In this document: in pieces, positions 1 to 64,000 of the stretch
Numbering within the stretch: position 1 is the first letter of the stretch
Layout of the letters: every line of letters begins with the position of its first letter
Assembly (NCBI RefSeq): GCF_025751575.1
Contig: NZ_JAOWLA010000015.1
Coordinates: 40,912 to 104,911, forward strand
Direction of reading: 5' to 3'
DNA from: Albidovulum sediminicola
GTDB taxonomy: Bacteria; Pseudomonadota; Alphaproteobacteria; Rhodobacterales; Rhodobacteraceae
DNA length: 64,000 nt
Position numbers and translations under genes: made by a program
Notes under the pieces: generated by a model
Databases searched by the model: none
What the model was told of the DNA's origin: nothing
What the model saw: the letters and a program-made list of their open reading frames with translations, nothing else

Positions 1-1551
1 CGCCTGCCGCATCTTTTCGAGCGCATCCGAAAGCCCGCCGTCCTCGATCAGGATCGCGACCTCCCACAAGGCCTCGGCGATCTCGTCGCGCATCGTGGGT
101 GTCAGCAACCCTTGGGCGAGCCCGCCGTCAAGCCGCCGCATCGCGACCCGCAGCATCAGATAGGCGCGTTCATTGCGAATGAAGCCCTCTGGCCGGTGGG
201 TGATGGCACGCAGGATCTGGGCGGAGCGCCTGCCGTTTTCGCGCGACCACAAGATATCGCGCCGCATCTCCGCGACGGCAGCGGCGAGCGGGTCGAAGAA
301 GCGCCGCCCCGGCAGCAGGATGTCTCGCAGATCACTCTGGCCGAACTGGCCGCGGGAATCCTCGACGAACAGGCGCATGCGGACCGGCAGGTTGGACCAG
401 ACATGCTTCGAGGCATCCTCGACCAGCGTTTCGGTGAAGTCGGCGCGGCTTCCCGCGAAGGGCAGCGGCAGGTCGTAGACCAGGGTTTCCTGCGGTTCCG
501 GGTCCGTGGCAAGGCCGTGGCGCCGGTCGAGCCGGTCCGTGTCCAGCGTGAATTCCGCGCGCCCGCGCAGGACGGCGTAGTCGTCCCGCGCGGTGAAAGG
601 CTGCGACATGACCCCGTCCGCCTGGCGGTTGATCGCGCCCGCGAACTCGACGCTTGGGGACGTGTCGGGGGAGACGGTCAGCTGCCATTCCCGGCCCCCG
701 TCGCCGGAGATGCTGAGGGTGCCGGAGCGCGCGGCCTCGAAATCATAGGCGCGGACGGGGATCGCGGCCGTGCTGTCGCCCGGCGGTTCCCCCGCCGCGT
801 CGCGGCCAGAGACGCTTTCGAACAGAGAAAGCTCGCTCGCCGGGGCATAAAGCCGGACGGTCACGCGGGTGCCCTCGGGCACGGTGACGCCTTCGGCTTC
901 GATCGTATTGAGATACAGGCTGGGCTTGCCTGTGTAGCGGGGTGGCTCCAGCCAGGCTTCCCAGGAGGGACCGGCGGGAATGGATGCGCCCGCAGGTCCC
1001 GTCGCGCCGGTCGCGACGCTGCCGACCTTCCAGATCGAGCCGAAAAGCAGCGCCATGACCAGCGCCGTCAGCGCGGCATAGCGCAGCGCGTAGGGATCGC
1101 GCCGCGCAATCCGCAGATCCGGCGCGACGGGCCGCGCCCCGGACAGCCGCGCCGCCATCCGGTCCAGATGTGCCCGCCAGACCTTCGCGCTTTCGGGGTC
1201 CTGGTCGCCCACCGCCTGATGGTCCGTCAGGGTCGCGATCGGGCGGCCGGGCAGGGTGGCGTCCAGTCGCGCCGCCGCCTCGTCCCGGCTCGGCCAATGG
1301 AACTGGCGGGCGCCCCGCCAAAGGCTCGTCCCAAGCAGAAGCAGGCAGAGGACCGAACCGATCCAGAACACCTCGACTGACAGGCGATCCTGAAGCCCGA
1401 AGGCCAGCGCCGCGATCAGCGAGGACAGGATCGTCCAGACAGGCCAGAAGCCGCGCGTGATGCGCTCGGCCGCCATGCCCGCCCGCGTGATGCGAAGCGG
1501 CCAGCGGATGTCCCGCATCGCGGGGCCTGGGGTCGGTGTCTGTTGCGTCAT
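1..1551 (-). CDS. DUF4175 (TIGR02302-type) membrane protein, C-terminal part missing
   Basis: The gene enters from the left edge, so only about the first 517 residues are present. Two hydrophobic segments follow the N-terminus (around residues 36-75), then a third near residue 145, then a long soluble part with periplasmic character. This architecture and the position directly downstream of lysA fit the large conserved DUF4175/TIGR02302 proteins of alphaproteobacteria, whose role is not established. The start is the ATG at 1551; a GGGGAG box lies only about two bases upstream, so the in-frame ATG at 1518 is a possible alternative. A 37-base gap separates it from lysA, consistent with co-transcription. 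Confidence 0.75.
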   Translation of the reverse strand, partial: MTQQTPTPGPAMRDIRWPLRITRAGMAAERITRGFWPVWTILSSLIAALAFGLQDRLSVEVFWIGSVLCLLLLGTSLWRGARQFHWPSRDEAAARLDATLPGRPIATLTDHQAVGDQDPESAKVWRAHLDRMAARLSGARPVAPDLRIARRDPYALRYAALTALVMALLFGSIWKVGSVATGATGPAGASIPAGPSWEAWLEPPRYTGKPSLYLNTIEAEGVTVPEGTRVTVRLYAPASELSLFESVSGRDAAGEPPGDSTAAIPVRAYDFEAARSGTLSISGDGGREWQLTVSPDTSPSVEFAGAINRQADGVMSQPFTARDDYAVLRGRAEFTLDTDRLDRRHGLATDPEPQETLVYDLPLPFAGSRADFTETLVEDASKHVWSNLPVRMRLFVEDSRGQFGQSDLRDILLPGRRFFDPLAAAVAEMRRDILWSRENGRRSAQILRAITHRPEGFIRNERAYLMLRVAMRRLDGGLAQGLLTPTMRDEIAEALWEVAILIEDGGLSDALEKMRQA

Positions 1552-1588
1552 TCTCCCCGTCCGTGACGCGACCGCGCGGGCCTGCGCG

Positions 1589-2854
1589 TCAGAGCCACTC
1601 GGGGATGCTATCGCGCTTTATGATCTCGTCAAAGCTCGGACGGGCGCGGATGACGGCGAATTGATCCCCATGGACGAGCACTTCGGGCACAAGCGGGCGG
1701 GTGTTGTATTCCGACGCCATGACCGCGCCATAGGCCCCGGCGGAGCGGAAGGCCACCAGATCGTCCGGCTCGAGCGGCGGCAGGGGCCGCGCCTTGGCGA
1801 AGGTGTCGCCGGTCTCGCAGACCGGGCCCACGATGTCGCAGGGCTGGGGCTCCAGGCCCGGCGCGGGCTCGATCACAGGGACGATGTCGTGATGCGCGCC
1901 ATACATCGAGGGCCGCACGAGGTCGTTCATCGCCGCGTCGAGGATCAGGAAATCCCGGCCCTCACCGTGCTTGAGGTAGATGACCGAGGCGACCAGCAGC
2001 CCCGCGTTGCCCGAAATCAGCCGCCCCGGCTCGATCTCGACCTCGCAGCCCAGGTCGCCGACGGTGCGCTTGATCAGCGCGCCGTATTCCACCGGAAGCG
2101 GCGGGGCCGAGTTGGAGCGTTCGTAGGGGATGCCGAGCCCGCCGCCGAGGTCGAGCCGCGTGATCGTATGGCCGTCAGCGCGCAGCGCGCGTGTCAGTTC
2201 GGCGACCTTGGTATAGGCGAGTTCGAAGGGCTCCAGATCGGTCAGCTGGCTGCCGATGTGAACATCGATGCCCACGATATTGATCCCGGGCAGGCGGGCG
2301 GCCTCGGCATAGACTTCCCGCGCGCGGGCGATCGGGATGCCGAACTTGTTTTCCTTCTTGCCGGTGGCGATCTTTTCATGGGTCTTCGCGTCCACGTCCG
2401 GGTTCACGCGGATGGCGATGGGCGCCACAGCGCCGAGAGCCGAGGCGACCTCGGACAGCGCCAGAAGCTCCGGCTCGCTTTCGACGTTGAACTGGCGGAT
2501 GCCGCCCTCAAGCGCCTGGCGCATTTCGGCCCGGGTCTTGCCGACGCCGGAAAAGACGATGCGTTCGCCCGGAACGCCGGCCGCCTTGGCGCGCAGGTAT
2601 TCCCCGCCCGAGACCACGTCCATCCCCGCCCCGAGCCGCGCCAGCGTCTTCAGGACCGCGACATTGCCGTTGGATTTCACCGCGAAGCAGACCAGGTGCG
2701 GCAGGGGCGACAGCGCCTCCTCGAAAAGCCGGTAATGCCGTTCGAGCGTGGCGGTGGAATAGACATAGAAGGGCGTGCCCACGGCGGCTGCGATCTCGGG
2801 GATCGCCACGTCCTCGGCGTGAAGGACACCGTCGCGGTAAAGGAAATGGTCCAT
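1589..2854 (-). CDS. lysA: Diaminopimelate decarboxylase
   Basis: PLP-dependent decarboxylation of meso-diaminopimelate to L-lysine, the last step of lysine biosynthesis, in the cytosol. The 421-residue length is normal. The fold-III PLP lysine lies in CFAVKSNGN (Lys60). A glycine-rich phosphate-binding run (DLGGGLGIPY), EPGR, and GPVCETGD, which carries the active-site cysteine donated across the dimer, are all visible. It lies in the argH-lptM-lysA-DUF4175 order typical of this bacterial group, but is separated from argH and lptM by a 3.6 kb opposite-strand transporter cassette. It therefore probably has its own promoter in the 126 bases shared with the divergent TetR gene. Confidence 0.96.
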   Translation of the reverse strand: MDHFLYRDGVLHAEDVAIPEIAAAVGTPFYVYSTATLERHYRLFEEALSPLPHLVCFAVKSNGNVAVLKTLARLGAGMDVVSGGEYLRAKAAGVPGERIVFSGVGKTRAEMRQALEGGIRQFNVESEPELLALSEVASALGAVAPIAIRVNPDVDAKTHEKIATGKKENKFGIPIARAREVYAEAARLPGINIVGIDVHIGSQLTDLEPFELAYTKVAELTRALRADGHTITRLDLGGGLGIPYERSNSAPPLPVEYGALIKRTVGDLGCEVEIEPGRLISGNAGLLVASVIYLKHGEGRDFLILDAAMNDLVRPSMYGAHHDIVPVIEPAPGLEPQPCDIVGPVCETGDTFAKARPLPPLEPDDLVAFRSAGAYGAVMASEYNTRPLVPEVLVHGDQFAVIRARPSFDEIIKRDSIPEWL

Positions 2855-2939
2855 GGTCGCGCACCCTCGTTCCCAATTCGGGGCCGAGGCTTAGTCGATC
2901 CGTGACGCGAAGGAAAGCGTCCTGAGGCAGGTTGAAATC

Positions 2940-2955
2940 AATCAATCGTTTGATT
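2940..2955. promoter_or_regulatory. Candidate operator of the CecR-like repressor
   Basis: A perfect inverted repeat, AATCAA-TCGT-TTGATT, lies 25 bases before the ATG of the TetR-family gene and 85 bases before lysA. TetR repressors commonly bind a palindrome in their own promoter, so this is the obvious autoregulatory site. A third AATCAA-like half lies immediately to the left. The symmetry is visible in the sequence; binding is inferred. Confidence 0.5.
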
Positions 2956-2980
2956 AAAGTTGCTGCGACTCGGAGGCCCC

Positions 2981-3625
2981 ATGACCGACACCCCCCTTCC
3001 GGCGCCCGAGGGGACGCAGGCCGCGTTGATCGCTGCGGGCCTGCACCTTTTTGGGCGTAACGGTTTCGCCGCGACCTCGACCCGCGACCTGGCGGCACGG
3101 GCGGGCGCGAACGTTGCCTCCATCGCCTATCACTTCGGCGGCAAGGAGGGGCTGCGCCACGCCTGCCTGAAGGAAGTCGCGCGGCGCATGCGCGCGGTCC
3201 TGTCCGGGGCCGACAGCATCCCCGGCACCCCCGAGGCCGCGGCGCGACAGCTTGAAGGCATGCTGCGCGCGCTTGTCTTCTTCCTGACCACCGCGAAGGA
3301 ATCGGCCGACCTCGTCGCCTTCATGCTGCGCGAGATCGCTGAGGCGGGACCGGGCCTCGCCGATGTCTATCAGGACCTGATCGAGCCCCGCCACCGCGCG
3401 GTCTGCGCGCTTTGGGCCGCCGCGACCGGCCAAGACCCTGAAAGCGAGGACGTGCGGATTTCGGTCTTCGCCTTCATCGGGCAGGCGATCTACTTCCGCA
3501 TCGGCCGCCCCATCGTGGAACGCCGTCTGGGCTGGTCCGAAATCGGCCCGGCCGAGGCGGAAAAGATCGCCGACCGGCTCACCCTGCACCTGCGTGCCAT
3601 CCTTGCCGAAAGGCCAGCGCCATGA
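2981..3625 (+). CDS. TetR-family regulator with CecR/CerR-type C-terminal domain
   Basis: A 214-residue DNA-binding repressor. Residues about 8-55 form the TetR helix-turn-helix (LFGRNGFAATSTRDLAARAG followed by VASIAYHFGGKEGL). The C-terminal half has the character of the CecR (YbiH) family, including the LVAFMLREIAEAG stretch. ATG at 2981 is chosen because CGGAGG sits four bases upstream; a TTG at 2960 is a weaker in-frame alternative. Its stop overlaps the next gene (ATGA), which is an HlyD protein followed by an ABC exporter. This is the arrangement of E. coli cecR-ybhGFSR, so it most likely represses this export cassette. Confidence 0.88.
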   Translation: MTDTPLPAPEGTQAALIAAGLHLFGRNGFAATSTRDLAARAGANVASIAYHFGGKEGLRHACLKEVARRMRAVLSGADSIPGTPEAAARQLEGMLRALVFFLTTAKESADLVAFMLREIAEAGPGLADVYQDLIEPRHRAVCALWAAATGQDPESEDVRISVFAFIGQAIYFRIGRPIVERRLGWSEIGPAEAEKIADRLTLHLRAILAERPAP

Positions 3626-4569
3626 TCCTGTGCTCGATCCCCCTTGTCGCCTCGCTTTTCACGGCCTGCACCCCGCCGCCGCCCTTCGCGACCGGTTATG
3701 TGGAAGGCGAGTACGTCCTGATCGCCCCGGTCGCGACGGCGGAGATCGCGGCGATCCCGGTCCGGCGTGGCGATCGCGTGGCGGCCGGGACCGTGTTGGC
3801 GGATCTGGAGCGGCAGGATGCGGAGATTGCCTTGGCGGAGGCCAAGGCCGCGCTGGCGCGCGCCGAGAGTGAGCTTGCCAACCTCCAGGAAGGCCGGCGA
3901 CCCGAGGAGATCCGGGTCCTGGAAGCCGCGCTTGCATCGGCGCGGGCGTCCTCGGCCGAAAGCGACCGCGCCGCCGAACGGCTGGCAAACCTCGCCGCGC
4001 GCGGGGCCGCGACGGAGGCGCAGCGCGACGATGCCGCCACTGCGGCCGAGGTTGCCCACGCCCGCGTCGCGCAGGCTGAGGCCGACCTTGCCGTCGCGCG
4101 TCTGCCTGCCCGCGCCCAGCAGATCGCTGCTGCCCAGGCGACGGTCGATGGGGCGAAGGCTGCGCTGTCGCGGGCGGAGTGGACACTGTCCAAGCGCCGC
4201 CTGACGGCCCCCGCGCCGGGGCTGGTGGCCGACGTGATTCGCACGCCGGGCGAAATCGCGGGCCCCGCCGCCCCGGTCCTGTCGCTGCTGCCGGACGGCG
4301 CGGTCAAGCTGCGGCTTTACGTGCCTGAGCCCCTCGTGGCGCTGATCCATCCCGGCGACAGCCTCGAAATCCGCTGCGATGGCTGCCCCGGCCCGGCCCT
4401 TGCCACCGTCACCTATGTTGCCGACACCGCGGAGTTCACGCCGCCCGTCATCTATTCCCGCGAGACGCGCCAGAAACTCGTCTACCTGGTAGAGGCCGCG
4501 CCCGCCGATGGCGCCGGCCTGAAGCCCGGGCAGATCGTCGATGTGCGCCTGCCGGGTTCGGGGCAATGA
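3622..4569 (+). CDS. HlyD/YbhG-like periplasmic adaptor subunit of an ABC exporter
   Basis: A 315-residue membrane fusion protein. A short hydrophobic N-terminus ending in SLFTAC suggests a lipoprotein signal. The N-terminal half of a lipoyl domain (IAPVATAEIAAIPVRRGDRV) follows, then a long Ala/Glu/Arg-rich coiled-coil hairpin (residues about 70-190), the second lipoyl half (RLTAPAPGLVADV) and a beta-barrel region. Such adaptors join an inner-membrane ABC exporter to the periplasm or an outer-membrane channel. The start overlaps the TetR stop and the end overlaps the ATPase start by four bases each, so the genes are translationally coupled. Confidence 0.88.
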   Translation: MILCSIPLVASLFTACTPPPPFATGYVEGEYVLIAPVATAEIAAIPVRRGDRVAAGTVLADLERQDAEIALAEAKAALARAESELANLQEGRRPEEIRVLEAALASARASSAESDRAAERLANLAARGAATEAQRDDAATAAEVAHARVAQAEADLAVARLPARAQQIAAAQATVDGAKAALSRAEWTLSKRRLTAPAPGLVADVIRTPGEIAGPAAPVLSLLPDGAVKLRLYVPEPLVALIHPGDSLEIRCDGCPGPALATVTYVADTAEFTPPVIYSRETRQKLVYLVEAAPADGAGLKPGQIVDVRLPGSGQ

Positions 4570-5492
4570 CCGAGGCCCCCGCCATCGAAGTCCACGGACT
4601 GGTGAAGCGTTTCGGCGGGCGCGCCGTCGTGGACGACGTGTCTCTTTCGGTCGCGCGGGGCGAGATCATGGGGTTCCTGGGTCCGAACGGATCGGGCAAG
4701 ACCACGACGATCCGCCTGATGTGCGGCCTGCTGACCCCTGACGCCGGGCAGGGTCGGGTGCTTGGCCACGACATCCTGACCGAGGGCCGCGCCATCAAGC
4801 GCGAGGTCGGCTACATGACCCAGCGCTTTTCCTTCTATGAGGATCTGACGATTGAGGAGAACCTGCGCTTCGTCGCCGGGCTTTACGGGTTGAAGCCCGC
4901 CCGCGACGCGGTGGCGCGCACGCTGGCCGACCTGGGTCTGACCTCGCGGCGGGGCCAGCTTGCGGGCGCGCTCTCAGGCGGCTGGAAACAGCGCCTCGCT
5001 CTGGCCGCCTGCATCATGCACCGCCCCCGGCTCCTTATGCTCGATGAACCCACCGCAGGCGTCGATCCCAAGGCACGGCGCGATTTCTGGGACGAGATCC
5101 ACCAGCTTGCCGCCGGGGGGCTGACCGTGCTCGTCTCCACCCACTACATGGACGAGGCGGAGCGCTGCCACCGGATCAACTACATCTCCTACGGCAAGCT
5201 CGTCGCCGGGGGGACGGTGTCGGAGGTGGTGCGCGACGCCGGGCTCACGACATTCGTACTGTCCGGAAAGGACACCGCGCGGGCGGCGGAGCGGTTCCGG
5301 GGGATGGCAGGTGTCGATCAGGTTGCCCCCTTCGGCAACACGCTGCACGTCGTCGGGCGCGATGCCGTGGCGCTGCGCCGGGCCGCCGAAACGGTCGCGG
5401 CGGAAACCGGCTGCACGCTCAGCCCCAGCGAAACCAGCCTTGAGGATGTGTTCATCCAGCTCATGGGCACGGCGCGGGACAATATGCGATGA
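4566..5492 (+). CDS. ABC exporter ATPase, YbhF-like with one nucleotide-binding domain
   Basis: A 308-residue ATPase with Walker A GPNGSGKTTT (residues about 39-48), signature ALSGGWKQRLAL, Walker B LLMLDEPTAGVD and an H-loop in VSTHYMDEA. The C-terminal region is of the ABC-2/DRR type. E. coli YbhF carries two fused nucleotide-binding domains; this protein has one, so a homodimer is expected. It overlaps both neighbours (HlyD before, permease after) by four bases. The substrate cannot be read from sequence; CecR-linked systems in enterobacteria affect sensitivity to some antibiotics. Confidence 0.93.
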   Translation: MTEAPAIEVHGLVKRFGGRAVVDDVSLSVARGEIMGFLGPNGSGKTTTIRLMCGLLTPDAGQGRVLGHDILTEGRAIKREVGYMTQRFSFYEDLTIEENLRFVAGLYGLKPARDAVARTLADLGLTSRRGQLAGALSGGWKQRLALAACIMHRPRLLMLDEPTAGVDPKARRDFWDEIHQLAAGGLTVLVSTHYMDEAERCHRINYISYGKLVAGGTVSEVVRDAGLTTFVLSGKDTARAAERFRGMAGVDQVAPFGNTLHVVGRDAVALRRAAETVAAETGCTLSPSETSLEDVFIQLMGTARDNMR

Positions 5493-6625
5493 CCTGGGTC
5501 TTCTCCCTCACCCGCCTCAGCGCGCTTCTGGCGAAGGAACTGATCCAGATGCGGCGCGACCGGATCACCTTCGCGATGATGCTGGGCGTCCCGCTTATGC
5601 AGCTCATGCTCTTCGGCTTTGCCATCAATGCCGATCCGAAAAGCCTGCCCGCCGCGCTGGTCGCGCCCACCCAGGACCGTTACAGCCGGGCCATCGTCAC
5701 GGCGCTGGAACTGACGGGCTATTACCGCTTCACCCATCCCGATGCCTCGGCCGCAGAGGCAAAGACGCTGATCGCGCGGGGCGACGTGTCCTTCGTCGTG
5801 ACGCTGCCCTCCGACTTCGGGCGCCGGGTGGACCGGGGCGACCATCCGACCCTGCTGATCGAGGCCGACGCCACCGACCCCTCGGTCGCCTCCGGCGCGA
5901 TCTCGACCCTTTCGACCGTCGCCGCCGAGGCGCTGCTGCGGGAAAAGGGGATCGAGGCGCAGGCCCGGGAAAGCGCGGCCGAGGCGCTGGAGGTCGTGGT
6001 GCACCGCCGCTACAACCCTGAGGGTGTCACGCAGTACAACATCGTGCCAGGCCTCTTGGGCGTGATCTTGCAGATGACCATGGTGATGATGACCGCCATG
6101 GCGCTCACCCGAGAGCTGGAGCGAGGGACGATGGAAAACCTGCTTTCGATGCCCGCGACCCCGCTTGAGATCATGCTGGGAAAGATCCTGCCCTACCTGG
6201 GCGTGGGCGCCGTGCAGGTCGCGGTTGTCCTGATCGCCGCCAAAGCGATCTTCGGCGTGCCGTTCCTGGGGCCAATGCCGCTTCTTCTGGGCGGCGTCTT
6301 CATCTTTGTCTCGTCGCTGGTGATCCTGGGGTATCTCTTCTCGACCGTCGCGCGGACGCAGATGCAGGCCATGCAGCTGACCTTCTTCTACTTCCTGCCC
6401 TCGCTCCTGCTGTCGGGTTTCATGTTCCCCTTTCGGGGCATGCCCGGCTGGGCGCAGGCGCTGGGCGAGTTATTCCCGCTCACGCATTTCCTGCGCATCG
6501 TACGCGCGGTGATGCTGAAGGGCGCCGACATGGCCGCCGTCGCGCAGCCGATGGCGGCGCTGACGCTGTTCGCGATCGGCTTTGCGGCCTTCGCGCTGAT
6601 GCGCTTCCGCCGGACGCTCGACTAG
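5489..6625 (+). CDS. ABC-2 type permease, YbhS/YbhR-like
   Basis: A 378-residue inner-membrane protein. One N-terminal transmembrane segment (residues about 28-48) is followed by a periplasmic domain of roughly 120 residues and then five hydrophobic segments between residues about 180 and 370, the classic ABC2_membrane_3 layout. A NIVPGLLGVILQMTMVMMTA stretch is typical of the family. Only one permease gene is present, unlike the ybhS-ybhR pair, so it probably homodimerises. It is the last gene of the cassette and faces the lptM-like gene tail to tail, nine bases apart. Confidence 0.92.
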   Translation: MTWVFSLTRLSALLAKELIQMRRDRITFAMMLGVPLMQLMLFGFAINADPKSLPAALVAPTQDRYSRAIVTALELTGYYRFTHPDASAAEAKTLIARGDVSFVVTLPSDFGRRVDRGDHPTLLIEADATDPSVASGAISTLSTVAAEALLREKGIEAQARESAAEALEVVVHRRYNPEGVTQYNIVPGLLGVILQMTMVMMTAMALTRELERGTMENLLSMPATPLEIMLGKILPYLGVGAVQVAVVLIAAKAIFGVPFLGPMPLLLGGVFIFVSSLVILGYLFSTVARTQMQAMQLTFFYFLPSLLLSGFMFPFRGMPGWAQALGELFPLTHFLRIVRAVMLKGADMAAVAQPMAALTLFAIGFAAFALMRFRRTLD

Positions 6626-6634
6626 GCGCCCGGC

Positions 6635-6736
6635 CTAGCCGGAAACGCTCGACATGGGCGCGGGCGGGTGCGGGGGGCCGTCGGCGCCGCACGAGGCCAG
6701 GAGGGCAAGCGCTGCCAGCGCCCAGAGGGTCCTCAT
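6635..6736 (-). CDS. lptM: LptM-like mini-lipoprotein, 33 residues
   Basis: A very short gene beginning at ATG 6736, which overlaps the argH stop (ATGA), so it is translationally coupled to argH. The product is [16 protein letters not shown] followed by [17 protein letters not shown]. The lipobox LASC precedes a CGxxGPPxPP start to the mature part, as in E. coli YifL/LptM (CGLKGP...PP). LptM helps oxidative maturation of the LPS translocon LptDE. The position between argH and lysA matches that of small lipoproteins in related genomes, and E. coli lptM also sits next to a lysine-pathway gene (dapF). The mature peptide would be only 18 residues. Confidence 0.72.
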
Positions 6737-8130
6737 TTCAGCGCCTCCTTCCAGCGGGCGACCTGCGCGCGCACCTGGTCGGGCGCGGTTCCGCCGTAGC
6801 TTTGCCGGCTGGCGACGGAGTTGTGGACACCCAGCACGGAATAGACCGCCTCGGTGATCCCGGCGTGGGCGGACTGCATGTCAGCGAGCGTCAGTTCCGG
6901 CAGGTCGCACCCCTTCTTCTCGGCGAGCGCCACCAGCGCACCGGTGACATGATGCGCCTCGCGGAAGGGCAGGCCAAGCTCGCGCACAAGCCAGTCGGCG
7001 AGGTCGGTCGCGGTGGAAAAGCCCGAGGCCGCCGCGCGTTCCAGATTGGCGCGGTTCGCGGTCATGTCGCGCACCATGCCTTCCATCGCGGCCAGGGCCA
7101 GCATCAGGTTGTCGGCGGCGTCGAAGACCTGTTCCTTGTCTTCCTGCATGTCCTTGGAATAGGCGAGCGGCAGCCCCTTCATCACCATCATCAGCGCGAC
7201 ATTGGCACCCATGATGCGCCCGATCTTCGCCCGGATCAGCTCCGCCGCGTCGGGGTTTTTCTTCTGCGGCATGATCGAGGAGCCGGTCGAAAACCGGTCC
7301 GACAGCGCCACGAAGCGGAACTGGGCCGAGGACCAGATCACCAGCTCCTCGGCGAAGCGCGACAGGTGCATAGCGCAGATCGAGGCGGCGGCGAGGAATT
7401 CCAGCGCGAAGTCGCGGTCCGACACGGCATCCAGAGAATTGGCCATCGGCCGGTCGAAGCCAAGGGCGGCAGCCGTCGCGTGACGGTCGATCGGGAACGA
7501 GGTTCCGGCCAGCGCGGCCGCGCCCAGCGGGCATTCGTTCATCCGGGCGCGGGCGTCGGTGAAGCGGCCGATGTCGCGGGCGAACATCTCGACATAGGCC
7601 ATCATGTGGTGGCCCCAGGTGACGGGCTGCGCGGTTTGAAGGTGGGTGAATCCGGGCATCACCCAGTCTGCCCCGGCCTCCGCCTGCGCCAGCAGCGCGC
7701 GCACCAGCGCGCTCAAGCCCGCGATCGCCGCGTCCGCCTGGTCGCGCACCCAAAGCCGGAAATCCGTCGCCACCTGGTCATTGCGCGACCGCGCGGTGTG
7801 GAGCCGTCCGGCGGGCTCGCCGATCACTTCTTTCAGCCGCGCCTCGACATTCATGTGAATGTCTTCCAGCGCGGTCGAAAAGGCGAAGTTTCCGCCCTCG
7901 ATCTCTGACAAGACCGTGAGCAGCCCTTCCCCAATCGCCTCCGCATCCTTAGAGGTGATGATGCCTTGGGCGGCCAGCATCGCCGCATGGGCCCGGCTGC
8001 CCCGGATATCCTGGGCGTAAAGCCGCTGGTCGAACCCGATGGAGGCATTGATCGCCTCCATGATCGCGTCCGGTCCGGCGGCGAAGCGCCCGCCCCACAT
8101 CGCGTTGGAGGATTTCGTGCTGTCGGTCAT
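6733..8130 (-). CDS. argH: Argininosuccinate lyase
   Basis: Cleaves argininosuccinate to arginine and fumarate, the last step of arginine biosynthesis. The 465-residue product from ATG 8130 has the fumarase/aspartase superfamily signature [12 protein letters not shown], the N-terminal MWGGRF and a [13 protein letters not shown] stretch. The in-frame ATG at 8163 would overlap the tlpA start and lacks family support, so 8130 is preferred. tlpA is divergent with only 25 bases between the starts, so the two promoters must overlap. The stop codon overlaps the lptM-like start. Confidence 0.95.
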
Positions 8131-8155
8131 CGTCAACGGGCCTTTCGGAGGCAAC

Positions 8156-8716
8156 ATGCGCAAGTTTCTGTCCGCCGTCCTCTACACGGCGCTGGCCTTC
8201 GGTGCAAACGCCCAGACGGCGGACACCGAGGCTTTGGAGGCGCTGCGTCAAGGTGACATGCAAAAGCTCGTGTTTTCCGACGCGCCGCAGCCGGTTCCCG
8301 AGGCGGTCTTGCTGGATGCCGAGGGGGCAGAGCACGGCCTGTCCGAATACGCGGGCCGCTATGTACTCCTGAACTTCTGGGCGACCTGGTGCGCGCCCTG
8401 CCGGGCCGAACTGGGGTCGCTTGACCGGCTGGAGGCTGCCCTGGGTGGCGAGGATTTCGCGGTCGTGACCGTGGCGACGGGCCCAAATCCGGTGCCGGCG
8501 ATCCAGAAGCTCTTCGCGGAAGAGGGGATCACCCGGCTGCCGATCCTGCGCGACACCCGCCAGGCGTTCGCCCGCGCCATGGGCGTCCTTGGCCTGCCGA
8601 TCACGGTCCTGATCGACCCCGAGGGGCGAGAGATCGCGCGCCTGATCGGCGATGCTGTCTGGGACGGGCCCGAGGCGCAGGCCATCGTCGCTGCCCTGAT
8701 CGCGGGCCGGTCCTAG
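8156..8716 (+). CDS. tlpA: TlpA-like thiol:disulfide oxidoreductase
   Basis: A 186-residue periplasmic thioredoxin-fold protein. The signal peptide is [19 protein letters not shown]. The active site [11 protein letters not shown] is near residues 79-89 and the cis-proline loop is [16 protein letters not shown] at 8145-8150 fixes the ATG at 8156. TlpA-family reductases supply electrons to periplasmic disulfides, for example in cytochrome c or oxidase maturation. Divergence from argH is a common arrangement in this group. Confidence 0.9.
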
Positions 8717-8897
8717 GCGGCTATCGTTCGAGGGGTTCTGGGCCGGGACCGTTCCGGGAACAAAGCCCGGTTCCAAGATGGGCAGGCGCCGGCGAACGCG
8801 GGAGATCGCTTCCTTTAGGATGGACCGTCGGGTCGCGCGGGAACCGCGTGAGAATCGTCGCGCCCCGAGGCCGTCGATCTTGGGCCTGCCGACTGAG

Positions 8898-9251
8898 TCA
8901 GCCCCGCCCTTGAGGGCTGTCGAAGAAAGGCGTCATCTGCGCGACGATCACCGCGTTTTCCGCCAACGCACGGTCCATCAGCGCACGCTCTTCGGCCTCG
9001 ATCTCATGCCCCTGCGCGATACGTTCCTCAAGGGTGCCGTAGCCGGTCACGTCAAGCGGGTTGAGGTCGGCCTGCTTCAGGATCGCGACGGTTTCGCGAA
9101 CCGCCTCGTCCTCATCCACGCCCGAGGCATAGACCATCAAGGCCGCGCCGTTCGCGCCCTTGGGCAAGCCGTCACCGGTCCTGCGCCCGACCTGGACCAG
9201 CAGCGTATAGACCTGCTGCGGACGTTTCGGCTTCTGGGGCTTTTCGGACAT
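8898..9251 (-). CDS. Conserved hypothetical protein, 117 residues
   Basis: Not recognised as a named family. The protein is soluble and acidic in its C-terminal half, without signal peptide or membrane segment. It starts with a Lys/Pro-rich leader (MSEKPQKPKRPQQVYTLLVQ), followed by an alpha/beta stretch (AALMVYASGVDEDEAVRETV). A strong AGGAGG six bases before the ATG and normal codon use support a real gene. It lies between tlpA and the flagellar cluster as a single gene, with 181 bases before tlpA's end and 113 bases before fliL's end; nothing recognisable was seen in those gaps. Confidence 0.7.
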   Translation of the reverse strand: MSEKPQKPKRPQQVYTLLVQVGRRTGDGLPKGANGAALMVYASGVDEDEAVRETVAILKQADLNPLDVTGYGTLEERIAQGHEIEAEERALMDRALAENAVIVAQMTPFFDSPQGRG

Positions 9252-9364
9252 CGGCGCCTCCTGTCATTTGCGACGGGGTCGCGCGTCGTGGCCGCCATGT
9301 CAAGGCCCGGCGATCGGGGATGGCGGCCGGTGTTGAGCCCGCAGGCCGGCGCGATGCCGCGCAT

Positions 9365-9850
9365 TCAGGCCTTCTGGCGGATGATGTCGAGGATCAGCAC
9401 GTCCTGCGCCGGCGCCCCGATGATGTCGCGCGCCGCGTCCTTTAGCGCACGGCGCAGGTGCTCCAACATTCCGCTTTCGGTGAAGGAGCCGTCGAACCCA
9501 CCTGTGTTCGCATGGTCGAACAGGACCCGCAGGAACGTATCGCGCAGTTTCGGTTCGCGGGCGTAGATCGCCTGGGCCTGTCCGGCTTCCGCCTCGATAC
9601 TCAGGCTCAAGATGACGAGCGACCGAATGTCCCCGCCTTCCATGACCGGCACCACGAACTGGTTGTTCAGCTTCACGTACTCGACTTCGCTGGGCGCGTC
9701 CGGCGCCGCCGCATGGGCCTCCGCCTCGGGGGGCGGGCCACAGGAGGCCTCATCCGCCTCCGCCCCCGGGGCGGGGCGAAGGGCCCAGCCCGCGCCCACG
9801 CCCCCCCCAAGGCCAAGCAGAACCAGAAGCAGCGGAAGAAGCTTGCCCAT
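9365..9850 (-). CDS. fliL: Flagellar basal-body associated protein FliL
   Basis: A 161-residue inner-membrane protein with one N-terminal transmembrane segment (MGKLLPLLLVLLGLGGGVGA), a Pro/Ala-rich linker and a periplasmic FliL domain (VKLNNQFVVPVMEGGDIRSL onward). FliL surrounds the stator and supports torque and swarming. It is the last gene of a run on the minus strand, eight bases after flgH. Confidence 0.88.
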   Translation of the reverse strand: MGKLLPLLLVLLGLGGGVGAGWALRPAPGAEADEASCGPPPEAEAHAAAPDAPSEVEYVKLNNQFVVPVMEGGDIRSLVILSLSIEAEAGQAQAIYAREPKLRDTFLRVLFDHANTGGFDGSFTESGMLEHLRRALKDAARDIIGAPAQDVLILDIIRQKA

Positions 9851-9858
9851 CGCTGGCC

Positions 9859-10569
9859 TCAGAACGGAAGGATGATGTCGGTGATCTGCTGGCCGATCCG
9901 CGGCTGCTGAACATCCGTGATCTGGCCCCGCCCGCCGTAAGAGATGCGCGCGCCCGCGATCTTGTCATAGGTGATCTCGTTCTGTCGGGAAATGTCCTCG
10001 GGCCGGACGAAGCCGCTGACTAGGAGTTCGCGCAGTTCGAAATTCACACGCACCTCTTGCGATCCGTCGATCCGCAGGACGCCGTTGGCCGTGGCCTCGA
10101 TCACCGTCGCGGCAACGCGCAGCGTCATCTTCTCCTTGCGGGAGACCGAACCGTCGCCGCTGTAGGACGACCGCGACTTGGCGGAGGCCGCGTCGGCCAT
10201 GCTGGCGCCATCGGGCAGCGCCCGGTCCACAATTTGTGGGAGCCCTAGGAGCGAGGGCACGCCCAGGCTTTCGGCCCCGGCCCGCGACCGGGCCGAACTG
10301 TTGGAGATCTCTGCCCGGTCGTCGATCTCAATCACCACGGTGAGGATATCGCCGCGCTGCACCGCGCGCCTGTCGCCCAGAAGCGATCCGCGCCCCTTTG
10401 ACCAGAGCGATGCCTGGGTCGGTTGCGCATAGGGCAGGGCCGTCCCGGCCATGGCGGTGAATTCCTCCCCGCGGTCAGAGGCCTTGAAGGCCGGCGCCCG
10501 TCCGACGTTTTCAAGCCGCCCGCAGGCCGTGGTTGCGATGAGAATAAGCAGAAGTGCCCGGCTGCGCAT
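9859..10569 (-). CDS. flgH: Flagellar L-ring protein FlgH
   Basis: A 236-residue outer-membrane lipoprotein forming the L-ring bushing of the rod. The signal ends in IATTAC (lipobox Cys16). Family blocks SLLGDRRAVQRGDILTVVIE, NGVLRIDGSQEVRVN and LVSGFVRPEDISRQNEI are clear. It follows flgA after nine bases in a flagellar operon. Confidence 0.95.
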   Translation of the reverse strand: MRSRALLLILIATTACGRLENVGRAPAFKASDRGEEFTAMAGTALPYAQPTQASLWSKGRGSLLGDRRAVQRGDILTVVIEIDDRAEISNSSARSRAGAESLGVPSLLGLPQIVDRALPDGASMADAASAKSRSSYSGDGSVSRKEKMTLRVAATVIEATANGVLRIDGSQEVRVNFELRELLVSGFVRPEDISRQNEITYDKIAGARISYGGRGQITDVQQPRIGQQITDIILPF

Positions 10570-10578
10570 CCAGCCCCC

Positions 10579-10998
10579 CTATTCAGATGTTGATACCTGT
10601 ATCGACCCGTCGCCCATTACGCGGCCCGTCACCGTCGTCCGGGTGCCAGAGGCCAGCACACGGATGCTGTCGCCCGCCGCGGCCCGGTCGAGCGCGCGCC
10701 CGTCCGCGACAATGGTCAGCCCGCCGCGCCGGTAAAGCAGGCGCACCGTCTGATTGCGCTCCACCAAGGCGGGCGGCACCAGATTGGCGCGCAGGATGGG
10801 TCGTCCCTGGAAGATCGTGACGCGGGCTTCAAGCCCCAAGGCCGTTTCGAGGCTTGCCCCGCCCGGAACCTCGTCCGGGCTGGCGGCGAGATCCGCCTGG
10901 GACAGGATCGTGCGGGCCGGGATGGTCCGGGCCGCGATCGCGGTTTCCGCAATCGCTGGCGACGCGGCCAGGGCCAGGGCGAGCGGAATCCACCGCAT
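10579..10998 (-). CDS. flgA: Flagellar P-ring assembly chaperone FlgA
   Basis: A 139-residue periplasmic chaperone for FlgI. The signal peptide is MRWIPLALALAASPAIAE, followed by a SAF-like domain (IPARTILSQADL; FQGRPILRANLV) and a C-terminal VTGRVMGDGSIQV. The start overlaps the flgG stop by one base (TGATG), so translation is coupled. It is shorter than E. coli FlgA, as is usual in alphaproteobacteria. Confidence 0.9.
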   Translation of the reverse strand: MRWIPLALALAASPAIAETAIAARTIPARTILSQADLAASPDEVPGGASLETALGLEARVTIFQGRPILRANLVPPALVERNQTVRLLYRRGGLTIVADGRALDRAAAGDSIRVLASGTRTTVTGRVMGDGSIQVSTSE

Positions 10999-11783
10999 CA
11001 GCGCACCTGCGTGGTCGCGCCCAGCATCTGGTCCGCTGCGGAAATCACCTTGGCATTCAGCTCGTACCCGCGCTGGGCCTTGATGAGTTCGGTGATCTCG
11101 CGCACCGGATCGACCGAACTGTCCTCAAGATATCCCTGGCGCAGGCCGCCCAGCCCGTTTTCGCCTGGCGCTGCGATGGTCGCGGGCCCGGAGGCCGTCG
11201 TTTCCAGGAAAAGGTTCGACCCCGTCGCCTCCAACCCCTTCTCGTTTGCAAAGCCAGCAAGCGTCAGCTGCCCGAGAAGCTCCGGTTCAACCCTGTCGTT
11301 GAAATAGGCATAGACCTCACCAGCGGGGTTGACGGAGATCGTCCGCGCCTCGTCCGGGATCGTGATGCCCGGTGCGACGGGGTAGCCATCCGAGGTGACG
11401 ACGAGCCCGTCGGCGGAGCGTTTCAGCGCGCCGTCACGGGTGTAGCCGGACAGGCCGGAGGGGAGCGTGACCTCAAAATAGCCCGAGCCGTCGATGGCGA
11501 GGTCGAGGTCGCCGCCCGTGCGCGCAAGCGACCCCTGCGCCACATCGACGGAGACCGCTGCGGGGCGGACGCCAAGTCCGATCTGCACCCCTGTCGGGAT
11601 GACCGTGCCGTCGTTGGCGTTGACCGTTCCGGGCCGGGTCAGCTGCTGGTAGTGCAGATCCGCGAACTCCGCACGGCGGGCGTTGTAGGCGGTCGTGGAC
11701 ATGTTCGCGAGGTTGTTCGAGATGACCTCCACCCGCAGCTGCTGGGCGCTCATCCCGGTCGCGGCGATATCAAGGGCGCGCAT
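10998..11783 (-). CDS. flgG: Flagellar distal rod protein FlgG
   Basis: A 261-residue rod protein. The N-terminal rod motif is LRVEVISNNLANMSTTAYNA, the central region contains GSGYFEVTLPSG, and the C-terminal heptad-type helix includes REITELIKAQRGYELNAKVI. Length and motifs match FlgG exactly. It sits between flgF and flgA. Confidence 0.96.
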   Translation of the reverse strand: MRALDIAATGMSAQQLRVEVISNNLANMSTTAYNARRAEFADLHYQQLTRPGTVNANDGTVIPTGVQIGLGVRPAAVSVDVAQGSLARTGGDLDLAIDGSGYFEVTLPSGLSGYTRDGALKRSADGLVVTSDGYPVAPGITIPDEARTISVNPAGEVYAYFNDRVEPELLGQLTLAGFANEKGLEATGSNLFLETTASGPATIAAPGENGLGGLRQGYLEDSSVDPVREITELIKAQRGYELNAKVISAADQMLGATTQVR

Positions 11784-11793
11784 GGTTCACCTC

Positions 11794-12510
11794 CTAGCGT
11801 CCAAGGGTTTCAATGACGGCGCGGATGCGGCCGTCTTCACGGTCAAGAAAGCCCTGGCCCATTTCGTAGGCGCGCTGCACCTCGATCATGCGGGCGATCT
11901 CCCGAACCGGTTCGACGTTCGAACCTTCGAGGAACCCCTGGTGGATCCGCGGTGCCTCAACGGGTTCCATCGGGCCGGTGACGGCAAAACGGGTGCCGCC
12001 GTCATGGATCAGAGATGCCATGTCCGCCGTTGCATAGAGGCCGATCTGGGCGACGGGCGTGCCGCCCACCGACAGGGTCCCGTCCCGGGCTATGGCGGGC
12101 TGGCCGGCGCCGGGCGGGATCGTGATTGTGGCGCCCCCTGCGTCGAGAAGCCGCGCGCCGTCTGCGGCGACCAGCTCCCCTTCTGGCGAGAGCGCGAAGC
12201 TGCCCGCGCGGCTCAGCCTTTCGCCCTCGGCGGTCGCCAGTAGAAAGAAGCCATCGCCCTCGATCGCGAGGTCGAGCGCGCCGCCGGTCGGCAGCAAGGG
12301 GCCACTGCGCAGGTCAGTCACGCGCGCGACCCCGTCGGCCATCGCAAGTGTCGGTTCATCCGCGCCCAGCCGGGCCAGGTGCTCGGCAAAGACGACGCCT
12401 TCCTTGCGAAAGCCGGTGGTGGAGACATTCGCGATATTGTTGGCGATGGCGCGCATTTCCTGCATCAAGCCCGCCTGCCGGTTCAGGGTCGTGTAGCCCG
12501 CGTTGTCCAT
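11794..12510 (-). CDS. flgF: Flagellar proximal rod protein FlgF
   Basis: A 238-residue rod protein of the FlgF/FlgG family. The N-terminal ANNIANVSTTGFRKE, the central IEGDGFFLLATAEG and the C-terminal REIARMIEVQRAYEMGQG are visible. It starts one base after the fliQ stop and precedes flgG. Confidence 0.94.
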   Translation of the reverse strand: MDNAGYTTLNRQAGLMQEMRAIANNIANVSTTGFRKEGVVFAEHLARLGADEPTLAMADGVARVTDLRSGPLLPTGGALDLAIEGDGFFLLATAEGERLSRAGSFALSPEGELVAADGARLLDAGGATITIPPGAGQPAIARDGTLSVGGTPVAQIGLYATADMASLIHDGGTRFAVTGPMEPVEAPRIHQGFLEGSNVEPVREIARMIEVQRAYEMGQGFLDREDGRIRAVIETLGR

Positions 12511-12511
12511 C

Positions 12512-12778
12512 TCAGGACCTCTCGATCAGGGGCAGCACGCCGGCGACGAAGAAATCGACGATGCTGTGGGACATGAAGGTCATGGCAACCCAGAACACCG
12601 CCAGCATCGCGCCGAGCTTCGGCACGAAGGTCAGCGTGGTTTCCTGAACGGCCGTCAGTGCCTGCAGGAGGCCGATGGCCACCCCGACCACAAGCGCCAC
12701 CGCCAGGAGCGGCGCCGAGGTCGCGGTGGCGACCCACAGGCATTGGCGCAGGATGTCGAAGAACTGGGACTCGCTCAT
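12512..12778 (-). CDS. fliQ: Flagellar export apparatus protein FliQ
   Basis: An 88-residue inner-membrane protein with two transmembrane helices (residues about 17-37 and 54-74). It is part of the FliPQR export gate of the flagellar type III system. The family motif VGLLQA appears here as IGLLQALTAVQETTL. It lies between fliE and flgF with one-base gaps on both sides. Confidence 0.95.
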   Translation of the reverse strand: MSESQFFDILRQCLWVATATSAPLLAVALVVGVAIGLLQALTAVQETTLTFVPKLGAMLAVFWVAMTFMSHSIVDFFVAGVLPLIERS

Positions 12779-12779
12779 G

Positions 12780-13073
12780 CTACACCGGCATCCGGAGGAT
12801 TTCCTGATAGGCCTCGACGACCTTGTTTCGCAGCGTCACCGCGGTCTCGACGGCGAGCTCCGTCTGCGCCAGGGCCTCGACCAGGGCATGGGGATCGGCG
12901 CCGCCCGTCATCGCCTGCATCGCGGTGGCCTCCTGTGCGGCAAGCGTGTCGGCGAAGCTGCCGAGCGCGCGGGCCATTGGCGACGGGCTGCCCTCGGCCG
13001 CGCTGGCGGCGGGCTGGGTCGCGGTCTTGCTGGCCGTGTAGGCCCGAAGAGCGGAAAAGCTTGCGTTGATCAT
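12780..13073 (-). CDS. fliE: Flagellar hook-basal body protein FliE
   Basis: A 97-residue protein linking the MS ring (FliF) to the rod. The C-terminal half, ALAQTELAVETAVTLRNKVV followed by EAYQEILRMPV, is the diagnostic FliE sequence. It sits between flgC and fliQ. Confidence 0.94.
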   Translation of the reverse strand: MINASFSALRAYTASKTATQPAASAAEGSPSPMARALGSFADTLAAQEATAMQAMTGGADPHALVEALAQTELAVETAVTLRNKVVEAYQEILRMPV

Positions 13074-13081
13074 GTCAGCTC

Positions 13082-13468
13082 CTATCGCTTGAGCAGTTCG
13101 ATCAGGTCGCGCGCCATCTGCCGCGACTGGTCGAACATGCGCAGGTTGGCCTCGTAACTGCGCTGTGCCTCGCGCGCGTCGGCCAGTTCGATCACGATGT
13201 TGACATTCGACCCGTCGTAGTAGCCGGTCGCGTCCGCCATCGGGTGGCCCGGTGCGAAGATGCGGGGCAATTCGCCCGGGTCGAGGCGTTCCGGCCCCAG
13301 ACGGACGGATGCGCCCCCATCCAGTGCCGCAGGCTCGAACGTGGTCAGCTTGCGCCGGTATCCGGGCGTATCGACGTTGGCGATGTTTTCGGACAGGTGG
13401 CGCAGGCGCATGGCCTGCGCGCGCAACCCGTCCGCCGAAATGGCGAAACCCTGCAAAAGGTCAGACAT
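13082..13468 (-). CDS. flgC: Flagellar rod protein FlgC
   Basis: A 128-residue proximal rod protein. The N-terminal LRHLSENIANVDTPGYRRK and the central GYYDGSNVNIVIE are present, and the C-terminal helix includes RSYEANLRMFDQSRQMARD. It lies between flgB and fliE. Confidence 0.95.
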   Translation of the reverse strand: MSDLLQGFAISADGLRAQAMRLRHLSENIANVDTPGYRRKLTTFEPAALDGGASVRLGPERLDPGELPRIFAPGHPMADATGYYDGSNVNIVIELADAREAQRSYEANLRMFDQSRQMARDLIELLKR

Positions 13469-13479
13469 CGATGTCCCCC

Positions 13480-13869
13480 TCAGGCGCGGCCAAGGCTGGT
13501 GCGCAGCACGCCCAGCGAAGTCCGGTAGACCGACAGCGCGAGATCGTGGTCCTGGCGGATGGCGGCAGCGCGAACCATCTCATCCTCGAGTGAGACATCG
13601 TTGCCGTTGGGCGACATGCTGCCCCCCCCGGCGACCGGCTGGGGTTCCGTCAGGCCGAAGCTTGCGAACTGCCCGATGTGGCCCGGGCGGCTGGCCCGCA
13701 TGGCCCCATCGCCCCCCCTGGCAAAGAGGGTGGAAAAATCCTCCAGGTCGCGGCCGCGATAGCCGGGCGTGTCGGCGTTGGCGATGTTCTGGGCCACAAG
13801 CGCCTGCCGGATGGCCGTGTGGCGGGCCAGTGCCGATGCGATTGTCAGGATCTGGGGTTGTTGGACCAT
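13480..13869 (-). CDS. flgB: Flagellar rod protein FlgB
   Basis: A 129-residue proximal rod protein with LVAQNIANADTPGYRGRDLE near residue 25 and a C-terminal helix (VRAAAIRQDHDLALSVYRTS). It heads the nine-gene minus-strand run flgB-flgC-fliE-fliQ-flgF-flgG-flgA-flgH-fliL and is divergent from fliI across 82 bases that must hold both promoters. No confident sigma-28 or sigma-54 element was recognised there. Confidence 0.94.
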   Translation of the reverse strand: MVQQPQILTIASALARHTAIRQALVAQNIANADTPGYRGRDLEDFSTLFARGGDGAMRASRPGHIGQFASFGLTEPQPVAGGGSMSPNGNDVSLEDEMVRAAAIRQDHDLALSVYRTSLGVLRTSLGRA

Positions 13870-13951
13870 CGGGGCTTCTCCTCCGCGCTTTCAATCAAGC
13901 CTTAACCCCGATTCCTTTAGAAACGGTAAGGGAGAACCAAGGGAGAACGGA

Positions 13952-15274
13952 ATGTCTCTTGCCGGGCTGGAGTCTTTGTGCGCCGAAATAGCGACCTGCG
14001 CCCCCATGCGGATCATCGGGCGGATCACCGCGATCGAACAGGGAATCATCCGCGTCTTTGCCGGCGAGGGGCAGCTGGCGATCGGGGATCGCGTCCGGCT
14101 GCTTTCGGCCGGGGGAACCGGCGGTGAGGTCATCGGGTTGAACGCGCAGGGGGCCGCCGTGCTGGCCGAGGGTCCGATCGGCGGCGCGCGGATCGGTGAC
14201 GCGGTCGAGTGCCAGGGGCCGTCGGCGCTGCGGCCCGGCGCGGATTGGCTGGGGCGCATCATCGATCCGCTGGGCCGGCCCCTGGACGGGCGGCGGATCT
14301 ATCCCGGGCCTCTGCCGCAAGACCTGTGCCCGCCGCCGCCCGACCCGGTCCGAAGGCGCCGCCTGGGCGCACGTCTGGCCACCGGCTCGGCTGCTTTCGA
14401 CACGGTCCTGCCGATCGTGCGGGGGCAGCGGATCGGGCTTTTCGCGGGCTCTGGCGTGGGCAAGTCCTCCCTCCTGGGGATGCTTGCGCGGGGGCTTGAG
14501 GCCGATGTCGTCATCCTCGCGCTTGTGGGCGAGCGCGGGCGTGAACTGCGCGAGTTCGCCGAAGAGGTCATTGGCGCAAAGGCCATGGCACGCACGGTCA
14601 TCGTAGCCGCGACCTCGGACCAATCGCCCCTGATGCGCCGCCGCTGCGCCTGGTCCGCGATGGCGGTCGCGGAGTATTTTCGTGAGCAGGGGCAGCATGT
14701 GCTTCTTCTGGCCGATTCGGTCACGCGCTTTGCCGATGCGCACCGCGAGGTCGCGCTCGCCGCGGGCGAGGCGCCGAGCTTTCGCGGCTATCCGCCCTCG
14801 CTCGCCCAGACCGTCATGGCGCTGGCGGAGCGTGCGGGTCCCGGTACGGAAGGTCAGGGCGACATCACCGCCGTTTTCACCGTTCTCGTCGCCGGGTCCG
14901 ATATGGAGGAACCTGTCTCAGACCTGCTCCGCGGGGTGCTCGACGGGCATGTGGTCCTTGATCGCGCGATTGCCGAACGCGGTCGGTTTCCGGCGATCGA
15001 TCTGCTTCGGTCCGTCTCGCGCTCTCTGCCAAGGGCGGCGACGGCCGAGGAAAACACGCAGATCAGGTGCGTCAGGCGCTTGCTTGGGGCCTATGCCAGG
15101 ACCGAGCTGATGATCCAGTCCGGCCTTTACCTTCCGGGTTCGGATGCTGAGGTCGATGCGGCCGTCCGGGTCTGGCCTGCGCTGGACGCCTTCCTTGCGG
15201 AACCCGCGCCCGGCGGCGTCGAGGCAAGCTTCGACCGGCTTTCGGGCATCCTGGCCTCCGCCGAGACCACCTGA
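13952..15274 (+). CDS. fliI: Flagellar export ATPase FliI
   Basis: A 440-residue cytosolic ATPase energising flagellar type III export. The Walker A motif GLFAGSGVGKSSL has Lys171, and an F1-beta-like catalytic GERGRELREF and LLADSVTRFADAHREVALAAGE are present. GGGAGA six bases upstream fixes ATG 13952; earlier in-frame starts run into flgB on the other strand. It is the only gene on its strand here, facing the DUF1217 gene. A 21-base tandem repeat spans its stop codon. Confidence 0.95.
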   Translation: MSLAGLESLCAEIATCAPMRIIGRITAIEQGIIRVFAGEGQLAIGDRVRLLSAGGTGGEVIGLNAQGAAVLAEGPIGGARIGDAVECQGPSALRPGADWLGRIIDPLGRPLDGRRIYPGPLPQDLCPPPPDPVRRRRLGARLATGSAAFDTVLPIVRGQRIGLFAGSGVGKSSLLGMLARGLEADVVILALVGERGRELREFAEEVIGAKAMARTVIVAATSDQSPLMRRRCAWSAMAVAEYFREQGQHVLLLADSVTRFADAHREVALAAGEAPSFRGYPPSLAQTVMALAERAGPGTEGQGDITAVFTVLVAGSDMEEPVSDLLRGVLDGHVVLDRAIAERGRFPAIDLLRSVSRSLPRAATAEENTQIRCVRRLLGAYARTELMIQSGLYLPGSDAEVDAAVRVWPALDAFLAEPAPGGVEASFDRLSGILASAETT

Positions 15275-15306
15275 GCCGCCCCCGCGACCACCTGAGCCGC
15301 CCCCGC
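15265..15306. repeat. Two-copy 21-base tandem repeat over the fliI stop
   Basis: The unit GACCACCTGAGCCGCCCCCGC occurs at 15265-15285 and again at 15286-15306 with no change. The first copy contains the last sense codons and TGA stop of fliI; the second lies wholly in the gap before the DUF1217 gene. Two perfect copies point to a recent slippage or duplication. Confidence 0.9.
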
Positions 15307-15321
15307 GACGGGTCCCGCGGC

Positions 15322-15335
15322 TTGAGGGGCCTCAA
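15322..15335. terminator. Weak bidirectional hairpin between fliI and the DUF1217 gene
   Basis: TTGAG-GGGC-CTCAA forms a short five-pair hairpin in the gap between two convergent genes. It has no long T tract on either side, so it is at best a weak terminator. Confidence 0.3.
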
Positions 15336-15350
15336 TTGCGTTCGGATGGC

Positions 15351-16166
15351 TTAGAAGCGCCGTGACAGCCGGTTGCTTGCGGCGGCTTGGCTCAGTAGCG
15401 TCAGTGCCGTCGTGCCAGAAGAGGCGCTCGGCGCGGCATCGCTTCGCAGAAAATAGGAGCGAGTGAGTTTCTCAAGCTTGGCGGGGTTCGAAAGGGCGGA
15501 CACTTCGCTTTCGCCCACCGTGCTGCGTAGCCGGCCGCGCAGCGTTTCCACCTGCTTGTCGAGGTCGATCGAAGCGAAACTCGAGGGCAGGGCTAGGGCC
15601 GCCTGAATGAAGGCGCGCAGCGGCGCGGACCCCAGAACGGCGTACCACCGCCCGTCATCGGTGCCGGCTTGATCTGCGATCCGCGCGATTTCTGAGCGTG
15701 CGTTCAGGGCGATGCGCATATCCTCGTCTACCGTGCCGACGGCCTGTTCGAACCGTTCCTGCCGCCACTGGTTCACGATTCTTTCAACGCGGGCGGACAG
15801 GGTGGTGCGCGGACCGCCCGGCTCCGCGAAACCGAAGGCGCCGGCGAATTCTCGATACCGCTTGTCGGCAAGCTTGTTGGCGAGCGCGCCGCTGTCCCCA
15901 CTTCGGCTTTCGAGCACCTTGCGAACGAAAGCGCGGTTGGCCAGATCGCCGCCAAGGCCGAAGGCGTCGAGGGCAAAGGACAGGAGCCGGCGGTCGGCGA
16001 CCAATTCCCCCGCGGTGCGGACCTTGCCGATATTCGCGCGGAAATAAGCCTCTTCGCGCTGGAGCGTCTTGTCGTCCGAAAAGGCGCTCTGCTGCCGCTC
16101 CAGCGTCCGGTTGAGAAACCGCCAACCAACGAGGCCACCCGCCGGTATGATCGGGCTGAAACTCAT
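15351..16166 (-). CDS. DUF1217 flagellar-associated protein
   Basis: A 271-residue soluble protein. The blocks LQREEAYFRANIGKVRTAGE, LLSFALDAFGLGGDLANRAF and KYREFAGAFGF are the DUF1217 pattern found only in flagellar loci of alphaproteobacteria. Its role is not defined, though it is often assumed to be linked to hook or filament assembly. ATG 16166 overlaps the flbT stop by four bases, making flaF-flbT-DUF1217 a coupled unit downstream of fliC. Confidence 0.85.
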   Translation of the reverse strand: MSFSPIIPAGGLVGWRFLNRTLERQQSAFSDDKTLQREEAYFRANIGKVRTAGELVADRRLLSFALDAFGLGGDLANRAFVRKVLESRSGDSGALANKLADKRYREFAGAFGFAEPGGPRTTLSARVERIVNQWRQERFEQAVGTVDEDMRIALNARSEIARIADQAGTDDGRWYAVLGSAPLRAFIQAALALPSSFASIDLDKQVETLRGRLRSTVGESEVSALSNPAKLEKLTRSYFLRSDAAPSASSGTTALTLLSQAAASNRLSRRF

Positions 16167-16567
16167 GTGGTGTGTGTTGCCAGCAGCCGTGCTTCGCGTG
16201 GCAGAAGCATGCGAAGGGCCTTGAGCGCGGCGTAGAATTGGCCCGAGATCGCCGCCTCGGTCGCCGTCGAAAGCTGGATGCGGCTGTCTTCGTCGCGGAG
16301 CGCCTGGCTGAGCTGTTCGATGCCGCGCAGGATCTGCTGGCGCGCCTGCACCGGGTCCGCATCGCCCGAAAGCACGAGTTGCGCGATGTAGCACGCCCGC
16401 CGGACGGGGGTATTCGCCTCTTCGGGATGGATTGCGTCGCGCAGGCGCAGGATGTTCGCGTTGGGCGACAGGATCGCGAGCCGGGACCGGCGGTCGCCGT
16501 TCTCGATCACCGCGCCGTTGATCAGGAGCCGTTCATGCGGGGCGAGTTTCAGGACAAGTCCGCTCAC
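16163..16567 (-). CDS. flbT: Flagellin biosynthesis repressor FlbT
   Basis: A 134-residue post-transcriptional regulator of flagellin. In Caulobacter FlbT binds the fljK mRNA leader and opposes FlaF. Family blocks LKLAPHERLLINGAVIENGD and ARRACYIAQ-like VRRACYIAQLVLSGD are visible. It overlaps flaF and the DUF1217 gene by four bases each. Confidence 0.93.
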   Translation of the reverse strand: MSGLVLKLAPHERLLINGAVIENGDRRSRLAILSPNANILRLRDAIHPEEANTPVRRACYIAQLVLSGDADPVQARQQILRGIEQLSQALRDEDSRIQLSTATEAAISGQFYAALKALRMLLPREARLLATHTT

Positions 16568-16926
16568 GCCTTCGCCTCCTCACCGGCCAGGCCGCGCATG
16601 ACGGCTGTGTTGATCGCGATCAGCGCGCCCGCGTCCGCTTCGCCAGCCAGCACCTTGCGCGAATGATGGGCGGTGAACTCGGACAGGTAGAAAAGCCGCG
16701 CGCGCAACTCCTGCGGCAGGCCATTGCCGGGCTCGGCCACATCGGCGGCCAACGTCGTCCAGAGCCGCCTGTTGTCGTGCAGCGCCCGGACCAGTGCGGC
16801 AAACCCATCCGCATGCGTGAGCGCATGGGTCGTGCGGGCAAGCAAGGCGTATTCCGTCGCGCGTGGGGTTCGCACGGATGCGGCGGTGGCTGCATAGGAA
16901 TCCTGGGCAAGAAGATGTGCGTTCAC
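16564..16926 (-). CDS. flaF: Flagellar biosynthesis regulator FlaF
   Basis: A 120-residue protein required for flagellin translation or secretion in alphaproteobacteria. The blocks SYAATAASVRTPRATEYAL, LVRALHDNRRLWTTLAADV and LRARLFYLSEFTAHHSRKVL match the family. It follows fliC after a strong hairpin and is coupled to flbT. Confidence 0.93.
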   Translation of the reverse strand: MNAHLLAQDSYAATAASVRTPRATEYALLARTTHALTHADGFAALVRALHDNRRLWTTLAADVAEPGNGLPQELRARLFYLSEFTAHHSRKVLAGEADAGALIAINTAVMRGLAGEEAKA

Positions 16927-16965
16927 GGTGCCCCCGAAGAAGTTTGAATGCCGTTACAGGAAGGG

Positions 16966-16996
16966 CGCGCGTGGCGGCGCGGTGCCGCCACGCGCG
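16966..16996 (-). terminator. Strong hairpin after fliC
   Basis: A perfect 13-pair inverted repeat (CGCGCGTGGCGGC / GCCGCCACGCGCG) with a five-base loop lies six bases past the fliC stop and about 40 bases before flaF. The T tract on the minus strand is weak (CCCTTCCTGT). It may act as a partial terminator or as a 3-prime stabiliser that raises flagellin mRNA relative to flaF-flbT. Confidence 0.6.
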
Positions 16997-17001
16997 GGCG
17001 A

Positions 17002-18216
17002 TCAGCGGAAGAGCGACAGGATGCTCTGCGGCGCCTGGTTCGCGATGGAAAGCGACTGGACCCCCAGCTGCTGTTGCACCTGCAACGCCTGAAGGCGCGC
17101 GGAGGCCTCCTCCATATCCGCGTCGACCATCGACCCGATGCCCGCCTTGAGCGCATCGGAAAGCTTGCTGACGAAGGTGTTCTGGATCGCGATCCTGCTC
17201 TCGCTGGAGCCGAAGGCGGCCGCCGCGTCGATACCGGTCTGGATCAGCCCCTCGATATTCGAGAGCGCCTGCGCAGCCCCGGCGGCCGAAGAGACATCGA
17301 CCGTCGACAGCAGGCCCAGCCCGCCCGCGCCCGCGTTCTTGAACTGCCCGGTGACCGTCAGGTCCTGGCTGCCGTCGTTGGTGAAGACCAGCTGACCCGG
17401 CGTGCCGCTGTCGTAGTCGACGCTGATGCCGGCGATGCCCAGACCGTCGATCGCGTTCTTGAGCCCGACCGCCACCAGGTCGTCGGTGGAGGAGCCCGCG
17501 AGGATGTCGTTTGCGGTGACAGTATAGGTGGCCGTCTTGTCCCCGATCGCGACCGACACCTGGTCGCCCGCCGCCCAGGTGCCACCGTTGGCGATCGTCA
17601 GGTCGTCGGAGCCGCCGGCCTTGTCGAGCGTGGTCACGAAGCTGTCGCCATCGGTCGAGATCGTGCCGCCGGTTGAGGCGTTGAAGATATTCGACGCAGC
17701 ATAACCGCCAATCGACAGGTCTTGCGCCGCGATGCTGATCGAGGAGGTCGTCACCGACCCGTCCGACTGGCGGTCGAGCGAGGCGAGCACATCGACCGTG
17801 GACTGCGACCCGTCGACAAGGTTCAGGCCGTTGAACTGCGCGGCGCCGACGACCGTCGCGATCTGGTCACGAAGTGCCACGATGTCGGTCTGGATCTTGG
17901 CGCGATCGACGTTGTCATCCTGCGCGGCGACGATCTTGCCTTTGACCTCCGTCAGAAGGTCGGTGAGCGTCTCGGCCGCTTGGCGGGCGACGGCGACGGT
18001 GGATTCGCCCAGCGAAAGGCTGTCGGAGATCCCCTTGAAGCCCTTCACATCCGCTTCCATCACCTTGGAGATGGCCCAGACGGCGGCGTTGTCCTTGGCC
18101 GAGGCGACGGATTTCCCGGTCGAGATCTCGTCCTGGGTTTTCATGAGGTTTGCGTTGATGCCCTTCAGCGTCTGGAGGGCGACCATGGAACTGGTGTTCG
18201 TCAGAATGCTCGACAT
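17002..18216 (-). CDS. fliC: Flagellin
   Basis: A 404-residue filament subunit. The conserved N-terminal D0/D1 coiled coil (LQTLKGINANLMKTQDEIST and onward to about residue 150) and C-terminal D1/D0 (SRIAIQNTFVSKLSDALKAG to the end ILSLFR) flank a Gly/Thr/Ser-rich variable domain (residues about 160-300). AAAGGA seven bases upstream supports ATG 18216. The 196 bases upstream should carry the promoter, but no convincing sigma-28 or sigma-54 element was recognised. Single copy in this window. Confidence 0.96.
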   Translation of the reverse strand: MSSILTNTSSMVALQTLKGINANLMKTQDEISTGKSVASAKDNAAVWAISKVMEADVKGFKGISDSLSLGESTVAVARQAAETLTDLLTEVKGKIVAAQDDNVDRAKIQTDIVALRDQIATVVGAAQFNGLNLVDGSQSTVDVLASLDRQSDGSVTTSSISIAAQDLSIGGYAASNIFNASTGGTISTDGDSFVTTLDKAGGSDDLTIANGGTWAAGDQVSVAIGDKTATYTVTANDILAGSSTDDLVAVGLKNAIDGLGIAGISVDYDSGTPGQLVFTNDGSQDLTVTGQFKNAGAGGLGLLSTVDVSSAAGAAQALSNIEGLIQTGIDAAAAFGSSESRIAIQNTFVSKLSDALKAGIGSMVDADMEEASARLQALQVQQQLGVQSLSIANQAPQSILSLFR

Positions 18217-18412
18217 TTTCGATCCTTTTCTGGGACGGCGCTTTGCGCCGGGATGGATGCCGCCGCGGGCGGCGCTTCGGGGGGCGTTCTGACCGATGCG
18301 GAGCCTTGGCGCCGCGCCATCCCTGTCCGGGATGCAGGCCCACCATCGCGACGAACCTCTAAGAGATCGCTAAGCCCGGCCTCCAATTGCCTTGCCTTTT
18401 ATCGATCTCCGC

Positions 18413-18766
18413 TCAGCCCCGGCGTTCGACCGATGCGATGGTGGTCGTGACGCAGGCAATCCGGCCGTCTGCATCGTAGGTCTTCAGATCGCCCCCCGGC
18501 CGGCGCAGGGCCTCCAGCCGGGCCTGCGCGGCCGACAGCCCCGAAAGCGAAGCTAGGGACAGGCGGTTCACCTCATCCAGGGCGTGGCGCAAGCTGTCGA
18601 GCGCGTGTCTGTCGAGCGCCGCAATCATGGGCGAAAGCCGCTGCGAAAGCGCTTCGATGGCGGGGACCAGCGTTGCCAGCGCCCCGAAGTCCGCGGCCCG
18701 CAGGGCGGCTTTCTCCCGCGTCAGGAGCGCGTGGAGGTCATCGAGCAGCGCGCGTTCATCGGTCAC
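18413..18766 (-). CDS. FlgN-like flagellar export chaperone (tentative)
   Basis: A small, helical, Leu/Ala-rich protein of 117 residues from GTG 18766, or 131 from ATG 18808. The pattern (LLDDLHALLTREKAALRAAD then LSPMIAALDRHALDSLRHAL) resembles FlgN-type chaperones of hook-associated proteins, and the position among flagellar genes agrees. The GTG start overlaps the preceding CheL-like gene by 11 bases; the ATG start would overlap it by 53, so GTG is preferred. No motif proves the assignment. Confidence 0.6.
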   Translation of the reverse strand: MTDERALLDDLHALLTREKAALRAADFGALATLVPAIEALSQRLSPMIAALDRHALDSLRHALDEVNRLSLASLSGLSAAQARLEALRRPGGDLKTYDADGRIACVTTTIASVERRG

Positions 18767-19037
18767 AGCCGGATCTTTCCGCAAGATGATCGAAGATGCG
18801 CTGGGCAAGGCCGATCCCCCCCGCCTCGGTCAGCGCGGCGGCCTGTTCATGCCGGAGGAGCGAGGCAAACTGCGCCTCCCCGACACCGCCGGAAAACGCG
18901 CCGGACTGGTCGCCAAGGCCTGCATGCTGAAGCATTTCCTCAAGAAACGAGGTCTCAAGCTCGCTGGCCGCGACTCGCAGCGCGCCACAGGCCGTGCTGG
19001 TCGCTGAGGACAAGGGCCCGGGTCCGTCTATGTTCAT
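18756..19037 (-). CDS. Rod-binding protein, FlgJ N-terminal domain / CheL-like
   Basis: A 93-residue protein made of a single FlgJ-N (rod-binding) domain: ASELETSFLEEMLQHAGLG and a C-terminal region ending in a helix (GIGLAQRIFDHLAERSG). In Rhizobiales and Rhodobacterales such short proteins are annotated CheL. It lacks the muramidase domain of enteric FlgJ. GGAGG six bases before ATG 19037 decides the start over ATG 19049. It is divergent from fliK across about 100 bases. Confidence 0.75.
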   Translation of the reverse strand: MNIDGPGPLSSATSTACGALRVAASELETSFLEEMLQHAGLGDQSGAFSGGVGEAQFASLLRHEQAAALTEAGGIGLAQRIFDHLAERSGCDR

Positions 19038-19138
19038 TTCTGCCTCCAATCCGCTTTGACGGCGATATTTTCCGGCAGCGGTAAAGATGCGGTAATCACC
19101 ATCGGGAACACTGCGGACAGATCAACGATGGTTCGCAG

Positions 19139-20518
19139 ATGGAACGGCAGCTTCGCGACACGGCACTCGTGGGTGGGTTGGGCCCCAGGCCCCAGCAACC
19201 GGCGCCAATTGGTGGGGCGGGGGGCTCAGGGGCCTTCCTGCGCGCCTATGACGATCCGGCAAGCGCGCCCGTTCCGGGGGAAGGGCGCGGCTCCGGCGAG
19301 CCGCATCGGCGCGCAGGGGAGGGCCGGCGTCATCTCGCAAACGACCTGGCAACCCGGCGGCAAGACGAAGCCTTCAAGCGTGCGCGGCGGCGCGAGGCCG
19401 ATTTGCCTTCCGACATATCGGCCTATGTCCCGGCGCCGGCGCCCTTGGCGAAGTCCCTGCGAGGGCCAGCGGGTGATGACGACACGGCGCCGGTCGCGGA
19501 GGGGTGTCTGCAGGGCGGCACCGATGCCGGTGGGCATGAGGACCGGCCTTGCGCGGCGCTTGGGCGGGGTACGCCCGAGGGCGGCGCGGTGGCGGCTTCG
19601 CCCACGATCGACGCACCGGATGGCGGCGCGACGCCAGCGGGCGGTTTCCCTTTCGAAGAAGTCGGGGCTGAATTGCACGGCTCCCAACCGGCGGCAGATC
19701 TTCTCAAGGTGGCTTCGCCGCCTGACGGCGCCATTCTTGGTGGCGAAATAGACGTCGCAGCAGCACTTGAAGCCGAGGGTCGCGCCACGGCGAAAGGCGC
19801 AGGCCCCTCTTCAGAGGGCGAGGACCCTTGTCCCGAAGCGTCGGACCCCGGCGGCACGGACAATGAGGACCCGATGGAGCCCGCGGTGGCCACCGGGATG
19901 GCCAAGGCGGGACTGGGGAGGAAGGGGGACCTCCGGCCCGGTCCAGGCATTTCTTTCGATGCGCGCCGCGAAGGGCAGCGCCCGACGTCCACAAGGACTG
20001 AGCACGGGGGAACCGAACCCATGGCCCTCCCATCACCCGCGCCGGTTGCAACCGCTCTCATACCCGCAGCTTTTGCGCCTGGGGCGGGGACGTTCGGCGA
20101 CCCGCGCCGCGACCTTCCGGGGGCAGCCTCGCGCATCGCCGAACAACTGGCGGCGGCCGTCGCGGTCCGGCCCGAGGGCGTGGACGTGACGCTGCGGCCA
20201 GAGGAACTCGGCCATGTCCGGATCTCGATCGAGCGCCGTGGCGCCGAAGTCGCGGTGACTGTCGTCGCGGACCGTGCCGAAACCTCCGACCTGATGCGGC
20301 GCCACGCGGATCTTCTGGCCGCCGAATTCCGCGCCGCCGGGTTCGGGAATTGCAGCTTCCACTTCGGCCAGCAGCGCGGGGGGCAAGCGCCGGGGCGCGG
20401 GGGCGAGACCGTTTCCGACAGCAAGGCGGAGGGCGTGGCCGGTCCGCCAGGCAGCCATCCGGCCGCCGTCGAAGCCGCTACGACCCAAGTGGGCGCAGGT
20501 CTGGATCTGAGAGTTTGA
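19139..20518 (+). CDS. fliK: Flagellar hook-length control protein FliK
   Basis: A 459-residue secreted molecular ruler. The N-terminal 300 residues are low-complexity, rich in Gly, Ala, Pro and Asp, with no recognisable domain, as usual for FliK. The C-terminal Flg_hook domain (residues about 330-425) shows VDVTLRPEELGHVRISIE and DLMRRHADLLAAEFRAAGFG. The start is uncertain because no good ribosome site precedes ATG 19139. flgD follows after ten bases, so hook assembly genes are co-transcribed. Confidence 0.85.
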   Translation: MERQLRDTALVGGLGPRPQQPAPIGGAGGSGAFLRAYDDPASAPVPGEGRGSGEPHRRAGEGRRHLANDLATRRQDEAFKRARRREADLPSDISAYVPAPAPLAKSLRGPAGDDDTAPVAEGCLQGGTDAGGHEDRPCAALGRGTPEGGAVAASPTIDAPDGGATPAGGFPFEEVGAELHGSQPAADLLKVASPPDGAILGGEIDVAAALEAEGRATAKGAGPSSEGEDPCPEASDPGGTDNEDPMEPAVATGMAKAGLGRKGDLRPGPGISFDARREGQRPTSTRTEHGGTEPMALPSPAPVATALIPAAFAPGAGTFGDPRRDLPGAASRIAEQLAAAVAVRPEGVDVTLRPEELGHVRISIERRGAEVAVTVVADRAETSDLMRRHADLLAAEFRAAGFGNCSFHFGQQRGGQAPGRGGETVSDSKAEGVAGPPGSHPAAVEAATTQVGAGLDLRV

Positions 20519-20528
20519 AGGAGAAAGC

Positions 20529-21185
20529 ATGGAGATTTCATCCCTATCGTCGTCACCCACGTTGGCCCAGGGTTCGGGCTCGGGGGGCGCCCTTATCGAA
20601 AGCGATTTCAACACGTTCCTGAAAATGCTGACGACTCAGTTGCAAAACCAGGACCCGCTGAACCCGATCGAATCGTCCGACTACGCCGCGCAGCTCGCGA
20701 CATTCTCGGGCGTCGAGCAGCAGGTCAGGACCAACCAGCTCTTGCAAGGTCTTAGCGATCGTTTGGGCCTGTCCGGGCTTGGTGAATACGCGACCTGGAT
20801 CGGACGGCAGGCCCTGACGGAGGCGCCGGTCTCCTATGACGGGGCGCCCGTGGTGCTTCAGGTCGCGACCAGTCCCGGCGCCGATGCCGCGCAACTGGTG
20901 GTCCGCGATGCCGCGGGGCATGAGGTGGGGCGCATGGACCTTGTCCCCGGCCAGACCTCGGTCACATGGTCCGGGGAGGGCTACGGCGGCGCGCAGCTGG
21001 CACGCGGCACCTATGCCTTCAGGGTCGAAAGCTTTGCCGCGGGCAGCTCGCTTGGTTTTTCCGCGGCGGGCGCCTATGCGACGGTTGCCGAGGTGCGCAG
21101 CAGCGGCGCGGATGCCGTGCTTGTCCTCGCGGGCGGCGCAGAGGTTGCCCCGTCCGAGGTCAAGGCGCTGAGGCTTGCCGCCTGA
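20529..21185 (+). CDS. flgD: Flagellar hook capping protein FlgD
   Basis: A 218-residue hook scaffold. The N-terminal FlgD signature DFNTFLKMLTTQLQNQDPLN and YAAQLATFSGVEQQVRTNQL is followed by a FLIG/FnIII-type C-terminal domain (DAAGHEVGRMDLVPGQTSVT). AAGGAGA precedes the ATG. The gene ends nine bases before the convergent ubiB. Confidence 0.96.
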   Translation: MEISSLSSSPTLAQGSGSGGALIESDFNTFLKMLTTQLQNQDPLNPIESSDYAAQLATFSGVEQQVRTNQLLQGLSDRLGLSGLGEYATWIGRQALTEAPVSYDGAPVVLQVATSPGADAAQLVVRDAAGHEVGRMDLVPGQTSVTWSGEGYGGAQLARGTYAFRVESFAAGSSLGFSAAGAYATVAEVRSSGADAVLVLAGGAEVAPSEVKALRLAA

Positions 21186-21194
21186 GGGCAAGGC

Positions 21195-22724
21195 TCAGAA
21201 CAGCGCCGCGATCCCGACAATGGCGAGGGTCGCCGCCACGCCCAGCGAGACCAGCCCCAGGGCGGCGGGCAGGCCAAGACGCGCCGGTGCCGGTGGCGGC
21301 GACGTACGTTCGCTCAGCATCGTCTCGACAAGGCCCGGCAGCTTCGGGCCGAAGCGACCCAGCACGCGCGCGGTGCGCAATATGTCGCGCAGAAGGGCCT
21401 GCGGCCCCACGTTTTCGCGGATGTAGGATTCCACCACCGGGCGGGCGACCTGCCAGATGTTGATATGCGCGTCGAGCGACCGCGCAACGCCTTCCACCAC
21501 CACCATGGTCCGCTGAAGCAGGATCAACTCGGTCCGCGTCTGCATCCCGAACCGCTCCGTCACCTCGAAGAGGTAGCTCAGCAGCCGCGCCATGGAGATC
21601 TGGCTCGCCTCCATCCCGAAGATCGGCTCGCCCACGGCGCGTAGCGCGCGGGCGAAATCGTCGATGTTGCGGTCCGCCGGAACGTAGCCCGCCTCGAAAT
21701 GCACCTCGGCGACACGCCGGTAGTCCTTGCGGATGAATCCGATCAGGATCTCGGCGTAGACGCGGCGGGTATATTCGTCGATCTGGCCCATGATGCCGAA
21801 GTCGAAGGCGATGAGATCCCCGTTCGGCGCGACCTTCAGGTTGCCCTGATGCATGTCGGCATGGAAGAAACCGTCGCGCAGCGCGTGGCTCAGGAACAGT
21901 TGCATCACCCGTTCGGCCAGCGCCACGCAGTCATGACCCGCCGCGCGGATGGCCTCCACATCGCCCAGCGGTATCCCCTCCGCCCAGCCGAGCGTCATCA
22001 CCCGGCGCGAGGAGAACTGCCAATAGGGCTTGGGCACCTGGAAGCCCTTGTCCTTCGCGGTCTTGTCCGCGAATTCCGAGGCCGACGAGCATTCGAGCCG
22101 CAGGTCAAGCTCCCCCGCCACGACGCTTTCGAAATGCGCGATGACATCGGAGGGGCGCAGGCGCCGCGAGGCGGGCGAAAGCAGTTCGATCAGCCCGGCC
22201 GCGAAGTGGAAGGCGTCGATGTCGCGGCGGAAGGCCCGCTCGATCCCGGGCCGGAGCACCTTGACCGCGACCTCCTCACCGGTGGCCGCAGTCCGGGCGC
22301 GGTGGACCTGCGCGATCGAGGCGGCGGCGACGGGCTCGGAAAGCTCGCTCAGGATGTCATTCAAGGGGCGGCCGAGTTCGGATTCGATGACCCGGACCGC
22401 GGTGGCGCGCGGAAAGGGCGGCAGCTTGTCCTGAAGGACGCGCAACTGGTTCGACAACTCCACCCCCACCACGTCGGGGCGGGTGGAAAGCACTTGGCCG
22501 AACTTGATGTAGGCGGGTCCAAGGGCCGTGATCGCCCGCGTGATCGGGGGCAGGGCGGGGTCGCCGGCATAGCCCAGCCATTTGAAGGGCCAGCCCAGAA
22601 CCCGCGCCAGCGCGCGCAGGCGCGGCGGCGCCTCCATCGCTTCCAGCGCCACTTTCATCGCGCCGGTCCGCTCAAAGGTCGCACCGGTCCGGATCAGCCG
22701 CCAGAGGTTGTGGGGTCCGCGCAT
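21195..22724 (-). CDS. ubiB: Ubiquinone biosynthesis protein UbiB (ABC1/ADCK-like kinase)
   Basis: A 509-residue atypical kinase/ATPase needed for ubiquinone biosynthesis. The KxGQ motif appears as YIKFGQVLSTRPD near residue 72, and the nucleotide lysine is in EEVAVKVLRPGI. The catalytic loop FFHADMHQGNLKV and the metal-binding AFDFGIMGQ are intact. Two C-terminal hydrophobic segments (after about residue 470) anchor it in the membrane. The start is one base after the ubiE stop. Confidence 0.96.
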   Translation of the reverse strand: MRGPHNLWRLIRTGATFERTGAMKVALEAMEAPPRLRALARVLGWPFKWLGYAGDPALPPITRAITALGPAYIKFGQVLSTRPDVVGVELSNQLRVLQDKLPPFPRATAVRVIESELGRPLNDILSELSEPVAAASIAQVHRARTAATGEEVAVKVLRPGIERAFRRDIDAFHFAAGLIELLSPASRRLRPSDVIAHFESVVAGELDLRLECSSASEFADKTAKDKGFQVPKPYWQFSSRRVMTLGWAEGIPLGDVEAIRAAGHDCVALAERVMQLFLSHALRDGFFHADMHQGNLKVAPNGDLIAFDFGIMGQIDEYTRRVYAEILIGFIRKDYRRVAEVHFEAGYVPADRNIDDFARALRAVGEPIFGMEASQISMARLLSYLFEVTERFGMQTRTELILLQRTMVVVEGVARSLDAHINIWQVARPVVESYIRENVGPQALLRDILRTARVLGRFGPKLPGLVETMLSERTSPPPAPARLGLPAALGLVSLGVAATLAIVGIAALF

Positions 22725-22725
22725 G

Positions 22726-23478
22726 TCAGATCTTCCAGCCTGAATGCAGCGCGGCGACGCCCATGGTGAGGTTGCGGTATTTCACCTGTTCGAAACCGGC
22801 CTCACGGATCATGGCGGCAAAGGTCTCCTGATCGGGGAAGCGGCGGATCGATTCCACCAGGTACTGATAGCTGTCGCGGTCATTGGCGACGATCTGCCCC
22901 ATGACCGGGATCACATTGAAGGAATAGCGGTCATAGGCCCATTGCAGCGCGGGATTGGGGATCTGGCTGAACTCCAGCACCACAAGGCGCCCGCCCGGTT
23001 TCAACACCCGGTAGGCCTCGGACAGCGCGTCGGGGATGCGGGTGACGTTCCGGATGCCGAAGCTGATGGTGTAGACATCGAAGCTGTTGGCCTCGAACGG
23101 AAGGGCCATGGCATCGCCGACGATCCAGGACAGCCGGTCTGCCATGTTTTCGGCGTCGGCGCGTTTCTGCCCCTCGATCAGCATCGACTCGGTCATGTCG
23201 AGCACCGTCGCCGTCGCGCCCGGGGCGCGTTTCAGGAAGCGGAAGGCAATGTCGCCCGTTCCGCCCGCGACATCAAGCAGCCGCTGGCCCGGCCGGGGCG
23301 CGAGCCAGTCCATCATCGCGTCCTTCCAGAGACGGTGGACGCCTGCGCTCATCACGTCGTTCATGATGTCGTAGCGGTTGGCGACGCGGGTGAAGACGCC
23401 ATGGACCATGCCGGCCTTCTGGTCTTCCTCGACGGTCTGGAACCCGAAATGGGTCGTGCGGGTGTCGCGCTCGGTCAT
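22726..23478 (-). CDS. ubiE: Demethylmenaquinone/2-octaprenyl benzoquinol C-methyltransferase
   Basis: A 250-residue SAM methyltransferase for the C-methylation step of ubiquinone synthesis. SAM motif I is [32 protein letters not shown] and the N-terminal [20 protein letters not shown] are characteristic. ATG 23478 gives the family length. It is divergent from mutM (84 bases) and upstream of ubiB. Confidence 0.96.
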
Positions 23479-23562
23479 GGGCCCTTGCCGTTTGTGCCAA
23501 CTCGCCCTTCTTATAGAAGCCTTGGCCGCAGAGACAATGCGGCGGAAAGGACACGACCCGCA

Positions 23563-24414
23563 ATGCCCGAACTGCCCGAGGTCGAAACCGTCCGGCGCGG
23601 CCTTCTTCCGGTGATGGAGGGGCGCGTGATCGCCTGCGCGACGGTCAACCGCCCCGATCTGCGCTTCGCCCTGCCCGAGGGGATGGCGGCGCGTCTGACC
23701 GGCGCGCGGGTGGAGCGGCTCCGGCGGCGGTCGAAATACATCCTGGCCGACCTGTCCACCGAGGAGACGCTGCTGATCCATCTCGGCATGTCGGGCCGCA
23801 TGCTAATTTCGGGCGTGACGCTTGGCGCGTTTCATCATGACCATCCGGCGCCCGCCAAGCACGACCATGTCATCCTGGACATGGAAGGCGGCGCGCGCGT
23901 CACCTTCAACGACGCGCGCCGCTTCGGGGCGATGGACCTGATGCCAACGGCCGAGGCGGAAGCGCACTGGCTCTTGCGTGGCATCGGGCCGGAGCCCCTG
24001 GGGAACGCCTTCGACGAGGCTTACCTCGTCGAGCGCTTGAAGGGCCGCAAGATGCCGGTGAAGGCGGCGCTGCTTGACCAGAAGATCGTTGCAGGGCTGG
24101 GCAATATCTATGTCTGCGAGGTTCTGCACCGTGCGGGGATCGACCCGCGCCGCGCCGCCGGGCGTCTGTCGTCCGCGCGGGTGCGGTCCCTCGTGCCGAT
24201 CATCCGCGCGGTCCTGCTGGAGGCGATCGAGGCCGGAGGCTCGTCGCTGCGGGACTACCGCCAGGCGGATGGCGAACTGGGCTATTTCCAGCACACGTTC
24301 CGCGTCTACGACCGGGAAGACGAAGGCTGCGCGCGGGAAGGGTGCGGGGGAACCGTCGCGCGGATCGTGCAGTCGGGGCGCTCGACCTTCTTCTGTCCGC
24401 GCTGCCAAAGATGA
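23563..24414 (+). CDS. mutM: Formamidopyrimidine-DNA glycosylase
   Basis: A 283-residue bifunctional DNA glycosylase/AP lyase that removes 8-oxoguanine. The invariant N-terminus MPELPEVE provides catalytic Pro2 and Glu3, and the helix-two-turn-helix region carries [17 protein letters not shown]. The C-terminal zinc finger has four cysteines (CAREGC and CPRC). ATG 23563 is certain because the protein must begin MPELPE. Divergent from ubiE. Confidence 0.97.
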
Positions 24415-24470
24415 CTTGATTGCGCGGCCCCGGCTGTTAGGTTCCGGCGACACGCAGAAGGAGGGCTGAG

Positions 24471-25247
24471 ATGGCCTACGAAACAATCGTCGTAGAAGTC
24501 GAAGACTATGTGGCCCTGATCCGGCTTAATCGGCCAGAGGCCCTGAACGCCCTCAACTCCCGTCTGCTGGACGAGCTTGCCGCCGCCGTGGCCGCGGCGG
24601 ACGCCAATGAACGGGTGCGCTGCATTGTTCTGACTGGCTCGGACAAGGCCTTTGCCGCTGGCGCCGACATTCGCGAAATGGCGGAAAAGAGCTTCGTCGA
24701 TGTCTTTACCGAAGATCTTTTCACCAACAGCACCGAATCGATCCTGCGCTGCCGCAAGCCGATCATCGCGGCCGTCTCCGGTTACGCGCTGGGCGGGGGC
24801 TGCGAGCTTGCGATGATGTGCGATTTCATCATCGCCTCCGAAACCGCAAAGTTCGGCCAGCCCGAAATCAACCTCGGCACCATGGCCGGGATCGGCGGCA
24901 GCCAGCGCCTGACCCGCTTCGTCGGGAAGTCGAAATCGATGGACATGCACCTGACCGGCCGGTTCATGGACGCCGCCGAGGCCGAGCGGTCGGGCCTTGT
25001 CAGCCGGGTCGTGCCGGTCGCCAAGCTCTTGCCGGAGGCGATGGCCGCGGCCCGCAAGGTTGCAGAGAAATCCGCGATCTCGGTGCTGGCGGTGAAAGAG
25101 GCCGTCAATCGCAGCTACGAAACCACCCTGCGCGAGGGGATTCTCTTTGAGCGCCGGCTGTTTCACGCGCTCTTCGCGACCGAGGATCAGAAGGAAGGCA
25201 TGGGCGCCTTCCTCGAAAAGCGAGAACCGCAGTTCCGCGACCGCTGA
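24471..25247 (+). CDS. Enoyl-CoA hydratase
   Basis: A 258-residue crotonase. The oxyanion-hole regions are [10 protein letters not shown] and [15 protein letters not shown], and the two catalytic glutamates are in CELAM and [11 protein letters not shown]. This matches short-chain enoyl-CoA hydratases (hydration of trans-2-enoyl-CoA). AAGGAGG precedes the ATG. The location mutM-ech-rpsT is conserved in relatives, though no pathway partners are adjacent. Confidence 0.93.
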
Positions 25248-25409
25248 GCCTTTCGTGAAAAGAGACTTCCCTTCGCCGGTATTTTCCCTTAATGGGGCGC
25301 GGTCAAATGCGCGTGGAGCCCGCTCAGGCTAGAATCATCCGGTTCGCTGGGACGACCGGGCTTTGTGGCGCAATCGAATCGAAACAAACCCGGAAGTTGG
25401 GAAACACCA

Positions 25410-25676
25410 ATGGCTAATACGCCCCAGTCCAAGAAGCGCGCTCGTCAGTCCGAGACCCGCAAAGACATCAACAAAGCCCGCCGTTCGCGCATCCGTACCT
25501 TCCTGCGCAAGGTCGAAGAAGCGATCGCCTCCGGCAACCAGGAAGCCGCCACCGCGGCGCTGCGCTCGGCCCAGCCGGAACTGGCCCGTGGCGTGACCAA
25601 GGGCGTCATGCACAAGAACACCGTCGCGCGGAAAATGTCGCGCCTGGCCTCGCGCGTGAAGGCCATCGCCCAGTAA
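25410..25676 (+). CDS. rpsT: 30S ribosomal protein S20
   Basis: An 88-residue basic ribosomal protein that binds 16S r[23 protein letters not shown] is the typical N-terminus, and [20 protein letters not shown] the C-terminal block. The 162 bases upstream should hold its promoter; a TAGAAT at 25330-25335 is a possible -10 without a good -35. A textbook terminator follows. Confidence 0.97.
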
Positions 25677-25702
25677 GTGCCGGGGCGGATTGCAGAAGAT
25701 CG

Positions 25703-25740
25703 AATGGCGCAGCCTCAGGTTGCGCCATTTTTGCTTTTTC
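25703..25740 (+). terminator. Rho-independent terminator of rpsT
   Basis: AATGGCGCA pairs perfectly with TGCGCCATT around a nine-base loop, followed by TTTTGCTTTTT. It lies 26 bases past the rpsT stop. It is the clearest intrinsic terminator in the window. Confidence 0.93.
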
Positions 25741-26152
25741 GCCTTCAAGGGCATCTGTGCCTTCTTTGCACTGCACCCCGGGATTCGGTGCGACAAAGAG
25801 TGAGTCAAGCTCGAAGATCGGTTGCGGGCGCTTCGCCGGGCTTGCTAGCGTGACGGTGCGATTCACGTCGTCTTGGGGGACATGAAGCGCACCATCACGT
25901 CGGTTCGAATTCAACATTCGGGAAGTCGGAAGAAGCGTTGGTTTTACAGCGCCTGGTGTGCTCGTTTTTGATGCCGGCAGCTGCTTGCCGCGTCACAAGC
26001 CAATAGTCTGACATGGCCGGATCTTACCGGCTGTGTTTTCTGTTGTCGTGGCCTATCCGTTGCGCCCCCTGCGGCGCACGATCGGGATCGCCGGAGCGTA
26101 GACGGCCACGTCTCAGAGGCGGCGCGGTCGGCAATTTGTAGGCAAGGCGAGA
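25741..26152. other. Long untranslated region upstream of dnaA
   Basis: About 410 bases with no supported coding sequence. It contains an 11-base inverted repeat (25850-25860 with 25888-25898, GTGACGGTGCG / CGCACCATCAC, one G-U pair) and a smaller hairpin GCCGG-ATCTTA-CCGGC at 26016-26031 followed by a T-rich stretch. No cluster of TTATCCACA-like DnaA boxes or AT-rich unwinding element was found, so it does not look like the replication origin. It more likely holds the dnaA promoter and leader. Confidence 0.6.
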
Positions 26153-27529
26153 ATGACGAACGATACCTGGGGGACTGTGCGCGATGAACTTATCAAGGCG
26201 GTTGGAAAGAATAATTTCGTCACCTGGATCGAACCTCTCCGCCTGATCGGGCTCGACGGCGGCATTGCGCGCTTCGAGGCGCCGACCAAGTTCATGCGCG
26301 ACTGGGTTTCGCGCAACTTCGCCGAGCAGATTCGCGCGCATCTGGCGCGCACCGGCAAGGCGGTCGAACGGATCGAGTTTCTCGTCGCCGCGTCACGCCC
26401 CGCACCCGTTCCGCTCGCCCAGATCGCCGAACGTCCTGCGCGCCGCCGCCCGATGCCCGCCGTGGTGCGTGGCGCGGACGAGGCGGAACTGCCCGGGGCG
26501 CCGCTCGATTCGCGTTTCACCTTTGACAACTTTGTCGTCGGTAAGCCGAACGAACTGGCCCATGCCGCCGCGCGCCGCGTGGCCGAAGGCGGGCCGACGA
26601 CCTTCAACCCGCTTTTCCTTTACGGCGGCGTCGGGCTCGGCAAGACCCACCTGATGCACGCCATCGCGCATGAGCTTCGCACGCGCCGGCCGGATCTGAG
26701 GGTGCTTTACCTCTCCGCGGAACAGTTCATGTACCGCTTCATCCAGGCTTTGCGCGAAAAGCAGGTCATGGACTTCAAGGAGATGTTCCGCGCGGTCGAC
26801 GTGCTGATGGTCGATGACGTTCAGTTCATCGCCGGCAAGGACAGCACCCAGGAAGAGTTCTTCCACACGTTCAACGCGCTCGTTGACCAGAACAAGCAGA
26901 TCGTCATTTCCGCCGACCGCGCCCCCGGCGAGATCAAGGATCTGGAGGAGCGGATCAAGAGCCGCCTGCAATGCGGCCTCGTCGTCGATCTTCACCCCAC
27001 GGACTATGAGCTGCGCCTCGGCATCCTCCAGCAGAAGGCCGAGGCCTACCGCGCGCAGCACGGCAATGTCCGGATGGCCAACGGCATCCTCGAATTCCTC
27101 GCGCATCGCATCTCGACGAACGTGCGCGTGCTCGAAGGCGCGCTGACGCGGCTCTTCGCTTTCGCCTCGCTTGTCGGCCGGGAAATCACGATGGACCTGG
27201 CGCAGGACTGTCTGGCCGATATCCTGCGTGCCTCCGAACGCAAGATCACCATCGAGGAAATCCAGCGCAAGGTTGCCGAACATTACAACATCCGGCTGTC
27301 GGACATGATCGGGCCGAAGCGCGTCCGCACCATCGCCCGCCCGCGCCAGATCGCCATGTACCTCGCCAAGAACATGACCACGCGGTCGCTTCCCGAGATC
27401 GGCCGCCGCTTTGGCGGGCGGGACCACACCACGATCATGCACGGCGTGCGCAAGATCGAGGAACTGAAGGGCAGCGACAACCAGCTGGCCGAGGATCTGA
27501 ACCTGCTCCGGCGCCTCCTGGAGGCCTGA
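26153..27529 (+). CDS. dnaA: Chromosomal replication initiator protein DnaA
   Basis: A 458-residue AAA+ initiator. The N-terminal domain I includes NFVTWIEPLRLI. The AAA+ core has Walker A GGVGLGKTHL (about residues 158-167), Walker B VLMVDDVQFIAGK and sensor/arginine-finger regions. The C-terminal DNA-binding signature is FGGRDHTTIMHGVRKIEEL. Length is normal. It precedes dnaN by 115 bases, with a hairpin between. Confidence 0.97.
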   Translation: MTNDTWGTVRDELIKAVGKNNFVTWIEPLRLIGLDGGIARFEAPTKFMRDWVSRNFAEQIRAHLARTGKAVERIEFLVAASRPAPVPLAQIAERPARRRPMPAVVRGADEAELPGAPLDSRFTFDNFVVGKPNELAHAAARRVAEGGPTTFNPLFLYGGVGLGKTHLMHAIAHELRTRRPDLRVLYLSAEQFMYRFIQALREKQVMDFKEMFRAVDVLMVDDVQFIAGKDSTQEEFFHTFNALVDQNKQIVISADRAPGEIKDLEERIKSRLQCGLVVDLHPTDYELRLGILQQKAEAYRAQHGNVRMANGILEFLAHRISTNVRVLEGALTRLFAFASLVGREITMDLAQDCLADILRASERKITIEEIQRKVAEHYNIRLSDMIGPKRVRTIARPRQIAMYLAKNMTTRSLPEIGRRFGGRDHTTIMHGVRKIEELKGSDNQLAEDLNLLRRLLEA

Positions 27530-27535
27530 GGCAGG

Positions 27536-27562
27536 GCCGGCGGGCGTCTTGACGCCCCCGGC
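27536..27562 (+). terminator. GC hairpin between dnaA and dnaN
   Basis: GCCGG-C-GGGCGTC pairs with GACGCCC-CCGGC (one bulged C, tight loop) seven bases past the dnaA stop. No T tract follows, so it could be a partial terminator, pause or mRNA-processing site. dnaN probably has its own promoter in the remaining 80 bases. Confidence 0.45.
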
Positions 27563-27644
27563 GATCCGTCGGACATTCCCGATAATTCTTGAGCCCGGGG
27601 CGAATTCTGGTAATTCTGCCCTCCCGGCAAGCCAGAGGACGGAA

Positions 27645-28763
27645 ATGAAGATCAGCATCGAACGCGCGACGCTTCTCAAGGCGGTCGGGCAAGCCCAGTC
27701 GGTGGTCGAGCGCCGGAACACCATTCCGATCCTTGCCAATGTCCTGATCGAGGCCGAGGGCAACACCGTCAGCTTCCGCGCCACGGACCTGGATATCGAG
27801 GTCGTCGACAAGGCGCCGGCGCAGGTCGAACGCGCGGGAGCCACGACCGTGTCCGCCGTCATGCTGCACGAGATCGTGCGCAAGCTGCCCGATGGGGCGC
27901 TGGTGCAGCTGACCGCGGATGCGGCAAGCGGTCGCCTGACGGTCGAGGCCGGGCGCTCCACCTTTTCGCTCGCGACGCTGCCGAAGGAAGATTTCCCGGT
28001 CATGGCGTCGTCGGAGTATACCGCGAACTTCTCCGCCCCCGCCCCGATCCTGCGGCGGCTCTTCGACAAGTCGAAGTTCGCGATCTCGACCGAAGAGACG
28101 CGCTATTACCTGAATGGCGTCTACATGCATGTGGCGACCGGCGAGGACGGGCAGGTCCTGCGCTGCGTTGCGACCGACGGCCACAGGCTGGCGCGGATCG
28201 ACGCCCCCTTGCCGGATGGCGCGCAGGGCATGCCGGGGGTGATCGTGCCGCGCAAGACCGTGGGCGAGCTGCGCAAGCTTCTGGACGACGACGACATGCA
28301 GATCGCGGTTTCCGTCTCCGAAACCAAGGTGCGTTTCGCGACGCCGGCGATCACGCTGACTTCCAAGGTGATCGACGGGACCTTCCCGGACTACACCCGC
28401 GTCATTCCCGTCGCGAACGCCCGTCGGCTTGAGGTTGATGCGGCCGAGTTCGCCAAGGCGGTGGACCGTGTGGCGACGGTGTCCTCGGAACGGTCCCGCG
28501 CGGTGAAGCTGCAACTGGACGAAGACCGCCTGATCCTGTCGGTCAATGCACCGGACGCGGGCGCCGCCGAAGAGGAGCTGGCCGTCGCCTATGGCGACGA
28601 ACGGCTTGAGATCGGGTTCAACGCGAAATACCTGCTGGAAATTGCCAGCCAGGTGGACCGCGAAAACGCCGTCTTCCTGTTCAACTCCTCCGGCGACCCG
28701 ACCCTGATGCGCGAAGGCAACGACACCTCGGCGGTCTATGTCGTGATGCCGATGCGCGTCTGA
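27645..28763 (+). CDS. dnaN: DNA polymerase III sliding clamp (beta subunit)
   Basis: A 372-residue processivity clamp. The N-terminus MKISIERATLLKAVGQAQSV and RNTIPILANVLIEA are typical. The middle shows RYYLNGVYMH and ATDGHRLARID, and the C-terminus ends in YVVMPMRV, matching the conserved (Y)xxMPMR(L). ATG 27645 with AGAGGACGGAA upstream is chosen over earlier in-frame codons in the dnaA-dnaN gap. Confidence 0.97.
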   Translation: MKISIERATLLKAVGQAQSVVERRNTIPILANVLIEAEGNTVSFRATDLDIEVVDKAPAQVERAGATTVSAVMLHEIVRKLPDGALVQLTADAASGRLTVEAGRSTFSLATLPKEDFPVMASSEYTANFSAPAPILRRLFDKSKFAISTEETRYYLNGVYMHVATGEDGQVLRCVATDGHRLARIDAPLPDGAQGMPGVIVPRKTVGELRKLLDDDDMQIAVSVSETKVRFATPAITLTSKVIDGTFPDYTRVIPVANARRLEVDAAEFAKAVDRVATVSSERSRAVKLQLDEDRLILSVNAPDAGAAEEELAVAYGDERLEIGFNAKYLLEIASQVDRENAVFLFNSSGDPTLMREGNDTSAVYVVMPMRV

Positions 28764-28801
28764 TCCGCGCCCCGGGTCAACGATCGAAAGGCACAGGCCC
28801 C

Positions 28802-29911
28802 TTGCCGCGCCTCGCCGTGACATCGCTGCTCATGTCGCATTTCCGTTCGCACCGGCGCACGGAAATGTCCTTCGACGGGCGCCCTGTCGCGATCTACGGG
28901 CCGAATGGCGCAGGCAAGACCAATATCATCGAGGCGGTATCGCTCCTCTCCCCCGGCCGCGGGCTGCGCCGCGCGGGTCCGGAGGAGATCGCCCGCCGCC
29001 CGGAGGCGCTGGGCTGGAAGATCCGCTCGGAGGTCGCAAGCCTTCACCAGACGCATGAGGTCGAGACCTTCGCCGAGCCCGGCGCAAGCCGGTCGGTGGT
29101 GATCGACGGCAAGCCGGCCCCGCAAGCCGCGCTGGGCCGGATCTTGCGGATGCTCTGGCTGGTTCCGGCAATGGACCGTCTCTGGATCGAGGGGGCGGAG
29201 GGGCGCCGCCGCTTTCTGGACCGGATGACGCTGTCGTTCGAGCCCGGACACGCGGACGCCGTCCTGACCTATGAGAAGGCCATGCGCGAACGCAACCGCC
29301 TGCTGCGCGATCAGGTCCGCGACCCCCGCTGGTACGGCGCGCTTGAGTCGCAGATGGCCGAGGCAGGGACCATGATCCAGCGTAACCGGGCCGGGGCGGT
29401 CGCGCGGGTGGTGGCGGCGCAGGCCGGGGCGGAGACCGCATTTCCGGCGGCCGACCTGACGATCCTTGACCCCGACGGCGCCGCAACGGGGGCCGAAGAC
29501 CTGGCTGAGGCGCTGGCCGCTGGCCGCAGTCGCGACATGGCGGCGGGCCGGACCCTGCTAGGCCCGCACCGCGCCGACCTTGGGGCGGTCTACGCGGCCA
29601 AGGGGGCGCCCGCCGCCCAGGCCTCGACCGGAGAGCAGAAGGCGCTATTGATCTCGCTGATCCTGGCCAACGCGCGGGCTCTGGCGGATGATTTCGGCGC
29701 CCCGCCGATCCTTCTGCTGGACGAAGTGGCGGCGCATCTCGATGCGGGCCGGCGCGCGGCGCTGTACGATGAGATCTGCGCACTCGGTGCGCAGGCCTTT
29801 CTGACGGGAACGGGGGCCGAACTGTTCGAAACGCTTGGTCCGCGCGCCCAGGCCTTTGAGGTCGCCGATGGCGGCGGCACATCCGCCGTAAGCGAAAGGA
29901 GCTGGACATGA
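28802..29911 (+). CDS. recF: DNA replication and repair protein RecF
   Basis: A 369-residue SMC-like ATPase acting in gap repair with RecO and RecR. Walker A is GPNGAGKTN near residue 34. The signature region STGEQKALLISLILANAR and Walker B PPILLLDEVAAHLDAGRR are intact. The start is a TTG (28802); no ATG in frame gives the expected N-terminus LAVTSLLMSHFRSHRR. The end overlaps the next gene by four bases. Confidence 0.95.
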   Translation: MPRLAVTSLLMSHFRSHRRTEMSFDGRPVAIYGPNGAGKTNIIEAVSLLSPGRGLRRAGPEEIARRPEALGWKIRSEVASLHQTHEVETFAEPGASRSVVIDGKPAPQAALGRILRMLWLVPAMDRLWIEGAEGRRRFLDRMTLSFEPGHADAVLTYEKAMRERNRLLRDQVRDPRWYGALESQMAEAGTMIQRNRAGAVARVVAAQAGAETAFPAADLTILDPDGAATGAEDLAEALAAGRSRDMAAGRTLLGPHRADLGAVYAAKGAPAAQASTGEQKALLISLILANARALADDFGAPPILLLDEVAAHLDAGRRAALYDEICALGAQAFLTGTGAELFETLGPRAQAFEVADGGGTSAVSERSWT

Positions 29912-30342
29912 CCCCGCAACGCGTGACGCTGATCACCCTTGGCGTGAAAGATCTGGCCCGGTCCCGCGCCTTCTACGAGGCGCTTGGCTGGCGCGCCGCG
30001 CAGGCGCAGGAGGGGGTGGTCTTCTTCCAGATGCTGGGCACGGTGCTGGGGCTTTTCGGTCTCGACGCGCTGGCTGAGGATCAGGGCAGGCCGGGCGCGA
30101 AACTAGGCACTGGCGCCGCGACGCTTGCCCAGAACTTCCCGACCGAGGCCGAGGTGGATGCCGCCTGGACTGCGGCGTTAGAGGCCGGGGCGACGCCGCT
30201 CAAACGGCCCGAGAAGGTCTTCTGGGGCGGGTATTCGGGCTATTACGCCGATCCGGACGGCCATGTCTGGGAACTGGCGATGAACCCGTTCTGGCCGCTT
30301 TCGCCCGATGGCAGCCTGAAGCTTCCGGGTGCGGGGGGCTAG
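29908..30342 (+). CDS. VOC-family (glyoxalase/dioxygenase fold) protein
   Basis: A 144-residue protein with the paired beta-alpha-beta-beta-beta VOC fold: VTLITLGVKDLARSRAFYEA in the first module and GGYSGYYADPDGHVWELAMN in the second. The first metal histidine usual at the start of strand one is absent, while His and Glu near the C-terminus remain, so metal binding is uncertain. Function unknown. It is translationally coupled to recF (ATGA), an atypical member of the replication block. Confidence 0.85.
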   Translation: MTPQRVTLITLGVKDLARSRAFYEALGWRAAQAQEGVVFFQMLGTVLGLFGLDALAEDQGRPGAKLGTGAATLAQNFPTEAEVDAAWTAALEAGATPLKRPEKVFWGGYSGYYADPDGHVWELAMNPFWPLSPDGSLKLPGAGG

Positions 30343-30455
30343 GCCCGCCGATCCCGACGGCCCCCCGCGCAAATCCCATTGAAAGTTCCGAGGCGGCATG
30401 CCAGCGTCGCGCCGCGCGCCCGAGGGGCGTGCATCCGGGACGGCGGCGGGGTGCC

Positions 30456-31079
30456 ATGACGGTCACGATGAACGAGCTTTGGCTTTATGCGGGCGCGCTG
30501 GCCATCCTCTGGCTGACGCCGGGGCCGGTGTTCGTCGCACTGACCGCGCGGTCGCTGTCGGGCGGCTTCCGTTCCGCGTGGCCCCTGGCGGTGGGGGTGA
30601 CGATCGGGGATATCGTCTGGCCGCTGACCGCGATCTTCGGGCTGACCTGGGTCGTGTCCCGTGTCGACAACCTGCTGACGATCCTCCACTGGGTCGCGGC
30701 GGGCATCTTCCTTCTTATGGGCGCGGCGCTGATCCGGACCGCGCACCGCTCCATTCTGGTGGCGGAGGGGCGGATGACGCGGCCGGGGATCTGGCCGGCC
30801 TTTTCCGCAGGCCTGGCCGCCGTGATCGGCAACCCCAAGGCGGTGCTGTTCTACATGGGGGTGCTGCCGGGCTTCTTCGATCTGTCGCGCGTCACCGGGC
30901 CGGACATCGCCGTCATCCTCGCCATGTCGGCCTTGATCCCGTTTTCGGGAAACCTGCTGGCGGCCTTCGCCGTTGGGCAGGCCCGGCGCATCCTGCGCTC
31001 GCCACGGGCGCTCTGGTGGATCAATGTCTGCGCCGGGGGGCTGCTGGTGATCGTGGGGGTGTTGATCGCCCTGCTCTGA
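30456..31079 (+). CDS. LysE/RhtB-family exporter
   Basis: A 207-residue inner-membrane protein with about six hydrophobic segments. LTPGPVFVALTARSLSGGFR near the N-terminus is the LysE-family PGP motif, and GNPKAVLFYMGVLPGF is the second family block. Members export amino acids or related metabolites; the substrate is not predictable. ATG 30456 is preferred to upstream in-frame starts. It lies between the recF-VOC pair and gyrB. Confidence 0.87.
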   Translation: MTVTMNELWLYAGALAILWLTPGPVFVALTARSLSGGFRSAWPLAVGVTIGDIVWPLTAIFGLTWVVSRVDNLLTILHWVAAGIFLLMGAALIRTAHRSILVAEGRMTRPGIWPAFSAGLAAVIGNPKAVLFYMGVLPGFFDLSRVTGPDIAVILAMSALIPFSGNLLAAFAVGQARRILRSPRALWWINVCAGGLLVIVGVLIALL

Positions 31080-31101
31080 CGCAAAATCTTGTGTCTTCGG
31101 C

Positions 31102-31130
31102 GTGACAATATACGCCCCGGGCCCTATAAG
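31102..31130 (+). promoter_or_regulatory. Probable housekeeping promoter of gyrB
   Basis: GTGACA (31102-31107) and TATAAG (31125-31130) are separated by 17 bases, and the -10 lies 28 bases before the gyrB ATG. Both hexamers match the sigma-70 consensus at five of six positions. gyrB promoters often respond to supercoiling; this cannot be judged here. Confidence 0.65.
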
Positions 31131-31143
31131 ATGCGCAGAATAA

Positions 31144-33597
<2,454 letters not shown>

Positions 33598-33637
33598 CCG
33601 CTTGTAGGGGTGCGCATGGCGTTGCAGTTGCGGAATA

Positions 33638-33660
33638 GTTTTGCGTTTGTTGCGCAAAAC
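33638..33660. repeat. Inverted repeat downstream of gyrB
   Basis: GTTTTGCG and CGCAAAAC form a perfect eight-base inverted repeat around a seven-base spacer, 40 bases past the gyrB stop. There is no T tract after it on the plus strand, so it may be a weak terminator or an old operator of the pseudogene that follows. Confidence 0.5.
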
Positions 33661-33796
33661 ACTGCACGCCCGTAGAGCACGTCGAATTGAAGAATGGTCG
33701 GAAATTCCCGAGTTTGTCCGTCGTCAGATGATTTGGAACGAGAGCGCCTGATTTCGGACTGCTGACCTTTGCCGTGCCGGGGGCGCAGCGCCGCGA

Positions 33797-34623
33797 ATGA
33801 GGGGGAGGGTGTCGCTGACCGGATGGCGGATCGGCAGCGCGATTGTGCGCTGGCTGGCAACGGCCTCCGTTGCACTTTGCGCGGAGGCACCCCGGCTCGC
33901 CATCGCAACCTGGCGCGGCTGCGAGGAGGCCTGACAGGGCTTCCGGGATTACCTGACCGGGACGGGGTGCGACGTCGAATTCACGATCCCGGGCGCCGCC
34001 CAGGACAAGGCGCGACGGCCCGGCATCCTCGCCGCGGCGCACGCTGGAGGCCCATGGCGCACCGGACCTCAACACGGGCAGTCCGCAGGTGTTCATGACC
34101 GTGGCCGACCCGGTCGGCTCCGGCATCATCAGGTCGCTTGCGGATACCGACCGCACGAACATGACCGGCACCTGGAGCCGGACGCCTGAAACCATGACGT
34201 CGCAGACGATGCGCGACTTGATGCCCTCGCTCCGCCATATCGGCCTGCAGTTCAACGGCGACGAGAAGAACTCCACCGTCAGGCGGGACGAAACGGCGCT
34301 GGCCGCGGAACAGGGCCTGACAATCACCGCGAGGGAAAGCGCGCTTGACGCGGGCGGCGCGCGCTGCGGGGACGTCGGTCCGCAGGCCTTGCGAGGAAAG
34401 GGTCAGGAGGGGGCCGCGCTGATCTCGGTCGCGGCGCGTTGCTACGGCGTTGGCCAGCTGGCGGGTGAGCAAGCCGAACGGATCCTCTTCGACCATACCC
34501 CCGGGCGATCTGCCTGCCCTGCGGATGGAGGAGTTCGTCGTGAGGCTCAACATGTCGGTGACCAACGTGATCGGGGCCTGCCCGCGCATTGGGCTCGCGC
34601 AGGTGGCCGAGATCGTCGAATGA
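33797..34623 (+). pseudogene. Degraded ABC substrate-binding protein (ABC_sub_bind/TrpX-like)
   Basis: Three reading frames carry pieces of one protein. From ATG 33797 come a hydrophobic leader and LAIATWRGCEEA, then an in-frame TGA at 33932, then QGFRDYLTGTGCDVEFTIPG. After a frame break, VFMTVADPVGSGIIRSLADT starts near 34092 and continues to LISVAARCYGVGQLAGEQAE. The last frame holds GDLPALRMEEFVVRLNMSV and ends LAQVAEIVE at TGA 34621-34623. The pieces are in the correct order for the PF04392-type family, but the middle (around 34020-34090) is shortened. One stop, at least two frameshifts and a deletion make it non-functional. No partner permease or ATPase is adjacent. Confidence 0.85.
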
Positions 34624-34810
34624 ATCTCTGACGAAGCGCGCCCGAGGGGCGTCCCGCTGGCGGAAACGCAGCCCGGGCAAATTGACGCGCCCCCGGACGA
34701 CTCGATTGACTGAGACCAGCCGAATGCTAGCGTTTCCTTGCGCTGAAGTCGGCAGGCAGTCAGTCTAATCGGTGTGTGCCATGAGCAGTCCTTTTGCCAA
34801 GGAGGTCGCC

Positions 34811-36367
34811 ATGGACGCCCGCACGAGTAGCCGCAAACGCACCCGCACCGCCCGCACGAGAGATGCCGCGGATGCCTTTCGGCAGGAACCGCCCGAATTC
34901 TCGCGTGTCATGTTCGGTTTTCTCAGCGACTCCGAGGTCGAGTGGCTGAAGGAACGGGTTGAGGACGTTCTGGCCGATTACGGTGTCGCGATCCTTCATC
35001 CGGACGCCTACGAACGCCTTCTTGCTGCAGGCGCCAAGCCTGGGACGGACGCGAACCGCATCCGCATGCCGCGCGACCTGATCCAGGAGGCCATGGCGGC
35101 CACGCCGAAGTCGGTCCGGCTTGGCGGCAAGGAGGCAGGGTTCAACATCGACCTGCCGCGCGCCGACCGGGGTTTCATCATGCGGACCGGAACCGGCGCG
35201 CATGGCTATGTGAACCCGCGCGACGCCAGTTACCGCAAGATGGACCTTGCGGCGGTGTCCGAGATCGCCGCCGTCGCCAGCGCGCTGGACGAGGTCGGGT
35301 TCATCGCCCATCCCTTCGTCCACGGCGTACCCGAGGTGACATCCGACATTCACAGCTTTGGCCGCCTGATCGCGCGAACGCCGAAGCATATCTGGATGCA
35401 GCCCTACCAGTGGGAGAACGTGGACTACCTGATGCGCATCGCCGCCGTCGCGGCGGGTGGCGAGGCGCAACTGCGCGCCAATCCGATCACCAGCTGCATC
35501 ACCTGCTCCTTCACGCCGCTCGAATTCAAGTACATGGACACCCATGTCATCATGAAGGCGGGGGAATATGGCATTCCGCTCCACGCCTGCTCGCTGCCGT
35601 CCTCGGGTGGGACGGCGCCCTTGTCGGTGCCCTCCATGGCGATCATGGCGGCGGCCGAGATCGTCGGCATGACCGTGATGGCGCATATCCTCGCGCCGGG
35701 AACGCCGGTGATCGCGACGCCGCTGATGTTCACACTGGACATGCGCACGGGCAGCGCCCTGCAAAGCTGCGTCGAATCCCTGCAGGCGGCCAGCATGTCG
35801 ATCCAGCTGATGAAGCGGGGCTGGGGTGTCATCGCGCATACCTACGGATCGGGCTCCGACACGCCGGACGTGGATCACCAGTCGATGGCGGAACGCGCGC
35901 TGTTGACCCAGACGGTCGCACTTGCGGGGGCCGACATCCTGGGCGGCGTGGGGCAACTGGAATGCGCCACCGTCTTCAGCCCGGTGCAGGCGGTTCTGGA
36001 CAACGAGGTGGGCGCCATGATGCGGCGCTTCATTCGCAAGCCCAGCCTCGACAAGGAGGCGCTGAACTGGGACGAGCTGATGCAGATCCGGACCGGCGGC
36101 CATTTCCTTGACAGTGCCCACACGATCGCCACCTGCCGCGATCAGCTGTCGCCCAAGGTGTTCAAGCGGATCGGCCGCGACGACTATGAAAAGTCCGGGC
36201 GCCGGGCGGCCTTTGACGAGGCGCGCGAGTTTGCGCTGGCGGCGATCGCGGCCGCGCCCGAACAGGGCCTATTGAGCGCGGAGCAGGAGCGCGAGATCGC
36301 CGCCCTGACCGCGCGCGCCGACGAACATATCGTTGCCGCCTATTCGGGCGTCGTATCCGTGATCTGA
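34811..36367 (+). CDS. MttB-family (trimethylamine methyltransferase-like) protein
   Basis: A 518-residue TIM-barrel methyltransferase of the COG5598 superfamily. No in-frame TAG is present, so it is the non-pyrrolysine type, like glycine betaine methyltransferase MtgB, which transfers a methyl group from a quaternary amine to a corrinoid protein. AAGGAGG six bases before ATG 34811 fixes the start. No corrinoid-binding protein, reactivase or second methyltransferase lies nearby, so partners must be elsewhere. The substrate is unknown. The gene stands alone, 168 bases before a GntR-led operon with which it may share regulation. Confidence 0.88.
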   Translation: MDARTSSRKRTRTARTRDAADAFRQEPPEFSRVMFGFLSDSEVEWLKERVEDVLADYGVAILHPDAYERLLAAGAKPGTDANRIRMPRDLIQEAMAATPKSVRLGGKEAGFNIDLPRADRGFIMRTGTGAHGYVNPRDASYRKMDLAAVSEIAAVASALDEVGFIAHPFVHGVPEVTSDIHSFGRLIARTPKHIWMQPYQWENVDYLMRIAAVAAGGEAQLRANPITSCITCSFTPLEFKYMDTHVIMKAGEYGIPLHACSLPSSGGTAPLSVPSMAIMAAAEIVGMTVMAHILAPGTPVIATPLMFTLDMRTGSALQSCVESLQAASMSIQLMKRGWGVIAHTYGSGSDTPDVDHQSMAERALLTQTVALAGADILGGVGQLECATVFSPVQAVLDNEVGAMMRRFIRKPSLDKEALNWDELMQIRTGGHFLDSAHTIATCRDQLSPKVFKRIGRDDYEKSGRRAAFDEAREFALAAIAAAPEQGLLSAEQEREIAALTARADEHIVAAYSGVVSVI

Positions 36368-36457
36368 AACCGACGGTCCTTGCCGCCTTGCTCCGCCCGG
36401 GGCGGGCAGGGGCTAGACGGTGCGCGCCGCCTGGGGCGCCCCCTCCTGCCCAGGATC

Positions 36458-36478
36458 AGCGCCGATGGATTCGGCGCT
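36458..36478. terminator. Hairpin between the mttB-like gene and the GntR operon
   Basis: AGCGCCGA and TCGGCGCT pair perfectly around TGGAT, 90 bases past the mttB-like stop and 58 bases before the GntR gene. No T tract follows. It may end the upstream transcript or lie in the operon leader. Confidence 0.45.
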
Positions 36479-36535
36479 TGACGGATGTGTGGCTCCGGAT
36501 ACGGTACAGGTAGGAACAGGTTCGGTGAGTAACCC

Positions 36536-37246
36536 ATGTCCACCCGGATCGGAATCGCAAAGTCTGAACTCGTCGCCCAGACGCTGGAGCGCGAGATCCG
36601 CGAGGGTCGCGTCGCACACGGCGAGCTGCTTGAAAGCGAGGGCGCGCTCATGCGGCGCTTCGCGGTCAGCAGGAACACCGTGCGCAAGGGGCTGGAGCTT
36701 CTGACCCGGCAGGGTCTGATCACCACGCGCTCGGGCATCGGATCCTTCGTGACCTATGACGGGACGACCATCGACAGCAACCTGGGCTGGACCGTCGCGC
36801 TGTCGCACGGGGCAGGCGAGGTGATCACGCGCCTCCTGCGGCTTGGCCGTGGGGCGAGTGCGCGCGCGGACCGGATGCTCGGGTCGGTGCAGGAATACCT
36901 CTGCGTCGATCGCCTGCGGTTCTGCACCGGAGCGAAACAGGGGATTTCGCTGGAGCGCAGCCGCCTGCCCTGGCGCGATGCCTACGCCGAGGCGGCCGCG
37001 AACGGGCTGACGGATCAATCGCTGAACCGCACCCTGGCCGATCTGGGTCTCTTTGCCGCGAAGGGGCAAGAGACGGCGGGCGTCATCCCCGCGCTTTCCG
37101 AGGTCGACGCCACGATCATGGAGCGGCCCGCGGGCACCCCGATGCTGCGCCTCGAACGCGTCACGCGCTGCGCGGACGGCAGCGTCCTCGAATATGTCGA
37201 TAGCATCCTTGATCCCGCGCGCTTCGGCCTGAGGATCGACTTCTGA
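36536..37246 (+). CDS. GntR/HutC-family regulator (YegW-like) with UTRA domain
   Basis: A 236-residue regulator. The N-terminal winged helix (residues about 8-75) shows LMRRFAVSRNTVRKGLELLT and GLITTRSGIGSFVTY. The C-terminal UTRA effector domain ends RLERVTRCADGSVLEYVDSI. It is the first gene of a seven-gene operon, and its stop overlaps the next start (TGATG). The order GntR, ADP-ribosylglycohydrolase, PfkB kinase recalls E. coli yegW next to yegTUV, where yegW is the regulator. It presumably responds to the imported substrate or a phosphorylated product. Confidence 0.88.
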   Translation: MSTRIGIAKSELVAQTLEREIREGRVAHGELLESEGALMRRFAVSRNTVRKGLELLTRQGLITTRSGIGSFVTYDGTTIDSNLGWTVALSHGAGEVITRLLRLGRGASARADRMLGSVQEYLCVDRLRFCTGAKQGISLERSRLPWRDAYAEAAANGLTDQSLNRTLADLGLFAAKGQETAGVIPALSEVDATIMERPAGTPMLRLERVTRCADGSVLEYVDSILDPARFGLRIDF

Positions 37247-38262
37247 TGGGCGGGCGGGGGCAGCAGATGGATCGCGCGCTCGGGGCCCTGATGGGGGTTG
37301 CGCTGGGCGACGCGCTGGGGATGCCGTCGCAGACGCTGCCGCGCGCGCGTATCGAGGATGCCTATGGCCGGATCAGCGACCTTGTCGATCCCTTCCCCGA
37401 CCATCCCGTGTCGCACGGTCTGCGCGCGGGCATGGTCACGGACGACACCGAACAGACCTTGCTTCTTGCTGAGTTGATGATCCGCTCGCCGGAGCGCTTC
37501 GACGACCGTGCCTGGGCCGAGGCGCTGCTTGGCTGGGAACGGGATGTGCGCGCCCGAGGGCTGCGCGACCTTCTCGGCCCTTCGTCGAAGCGCGCGCTCG
37601 AGGCGCTCGCGGCCGGTGCGCCGGCCAGCGAGACGGGGCGCGCCGGAACGACCAACGGGGCGGCCATGCGCATCGCCCCGGTCGGCATCGCCACACCGCC
37701 GGAAGACCCCGCAGCCCTCGTCGCCCGTGTTGCGGAAGCCTGCCGGGTGACGCACAACACCCGCGAGGCGATCGCCGCCGCGGCCGCCGTTGCCATGACG
37801 ATCAGCCTTGGCGTGGAGGGGGCGACCTTCGAAGCGGCCTGCGGCCCCGCGATCGAAGCTGCGCGGATCGGATCCACCCTCGGCGCGCCGGTCGGCGAGG
37901 CGGATATCGCGGGCCTGATCCTTGCCGCGCTTCACATCGCCGAACGTGGATCGGAAGACGAACTGGTCGCGCGGATCGGCACCTCGGTCGCGAGCCGGGA
38001 GGCCGTTCCCGCCGCCTTCGGCGTGGTCGTCCTCGCCCAGGGCGATCCGTGGCGGGCGGGGGTGATCGCGGCGAATATCGGTGACGATACCGACACCATC
38101 GGCGCCATCGCCTGCGCCATGGCAGGCGCCTGTTCCGGTCTTGGGGCCTTCCCGGCTGACAAGGTCGAACAGGTTCGGGCGGCAAATGGGCTGGACCTTG
38201 CCCCGATCGCCGAGGGGCTTCTGGCGATCCGGGACCGGCGCCGATCCGGGGTGCGACCATGA
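37246..38262 (+). CDS. ADP-ribosylglycohydrolase family protein (YegU/DraG-like)
   Basis: A 338-residue all-helical hydrolase of the PF03747 family, which cleaves ADP-ribosyl or other N/O-ribosyl bonds using two Mg ions. The N-terminal GVALGDALGMPSQ, the metal-binding VTDDTEQ (Thr65, Asp66, Asp67) and the C-terminal GDDTDT (about 279-284, Asp281 and Asp283) are all intact, so it should be active. The reading begins at ATG 37246, overlapping the GntR stop; ATG 37267 (MDRALGAL) is an alternative with a G-rich ribosome site. Coupled to a PfkB kinase by ATGA. Its context with an importer suggests a catabolic nucleoside-like substrate rather than protein de-ADP-ribosylation. Confidence 0.9.
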   Translation: MGGRGQQMDRALGALMGVALGDALGMPSQTLPRARIEDAYGRISDLVDPFPDHPVSHGLRAGMVTDDTEQTLLLAELMIRSPERFDDRAWAEALLGWERDVRARGLRDLLGPSSKRALEALAAGAPASETGRAGTTNGAAMRIAPVGIATPPEDPAALVARVAEACRVTHNTREAIAAAAAVAMTISLGVEGATFEAACGPAIEAARIGSTLGAPVGEADIAGLILAALHIAERGSEDELVARIGTSVASREAVPAAFGVVVLAQGDPWRAGVIAANIGDDTDTIGAIACAMAGACSGLGAFPADKVEQVRAANGLDLAPIAEGLLAIRDRRRSGVRP

Positions 38263-39200
38263 CCGGCCGCCTCATCCAGCTGTCCGGTGTGATCGTGGAT
38301 CACATCTATTGGGTGGAGGCCGTTCCCCGCGCCGGCGAGGAAGCCATCGTGCGCCGGTCCGCGATCTGCGCGGGCGGGGGCTATAACGCGATGGTCGCGG
38401 CGCGGCGCGCCGAGATGGCGGTCGCCTACGCGGGGACGCTGGGCACCGGTCCCTTTGCCGAGATCGCGGCTGCGGCGCTTTTGGCCGAGGGGATCGAGAC
38501 GCTGCGCCCCAGGCTGGCCGGCGCCGACCAGGGCTGCTGCACCTGTCTCATCGACCGGGCGGGCGAGCGGACCTTCGTCGCCTCATCTGGGGCGGACGGG
38601 ATCGTGACCTCCGCCGACCTGGACGGCCTTGCGGTAGCAGCCGACGACTGGTGCCTATTGTCGGGATATGCGCTGGGCTACCGCGAAAGCCGCGCGGCGC
38701 TGACCGGCTGGCTTGAGGCGCGGGCCGGGCAGGTCCAGCTTGTCTTCGACCCCTCGCCGCTTGTGGCGGAAATCCCCGAAGGAAGCTGCGCCGCCGCGCT
38801 TGGTGCCGCAACCTGGCTCAGCGCCAACCGGGCGGAGGCCGCAGCCCTCGTCGGCCGGGCGGACCCCGGCGACGCGGCCGCCGCGCTCGCCCGGGGGCGG
38901 AGGGGCGGGGCCATCGTCCGCGACGGCGCGAACGGATGCTTCCTTGCGTGTGACGGTGGGGCGGCCCGGCATGTTCCCGGCCATCCGGTGCATGCCATCG
39001 ACACCAACGGTGCGGGCGATGCCCATATCGGTGCCTTCATCGCGGCGCTCGCCGACACGGGCGATGCCCTTTACGCGGCGCGGTTCGCCAATATCGCCGC
39101 CGCGCTTTCGACAACCCAAGAAGGGCCGTCAACGGCCCCGCAGAAGAACGACGTCCTGGCAGCGCTCGGCAAGGCCGAGGACCCTGCGCGGACGGCATGA
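38259..39200 (+). CDS. PfkB-family carbohydrate kinase (YegV-like)
   Basis: A 313-residue ribokinase-superfamily kinase. The N-terminal AICAGGGYNAMVAARR is the substrate-binding GG region, and DTNGAGDAHIGAF (Asp254 as catalytic base) is PfkB signature 2. NAGDA-like variants favour sugar or nucleoside substrates. It overlaps the glycohydrolase by four bases and would logically phosphorylate the sugar that the hydrolase releases. The transporter genes follow after 24 bases. Confidence 0.9.
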   Translation: MTGRLIQLSGVIVDHIYWVEAVPRAGEEAIVRRSAICAGGGYNAMVAARRAEMAVAYAGTLGTGPFAEIAAAALLAEGIETLRPRLAGADQGCCTCLIDRAGERTFVASSGADGIVTSADLDGLAVAADDWCLLSGYALGYRESRAALTGWLEARAGQVQLVFDPSPLVAEIPEGSCAAALGAATWLSANRAEAAALVGRADPGDAAAALARGRRGGAIVRDGANGCFLACDGGAARHVPGHPVHAIDTNGAGDAHIGAFIAALADTGDALYAARFANIAAALSTTQEGPSTAPQKNDVLAALGKAEDPARTA

Positions 39201-39224
39201 CACTACCGCCAAAAGGAGGAACAC

Positions 39225-40256
39225 ATGAACAGACTGCTTCTGACGTCCGCGCTGGTTCTCGCCGCCAACGGCGCGCTGGCCGACGAAATCCGCGTCCTGA
39301 ACTGGCAGGGCTACGGCACGGATCTCGACTGGGCGATCGCCGCCTACACGGAAAAGACCGGCAACACGGTCGTCCACGAATACTTCACCTCCGAACAGGA
39401 GATGCTGACCAAGCTGCGCACCAATCCGGGCGCCTATGACGTGGTCTTGATCAACTCCGCCTATACGGCGCAGGCCAAGGACGAAGGGCTGATCGATCCG
39501 ATCGACAGCTCGATGATCCAGAACTTCGCCGATCTCGATCCGTCCCTGACCGGGAATGAGGACCTGAACCCCGGCGGTGCGCTTCATGGCGTGCCCTGGA
39601 CCTGGGGCCTGACCTCCATCGCGGTCAACACCAACGACTTTGCCGAGATGCCGACATCGCTTTCGGTGCTCTGGGACCCGCAGTGGAAGGGGCGCGTTTC
39701 GATCCGCGACGACGGACTTGAGGCGGTGCAGTTCGCCGCCATGGCGCTGGGTCAGAATATCAACCAGATCACCGACCTCGACGCGATCAAGGCGAAGCTG
39801 ACCGAGCTTCTGCCGCAGATGACGACTTTCTGGAGTTCCGAGAACGACTGGAACCAGTTCATGTCGGCGGGCGATTTTGCGGTGGCCACCTACTGGTCGG
39901 GCTCGGCCTCACGCTCGCAGGCGAAGGGGCTGCCGATTGCCTTCGTCGTCCCCGAAGAGGGCGCCATCGGCTGGCTTGACGGTCTGTCGATCCCCTCAAC
40001 CTCCACCCACAAGGAGGCCGCGGCGGCCTTCATCGACTGGATGGTGGACCCGGCATTCTACGTCAAATGGGACGCCGAGGGGGCGCCGGTATCCTCGAAC
40101 ACCAAGGCGCTGGCGGAACTGCCGGAGACGAGCTTCAACCGGAAGCTTGTCGAGGATCCGGCGACGGTCGCGCGGGTGCAGTTCATGAAGCCGGTCTCCG
40201 ACGCGGATCGGGAGACCTACCTGAAGCTCTGGCAGGATCTGAAGGCGGCCCAGTAA
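39225..40256 (+). CDS. PotD-like periplasmic substrate-binding protein
   Basis: A 343-residue extracytoplasmic binding protein. The signal peptide is MNRLLLTSALVLAANGALA; the mature protein begins DEIRVLNWQGYGTD, the typical start of spermidine/putrescine-type binding proteins. Other family blocks are NPGAYDVVLINSAYT, GVPWTWGLTSIAVNT and GWLDGLSIPSTSTHKEAAAA. AAAGGAGG seven bases before the ATG is strong. Ligands in this family range from polyamines to quaternary amines and other small cations, so polyamine is not a safe call. Confidence 0.9.
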   Translation: MNRLLLTSALVLAANGALADEIRVLNWQGYGTDLDWAIAAYTEKTGNTVVHEYFTSEQEMLTKLRTNPGAYDVVLINSAYTAQAKDEGLIDPIDSSMIQNFADLDPSLTGNEDLNPGGALHGVPWTWGLTSIAVNTNDFAEMPTSLSVLWDPQWKGRVSIRDDGLEAVQFAAMALGQNINQITDLDAIKAKLTELLPQMTTFWSSENDWNQFMSAGDFAVATYWSGSASRSQAKGLPIAFVVPEEGAIGWLDGLSIPSTSTHKEAAAAFIDWMVDPAFYVKWDAEGAPVSSNTKALAELPETSFNRKLVEDPATVARVQFMKPVSDADRETYLKLWQDLKAAQ

Positions 40257-40278
40257 GGCTGGGGGAAGGAGGGGGCAG

Positions 40279-41142
40279 ATGGCGATGACCCTTGCAGGGC
40301 GGGACCGCCGCAGGGCCCTGGCGCTTCTGTCCCCTGCCTATCTCTGGCTGACGGTGGCGGTCTTTCTGCCGCTGTCGGCCATGGCCTTCTTCAGCTTCCT
40401 GTCCGACGTGCCGTTCGGCGGGAAGGATTGGCACGCGACGCTCGACAACTACCGCGCCTTCTTCCAGACCGCGACCTACGCGACGCTGCTGTGGAAGTCG
40501 CTGAAGCTCGGCCTGATTGTCACCGTGGTGTCGGTGGTTGTCGGCTTTCCCTGCGCCTATGTGCTTGCCAAGATCGTGAAGGGCCGATCGCGCGAGGCGC
40601 TGTTTCTGTTGGTGATCCTGCCGTTCTGGTCGAACTCGCTGGTGCGCATCTTCTCCTGGGCCATCGTGCTGCGCGGGAACGGCGTTCTGGACCGGGCGGT
40701 GAATGCGATCCTGCCCTGGGACGTGAAGCTGAACCTGATGTTCAGCCCGACGGCCATCGTGATCGGGCTTGTCCATTCCTACCTGCCTTACGTGATCCTG
40801 ACCTCCTACCTCGCGCTTCAGGCCATCGACGACAGCCTGATCGAGGCGGCGCGGTCGCTGGGCGCCAGGCGCCGGACAATTCTCTGGCGGCTGATCCTGC
40901 CGCTGGCGGCGCCCGGCATCCTCGCCGGTGCGGTTTTGATCTTCGTGCCGGTCGTGGGCTCTTTCATGGAGCCCCGGCTCCTCGGCGGCAGGGTCGGCAC
41001 CTATTACGGCACGGTGATCGAGGATCAGTTCGTCGCCGTCTTCAACTGGCCGCTGGGCGCGGCGCTGTCGTTCATCCTTCTGGCCGTCGTTCTGGCCATC
41101 CTTGCCGCGGCAAGCCCGATCCTGCGGAGGGCACGGACATGA
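40279..41142 (+). CDS. PotB-like ABC permease
   Basis: A 287-residue inner-membrane permease with six hydrophobic segments. The EAA loop is LIEAARSLGARRRTILWRLI followed by LPLAAPGI. It is the first of two different permease subunits expected in a spermidine/putrescine-class importer. It follows the binding protein after 22 bases and overlaps the second permease by four. Confidence 0.93.
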   Translation: MAMTLAGRDRRRALALLSPAYLWLTVAVFLPLSAMAFFSFLSDVPFGGKDWHATLDNYRAFFQTATYATLLWKSLKLGLIVTVVSVVVGFPCAYVLAKIVKGRSREALFLLVILPFWSNSLVRIFSWAIVLRGNGVLDRAVNAILPWDVKLNLMFSPTAIVIGLVHSYLPYVILTSYLALQAIDDSLIEAARSLGARRRTILWRLILPLAAPGILAGAVLIFVPVVGSFMEPRLLGGRVGTYYGTVIEDQFVAVFNWPLGAALSFILLAVVLAILAAASPILRRART

Positions 41143-41924
41143 GCAACGGCTTTCTGGCCCATCTTGGCCGCGCCTATGTCGGGCTGATCCTGTTCTTCCT
41201 TTACGCCCCCATCCTCGTCATGGCGGCGATGTCCCTCAACGCGTCGGAGTTCTACCAACTGCCGTTCAGGGGATCGACGGAGTGGTACGCGCGGCTTTGG
41301 CACAACGGTGAAATCCTGTCGGCCGCTTGGCGCTCGGTCTGGATCGCGGTCATCGTGACCCTCATCGCGACCACGCTCGGGACGGCAGCGTCTGTCGCGC
41401 TCTTCCGCCACGACTTCCGGGGCAAGCGCGTGCTGCAGGTCCTGCTGTTCCCGCCCATCGCGATCCCCTGGCTCATCACCGGCACGGCCATGCTGATCTT
41501 TTTCTTCGGCATCGGCCTCGGGCGCGGGACGCCTGCCGTCATCATCGGCCATGTCGCACTGGCGCTTCCCTATGTGATCGTGGTCGTGTCGGCGCGCCTG
41601 GCGACCTTCGACCGCACGCTGGAAGAGGCCGCGCGGTCGCTTGGCGCGACCCCCTGGCAGATCACCCGCGCCGTCACGGTGCCTTGGATCCTGCCCGGCA
41701 TCATTGCCGGGGGGCTTTTCGCCTTTGCCGTCAGCTTCGACCAGTTCGTCGTCTCCTACTTCCTGTCCGAACCCGGGGACACGACGCTGCCGGTTTTGAT
41801 CTACACCTCGATCCGCAAGGGCTTCACGCCCGAGATCAACGCGATCTCGACCATCATCATCGCCCTGTCGATGGGCATCATGCTGCTTGCGGCGCGGTAT
41901 TCCAATTTCGGGGGGGAACGCTGA
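41139..41924 (+). CDS. PotC-like ABC permease
   Basis: A 261-residue permease with six hydrophobic segments and the EAA loop LEEAARSLGATPWQITRAVT followed by VPWILPGI. The start ATG 41139 overlaps the preceding stop (ATGA) and the end overlaps the ATPase start (TGATG), so all transporter subunits are coupled. Confidence 0.93.
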   Translation: MSNGFLAHLGRAYVGLILFFLYAPILVMAAMSLNASEFYQLPFRGSTEWYARLWHNGEILSAAWRSVWIAVIVTLIATTLGTAASVALFRHDFRGKRVLQVLLFPPIAIPWLITGTAMLIFFFGIGLGRGTPAVIIGHVALALPYVIVVVSARLATFDRTLEEAARSLGATPWQITRAVTVPWILPGIIAGGLFAFAVSFDQFVVSYFLSEPGDTTLPVLIYTSIRKGFTPEINAISTIIIALSMGIMLLAARYSNFGGER

Positions 41925-42952
41925 TGGCCGAGGTCAGGGTTGAAAATCTGGTCAAGACCTATGGCGCGGCACGGGCGCTCGACGAGGTGACGCTCGACTT
42001 TCCCGATGGCGGCTTCTTCGGGCTTCTTGGTCCCTCCGGCAGCGGCAAGACGACGCTTCTGCGCGCGATTGCGGGATTTGTCCTGCCTGAAACGGGCCGC
42101 GTCCTGATCGCCGACGAACCGGTGGAGAATGTCCCGGTCGAAAAGCGCGGGATCGGCATGGTCTTTCAGAACTACGCGCTCTTCCCGAACATGACCGTCG
42201 CAGAGAATATCGCCTTCGGGCTCGATGTCCGCAAGGTCGGCGCGGCCGAGAAGAAGCGCCGCGTGACGGAGGCGCTGGATCTGGTTCAGCTTGGCGCCTT
42301 TGGCGCGCGCAAACCGCATCAGCTTTCCGGCGGTCAGCGCCAGCGCGTCGCGATGGCCCGCGCCATCGTCACCCGGCCGCGCGTGCTCTTGCTCGACGAA
42401 CCGCTCTCGGCGCTCGACAAGGCGCTGCGGGTCGACATGCAGATCGAGCTCAAACGCATCCAGCGGGAGATTGGCATCACCACGATCTTCGTCACCCACG
42501 ACCAGGAAGAGGCGCTGACGCTGTCGGACCGGATCGGCATCCTGAAGGATGGCCGCCTCATCCGGCACGGTCCGCCGCGCGAGGTCTACGACGATCCCCG
42601 CGACAGCTTCACGGCGACCTTCCTGGGCGACGCGCGGATCTTCTCCGGCACGCGCGAGGCGGATGGGCTGCGCCTGGCGGACGGGACGCTGGTTCCGGGC
42701 GCCCAGGGGGCGACGATCGCCGTGCGGCCCGAAAACTTCCAGCTCTCGGCATCCGAGCCCAACGCGCCCTGCCGCCTGCGCGCGCACCTCGTCCAGAAGA
42801 TATTCGGCGGCGCGCTCGGCACATGCCTGCTCGACTGGCAGGGCGAGGTCATCAAGGTCGTCGGCCGCGACGCCGACTTCCGTGCCCTGCCCGAAAGCGG
42901 CCCGGTCTGGGTCAGCTGGCAGCCGGAGCACAGCGTGACGATCAGCCCCTGA
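41924..42952 (+). CDS. PotA-like ABC importer ATPase
   Basis: A 342-residue ATPase. Walker A is GPSGSGKTTL (residues about 36-45), signature LSGGQRQRVAMARA, Walker B VLLLDEPLSALD and H-loop VTHDQEEALT. A C-terminal TOBE domain (IAVRPENFQLS onward) is present. It ends the operon that began with the GntR gene. Confidence 0.94.
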   Translation: MAEVRVENLVKTYGAARALDEVTLDFPDGGFFGLLGPSGSGKTTLLRAIAGFVLPETGRVLIADEPVENVPVEKRGIGMVFQNYALFPNMTVAENIAFGLDVRKVGAAEKKRRVTEALDLVQLGAFGARKPHQLSGGQRQRVAMARAIVTRPRVLLLDEPLSALDKALRVDMQIELKRIQREIGITTIFVTHDQEEALTLSDRIGILKDGRLIRHGPPREVYDDPRDSFTATFLGDARIFSGTREADGLRLADGTLVPGAQGATIAVRPENFQLSASEPNAPCRLRAHLVQKIFGGALGTCLLDWQGEVIKVVGRDADFRALPESGPVWVSWQPEHSVTISP

Positions 42953-42991
42953 CGACCGGCGCGCGATCACAAGCCCCCGCCAACTTTCTGC

Positions 42992-43016
42992 GAACCCTTT
43001 TGGATCTGGCGCATCA
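42992..43016 (+). promoter_or_regulatory. Possible ECF-sigma promoter of the cupredoxin operon
   Basis: GAACCC at 42992 and GCATCA at 43011 lie about 55 bases before the first gene of an operon that encodes its own ECF sigma factor. Many ECF promoters have a -35 containing GAAC and a variable -10, and autoregulation is common. The spacing is slightly short, so this is only a candidate. Confidence 0.3.
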
Positions 43017-43068
43017 AAGAGACAGGTGCCCGCTGATGCGGGACCGCCAGAGCATGAAAGGAAACCAG

Positions 43069-43488
43069 ATGAAAACGGCTTTGCTTGTGGCTGCGGCCAC
43101 CTTCCTCCTTCCCGTCGGCAGCGCGTTGGCGCATGAGGAGGGGGCGCTGCAGATGTCGCCTCCGGGCGCGCCCTATATTCAGGTCAGCGACGCCTTGCCG
43201 CTGCCCGAGTTCATTCCCGGCCTCGGCACGCTTTTCGTCGATCCCGCGACGCTTCCGGCGGGGCCGTTCCTGGCCTATGATCATGACGGGCGGCTTTCGG
43301 CGACGATTTACATGACGCCGCTCGACGATCTGCGCAACGGCACCTCCTACGACGGCTTGGGGGTGGGCAGCCACACGGTTTCCTCGGTCGATATCTATTA
43401 CAACGCCGGGCATCCGGGCGTGGAGGCGCCGCACGCGCATGTCGTCCTGTTCCATGACGAGGACGCCAAATCGAGGCTTGCCGAGTGA
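43069..43488 (+). CDS. Exported TTHB210-like (DUF5602-type) protein
   Basis: A 139-residue secreted protein. The signal peptide is MKTALLVAAATFLLPVGSALA. The mature part has GPFLAYDHDGRLSATIYMTP, then VDIYYNAGHPGVEAPHAHVV with several histidines near the C-terminus. This resembles the TTHB210-like domain, whose Thermus founder is controlled by an ECF sigma factor. The identification is from memory of the pattern and is tentative. The stop overlaps the next start (ATGA), and an ECF sigma gene follows in the same operon, in line with that link. Confidence 0.65.
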   Translation: MKTALLVAAATFLLPVGSALAHEEGALQMSPPGAPYIQVSDALPLPEFIPGLGTLFVDPATLPAGPFLAYDHDGRLSATIYMTPLDDLRNGTSYDGLGVGSHTVSSVDIYYNAGHPGVEAPHAHVVLFHDEDAKSRLAE

Positions 43489-44015
43489 TGCCGGCCCGCC
43501 GACAGGTTCTGGCGATCGGGGGTGGCGTGTTCGCCGCCCTCGGACGCCCGCGCGCCCTTTGGGCCGACCCGGTCGAGAGCGTGGAGATGAAGGGCACGGC
43601 CCGTGGCGAACGCATCTGGTTTGCGCCCGTCGGTCTTGCCGTCATGCCCGGCACCACGGTGCGCTTCACGAACCGCGATCCTGGCAATAGCCATACCTCG
43701 ACGGCCTATCACCCCGACATCCTGGATCGGCAGTTGCGCATTCCGCCCGACGCCGCGCCGTGGGACAGCGACTTTCTTCTTCCCGGCGAAAGTTTCGAGG
43801 TCACGCTGACGGTTCCGGGGGTGTATGATTACTACTGCATGCCGCATGAGATGGCGGGCATGGTCGGACGCATCGTGGTGGGACGGCCCGGCGATCCGGG
43901 CTGGCAGGGCGCCGCCCCCGACAGCGCCGATCTTGAGCCCGACGCACTGGCAGGCTTCCCGCCGGTGGACGAGATCCTCGCCAAAGGCCGGATCCTGAAG
44001 GAGGAAGCGCGATGA
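43485..44015 (+). CDS. Cupredoxin (plastocyanin/amicyanin-like) protein with Tat-type signal
   Basis: A 176-residue blue-copper-fold protein. The N-terminus PARRQVLAIGGGVFAALG has twin arginines, suggesting Tat export. Type-1 copper ligands appear intact: His in NSHTSTAYH, then Cys, His and Met in YYCMPHEMAGM. A C-terminal extension of about 45 residues (LAGFPPVDEILAKGRIL) follows the fold. It is coupled to the genes on both sides. The role could be periplasmic electron transfer or copper/redox sensing linked to the sigma factor. Confidence 0.85.
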   Translation: MMPARRQVLAIGGGVFAALGRPRALWADPVESVEMKGTARGERIWFAPVGLAVMPGTTVRFTNRDPGNSHTSTAYHPDILDRQLRIPPDAAPWDSDFLLPGESFEVTLTVPGVYDYYCMPHEMAGMVGRIVVGRPGDPGWQGAAPDSADLEPDALAGFPPVDEILAKGRILKEEAR

Positions 44016-44734
44016 CATCGGCGTCCAGAGTCCCGACCAGCGATCGGGCCCGCGCGATCGGCCGCGATGCCGACGAGGCAGAGTTGATCGCGGCGGCATT
44101 GGCCAGATCGGGGGGGCGAGCAGACGCGGCGGTGCGTGAACTGATCCGGCGCAACAACCCGCGCCTGTTCCGGGTCGCCAGAGGGATCGTCCGAAGCGAT
44201 GCCGAGGCCGAAGAGGTTGTGCAGGAGACCTATCTTGCCGCCTTCGGGCGTCTGGACAGCTTCCAGGGCGGCGCTGCGTTCTCGACATGGATCACCCGCA
44301 TCGCGATCAACAACGCGCTGATGCGCCAGCGCCGCCAGCACCCGGAGGAGGAGTACGATACCGTGAACGAGCGCGACGATCCTTCGGTCCTGCCCTTCCC
44401 CGGACAGGCCCCCGAAACCGCCGAGGCGCAGCTTGGCCGCCTCCAGTTGCGGCGACTGCTGGAACAGGCGGTTGGCGGGCTGCCGCCGGAGCTGCGCCTG
44501 ATCTTCGTGCTGAGCGAAACCGAAGGCATGACCACAAGGGAGATCGCGCGCGATCTCGAACTCAATCCGATTACCGTCAAGACAAGGCTTTTCCGCGCGC
44601 GCCGATGGTTGAGGGCCGATCTGCAGCGCCGTGTGAAGGGCGGCTTCGACGCGATCTTTCCCTTCGACGGCGCGCGCTGCTCGAACATGGCGGACCGCGT
44701 CGTGCGGGCACTGGGCGCGAAGGGACACCTCTGA
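44012..44734 (+). CDS. ECF-type RNA polymerase sigma factor with Cys-containing C-terminal tail
   Basis: A 240-residue sigma-70-family factor. Region 2 includes LFRVARGIVRSDAEAEEVVQ followed by ETYLAAFGRL and FSTWITRIAINNALM. Region 4 includes LPPELRLIFVLSETEGMTTR and LNPITVKTRLFRARRWLR. A tail after about residue 210 (FDAIFPFDGARCSNMADRVV) contains a lone cysteine, a feature seen in some ECF factors. No anti-sigma gene with a membrane segment or zinc motif lies next to it. It overlaps the cupredoxin gene by four bases. Confidence 0.92.
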   Translation: MTSASRVPTSDRARAIGRDADEAELIAAALARSGGRADAAVRELIRRNNPRLFRVARGIVRSDAEAEEVVQETYLAAFGRLDSFQGGAAFSTWITRIAINNALMRQRRQHPEEEYDTVNERDDPSVLPFPGQAPETAEAQLGRLQLRRLLEQAVGGLPPELRLIFVLSETEGMTTREIARDLELNPITVKTRLFRARRWLRADLQRRVKGGFDAIFPFDGARCSNMADRVVRALGAKGHL

Positions 44735-45381
44735 CGCCGTCGGGCGCGGGGGACGGTCAGGCCTGCGCGGCAGGCGCCCACTTCGAGAGGTCCCGAAGGC
44801 TCATCGCGTATCGCCACATGCGCGGCGTCAGCGGGTATCTCTTTCTGAAATGCGGGTTGAATGTTGAAAGCTCGGTGAAGGCCACCGCAATGACGGGCAG
44901 CTCGGACTGTTCTTGCTGGCGTATGCGGGTTCGACAAGGCGGCCTCGACCGGCGGCACGCAGGTCAACCAGCGGATCTATCTCCGGGACGAAAACCGGCG
45001 CCCGCCGGACGCTGATGAACGGAAAGCTTCAGGTCCTCGGGCGCATCGGCTCGATGGTGAAGCTGCGCGGCTACAGCGTCATGCCGGGCGTCGTCGAGCA
45101 GGCCTTCGCCCAGCGGGCTGGGCGCGCAACTTTGTCGGCCTCGACACCGGCATGGTCGGGCCGTTCGGGGATCCTACCGGCAGAAGGGGTTCTGCCATCT
45201 TACTCATGGTGAGATCACGTCCGACAACTGGTTCATTCGCCCCGGCGTGACGCTGAGCGGTTTGCAGCAACGTGCATGGGCCCCGCCGCCGCGCAGGGGA
45301 CAGGGCCCATTTCCACCCGCTCGTTCGAGGCTGAACTTCTCGGCTAGCCCCCGCGACCTTGGGCGATGGCAGCCCCAGTTT
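44735..45381. other. Gene-free stretch with coding debris
   Basis: About 650 bases without an intact gene. Short coherent peptides occur in shifting plus-strand frames: TGGTQVNQRIYLRDENRRPP (about 44948-45007), an AMP-ligase fragment (45017-45120), ARNFVGLDTGMVGPFGDPTG (about 45122-45181) and GEITSDNWFIRPGVTL (about 45208-45255). They look like remains of at least one decayed gene joined by deletions. No mobile-element ends were recognised. Confidence 0.5.
45017..45120 (+). pseudogene. Fragment of an AMP-binding (acyl-CoA ligase/NRPS-like adenylation) domain
   Basis: The plus-strand frame reads NGKLQVLGRIGSMVKLRGYS then VMPGVVEQAF. This is the A8 hinge core of adenylate-forming enzymes, normally GR(I/T)DxxVKIRGxRIxxGEIE. 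Nothing before or after it continues the domain, so it is a relic about 35 residues long. It lies just upstream of an lva-like acyl-CoA operon, a pathway that normally needs a CoA ligase. Confidence 0.55.
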
Positions 45382-46083
45382 CTAGCGTCGGGTCTGATAG
45401 ACCCGGATGATCCCCTCGCGCAGGACCGACCTGGCGTTGTCGCGGGTGAACTTCAGATGCCGGTTCAGGGCGGCGATCCCGGCCGCGCGGTCGCCCGCCA
45501 CCAAGGCTCTGGCGATGTTGAAATGCTCGGTGAAGTCCGCGCCTTCGCGGATCGGCGTCTCGATCTCGATCTCGCGGATGAAGCGGATGCGCGCGTTGAT
45601 GGTCTCGATCATCGCGCTTAGCACCGCGTTGCGCGCCATTCTGAAGATCCGCATGTGGAAATCCTCGTCGGCGCGCGCGGTCATCTTCGGGTCGGCGGTC
45701 TTCAGGGTCGCATCGATCGCGCTCCAGAACGACAGAAGCTCCTCGGCCTCCTCCTTCGTTCCGCGCTCGAAGGCGCGTTCAAGCGCCTCCCGCTCAAGGC
45801 AGAGCCGCGTCTCGGCAAGATCGAACAGTTCCGCATCGGTAAGCGAGCGCGCGAAGAACCCGTAGTTCGGACGGAAGGTGATGAGCCCCTCCGTCACCAG
45901 CCGGTTGAGCGCGTCGCGCACCGGCGAGCGGCTGACCCCCAAGGCGCTGGCAAGCGCGGCTTCGTTGATGCTTTCATCGGGCAGGAATTCATAGGAAATG
46001 GCCATCTCCCGGATGCGGTCGTAGACCGCCTTTCCGGGCCGTGGCTTCCGTACCGGCGCTTCCATCTTCTTCGACGCTGTCAT
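45382..46083 (-). CDS. GntR-family (FCD) regulator of the acyl-CoA operon
   Basis: A 233-residue FadR-type regulator. The winged helix includes ALASALGVSRSPVRDALNRL and GLITFRPNYGFFARSL. The all-helical FCD domain begins near LAETRLCLEREALERAFERG and has metal-site histidines, for example in DEDFHMRIFRMA. ATG 46083 is preferred to ATG 46179, which lies inside the putative operator. It is divergent from the SDR gene, and a palindrome lies between them, so it most likely controls both. Confidence 0.88.
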   Translation of the reverse strand: MTASKKMEAPVRKPRPGKAVYDRIREMAISYEFLPDESINEAALASALGVSRSPVRDALNRLVTEGLITFRPNYGFFARSLTDAELFDLAETRLCLEREALERAFERGTKEEAEELLSFWSAIDATLKTADPKMTARADEDFHMRIFRMARNAVLSAMIETINARIRFIREIEIETPIREGADFTEHFNIARALVAGDRAAGIAALNRHLKFTRDNARSVLREGIIRVYQTRR

Positions 46084-46157
46084 TTGTCCGCTTTGTCCGA
46101 CACAGTCTGGATGTTCATATCGTTCATTGACTCTGCCCGCCCAGACGACCCGAAGGA

Positions 46158-46188
46158 TTGACCTGAAAATATCATACAATATTGTGTG
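46158..46188 (+). promoter_or_regulatory. Promoter with overlapping GntR-type operator before the SDR operon
   Basis: TTGACC (46158-46163) and TATTGT (46180-46185), 16 bases apart, form a plausible promoter. CATACAATATTGTGTG at 46173-46188 is a palindrome with one mismatched pair around a perfect ACAATATTGT core, and it covers the -10. A repressor bound there would block transcription. The sigma-70 hexamers are visible; the regulator assignment is inferred from adjacency. Confidence 0.55.
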
Positions 46189-46209
46189 AAGTGAAGTAAG
46201 GAGACATCG

Positions 46210-46974
46210 ATGTCCTATTTCGGCCTGGAAGGCAAAGTCGCGCTGGTCACGGGGGCGTCATCTGGCCTTGGCGCGCATTTCGCCGAAACGCTCGCGGGGC
46301 AAGGCTGCGTGGTCGCCATCGCCGCGCGCAGGGCGGATCGCCTGGCCGCGCTTGCGGCGGCGATCGCAAAGAAGGGGGGCACGGCGATCCCCATCGCGCT
46401 GGACGTGACCGACCGCGCGGCCGTCGCCGAGGGCCTGGCGCGGATCGAGGAGGAGGCGGGTCCCGTCGAAATCCTGGTCAATAACGCGGGCATGGCGGGG
46501 CGGCACCCGTTCCTGACCGCCCCGGAGGAGGAAACCGCCGCCGTCGTCGCGGTCAACCAGACGGCGGTCTGGGACGTGGCGCAGCTTGTCGCGCAGCGCC
46601 TGGTCCACCACGCCAAAGCGGGCTCGATCATCAACATCGCCTCGATCACCGGGCTGCGCGCCGTCGGCGGGGCGGCGAGCTATGCCATGACCAAGGCGGC
46701 GGTCGCGCATCTGACGCGGCTGCAGGCGCTGGAACTGTCCCGCCACGGCATCCGCGTGAACGCAATCGCGCCCGGCTACTTCCTGACCGAACTGACCGAA
46801 GACTTCCTGCAAAGCGATGCGGGCACCGCGCTTGCCAAGCGCATTCCGATGCGCCGCATCGGCAAGGCCGAAGAACTGGATGGCGTTCTCCTCTTGCTGG
46901 CCTCGGGTCGCAGCAGCTTCATGACCGGCGCCGTCATACCGGTCGATGGCGGCCATCTTCTCTCAAGCCTTTGA
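46210..46974 (+). CDS. Short-chain dehydrogenase/reductase (LvaD-like position)
   Basis: A 254-residue classical SDR. The cofactor motif is TGASSGLGAHFAE, followed by NNAG and the catalytic Ser (NIASITGL), Tyr and Lys (YAMTKAAV). PVDGGHLLSSL ends the protein. AAGGAGA precedes the ATG. It opens a plus-strand operon with an acyl-CoA dehydrogenase, a kinase-like protein and DUF6285. In the P. putida lva pathway the SDR LvaD oxidises 3-hydroxyvaleryl-CoA; a comparable role is inferred from the gene set. Confidence 0.92.
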   Translation: MSYFGLEGKVALVTGASSGLGAHFAETLAGQGCVVAIAARRADRLAALAAAIAKKGGTAIPIALDVTDRAAVAEGLARIEEEAGPVEILVNNAGMAGRHPFLTAPEEETAAVVAVNQTAVWDVAQLVAQRLVHHAKAGSIINIASITGLRAVGGAASYAMTKAAVAHLTRLQALELSRHGIRVNAIAPGYFLTELTEDFLQSDAGTALAKRIPMRRIGKAEELDGVLLLLASGRSSFMTGAVIPVDGGHLLSSL

Positions 46975-46992
46975 TCCCGGAAAGGAGCCGAC

Positions 46993-48192
46993 ATGGATTT
47001 CAACCTGCCCGCCGAGATCGATGCGATCCGTCTGAGGACACGCGCCTTCATCGCCGACAAGGTCCTGCCGCTGGAGGTCGACCCTGCGAATTACGATGCG
47101 CACGAGAACATCCGCCCCGATCTGTTGGAACAGGTGCGCGCGAAGGCGAGGGCGGCGGGGCTCTGGGCGCCGCAGGCCCCTCGGGACCGGGGCGGGATGG
47201 GCCTGCCGCATATCGGCTGGGCGGCAGTCTACGAGGAGGCGAACCGTTCGATCTTCGGACCGGCCTGCCTGAACTGCGCCGCACCCGACGACGGCAACAT
47301 CAACCTTCTGGCCCGGATCGGGACCGAGGCGCAAAAGCGATGGTGGCTCGACCCGCTGATCGCGGGAGAGGTGCGGTCGGCCTTCGCGATGACCGAACCG
47401 CATCCGGGTGGCGGCTCCGATCCCAACATGATGCTGACCAAGGCGGAGCGGAAAGGCGACAACTGGGTGGTCTCGGGGCGCAAGTGGTTCATCACCGGCG
47501 CGGAGGGCGCACGCCATTTCATCCTGATGGCGCGCACCTCGGACGACCCGCGCAAGGGGCTGACGGCGTTCCTTTACCACGCCGATCAGCCCGGCTGGCG
47601 GATCGAGCGCCGCATCCCGATCATGGGCCCGGAAGAGCACGGGGGGCATTGCGAGATCGTCTACGACGGGTTGGAGATCGCGGACGAAAACCGGCTTCTG
47701 AACGTCGGCGATGGGCTGAAGGTTACACAGATGCGCCTGGGGCCAGCACGGCTGACCCATTGCATGCGCTGGCTGGGGCTGGCCAAGCGCGCGATGGAGA
47801 TCGCGGCCGAATACACCAGCCGGCGCGAGGGCTTCGGCATTCGCCTCGCCGACCGAGAATCCGTCCAGATCAAGATGGGCGAACTGGCGCATGAGATCCA
47901 GATCGGGCGGCTTCTGGTGATGCACGCCGCCTGGAAGCTCGACCAGGGCGATTTCGCCCGCAAGGAGGTCTCCTCGGCCAAGGTCCATGTCGCCAACACC
48001 TTGCACAAGGCGGTCGATACCGCGATCCAGCTGAACGGCGCGCGTGGCTATTCAAAGGACACGGTTCTGGAATGGATCTACCGCTATGCCCGTCAGGCAA
48101 GGCTCGTCGATGGCGCGGACGAGGTCCACAAGATGGTGCTGGCCCGCAACTACGCGGCCGAGGGCATGGACTACTGGTCCTGGGGGCGATGA
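46993..48192 (+). CDS. Acyl-CoA dehydrogenase family protein (ACAD11/LvaC-like)
   Basis: A 399-residue flavoprotein. The FAD/substrate block is AFAMTEPHPGGGSDPNM, and the C-terminal helices include LNGARGYSKDTVLEWIYRYA followed by RQARLVDGADEVHKMVLAR. The Asp-Glu in DGADEVH replaces the usual GTSEI-type ending and recalls the ACAD10/11 branch, which acts on phosphorylated 4-hydroxyacyl-CoAs instead of simple dehydrogenation. It is followed by an APH-like kinase after three bases, as expected for that chemistry. Confidence 0.9.
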   Translation: MDFNLPAEIDAIRLRTRAFIADKVLPLEVDPANYDAHENIRPDLLEQVRAKARAAGLWAPQAPRDRGGMGLPHIGWAAVYEEANRSIFGPACLNCAAPDDGNINLLARIGTEAQKRWWLDPLIAGEVRSAFAMTEPHPGGGSDPNMMLTKAERKGDNWVVSGRKWFITGAEGARHFILMARTSDDPRKGLTAFLYHADQPGWRIERRIPIMGPEEHGGHCEIVYDGLEIADENRLLNVGDGLKVTQMRLGPARLTHCMRWLGLAKRAMEIAAEYTSRREGFGIRLADRESVQIKMGELAHEIQIGRLLVMHAAWKLDQGDFARKEVSSAKVHVANTLHKAVDTAIQLNGARGYSKDTVLEWIYRYARQARLVDGADEVHKMVLARNYAAEGMDYWSWGR

Positions 48193-48195
48193 GGG

Positions 48196-49224
48196 GTGGC
48201 GACGGATCTTGCCCCCCGTTTCGTGGCGCTTGGCCCCTGGCTTCAGGGCGCGCTTGGCGCGCGCTCGATGGCGATCGCGCGGATGGAGAAGCTGTCAGGC
48301 GGCGCGATCCAGGAAAACTGGCTGATCGAGTTGGTGGTCGAGGGCGGCCCGCGCGCGGGGGCACAGGCCTGGGTGCTTCGGACCGATGCGCCTTCGACCA
48401 TCTCCACCTCACTGGGGCGGCCGGAGGAGTTCGCGATCCTGCGCGTCGTGCACGCGGCGGGGGTGACGGCCCCAGAACCGATCCTGCTCTGCGAGGATGC
48501 GGGCGTCATCGGCCGGCCTTTCTACCTGATGGCGCGGGCGGGCGGGTCGGCGCAGGGCCGCAAGCTGGTCCGCGATCCGGGGCTTGCGAGCTTCGGCCCG
48601 GCGTTGGCCGAGCGGCTTGGCGCGGAACTGGCAAAGCTGCACCGGGTTCGCCCGCCGGTCGCGGACCTCGCGTTCCTGCCCGTCCCGGCGGGGCACCCGG
48701 CGCTGACGCGCATCGCCCGCTACCGCGCCGATCTGGATGCGCTGCCCGAGGGGCATCCGGTTCTGGAATTGGCGCTGAACTGGCTGGAGGCCAACGCGCC
48801 GCCGCCAAACGGCGTCGTGCTTTGCCACACCGATTACCGCACCGGGAACTACATGGTCGAGAACGGCGCGCTGACCGCCATCCTTGACTGGGAGTTCACG
48901 AGCTGGAGCGACCCCGACGAGGATATCGGCTGGCTTTGCGCTCGATGCTGGCGCTTCGGCAACGACGCGCTGAAAGTCGGCGGGATCGCCGGGCTCGACC
49001 CGTTCCTGAAGGGCTATGAGGCCGCGAGCGGGCGCCAGGTGGACCGCGCGCGGCTTCCCTACTGGCAGGTGATGGCGGAACTGCGCTGGGCGGTCATCGC
49101 GCTGCAGCAGGGGGAGCGCTGCCGCTCCGGCACCGAGGTCACGCAGGAGCTGGCGCTGACCGGCCTTATGGCGGCGGAGATGGAACTGAACATCCTCAAC
49201 CTGATCGAAGGGGCGGGCGCATGA
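48196..49224 (+). CDS. APH-family phosphotransferase (LvaA-like)
   Basis: A 342-residue protein with the aminoglycoside-phosphotransferase kinase fold. The catalytic loop is VLCHTDYRTGNYMV (Asp and Asn in HxDxxxxN) and the metal motif ILDWEFTSWSDPDEDIGW. A substrate region (GRPFYLMARAGG) is also present. It starts with GTG three bases after the acyl-CoA dehydrogenase stop. Next to ACAD11-like and DUF6285 genes, the likely role is phosphorylation of a 4-hydroxyacyl-CoA, not antibiotic resistance. Confidence 0.88.
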   Translation: MATDLAPRFVALGPWLQGALGARSMAIARMEKLSGGAIQENWLIELVVEGGPRAGAQAWVLRTDAPSTISTSLGRPEEFAILRVVHAAGVTAPEPILLCEDAGVIGRPFYLMARAGGSAQGRKLVRDPGLASFGPALAERLGAELAKLHRVRPPVADLAFLPVPAGHPALTRIARYRADLDALPEGHPVLELALNWLEANAPPPNGVVLCHTDYRTGNYMVENGALTAILDWEFTSWSDPDEDIGWLCARCWRFGNDALKVGGIAGLDPFLKGYEAASGRQVDRARLPYWQVMAELRWAVIALQQGERCRSGTEVTQELALTGLMAAEMELNILNLIEGAGA

Positions 49225-49571
49225 GCGCGGGACAGATCGACACCGCCCTGCTGAGGGCGGCGCAGCGGGAGTTCGTCGAGAAGATCCTTCCCGGGCTGAC
49301 GGGGGAGAACCGCTATACCGGCGCGATGCTCAAGCGCGCGCTGGATGTTCTGCTGGCCCAGGCGACCTCCGAAACAGCGCCGGACGCGGTCCCGCAGGCG
49401 GCCGGTTTCGGTGCGCCGGGGGCGCTGGCGGCGGCTCTGCGCGCCGATCGCACGGCGCCCTCGCCTGCTCTTTTGTCGGCGCTGCGCGGCTTTGTCGAAG
49501 CCAAGCTTCGGATCAGCAATCCGAAATTCCTTGAAGAGACCCGCAATGGGCCGGAAGGGGCACGCTCATGA
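49221..49571 (+). CDS. DUF6285 protein (LvaB-like)
   Basis: A 116-residue, helical protein. LRAAQREFVEKILPGLTGEN and RYTGAMLKRALDVL near the N-terminus and LRISNPKFLEE near the C-terminus match DUF6285, a family found beside APH-type kinases. In P. putida, LvaB is a small protein needed with the kinase LvaA. It overlaps the kinase and the oxidoreductase by four bases each, supporting a complex or tightly coupled expression. Confidence 0.8.
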   Translation: MSAGQIDTALLRAAQREFVEKILPGLTGENRYTGAMLKRALDVLLAQATSETAPDAVPQAAGFGAPGALAAALRADRTAPSPALLSALRGFVEAKLRISNPKFLEETRNGPEGARS

Positions 49572-52500
49572 GCCTTCTGACGGTCGATCTGGCCGACAAA
49601 TACGACCTCTCGAAGAAGCGGATCTTCATCACCGGGACGCAGGCCCTGATCCGGCTGTGCCTGACCCAAAGCCACCGCGATCGCAAGGCGGGCCTGAACA
49701 CCGCGGGCTATGTGACGGGGTATCGCGGCTCGCCGCTTGGCGGGCTCGACGCGCAGTTCCCGCGCGCGAAGGCCCAACTGGACAAGGCGCGAGTGATCTA
49801 TGAGCCCGCCCTGAACGAGGATCTGGCCGCCACCGCGCTCTGGGGGGCGCAGCAGGCCGAGATGCGGGGCGAGGGCGCCTATGACGGCGTTTTCGGCATG
49901 TGGTACGGCAAGGGGCCGGGCGTGGACCGGTCGGGCGACGCGCTGCGTCACGCGAACCTTGCCGGGTCGTCGCGCCATGGCGGCGTGCTGGTCTTGATGG
50001 GCGACGATCACACCTGCGAAAGCTCCACCACCTGCCATCAGAGCGACTACGCGCTGATGGACGCGATGATCCCGGTCCTGAACCCCGCAAGCGTGGCGGA
50101 GATCCTGGAATACGGCCTGCACGGCTGGGCGCTGTCGCGGTTCTCCGGCCTCTGGGTCGGGCTGAAATGCGTAAAGGATAACATCGAATCCACCGCCTCG
50201 ATCTGGGCCGATCCGGATGCGGTCGTCCCGGTCCTGCCCAACTTCGACATGCCGGCGGGTGGGCTCAACATCCGCGCGGGCGACCCGCCGCAGGAACAGG
50301 AGGCCCGCCTGCACCGCCACAAGGTCGAGGCCGCCCGCGCCTACGCGCGGGCCAACGGGCTGGACAATACCGTGTGGAGCGGCGGCACGCGCCCCCGCAT
50401 CGGCATCGTTTCGACCGGCAAGTCCTGGATGGATGTGCTTTCGGCGCTTCAGATCCTCGGCATCGATCGCGCCCGCGCCGATGCGATGGGGCTCGCGCTT
50501 TACAAGGTGGGCATGTCCTGGCCGCTGGAACCCGAGGGGATCTCGGCCTTTGCCGCCGGCCTCGATCAGGTGATCGTGGTCGAGGAAAAGCGCGGCCTGA
50601 TCGAGGAGCAGCTGCGCGCCATCCTTTACGGACGCGCAGAGGCACCCCGCAGCATCCTCGGCAAGCGGGACGAGGACGGCCGTGTGCTGTTTCAGGCCGA
50701 ACTGGCGCTGAACCCCTTGCAGATCGCGGCGGCTGTCGGCGCACGCCTTCCCGACGACGCGGCCCGCACGGCCGCCACCGGCGCTGCCGCCGAGCTGAAC
50801 CGCGAACGCGAGGTGCTGGGGCTGAAGCGTGGCATGTATTTCTGCGCGGGATGCCCCCATAACAGCTCGACCGTCATGCCAGAGGGCGCGCGCGGCTATG
50901 CCGGGATCGGCTGTTCCTGGATGAGCCAGACGATGGACCGGGGCGTCGATGGCTATACCCACATGGGCGCGGAAGGCGCGAACTGGATCGGAGAGAGCAA
51001 GTTCTCGACCCGCCGCCACGTGTTCCAGACGCTGGGCGATGGCACCTACAATCATTCCGGGCTTCTCGCCGTCCGCGCGGCGATCGCCGCGAAGACCAAC
51101 ATCACCTACAAGATCCTTTACAACGACACCGTCGCCATGACCGGCGGGCAGGATCATGAGGGCGACCTCAGCCCGTTCCGGATCGCTGCGGAGGTCGTTG
51201 CCGCCGGCGTCGCGCGTCTGGCCTTTGTCACCGACCGGCCCGATCTTTATTCGGCCGCGCAGTTCCCGCCCGGCACCAGCATCGACCACCGCGACAAGCT
51301 GATCGCGGTCCAGAAAGACCTGGCGCGGGTCGAGGGCTGCACGGTGCTGCTCTACGAACAGACCTGTGCCGCCGAAAAGCGCCGCCGCCGCAAGCGCGGC
51401 AGGATGGAGGACCCGGAGAAGCGCCTGTTCATCAACCCGCTCGTCTGCGAGGGCTGCGGCGATTGCGGGGTGCAGTCGAACTGCGTCGCGATCACGCCGC
51501 TTGAGACCGAGTTCGGGCGCAAGCGGCAGGTGGACCAGTCGTCCTGCAACAAGGACTATTCCTGCGCCAAGGGTTTCTGCCCCTCCTTCGCCTCGGTCGA
51601 GGGGGGCGCATTGCGCAAGCCCGCAGCCGTCGAAAGCGGCCTTCCCGAACTGCAGGACCCCGCGCTGAAACTGCCGCTCGACCGCCCGTTCGGCGTGGTG
51701 CTGACCAGCGTCGGGGGCACCGGGGTTGTCACCATCGGCGCGCTTCTGGCGATGGCCGCGCATCTCGAGGGCAAGGGATGCGGCATCATCGACATGCTCG
51801 GCATGGCGCAGAAGGGGGGCGCGGTCACCTCGCATATCATGCTGGCTCAGAAGCCGGGTGACATCACCGCGATCCGCGTGGCGCCGGGCCAGGCAGACCT
51901 TGTCCTGGGCTGCGACATGGTGGTCAGCGCGGGCGATCAGATCCTTTCGCTCGTTGGCCGCGACCGCAGCCATCTTGTCGTGAACACCCATGAGATGATG
52001 ACCGGAGACTTCACCCGCAACGCCGACTTCACGCTGCCGGTCAAGCGCATGAAGGCGCGCCTGGCCGAGGCCGTCGCCCAAGGCAACGCCCATTTCGTCG
52101 ATGCCACCAAGGTGGTGAGGGCGCTCATGGGTGACACGATCGCCGCCAATCTCTTCATGCTGGGTGTCGCCTATCAAAAGGGGCTCGTGCCCCTCTCGGC
52201 CAGGGCCATCGAGAAGGCCATCGAACTGAACGGCGTCTCCGTTCCCTTCAATCTGAAGGCCTTTGCGTGGGGCCGTCGTCATGTGCAGGACGAAGCACTG
52301 GTAATGGCGCGGGCGGCGCCGGGGCTTGGGGCGAGGTCCACCGAGCCAATGTCGCTGGATCAGCTTGTCGCTCATCGTGCCGCCGATCTGGCCAACTATC
52401 AGAGTGCCGCTTATGCGCGGCGCTACACGGCCCTTGTCGAAAGGGTCGCGGCGGTGGACCCGGGGCCTGACAAGGCGTTGAGCATGGCGGTCGCGCGGAA

Positions 52501-53002
52501 CGCCTACAAGCTGATGGCCTACAAGGACGAATATGAAGTCGCGCGCCTCTACACGGACGGCCGCTTCGAAAAGGCTCTTTGCGAGCAGTTTACAGGTGAT
52601 CTCAAGCTCAGGCTGCAGATGGCGCCGCCGATTTTCTCGAAACGCGACAAGGAGACGGGTCATTTGCAGAAGCGCACCATCGGGCCCTGGATGCTGCGGG
52701 CGATGAAGGTGCTCGCCCGGATGAAAGGGCTGCGGGGAACGCCGCTCGACCCCTTCGGGCGCAGCGCGGAACGGCGGATGGAGCGGGCGCTGATCGCGGA
52801 GTATTTCGCGACCATCGAGGCTCTCTTGCCGCAGTTGCCCGAAGCCGATTACGCCGTCGCGCTGGCCCTGGCGTCGCTGCCCGAGACGATCCGGGGCTAT
52901 GGCCATGTGAAGGCGGCAAGTGTCGAGGCCGCCGCGGCCCGCCGCGCCGATCTGCTGGGCCGGCTGGTTCCGGCGGCGTCGGTGCTTTCGAGAGCAGGCT
53001 AA
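49568..53002 (+). CDS. Indolepyruvate ferredoxin oxidoreductase, fused alpha-gamma type
   Basis: A 1144-residue single-chain 2-oxoacid:ferredoxin oxidoreductase. The N-terminal pyrimidine domain begins with GTQALIRLCLTQSHRDRKAG. The TPP-binding centre has CAGCPHNSST and GIGCSWMSQTMDRG. An iron-sulfur region includes CEGCGDCG (about residue 627) and nearby cysteines. The C-terminal gamma domain shows GGTGVVTIGALLAMAAHLEG. It oxidatively decarboxylates aryl- or alkyl-2-oxoacids to acyl-CoA. It is the last gene of the SDR-led operon, and its stop codon interlocks with the stop of the convergent Rossmann gene. Confidence 0.93.
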   Translation: MSLLTVDLADKYDLSKKRIFITGTQALIRLCLTQSHRDRKAGLNTAGYVTGYRGSPLGGLDAQFPRAKAQLDKARVIYEPALNEDLAATALWGAQQAEMRGEGAYDGVFGMWYGKGPGVDRSGDALRHANLAGSSRHGGVLVLMGDDHTCESSTTCHQSDYALMDAMIPVLNPASVAEILEYGLHGWALSRFSGLWVGLKCVKDNIESTASIWADPDAVVPVLPNFDMPAGGLNIRAGDPPQEQEARLHRHKVEAARAYARANGLDNTVWSGGTRPRIGIVSTGKSWMDVLSALQILGIDRARADAMGLALYKVGMSWPLEPEGISAFAAGLDQVIVVEEKRGLIEEQLRAILYGRAEAPRSILGKRDEDGRVLFQAELALNPLQIAAAVGARLPDDAARTAATGAAAELNREREVLGLKRGMYFCAGCPHNSSTVMPEGARGYAGIGCSWMSQTMDRGVDGYTHMGAEGANWIGESKFSTRRHVFQTLGDGTYNHSGLLAVRAAIAAKTNITYKILYNDTVAMTGGQDHEGDLSPFRIAAEVVAAGVARLAFVTDRPDLYSAAQFPPGTSIDHRDKLIAVQKDLARVEGCTVLLYEQTCAAEKRRRRKRGRMEDPEKRLFINPLVCEGCGDCGVQSNCVAITPLETEFGRKRQVDQSSCNKDYSCAKGFCPSFASVEGGALRKPAAVESGLPELQDPALKLPLDRPFGVVLTSVGGTGVVTIGALLAMAAHLEGKGCGIIDMLGMAQKGGAVTSHIMLAQKPGDITAIRVAPGQADLVLGCDMVVSAGDQILSLVGRDRSHLVVNTHEMMTGDFTRNADFTLPVKRMKARLAEAVAQGNAHFVDATKVVRALMGDTIAANLFMLGVAYQKGLVPLSARAIEKAIELNGVSVPFNLKAFAWGRRHVQDEALVMARAAPGLGARSTEPMSLDQLVAHRAADLANYQSAAYARRYTALVERVAAVDPGPDKALSMAVARNAYKLMAYKDEYEVARLYTDGRFEKALCEQFTGDLKLRLQMAPPIFSKRDKETGHLQKRTIGPWMLRAMKVLARMKGLRGTPLDPFGRSAERRMERALIAEYFATIEALLPQLPEADYAVALALASLPETIRGYGHVKAASVEAAAARRADLLGRLVPAASVLSRAG

Positions 53003-54075
53003 CGGATCGAGGCGAGGGCGCGCATCAGGCGTTCTGTCCGTTCCGCGAGCCGGTCGATCTCCACGGGTTCGGCAAGTGCGGGGTCGATGTCGCGCACCGC
53101 CTCCCGGACCGAGGGCGTATAGACCAGGGTTCCGTCGCCTTCGATCCGTTCCACCCCGTCGCGCCGTCCCTGGCGCCGGTTGTAGACGACGGCGTCCTCG
53201 CGTGTCTGCCCCTGCGGCAGATCCAACGCCACCGCGCCGCCGTCGATCCGGACGGGATAGCCGCCCGGCAGGCCCTCCGGCGCGGGGGCGGAAAACCGAA
53301 GCGGCACCGCCCCGGGCAGCAGTGCTGCAAGGACCGGGAGCGCCGAGGCCGCCGTGATCTCATTGTAGATCGGCCCGGCGGGGAAGGGCGCGCCCTCATA
53401 GGCCAGGGGATCGTGGCGCGCGCCCTCTTCGCCCAGGAAGACCCGAACGCGGTCCTCCGCGTCGAGGGGCATCTGCGCCTTCATCACGTCATAGACCTGA
53501 CAGTGATGGCCCAGCACGCGGATCTGTTCGTCGCCGGTGAAGTCGTCGCGTTCGACCAGCCGGTGGCGTACCCGCAGGTGCTGGATGCTGACGTTGCCAA
53601 GTCCGACGGTCGGGGCCAGTCCACGCGCCGCGAGCATCGGGTGCAGGATATCGGGCATGGTGATGTTCGCCACCGGGGACGTAACACCAAGGTCGCGCAA
53701 GACCTCCATCACGTTCAGGAGGATGGGAAGCTGGGCGCCGATCTGCAGGGCGATCCCCGCGCCCGAGATCTTGCGGGCCACCGGGTGGTCGCGGCCGATG
53801 ATCGACCAAGGGCTGATGAGGCTCGCGCATTGCGCGATCAGGTCGGGCCGGGTCTCGCGCACCAGCGCCGCGATGGCGGATTTGTCGCGCCCGTCGAGCG
53901 GCCGGAACTCCACCCGGACCCCGTGGCAGTTGCCGAGCATTGCCGCCCGCGGCCCGGCGGCCGCGGCGTTGAAGTCGGCCAGCACCATCCGCCCGATCGG
54001 CGCGCGCGCCAAAAGTCCGTCGGCCATCCGCAGGCCGACATCGCCGGCGCCGATGAAAACTATGGTTGCCGCCAT
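52999..54075 (-). CDS. NAD(P)-binding Rossmann protein, saccharopine-dehydrogenase-like
   Basis: A 358-residue protein with an N-terminal Rossmann motif IVFIGAGDVGLRMADGLLAR. The rest has no motif I can assign. The overall look is that of saccharopine dehydrogenase-like or opine-type oxidoreductases acting on amino acids. GGGAGGAG before ATG 54075 decides the start. It is the last gene of the ridA-dadA-racemase operon, so it probably acts on the same substrate family, perhaps as the reductase or dehydrogenase of an amino or imino acid. Confidence 0.75.
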   Translation of the reverse strand: MAATIVFIGAGDVGLRMADGLLARAPIGRMVLADFNAAAAGPRAAMLGNCHGVRVEFRPLDGRDKSAIAALVRETRPDLIAQCASLISPWSIIGRDHPVARKISGAGIALQIGAQLPILLNVMEVLRDLGVTSPVANITMPDILHPMLAARGLAPTVGLGNVSIQHLRVRHRLVERDDFTGDEQIRVLGHHCQVYDVMKAQMPLDAEDRVRVFLGEEGARHDPLAYEGAPFPAGPIYNEITAASALPVLAALLPGAVPLRFSAPAPEGLPGGYPVRIDGGAVALDLPQGQTREDAVVYNRRQGRRDGVERIEGDGTLVYTPSVREAVRDIDPALAEPVEIDRLAERTERLMRALASIR

Positions 54076-54101
54076 CTGCTCCTCCCGCTCTGGCGCCTTC
54101 G

Positions 54102-54869
54102 CTAGACGGTGAAAAGCCGTCCGTGCTGCGGCATCTTGTCGGTCACGCCGGCGAGCCGCAGGCAATGCCAGGCCAGCGCGTGGTTGGAGGAGGTGACCGG
54201 CACGCCAAGCTCCGCCTCGATCGCCGCCACGCTCGCCGCGATCCTGACCGAGGTGCAGGAGATGAAGACGGCGTCCACGTCGTTGCCCTCGGTGATCCGC
54301 GCGATGGCGGCCTTGAGGCTTGGCGTGTCGATTGAGGCGACGGTCGGATCGTGCGGCTCGTTGAAGCTGCCGAAGACCGGGACCTCGAACCCTGCCTCTT
54401 CCACCGATCTCTGCACGAAGTCGTTCACCGCGCGGGAATAGGGCGTCAGCAGCGCGATCCGCTTCGCGCCGAGCGCGCGGAAGGCGTTGAAGGCGGCAAA
54501 GGCGGGGTTGGTGGTCGCGGCCCCCGGCTTGGCGGCCTTCAGGTTCTCTGCCACGGTTTCTGTCCCCAGCACGATCGAGGCGGAGGTGCAGGCGAAGGCC
54601 AGCACATCCAACGTGTCGCCGGGCAGGATCAGGTTCGCCGTCGAGGTGATGAGCGGCAGCATCGCCCTCAGCGTCTCGGGCGTGATCTGAGGGGAATTGG
54701 CGATGCGCGCATGGTAGACGTCCACGCCGGGCAGCGTGATCATCTGCCGCAACTCGTGTTCCAGCGTGTAGTCCGTGGCAAGGACGATCACGCCGATGCG
54801 CGCGCGCGCGGCGATCACACGCTCGGTCGTGAAGGGCAGGTGTTCGATCATCTTCGTTTCAACCGTCAT
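54102..54869 (-). CDS. Asp/Glu racemase superfamily protein (maleate isomerase/arylmalonate decarboxylase-like)
   Basis: A 255-residue two-domain protein with two catalytic-type cysteines, in LAFACTSASIVLG (first half) and VFISCTSVRIAAS (second half). These motifs are shared by maleate cis-trans isomerases, arylmalonate decarboxylases and Asp/Glu/hydantoin racemases. A two-cysteine arrangement suits racemisation or isomerisation. It overlaps the dadA-like gene by 11 bases. In this operon, racemisation feeding the D-amino-acid dehydrogenase is the simplest idea. Confidence 0.85.
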   Translation of the reverse strand: MTVETKMIEHLPFTTERVIAARARIGVIVLATDYTLEHELRQMITLPGVDVYHARIANSPQITPETLRAMLPLITSTANLILPGDTLDVLAFACTSASIVLGTETVAENLKAAKPGAATTNPAFAAFNAFRALGAKRIALLTPYSRAVNDFVQRSVEEAGFEVPVFGSFNEPHDPTVASIDTPSLKAAIARITEGNDVDAVFISCTSVRIAASVAAIEAELGVPVTSSNHALAWHCLRLAGVTDKMPQHGRLFTV

Positions 54870-56106
54870 AGCGCATCCCTTCGTTCGAGTGGGTCAGGGC
54901 CTTCTGGCCGATCAGGTCGGCGGTCATCCGGGCACAGCCGTTCGACATGGTCCAGCCCATGTGGCCGTGCCCGGTGTTGAGGAAGAGGTTGTCGATGGGG
55001 GACCGGTCCACGATCGGCAGGCCGGTCGGTGTCATCGGCCTGAGCCCCGCCCAGTATTCGATGCCCGACGCCCCCAGCTTGTCGCCAAAAAGCTCGCGTG
55101 CGCGTGTCAGCATGACGTTGAAATCGGCGGGTTTATGGGCGGTGGAATAGCCCGCGATCTCCGCCGTGGCGGTCAGGCGCAGCCGCTCGCCCATCGGGCA
55201 ATAGGCCAGCAGGTTCTCCTCATCCACGCCGCCGATGGTCGGCGCCTGGTCGAGGTCGCGGGCCGAGACGGTGACCGAGTAGCCCTTGACCGGGTAGACC
55301 GGCAGGGTGAATCCCAGCGTTTCGGCCAGGTGCGGGCTGTAGACGCCAAGGCAAAGGACCACCGCATCGGCCGCGATCGATCCGGCGGACGTTTCGACCG
55401 CGCGGATGCTTCCGCCCGCTTTCGTCAGGCCCGTGACCGTAGTGCCGTAGCGGATGTCGGCGCCCATCCCGGTGCAGACCCCGGCCAGGGCGCGGGTGAA
55501 AAGCCGCGCGTCCCCGCTGGCGTCCGTTGGCGCGAAGAGACCGCCCGCGATGGCGCCGCGCGCGGTTTCCAGGCCCGGATCGGTCGCAATGACCTCATCC
55601 CGGCTCAGTTCCCGGACCTCAAGCCCCTGATCGCGCAAAAGGTCGGCGCGCTGGCTGGCCGCGCTGAACCGCTCCGCGCTCCGGTAGAAGTAAAGCAACC
55701 CGCCCCCGCGCCCGTCGTAGGTCACGCCTGTCTCGGCCACGACCTCCTCCAGCATGCGTTGCGAGAACCGGCAAAGCCGCGCCTTCACGCCGGTATTGGC
55801 CGCGGCCCGCTCGGCGGTGCATTCGCGCAGGAAGGCCAGCGCCCATTTCCACTGGCGCGGCGAAAGGCGCGGGCTGAAACGGATCGCTTGATCGCCTCGG
55901 ATGAGCGAGCGCCACATCATGCCGGGCGCGGCGGGCGAGCCCCAGGCATAGGCATGCCCGGGGGCGACAAGGCCCGCGTTCGCGTAGCTCGTGAACTCTG
56001 CCGGCGCGTCCGCACGTTCGAGGACGGTGACCGCGTGCCCGTCCCTGAGAAGCTGGTAGGCCGTCGTGATGCCCACCATTCCCGCACCGAGTACGACAAT
56101 ATGCAT
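54859..56106 (-). CDS. D-amino acid dehydrogenase-like FAD oxidoreductase
   Basis: A 415-residue flavoprotein of the DAO/DadA family. The FAD motif is VVLGAGMVGITTAYQLLRDG, with EFTSYANAGLVAPGHAYAWG typical of DadA small subunits and GLRPMTPTGLPIVDRSPIDN and TGHGHMGWTMSNG at the C-terminal FAD contact. ATG 56106 sits directly before MHIVVLGAG. It oxidises a D-amino acid to an imine/2-oxoacid at the membrane. RidA lies upstream, consistent with imine hydrolysis. Confidence 0.9.
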   Translation of the reverse strand: MHIVVLGAGMVGITTAYQLLRDGHAVTVLERADAPAEFTSYANAGLVAPGHAYAWGSPAAPGMMWRSLIRGDQAIRFSPRLSPRQWKWALAFLRECTAERAAANTGVKARLCRFSQRMLEEVVAETGVTYDGRGGGLLYFYRSAERFSAASQRADLLRDQGLEVRELSRDEVIATDPGLETARGAIAGGLFAPTDASGDARLFTRALAGVCTGMGADIRYGTTVTGLTKAGGSIRAVETSAGSIAADAVVLCLGVYSPHLAETLGFTLPVYPVKGYSVTVSARDLDQAPTIGGVDEENLLAYCPMGERLRLTATAEIAGYSTAHKPADFNVMLTRARELFGDKLGASGIEYWAGLRPMTPTGLPIVDRSPIDNLFLNTGHGHMGWTMSNGCARMTADLIGQKALTHSNEGMRYDG

Positions 56107-56141
56107 GGTCCCAACCCTCAGCCAGGCGCCCGCGCCATAGA

Positions 56142-56495
56142 TTAGCGCGCGGCGATCAACCCGATCTCGACCGTGAACTGCGGCGCGGCAAGGCGCGGCG
56201 ATTCCACCGCGGCGCGGCAGGGCGCGGCCCCACCCTTGGACCATTCGTCCCAGACGCTGTTCATCTCGGCGAAGTCGTCCATGCTGCACAGCCAGATCGT
56301 TGCTGTCAGCGCCTTGGACTTGTCGGTGCCCGCGGCGGCCAGCAATTCGTCGATCTGGTCCAGGATCGCCTTGGTCTGCTCGGCCACGCTGGCACCCGGA
56401 GCCTTCAGCGCAACTTGGCCGGCCAGATAGACCGTGTCGTTGTGGATCACGGCCTGGCTCATGCGATCGTTGGTGTTCAGGCGTTCGATGGTCAT
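56142..56495 (-). CDS. RidA-family enamine/imine deaminase
   Basis: A 117-residue trimeric RidA/YjgF-type protein. The N-terminal MSQAVIHNDTVYLAGQVAL and the C-terminal GAAPCRAAVESPRLAAPQFT (with the active-site Arg) and VEIGLIAAR match the family. It speeds hydrolysis of reactive enamine/imine products. ATG 56495 gives the normal length. It is the first gene of the minus-strand operon and divergent from a GntR gene, with a palindrome between. Confidence 0.92.
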   Translation of the reverse strand: MTIERLNTNDRMSQAVIHNDTVYLAGQVALKAPGASVAEQTKAILDQIDELLAAAGTDKSKALTATIWLCSMDDFAEMNSVWDEWSKGGAAPCRAAVESPRLAAPQFTVEIGLIAAR

Positions 56496-56546
56496 GTCGG
56501 ATCTCCCCCTTGTTTGGAATGACATTGGGCTAGCACAGGTTTCCAA

Positions 56547-56560
56547 AAGTGTATACACTT
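56547..56560. promoter_or_regulatory. GntR-type operator between ridA and the GntR gene
   Basis: AAGTGTATACACTT is a perfect 14-base palindrome located 52 bases before the ridA start and 23 bases before the GntR start. FCD-type GntR regulators bind short palindromes of the form TnGTnnnACnA. It probably controls both directions. Confidence 0.75.
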
Positions 56561-56582
56561 ATGTCGCATCGAGGATGGCTGA

Positions 56583-57260
56583 ATGGCGGTGACAAAGCGA
56601 AGGGCCGACGGCGTCGAACGGGTCTATGACCACGTCAAGGCCATGGCGATGGATTTCAGCTTCGATCCGGGGCAGAAGGTCAAGGAGGGCGAGCTTGCCG
56701 CCGAACTCGGGGTCAGCCGGATCCCGGTGCGCGAGGCGCTCAACCGCCTGGTCGCCGAAGGCTTCGTGACCTTCGTTCCGAACAAGGGCTTCTTCTGCCG
56801 CGGAATCGACCTTGCCGAAATCGACGAGATCTACGCCGTGCGCGCCGCGCTGGAGATGTGGGCCTTTCGCACGGCCTGCAAGACCGCCGCACAGGACGCG
56901 CTCGACGCGTTCTGCGGGCGTTGGGCCCGCCCGGAGATCACTGGGGAATTCCGCTCGCTCAACCGCTACGACGCGGAGTTCCATTCGAAAATGGCCGCGC
57001 TTGCGGGCAACGCCTCTCTGCTGCGGCAGCTCCGCCAGATCGAGGAGAAGATCGCGGCTTTCCGCAATCTCGAACTTGTGGATGCGGATCGCCGGGCCAA
57101 GACGCTGGGCGAACACGGGCAGATCGTGAGCCTGCTTGCCAACCGCCAGGGCGAAGCCGGCGCCCTGCTCCTTGAGCGTCACATTCTCAGCAGCGCGCGG
57201 AACGCGATCGCGGCGGCCCGGCAACGGCTTGGGCGGCGCGCGGAGGCCGGCGCGCCTTAG
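56583..57260 (+). CDS. GntR-family (FCD) regulator of the ridA-dadA operon
   Basis: A 225-residue regulator. The winged helix has ELAAELGVSRIPVREALNRL and GFVTFVPNKGFFCRGIDLAE. The FCD domain follows (YAVRAALEMWAFRTA; RYDAEFHSKMAALAGNASLL). It is divergent from ridA across 87 bases containing the AAGTGTATACACTT palindrome, so autoregulation and control of the D-amino-acid-type operon are likely. Confidence 0.9.
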   Translation: MAVTKRRADGVERVYDHVKAMAMDFSFDPGQKVKEGELAAELGVSRIPVREALNRLVAEGFVTFVPNKGFFCRGIDLAEIDEIYAVRAALEMWAFRTACKTAAQDALDAFCGRWARPEITGEFRSLNRYDAEFHSKMAALAGNASLLRQLRQIEEKIAAFRNLELVDADRRAKTLGEHGQIVSLLANRQGEAGALLLERHILSSARNAIAAARQRLGRRAEAGAP

Positions 57261-57360
57261 CCCCGCGACCGGTTTCGCGAAGCCGCCCAGATCGTGCCCG
57301 CGCGGGCGGCTGGGGGCCAGATCGGCGCCGCACGCAGGTCTGGCGACAGCCATCGCCTTC

Positions 57361-58311
57361 TCAGGACAGGGTTGAGCGATGGCTCAGCGGCGAGACGCCG
57401 AAATGGTTGCGGAACACCTTGGAGAAATGCGAGGTGGAGTTGAAGCCACAGGCCATGGCGATCTCCGCGATCGATTGCTCGCTCTGAACGATCAGGTTGC
57501 GGGCGCGGTGCAGGCGCATCTCCATCGCGTAGCGCTTGGGCGAGGTGTTGAGGTACCTGCCGAAGAGCCGCTCCAACTGCCGTGTCGAAATTCCGAGCTT
57601 TTCCGCGACCTCGTAGGGCGCAAGCGGCGTCTCGATGTTCTCTTCCATGATCTGGATGGAGCGGGCGAGATGCGCGTTTCGCATGCCGTGGCGCGACTGG
57701 AGCGAGACGCGCTGCCCCGCCGTTCCCTCGCGAACGGCGTTATAGACCATCTGGTCGGCGACGGCGGTGGCGAGGGCCGCGCCATGTTCCTTCGCGATCA
57801 GGTGCAGCATCAGGTCCGCAGCCGCCGTGCCGCCAGAGGCGGTCACGAATTTCTCATGCGCGACGAAGACGTTGCGCACCAGCCGGACAGCCGGAAACTT
57901 CTCGGTGAAGAGGTCGTGGAATTCCCAGTGGATGGCGGTATCGATGCCATCGAGGAAACCGGCCATGGCAAGGACATAGGCGCCCGAGCAGATCGCCCCG
58001 ATCCTGGAGCCGCGCGCCCGCTCGCGGCGCAGGTAGTTCAGCAGGCCGGGAGTGATCTGGTTCTGCACGCCGATGCCGGAAATCAGGAACAGCCGCTCAT
58101 CCCGCTCGATCTGCTGGAAACCGCGGTCAACGAGCGTGACGGCGCGGTTCGAGCAGGTGGCGGAGGTGCCGTTCTCCGACATCAGGGACCAGCGGTAAAG
58201 CGGCTTGCCTGAGACGAGGTTGGCGATGCGGAGGGGTTCGAGCGCGCAGGAAAACGCGAGGTGCGAGAAGTCTTCGACGAGAAGAAAGACAAAATGCGTC
58301 GTTTGGGTCAT
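57361..58311 (-). CDS. GlxA-family AraC-type regulator (GbdR/CdhR-like)
   Basis: A 316-residue regulator. The N-terminal DJ-1/PfpI-like domain includes GAICSGAYVLAMAGFLDG and TASGGTAAADLMLHL. The C-terminal AraC double helix-turn-helix shows EVAEKLGISTRQLERLFGRY and IAMACGFNSTSHFSKVFRNH. Relatives such as GbdR and CdhR control glycine betaine, carnitine or choline catabolism. This gene lies 57 bases downstream of a decayed proVWX remnant, which fits that substrate class. Confidence 0.9.
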   Translation of the reverse strand: MTQTTHFVFLLVEDFSHLAFSCALEPLRIANLVSGKPLYRWSLMSENGTSATCSNRAVTLVDRGFQQIERDERLFLISGIGVQNQITPGLLNYLRRERARGSRIGAICSGAYVLAMAGFLDGIDTAIHWEFHDLFTEKFPAVRLVRNVFVAHEKFVTASGGTAAADLMLHLIAKEHGAALATAVADQMVYNAVREGTAGQRVSLQSRHGMRNAHLARSIQIMEENIETPLAPYEVAEKLGISTRQLERLFGRYLNTSPKRYAMEMRLHRARNLIVQSEQSIAEIAMACGFNSTSHFSKVFRNHFGVSPLSHRSTLS

Positions 58312-58368
58312 GTCCGCGTGCTCAAGGGGGTGTGGGAGGCGCCGGGACGGCGCCTCCGGGCATTCAGG

Positions 58369-59196
58369 TCAGTTCGCGGCAGCCCGCGCGGCTTCCAGGC
58401 AGGCATCGTAAGCCGCCTGATGGGCGGCGATCCAGTCCGCGACGTGACGGTCGATGTCGTTCGAATTGGCCTCTCCATCTGCCATCAACTTATTTTGTGC
58501 GGAAATGTCGTTGATGTCGATCTTGACCGGCTCAAGGAGTTTCGCCGTGATCGGGCTGGCGACGGGGCGGACGGCAAGCACGAGCGCGATCGCCGTGCCG
58601 AGGCCGCCGGCGATCGCCTTGCCGGCGTCGAGACGCCCCATGGCGCGCGGCACCTCGTTGCCGAGCCCCTTGACGGCAATCATTAAGGCGATGACGGCCA
58701 TCGAGAGCGACAGCATGATGGTCGGGTTGAGCCCGGTCGGGATCGTCCGCATCGCGGCCAGAACGGGCCGGATCACCAATTCGAAGCGGTCGCTCTTGCC
58801 CGCAAGGATGCCGAGCGGCGTTCCGATCTGGACCGGCACGCCGTCCTTCATGATTGCGATGCGGTCGCAGATGCGGGTCGCCTCGTCTGGGTCATGGGTG
58901 GGGAAGATGGTGTTCTTGTGCAGTTCGTCCGAACACCCCATGAACGTCGTCTGAAGCTGCTTGCGGATCAGCGGGTCGCGGGCGGAGAACGGCTCGTCCG
59001 TCAGCAGGATCGTTGGGTCGGCGGCGATGGCGCGGGCAAGGCCCGCGCGCTGCTGCAGGCACCCCGACAACTCGTCAGCATACTTGTGATCCCATCCGGT
59101 CAGGCGCGCGGCGTCCATCGCCAGGCGCGGCTTGTCCCCGAAGGTCTTCCCGATCTGCGCGCAGCGAATGACGGTCTCGTTTTCGGATTCAGCCAT
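58369..59196 (-). pseudogene. In-frame composite remnant of proV, proW and proX
   Basis: An open frame of 275 codons made of three genes. Residues 1-30 look like a ProV N-terminus; Walker A is missing. Residues about 42-130 are ProV (LSGCLQQRAGLARAIAADP, ILLTDEPFSARDPL, THDPDEATRICDRIAIMKDG). Residues about 142-190 are the end of ProW (RPVLAAMRTIPTGLNPTIML, GLGNEVPRAMGRLDAG). Residues about 225-270 are the end of ProX (DINDISAQNKLMADGEANSN, RHVADWIAAHQ). Internal deletions have joined the glycine betaine/proline ABC importer genes in frame. Degraded residues (SGC for SGG, TDEP for MDEP, FPTHDPDEA for FITHDLDEA) argue against function. Confidence 0.85.
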
Positions 59197-59237
59197 GCGG
59201 GTCCTCTCTGTAGCGGGACAGCAACCACAAAACTTTA

Positions 59238-59269
59238 TTGTAGACAACATGTATTTTATAGATCTACAA
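59238..59269. promoter_or_regulatory. Inverted repeat / candidate GntR operator before the DapA-like operon
   Basis: TTGTAGACAA (59238-59247) is itself a TTGT-AG-ACAA palindrome. TTGTAGA (59238-59244) also pairs with TCTACAA (59263-59269) as a perfect seven-base inverted repeat, and TAGATCTA lies inside the right part. It sits in the 131-base gap between the proVWX remnant and the GntR gene, about 60-90 bases before the GntR start. Confidence 0.55.
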
Positions 59270-59327
59270 AGGGGTGCCAATACAGATTCAACGAAGGATC
59301 CTGTTGGATCGCGAAGGAGAGCCGCCC

Positions 59328-60050
59328 GTGGAAGTCGACAGCAGAAGCAAGAAGTCCATCTGCGCGGAGGATCTTCGGCGGCGGGTTCTGACGCAGGCGC
59401 TGGAGCCGGGCGTCTACCTGGACGAGACGGAGCTGGCCGAGAGCTACGGGATCTCCCGCCCGCCGCTCCGGGAGGTGCTGCGCCAGCTCGCGGGCGAGGG
59501 CTACGTCGTCCTGCATGAAAACCGCGGCGCGCAGGTCGCGCCGATGACCCACAAGACGCTGAGGAATTTCTTCGTGGCCGCGCCGATGATCTATGCCGCC
59601 ACCACGCGGCTTGCGGCTGAACACGCGACACCCGCCCAGATCGCGCGGCTCAAGGAATGTCAGTGGGCGTTCCGCCAGGCCATCAAGAACGGCGACGCGG
59701 CGGAGCGGGCGCTTGGTAACGAGCGTTTCCACTCCATCATCGGAGAGATGGCCGACAACGAATACCTGATGCCGAGCCTCAAGCGGCTCCTGATCGACCA
59801 CACCCGCATCGGCATGACCTTCTACAACCCGCGCCGGCTTGAGCTTGCCGAGCAGCGCGACCTGGCCGCCGACCAGCACGACCAGTTCATCGCGCTGATC
59901 GAGGCGGGCGACGCCGACGGCGCGGCGGAAATCGCGGTCGCGCATTGGGAACTGTCGCGCGCCCAGATCGAAAGTTTCGTCACCCCCGTGAGCATCACCA
60001 TTCCGCTGGGCCGCGCGCCCGGCGCGCAGGAGACAAGAGGAGCTTCATGA
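59328..60050 (+). CDS. GntR-family (FCD) regulator of the DapA-like/ALDH operon
   Basis: A 240-residue regulator. The winged helix shows ELAESYGISRPPLREVLRQL and GYVVLHENRGAQVAPMTHKT, with an FCD domain after (NERFHSIIGEMADNEYLMPS). GTG 59328 is favoured by AAGGAG about eight bases upstream; an ATG at 59274 in the same frame would start within five bases of the palindrome. The stop overlaps the DapA-like start (ATGA), so the regulator is co-transcribed with the enzymes it likely controls. Confidence 0.87.
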   Translation: MEVDSRSKKSICAEDLRRRVLTQALEPGVYLDETELAESYGISRPPLREVLRQLAGEGYVVLHENRGAQVAPMTHKTLRNFFVAAPMIYAATTRLAAEHATPAQIARLKECQWAFRQAIKNGDAAERALGNERFHSIIGEMADNEYLMPSLKRLLIDHTRIGMTFYNPRRLELAEQRDLAADQHDQFIALIEAGDADGAAEIAVAHWELSRAQIESFVTPVSITIPLGRAPGAQETRGAS

Positions 60051-60949
60051 AGTTCGAAGGCATTTACACCCCGGCCATTACCCCGCACCGCGAGGATGGC
60101 TCGATCGACCGCGACGCCTTTGTCGCGCAGCTTGAATACCTGATCGCCTCGGGCGTTCACGGCATCATCAACGGCGGCTCGACCGGGGAATACTACGCCC
60201 AGTCGATGCAGGAACGGATGGAGATGGCGTCGCTCGCGCGCGAGGTCACGAAGGGCCGCATTCATCTGATGATCGGCACCGTGGCGATCCGGCTGGAAGA
60301 CAGCCTGGCCATGGCCGAACACGCCGCTGCGATCGGGGCCGACAGCGTCCTGATCGGCTCGCCGCCCTATTCGGTGCCCACCGAACGCGAAAACGCGCTG
60401 AACGCGCTGGCCATCGACCGGGCCGCCGATCTGCCAGCCATGCTCTACAACTATCCCGGCCGCATGGGCATCAACATGGGCGAGGAGTTCCTGGACCGCG
60501 TGGGCCGGTCGCGGAATTTCTGCGCGATCAAGGAAAGCTCGGGCGATATCAACCGGGTGCACCTTTTGGCGCGCGACTACCCGCATATCCAGATGTCCTG
60601 CGGCATGGACGACCAGGCGCTGGAGTTCTTCGCCTGGGGCGGTCGCAGCTGGGTCTGCGGCGGCTCGAACTTCCTGCCCGCCGAGCACATCGCGCTTTAC
60701 CAGGCCTGCGCGGTCGAGGGCAACTTTGACAAGGGACGCCGGATCATGTCGGCGATGATGCCGCTGATGCGGGTGCTGGAGCAGGGCGGCAAGTTCATCC
60801 AGTGCATCAAGCACGGGTGTGAGATGATGGGCAATTACGCAGGCCCGCCGCGCCCGCCGCTGAAGCCCCTGAACAAGGACGACAAGCGCCAGCTGGAACA
60901 GACCGTGCGCGTGTTGAAAACCACCATCGCCAAGATCGTTGCGGAGTAA
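60047..60949 (+). CDS. DapA-family aldolase/dehydratase/deaminase
   Basis: A 300-residue TIM-barrel enzyme of the N-acetylneuraminate lyase/dihydrodipicolinate synthase superfamily. The Schiff-base lysine is Lys162 (AIKESSGD), the tyrosine is Tyr136 (YNYPGR), and the oxoacid-binding loop is GGSTGE (43-48). Partnered with an aldehyde dehydrogenase and an FAD oxidoreductase, it is unlikely to be the lysine-pathway DapA. A catabolic role such as deaminase or 2-oxoacid lyase producing a semialdehyde for the next enzyme is inferred. Confidence 0.9.
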   Translation: MKFEGIYTPAITPHREDGSIDRDAFVAQLEYLIASGVHGIINGGSTGEYYAQSMQERMEMASLAREVTKGRIHLMIGTVAIRLEDSLAMAEHAAAIGADSVLIGSPPYSVPTERENALNALAIDRAADLPAMLYNYPGRMGINMGEEFLDRVGRSRNFCAIKESSGDINRVHLLARDYPHIQMSCGMDDQALEFFAWGGRSWVCGGSNFLPAEHIALYQACAVEGNFDKGRRIMSAMMPLMRVLEQGGKFIQCIKHGCEMMGNYAGPPRPPLKPLNKDDKRQLEQTVRVLKTTIAKIVAE

Positions 60950-60953
60950 GGCC

Positions 60954-62453
60954 ATGACCCTTCTGACCACCGAGGAATACAAGGCCATCGCCGCCAGCCT
61001 GACCTATCCGACCGGCGCCTTCATCGACGGCAGCTTCCGCCCGGCGCTCTCGGGCGCGACCTTCGACAGCGTGAACCCGGCGACGGGCGCGGTGCTGGCC
61101 AAGGTCGCCGCCTGCGGGGCGGCGGACGTGGACTTCGCCGTCGAAAAGGCGCGCGACGCCTTCGAGGACGGCCGCTGGTCACGGCTGCATCCGCGTGAGC
61201 GCAAGGAGGTGCTGATCCGCCTGGCCAGGCTCCTCAAGCGCAACGCGCGCGACCTGGCGGTGATGGAAAGCCTCGACAGCGGCAAGACCATCTTCGACTG
61301 CGAGACGGTCGATGTGCCGGAAACCATCCACTGCCTAACCTGGCACGCGGAACTGATCGACAAGATCTACGACCAGGTCGCGCCCGCCTCCGACAACCAC
61401 ATCGCCATGGTGGTGCGTGAACCGGTGGGCGTCGTGGGGCTGGTGCTGCCCTGGAACTTCCCGCTTCTCATGTTGGCGTGGAAGATCGGACCGGCGCTGG
61501 CGGCGGGCTGCTCGGTCATCGTGAAGCCGGCGATGGAGACCTCGCTGACCGCGTTGCGCGTGGCCGAACTGGCGATGGAGGCGGGTGTTCCCGCCGGCGT
61601 CTTCAACGTCCTGCCCGGGGGCGGGGCAGAGGTGGGCGAACCCATCGGGCGGCACATGGACATCGACGCGGTCAGCTTCACAGGTTCGACCGCGACGGGG
61701 CGGCGGTTCCTGCGCTACGCGGGCGAATCCAACATGAAGGAAGTCACGCTGGAAATGGGCGGCAAGAATCCGGCCGTGGTTCTGGACGACGCCGAGAACC
61801 TCGACCGCGTGGCGGCCCATATCGTCAACGGCGCCTTCTGGAACATGGGGGAGAACTGCTCCGCCTCGTCGCGCCTGATCGTGCAGAAGGGCGTGAAGGA
61901 GGAGCTTCTGTCGCGCATCCTTGCCCATGCCCGGGAATGGCCGATGGGCGATCCGCTGGACCCGGTGAATCGCGTCGGCGCGCTGGTCAGCAAGGCGCAT
62001 TACGACAAGGTCTGTTCCTACCTTGGCGCCAAGGGACAGAAGGTGCTGCTGGGCGGCAAGGCCAGGGACGGCTTCGTCGAACCGACGATCCTCGATGTGG
62101 CCGACCGCGAGGCGCGCGCGGTGCGTGAAGAGATCTTCGGCCCGGTGCTGACGGTCCTGACCGTCGATGGCTTCGACGAGGCGATCGCGCTGGCCAACGA
62201 CACCGAATACGGGCTGGCGGCCTCGATCTTCACCGCGAACGTCAAGAAGGCGATCCGTGGCGCCCGCGCGATCCGCGCCGGCACGGTGACGGTCAACAGC
62301 TTCGGCGAGGGCGACATCTCCACCCCCTTCGGCGGCTTCAAGGCCAGCGGTTTCGGCGGGCGCGACAACGGCATCCACGCCCACGACCAGTATACCCAGC
62401 TGAAGACCATCTGGGTGGACCTGGCCGACGACGCCGACGAGGCGGTCAATTGA
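60954..62453 (+). CDS. Aldehyde dehydrogenase
   Basis: A 499-residue NAD(P)-dependent enzyme. The Rossmann region includes LVLPWNFPLLMLAWKIGPAL and SFTGSTATGRRFL. The catalytic Glu is at about residue 267 (TLEMGGKNP), and the catalytic Cys is residue 302 (GENCSASS), exactly the canonical numbering. EEIFGPVLTV and the C-terminal TPFGGFKASGFG are present. The subfamily resembles gamma-glutamyl-gamma-aminobutyraldehyde or semialdehyde dehydrogenases. It starts four bases after the DapA-like stop. Confidence 0.94.
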   Translation: MTLLTTEEYKAIAASLTYPTGAFIDGSFRPALSGATFDSVNPATGAVLAKVAACGAADVDFAVEKARDAFEDGRWSRLHPRERKEVLIRLARLLKRNARDLAVMESLDSGKTIFDCETVDVPETIHCLTWHAELIDKIYDQVAPASDNHIAMVVREPVGVVGLVLPWNFPLLMLAWKIGPALAAGCSVIVKPAMETSLTALRVAELAMEAGVPAGVFNVLPGGGAEVGEPIGRHMDIDAVSFTGSTATGRRFLRYAGESNMKEVTLEMGGKNPAVVLDDAENLDRVAAHIVNGAFWNMGENCSASSRLIVQKGVKEELLSRILAHAREWPMGDPLDPVNRVGALVSKAHYDKVCSYLGAKGQKVLLGGKARDGFVEPTILDVADREARAVREEIFGPVLTVLTVDGFDEAIALANDTEYGLAASIFTANVKKAIRGARAIRAGTVTVNSFGEGDISTPFGGFKASGFGGRDNGIHAHDQYTQLKTIWVDLADDADEAVN

Positions 62454-63790
62454 GCGGACACACCGCCCGCAGGTTGCCGGTCCAGCTTGGACCGGCGGCC
62501 TGGAACGCCATCCTGGGGTCGCAAGGCGCGGCCCGGGCGCTTGCCGACGACCGCACCGCCGACTTCGTGATCGTGGGGGCGGGCTTTGCCGGATTGTCGG
62601 CGGCCCGCCGCTTGCGCCAGTTGCAGCCTGGCGCGCGCATCGCGGTCCTGGAGGCAGGCCGCATCGCCGAGGGTGCGGCCGGGCGCAACTCCGGCTTCAT
62701 GATCGACCTGCCGCATGAACTGACCTCGGAGGACTACGCGGGCGCGGGCGACGACCGGGTGATGATCGGCCTCAACCGCCAGGCCATCGCCTTCGCGCGC
62801 GGCGCGGTCGAGGCTTACGGGATCGACCGCAACTATTTTGACCCGGTCGGCAAGGTGAACGGCGCCGCCAGCCCCGCGGCCGAGGCCCATAACGAAAGTT
62901 ACGCCCGGCACCTGGCCTCGCTGGGCGAGGGCAGCCAGATGCTGGACGCCCAAGCGATGCGGGAGCTGACGGGATCCTCCCACTACCTCTCCGGCCTTTA
63001 CACGCCCGGTACGGTGATGCTGCAGCCCGCGGGCTATATCCGGGGACTTGCCGCGGGGCTCGCGGCGGAGGGGGTGGATATCTTCGAGCAAAGCCCGGTC
63101 ACCGGGTTCGAGCGGCGGGGCGCCGACTGGGTGGTCCGCAGCCCCGGTGGCAGCATTGCCACCGCGCGGGTGATCCTGACCGTCAACGGCCACCTCGAAA
63201 GCTTCGGCTTCGCGCGGGGAGGGCTGATGCAGCTCTTCCTTTACGCGGTGATGACGCCGGAACTGGACAGCCGGGCGCTGGCCCGGCTGGGCGGGCAGCC
63301 GCGCTGGGGGATCACGCCCTCGGACCCGATGGGCACCACGGTGCGCCGCATCGACAGCGGCCAGGGCGGCAACCGCATCGTCACCCGGACCTGCGCCACG
63401 CTCCGGCCCAACACGGTGCCTTCGGAGGCCGAGCTGCGCCGCGCCCGCAAGGTCATGCAGCGCAAGTTCGACACGCGCTTTCCCCAGCTTGCCGGAATGC
63501 GGATGGAATACGCCTGGGCCGGGCACCTGTGCCTGACGCTGAACGGTGTCTCGGTGACGCGGGAGGTCGATGACGGCGTCTTTTCCGGCTGCGTCCAGAA
63601 CGGGCTCGGCACCGCGCGCGGCACCCTGACCGGCATCGGCGCGGCGGAACTCGCCTGCGGGCACACCAGCCCCATCACCGATCACTTCACCGCCGAAGCC
63701 GCGCCCAAGCGCCTTCCCCCCCAACCTTTCCAGCAGATCGGCGCGAATGCCGTGCTGAGATGGAAGGAATGGCGCGCCAGCAAGGAATAA
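62450..63790 (+). CDS. FAD-dependent amine/amino-acid oxidoreductase (PuuB-like DAO family)
   Basis: A 446-residue flavoprotein. The FAD motif is DFVIVGAGFAGLSAARRLRQ (about 38-57), with AAGRNSGFMIDLPHEL after it. The C-terminal block is NGLGTARGTLTGIGAAELA. This resembles gamma-glutamylputrescine oxidoreductase and related DAO-fold enzymes. The start appears to be TTG 62450, overlapping the aldehyde dehydrogenase stop (TTGA); no earlier or better start is visible. With the aldehyde dehydrogenase it could oxidise an amine or imino acid to an aldehyde and then an acid. Confidence 0.87.
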   Translation: MSGHTARRLPVQLGPAAWNAILGSQGAARALADDRTADFVIVGAGFAGLSAARRLRQLQPGARIAVLEAGRIAEGAAGRNSGFMIDLPHELTSEDYAGAGDDRVMIGLNRQAIAFARGAVEAYGIDRNYFDPVGKVNGAASPAAEAHNESYARHLASLGEGSQMLDAQAMRELTGSSHYLSGLYTPGTVMLQPAGYIRGLAAGLAAEGVDIFEQSPVTGFERRGADWVVRSPGGSIATARVILTVNGHLESFGFARGGLMQLFLYAVMTPELDSRALARLGGQPRWGITPSDPMGTTVRRIDSGQGGNRIVTRTCATLRPNTVPSEAELRRARKVMQRKFDTRFPQLAGMRMEYAWAGHLCLTLNGVSVTREVDDGVFSGCVQNGLGTARGTLTGIGAAELACGHTSPITDHFTAEAAPKRLPPQPFQQIGANAVLRWKEWRASKE

Positions 63791-63806
63791 GGGGGGCATG
63801 CAGGGG

Positions 63807-63831
63807 GTGCGGACCTGAAGGAAGTCCGCAC
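63807..63831 (+). terminator. Hairpin after the FAD oxidoreductase gene
   Basis: GTGCGGAC and GTCCGCAC pair perfectly around a nine-base loop, 17 bases past the stop of the last operon gene. The following GGCTGCCC is not a T tract, so this may be a Rho-assisted or weak terminator. Confidence 0.5.
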
Positions 63832-63946
63832 GGCTGCCCGGGTCCTGTTCGCCGAATTTCCCGACATTGCCAGTGACCTGCCACTGGTCTTTCATCCAGC
63901 CACGACCGGAGCCCGGTGGTTATTTACGCCTATTGGCGCGGGTTGA

Positions 63947-63999
63947 GCAATCGCCCGTCGCGCGGAGCTTTCATCTCGCGCAGCGGGACGGGCGATTGC
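63947..63999. repeat. Long interrupted palindrome at the window end
   Basis: GCAATCGCCCGTC (63947-63959) and GACGGGCGATTGC (63987-63999) are perfect 13-base inverted repeats. An inner GCGCG / CGCGC pair (63960-63964 and 63977-63981) extends the stem. The spacer is 12 bases inside the inner stem. It could be a bidirectional terminator, a protein-binding site or the edge of a mobile element that continues beyond the window. The sequence between 63832 and 63946 contains nothing I can assign. Confidence 0.75.
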
Positions 64000-64000
64000 G

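Follow-up and report, generated by a model that had tools for sequence, protein, structure and literature searches.

A HutC-ARH-PfkB operon with a Pot-type ABC importer, adjoining nicotinate degradation genes in some relatives, may serve the uptake and cleavage of a pyridine riboside

We tentatively propose that a seven-gene operon of Albidovulum sediminicola imports and splits a pyridine (nicotinate or nicotinamide) riboside, passing the ribose to a PfkB kinase; the substrate is what we infer here. The operon occupies positions 36536-42952 of the window, i.e., of the whole 64,000-nucleotide stretch of DNA that was analysed. An earlier note on this DNA had proposed a nucleoside-like substrate. 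Its ribose-linked nature is kept as a prediction, and the adjacency of nicotinate degradation genes to the related clusters of other genomes, a new finding of this analysis, sharpens it to a pyridine riboside.

The seven genes, which the note had described as tightly coupled, were all found intact. They are open, lie head to tail on the forward strand and code for a GntR-family regulator with a UTRA domain (HutC type, 36536..37246; PF00392 52.8 bits, PF07702 35.2 bits), a hydrolase of the ADP-ribosylglycohydrolase (ARH) fold (37246..38262), a PfkB/ribokinase-superfamily sugar kinase (38259..39200; PF00294 117.1 bits), a PotD-like periplasmic binding protein (39225..40256), PotB-like (40279..41142) and PotC-like (41139..41924) permeases, both matching PF00528, and a PotA-like ATP-binding subunit (41924..42952; PF00005 126.1 bits). 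Four of the six junctions overlap (regulator/ARH, ARH/PfkB, PotB/PotC and PotC/PotA), the remaining gaps being 24 and 22 bases. In the NCBIfam search the regulator reached no cut-off. A sigma-70 scan of 36300-43200 gave no promoter-like site under the rule of the scan, and six terminator-like sites were observed in the same region against 3.6 expected. Whether the MttB-like gene at 34772-36367 belongs to the operon was also asked; as tblastn found no match spanning half of it in 80 related loci, it is not counted as an eighth member.

A tandem ACAGGT element with an 11-base period, GGTACAGGTAGGAACAGGTTC, is located at 36503..36523 (forward strand), 12 bases before the regulator start. It is conserved upstream of the regulator genes and constitutes a putative operator. 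Of 30 regions upstream of the regulator, 12 contain the 9-mer GTACAGGTA on one strand or the other and 17 contain the 8-mer TACAGGTA. The 17-base core of the element has no other exact match in the genome to which the window belongs. Allowing up to three mismatches gives nine matches against 15 for the reversed control, which does not favour a regulon shared through this core. The sole other close match (one mismatch) lies inside a PotD-like coding sequence and is therefore read as chance. A TTGACG box, recognised by eye, is located 19 bases upstream of the element (36478-36483).

The hydrolase has the ARH fold and belongs to PF03747 (207.9 bits, curated cut-off 26.2). Both motifs quoted in the note, VTDDTEQ and GDDTDT, are present in the protein, and the metal-ligand residues T65, D66, D67, T68, D281, D283 and T284 are invariant across 42 aligned rows. 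The second ATG (37267) is a possible start of its translation, since the protein database lists it with a length of 331 aa (P0002). The note had missed residue 29, a glutamine (codon 37330..37332, forward strand) in the place of the metal-site glutamate of other ARHs; glutamate is aligned there in DraG, MJ1187, the Thermus protein and Tri1. Residue 29 is Gln in 97 of the 98 window-type rows (the other has a gap) and Glu in all 11 YegU-type rows; L089, which has Glu and is 37% identical, stands outside the 98. The window enzyme thus lacks the Glu-flap glutamate of the ARH3 Glu41 type, a subclass trait that leaves its Pfam membership unaffected. It does not reach the NCBIfam equivalog cut-offs for DraG (81.2 vs 337.05 bits) or the ADP-ribosylarginine hydrolase Tri1 (77.2 vs 490 bits).

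ARH3 shares with the window enzyme the fold and the metal-ligand motifs, and releases nicotinamide from ribose, but it has Glu41 at the position of Gln29, acts on ADP-ribosyl substrates and has no importer or kinase partner. ARH3 is reported to cleave the pyridinium-ribose bond of alpha-NAD+ fast (PMC8319183); the authors consider Glu41-assisted initial attack superfluous for this N-glycoside and suggest that Glu41 could touch the ring amide. The same paper describes the E41A variant, used to crystallise uncleaved alpha-NAD+, as severely reduced in activity (PMC8319183), so the glutamate matters in ARH3 too. By analogy, Gln29 might mean a lower or different activity of the window enzyme. Alpha linkages are selected by both ARH1 and ARH3, according to another paper (PMC7050489).

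The PfkB kinase scores well below the cut-off of the ribokinase model (NCBIfam D_ribokin_bact, 100.7 vs 299.65 bits). All four Pot subunit types are found together in the window, as in the PotABCD and PotFGHI polyamine importers, but none reaches its equivalog cut-off: PotD 150.8 vs 582 bits, PotB 196.3 vs 348, PotC 207.1 vs 326, and PotA 333 vs 482 (340.1 vs 355.6 with the potA model). The PotD-like protein also has the overall fold of the polyamine-binding proteins: its structural model (pLDDT 91.4) best matches PotD and PotF in the PDB, with the opine-binding MotA/AgtB lower among the matches. Its counterpart in Defluviimonas denitrificans is 93% identical. Over 25 rows of the family, the columns that we take to be equivalent to PotD W34, Y37, D168, E171, W229, W255 and D257 in number and ligand role are invariant, and T35/E36 of PotD are changed to Q/G. 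The retained residues are equally those a polyamine binder would retain.

Among 80 genome loci chosen solely by ARH similarity, 76 have the PfkB kinase, 68 the regulator and 46 all four Pot genes (four more are interrupted by contig ends), while in 23 an NCS1 permease replaces the Pot genes. The HutC-ARH-PfkB-PotDBCA order is repeated in Rhodobacterales, Hyphomicrobiales and Halomonas (in the latter with split frames) and is therefore no chance neighbourhood. The seven-gene set is a widespread unit, and the eventuality, allowed for in the earlier note, that these genes are never found together elsewhere is excluded. As the importer is exchanged (ABC, NCS1 or MFS) around a constant regulator-hydrolase-kinase core, the catabolic small-molecule role suggested there is likely. 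The NCS1 version of Pseudomonas, Streptomyces, Bifidobacterium and Paraburkholderia has the same core, with Gln29 in 29 of 29 rows, but a single permease (PF02133, nucleobase family) instead of the four-subunit importer; its examined flanks contain no nic genes except for a weak NicF-like hit in L064. The residue count behind the 29 rows set aside the window's duplicates (L001, L084), the distant paralogues L002 and L090-L096, and any hit below 100 bits or 250 aa. Nine matches were obtained in plasmid records, and gene tables were obtained for four of the six examined. Three (H1, H2, H4) list ARH, PfkB and ABC genes and one (H7) an ARH, a cytosine permease and a kinase; no nic genes were seen among the genes listed in these incomplete tables.

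E. coli yegTUV with yegW/ggaR (L083) likewise combines a UTRA-type regulator, an ARH, a PfkB kinase and one importer, though this is an MFS nucleoside-type transporter (nucleoside:H+ symporter, PF03825) and the regulator is divergent. In YegU-type ARHs residue 29 is Glu and TDDT is mostly followed by SM, where the window type has EQ; nine of these ARHs form their own branch (100% SH-aLRT, quick tree method). The yegWUV likeness drawn in the note thus holds for the kinds of core genes, but not for the hydrolases, which are a distinct branch with another Glu-flap residue. The ribose utilization system of Bacteroides thetaiotaomicron also includes an ARH-type gene, together with a nucleoside hydrolase and ribokinases, and scavenges ribose with transporters and a regulator differing from those of the window; we know of no nic linkage there.

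In four genomes of two lineages, nicE-D-X-F genes are located directly upstream of the cluster. In Paracoccus tibetensis (L019) the last gene of nicE-nicD-nicX-nicF ends just before the regulator, and in three Aurantimonadaceae (L052, L055, L059) nicE-D-X-F is followed by an SSS-type symporter (named by eye) and then the core. We assigned the nic names after relatives of known structure, namely 2,5-dihydroxypyridine dioxygenase (1.4e-91), deformylase (1e-121), maleate isomerase (1.6e-139) and an isochorismatase-family hydrolase (5.4e-95). The two lineages fall in different ARH clades (98% and 99% SH-aLRT). NicX (E<=1e-100) was found in 12 of 48 cluster genomes (50 loci minus L022 and L033; L007 and L040 end before the transporter, their type being assumed from the tree), compared with 1 of 149 genomes of the order and 2 of 385 of the class. 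Within Rhodobacterales the figures are 6/38 vs 1/149 (Fisher p 3e-4, no phylogenetic correction), five of the six cases belonging to one 11-row ARH clade. Of the 13 NicX-positive genomes checked, one has only a distant NicX. The ARH and NicX genes are separated by 1.5-3.6 kb in the four genomes with adjoining nic genes, by 17 kb in G546 and by 21 kb in G567; NicX is on another contig in five of the 13 and megabases away in Halomonas. No close NicX was found in the window's genome or in two other sampled genomes of the same genus, and among 29 additional genomes with ARHs of all types, 25 gave no NicX at 1e-60. The nic/naa nicotinate degradation pathway starts from free nicotinate. Its lower part also handles other pyridines, e.g., nicotine, so the nic linkage leaves the base unfixed.

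An isochorismatase-fold amidase-like gene is located in the flanks of 17 of the 80 loci (12 strong cases, one being the query itself, and five weak), and four nicF-bearing loci come on top of these. From the 60 PF00857 matches of 21 genomes we calculate an expectation of about one such locus, on other taxa and with another search method. The gene hardly codes for a classical nicotinamidase: its product lacks the metal-site histidines, presumably the hallmark of that enzyme, and its best solved matches are weak. Symporter, molybdenum hydroxylase, FAD monooxygenase, NadC-like, MarR and aldehyde dehydrogenase are gene names read by eye.

In the pathway that we propose, the HutC-type protein would bind the tandem ACAGGT element and keep its own operon repressed as long as its UTRA domain has bound neither the substrate nor a product. 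The PotD-like protein would capture a cationic or zwitterionic pyridinium riboside, which PotBCA would carry into the cell. The ARH-fold enzyme would then cleave the pyridinium-ribose bond at its binuclear metal centre, PfkB would make ribose 5-phosphate from the released ribose, and the pyridine would enter the nic pathway where present, elsewhere going to NAD salvage or excretion. The preference of ARH1 and ARH3 for alpha linkages speaks against this proposal, as natural nicotinamide riboside is mainly beta. With less assurance we extend it to a possible dedicated pathway for feeding on vitamin-B3 ribosides, in which the Pot-type importer is specific for nicotinate/nicotinamide riboside and may take up an NAD-derived, otherwise unsalvageable alpha anomer, the Glu to Gln change suits the ARH to a pyridinium or carboxylated-pyridine leaving group, the ribose goes to the kinase and the base to nic, and ABC, NCS1 and MFS importers are interchangeable. 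Open-access literature searches returned, in the portions of the papers available, neither a description of an ARH operon or an ARH-riboside link nor a riboside entry step to the nic pathway through an ARH.

It is rather unlikely, though worth weighing seriously, that an ordinary or modified purine or pyrimidine nucleoside is imported, cleaved and phosphorylated and that the nic linkage is incidental. The exchanged importers, an NCS1 permease and a nucleoside:H+ symporter, would fit such a substrate, as would the failure to find NicX at 1e-100 in 36 of the 48 cluster genomes. Yet NicX is enriched in cluster genomes, and no purine or pyrimidine catabolic family was recognised by eye among the 30 flank families, which do include nic and PF00857 amidase-like genes.

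Another order of steps, in which PfkB phosphorylates O5 of the riboside and the ARH cleaves the 5'-phosphate to give ribose 5-phosphate, appears improbable to us. PsuK and PsuG act in this kinase-first order on pseudouridine, solved ARHs bind ADP-ribose, a 5'-phosphorylated ribose (by the titles of the fold matches), and the low ribokinase score of PfkB is in line with it; however, this scheme departs from the pyridine riboside explanation in step order alone. We also give little credence to a substrate of another kind, either a different N-glycoside or a sugar conjugate with an amide, for example a nicotinate glucoside from plants or a sugar-amine resembling opines, on which the amidase-like and glycoside-hydrolase-like neighbours would act. 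The MotA/AgtB matches of the PotD-like model agree with such a substrate, and 11 of the 80 loci are flanked by either of two large hydrolase-like genes, of which one codes for an MGH1-like glycoside hydrolase, but neither is found in the examined flanks of the other 69, and to our knowledge every characterised ARH acts on ribose. Finally, it is very improbable that the ARH regulates protein ADP-ribosylation or ADP-glucose/glycogen metabolism beside a polyamine importer: E. coli YegW is reported to sense ADP-glucose and affect glycogen (PMC10819704), and PotD-type residues are retained, but the ARH is linked to an ABC importer (46/80), an NCS1 permease (23/80) and a sugar kinase (76/80), misses the DraG and Tri1 cut-offs and differs in subfamily from YegU, so the ADP-glucose role is not transferred to it.

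The nic linkage, which underlies the pyridine riboside proposal, provides a concrete substrate hypothesis for yegTUV-like clusters, whose range in this analysis extends from enterobacteria to Streptomyces. If the proposal is true, a member of the ARH fold joins the turnover of NAD-derived ribosides, and the E. coli-type (Glu) enzymes are split from the Gln type, so that function should not be transferred between them by name. Vitamin-B3 ribosides would then have a microbial sink, and a fold known for reversing protein ADP-ribosylation would become a feeding tool.

The seven genes lie on one strand (36536-42952), with four overlapping junctions and gaps of 24 and 22 bases at the other two. Pfam and NCBIfam concur with the gene names of the earlier note: a GntR/UTRA regulator, an ADP-ribosylglycohydrolase-fold enzyme (ARH, PF03747), a PfkB kinase and PotD-, PotB-, PotC- and PotA-like subunits. 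The set described there is confirmed as an observation. None of the seven proteins reaches a curated NCBIfam cut-off (for the two permeases and PotA, among the best 25 families), so labels such as PotD or ribokinase denote kinship, not function. An MttB-superfamily methyltransferase-like gene (34772-36367, plus strand; PF06253, 146.7 bits) ends 168 bases 5' of the regulator start. It scores 241 bits against the trimethylamine equivalog, under the cut-off of 525, and no copy of it was found in 80 related loci (the best 80 of 546 ARH matches).

A tandem ACAGGT element just 5' of the regulator is common to 12 to 17 of 30 regulator-upstream regions. It has a single exact match in the window's genome, further matches being no better than control. 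The HutC/UTRA regulator is likely to be a repressor with a single target.

Recurrence of the cluster was assessed in 80 genome loci chosen by ARH similarity alone (the best 80 of 546 confirmed), whose neighbours were then inspected. Among these best 80, PfkB is present in 76 (of the four loci without it, two lie at the end of a contig), the regulator in 68, all four Pot genes in 46 and some Pot genes, at a contig end, in 4. An NCS1 permease is found in 23 and neither transporter type in 7. Loci of the Pot version come from Rhodobacterales and Hyphomicrobiales as well as from Halomonas; carriers of the NCS1 version include Pseudomonas, Streptomyces and Bifidobacterium. ARH orthologues are patchily distributed: 13 of 149 genomes of the order sample have a match at 1e-3 (five, including the window's own, a strong one at 1e-100), as do 26/398 of the phylum sample at 1e-20. 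The second PF03747 match of the window's genome (L002, G000:C23:2412-2948; model positions 86-280) lies within a 999-residue open frame, perhaps as an ARH domain of a larger protein. In Halomonas olivaria (L046, 8001-12975) the ARH, PfkB, PotC and PotA matches are in split frames, with two TAG codons across the ARH match, representing either a decayed copy or sequencing errors.

The likeness to yegWUV proposed in the earlier note needs correction at the subfamily level. In a tree of 97 ARH proteins (built by a quick method with SH-aLRT support and no bootstrap, the program warning of long branches), all nine YegU/MFS-linked rows form a single branch (100% SH-aLRT) apart from the ABC- and NCS1-linked rows, to which the window enzyme belongs. 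Residue 29 is Gln in 61/62 ABC rows (one gap), 29/29 NCS1 rows and 7/8 unassigned rows of the alignment, versus Glu in 11/11 MFS rows. Gln29 is also found in 116 of the 120 nearest database proteins, the remaining four falling outside the search pattern. TDDT is followed by EQ or DQ in window-type ARHs versus SM (one AM) in YegU-type ones. The AlphaFold model (pLDDT 96.3, 41 rows) has a plain ARH fold by structure matches, and the residue aligned with Gln29 is Glu in the solved DraG, MJ1187, Thermus protein and Tri1. We take Gln29 to correspond to Glu41 of ARH3, because of its place after the GD-x-x-G motif and the aligned DraG residue. The ARH3 study places Glu41 on a flap above the second metal and describes E41A as severely reduced in activity and used to trap alpha-NAD+, which the wild type cleaves rapidly; according to its authors' argument, this N-glycoside has no need of an initial nucleophilic attack, and Glu41 could make contact with the ring amide (PMC8319183).

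The main clue to the substrate came from a screen for recurring families in the locus flanks, which brought up genes identified as the lower nicotinate pathway. In Paracoccus tibetensis (L019), nicE, nicD, nicX and nicF reach as far as the regulator. In three Aurantimonadaceae loci (L052, L055, L059), nicE-D-X-F and an SSS-type symporter are located 5' of it. The L019 proteins match solved relatives: 2,5-dihydroxypyridine 5,6-dioxygenase (1.4e-91), a deformylase (1e-121), maleate cis-trans isomerase (1.6e-139) and an isochorismatase-family hydrolase near N-carbamoylsarcosine amidohydrolases (5.4e-95). ARH and NicX are separated by 1.5 kb in genome G535, 3.6 kb in G563, G564 and G566, 17 kb in G546 (intervening genes unrelated by eye), 21 kb in G567, 83 kb in G560 and megabases in G559, and NicX is on a different contig in G530, G533, G534, G544 and G547. 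Between the two in G567 we noted by eye a 2Fe-2S subunit, a molybdenum hydroxylase, an FAD monooxygenase and a NadC-like protein. In Jiella (L143) a NadC/ModD-like gene and a MarR-like regulator (by eye; 11263-12096 and 17421-18008) lie between the nicotinate genes and PotA; the MarR-like family is also present in the flanks of L019, L026, L052, L055, L059 and L068.

At E<=1e-100, NicX was found in 12 of the 48 cluster genomes searched (a 13th has a distant match only), 3/29 other ARH-bearing genomes of all types (a fourth at 1e-85), 1/149 order genomes and 2/385 class genomes. Within Rhodobacterales (38 of the 48 genomes, assigned by record title and tree), the ratio is 6/38 versus 1/149 (Fisher p 3e-4, samples not phylogenetically independent), and five of the six cases fall within one 11-row clade of the ARH tree. 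The Paracoccus and Aurantimonadaceae cases belong to separate ARH clades (branches 98% and 99%). NicX also occurs without the cluster, since two of the three NicX-positive control genomes (G143, G414 and G831), namely G143 in the order search at 1e-3 and G414 in the phylum search at 1e-20, are absent from the ARH matches.

As a second clue, a PF00857 gene, often directly 3' of PotA, is present in the flanks of 12 loci (including the query) as a strong match and of 5 as a weak one out of 80, besides four nicF. The background of 60 matches in ~73 Mb from 21 related genomes predicts about one in 80 flanks of 16 kb, a comparison across other taxa and search methods. Eight strong cases fall in one ARH clade. 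The Cys motif is GVATDCCV in most rows and a metal site is absent, so we term the protein amidase-like, not nicotinamidase. A large uncharacterised gene adjoins the isochorismatase-fold gene in L016, L018, L025, L027, L049 (~14.2-16.9 kb; the L049 copy without a Pfam match) and L048 (4631-7402). Its place is taken, or shared, by a glycoside hydrolase of MGH1-like type in L009, L014, L017, L024 and L029.

The PotD-like model (pLDDT 91.4, 25 rows) matches PotD/PotF, with opine binders lower down. Its W27, Y30, D163, E166, W224, W250 and D252, invariant in binding-protein alignment A2, align with W34, Y37, D168, E171, W229, W255 and D257 of PotD (1pot), whereas PotD T35 and E36 are replaced by Q28 and G29. 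A cation site is thereby retained with one end of the polyamine site altered, which fits a pyridinium ligand but may also suit a polyamine. The same genome carries another PotD-like importer set at locus L152 (5563-11135), and the gene behind it is, by eye, aldehyde-dehydrogenase-like.

Our single best reading, offered tentatively at somewhat under even chances, is that the operon imports and cleaves nicotinate or nicotinamide riboside and passes the ribose to the PfkB kinase. Counting against it are the absence of a close NicX from the window's own genome and 36/48 cluster genomes, the part that Glu41 plays in ARH3, and the selectivity for alpha linkages shown by ARH1 and ARH3 (PMC7050489). 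Overall, the operon probably has a catabolic, ribose-releasing role.
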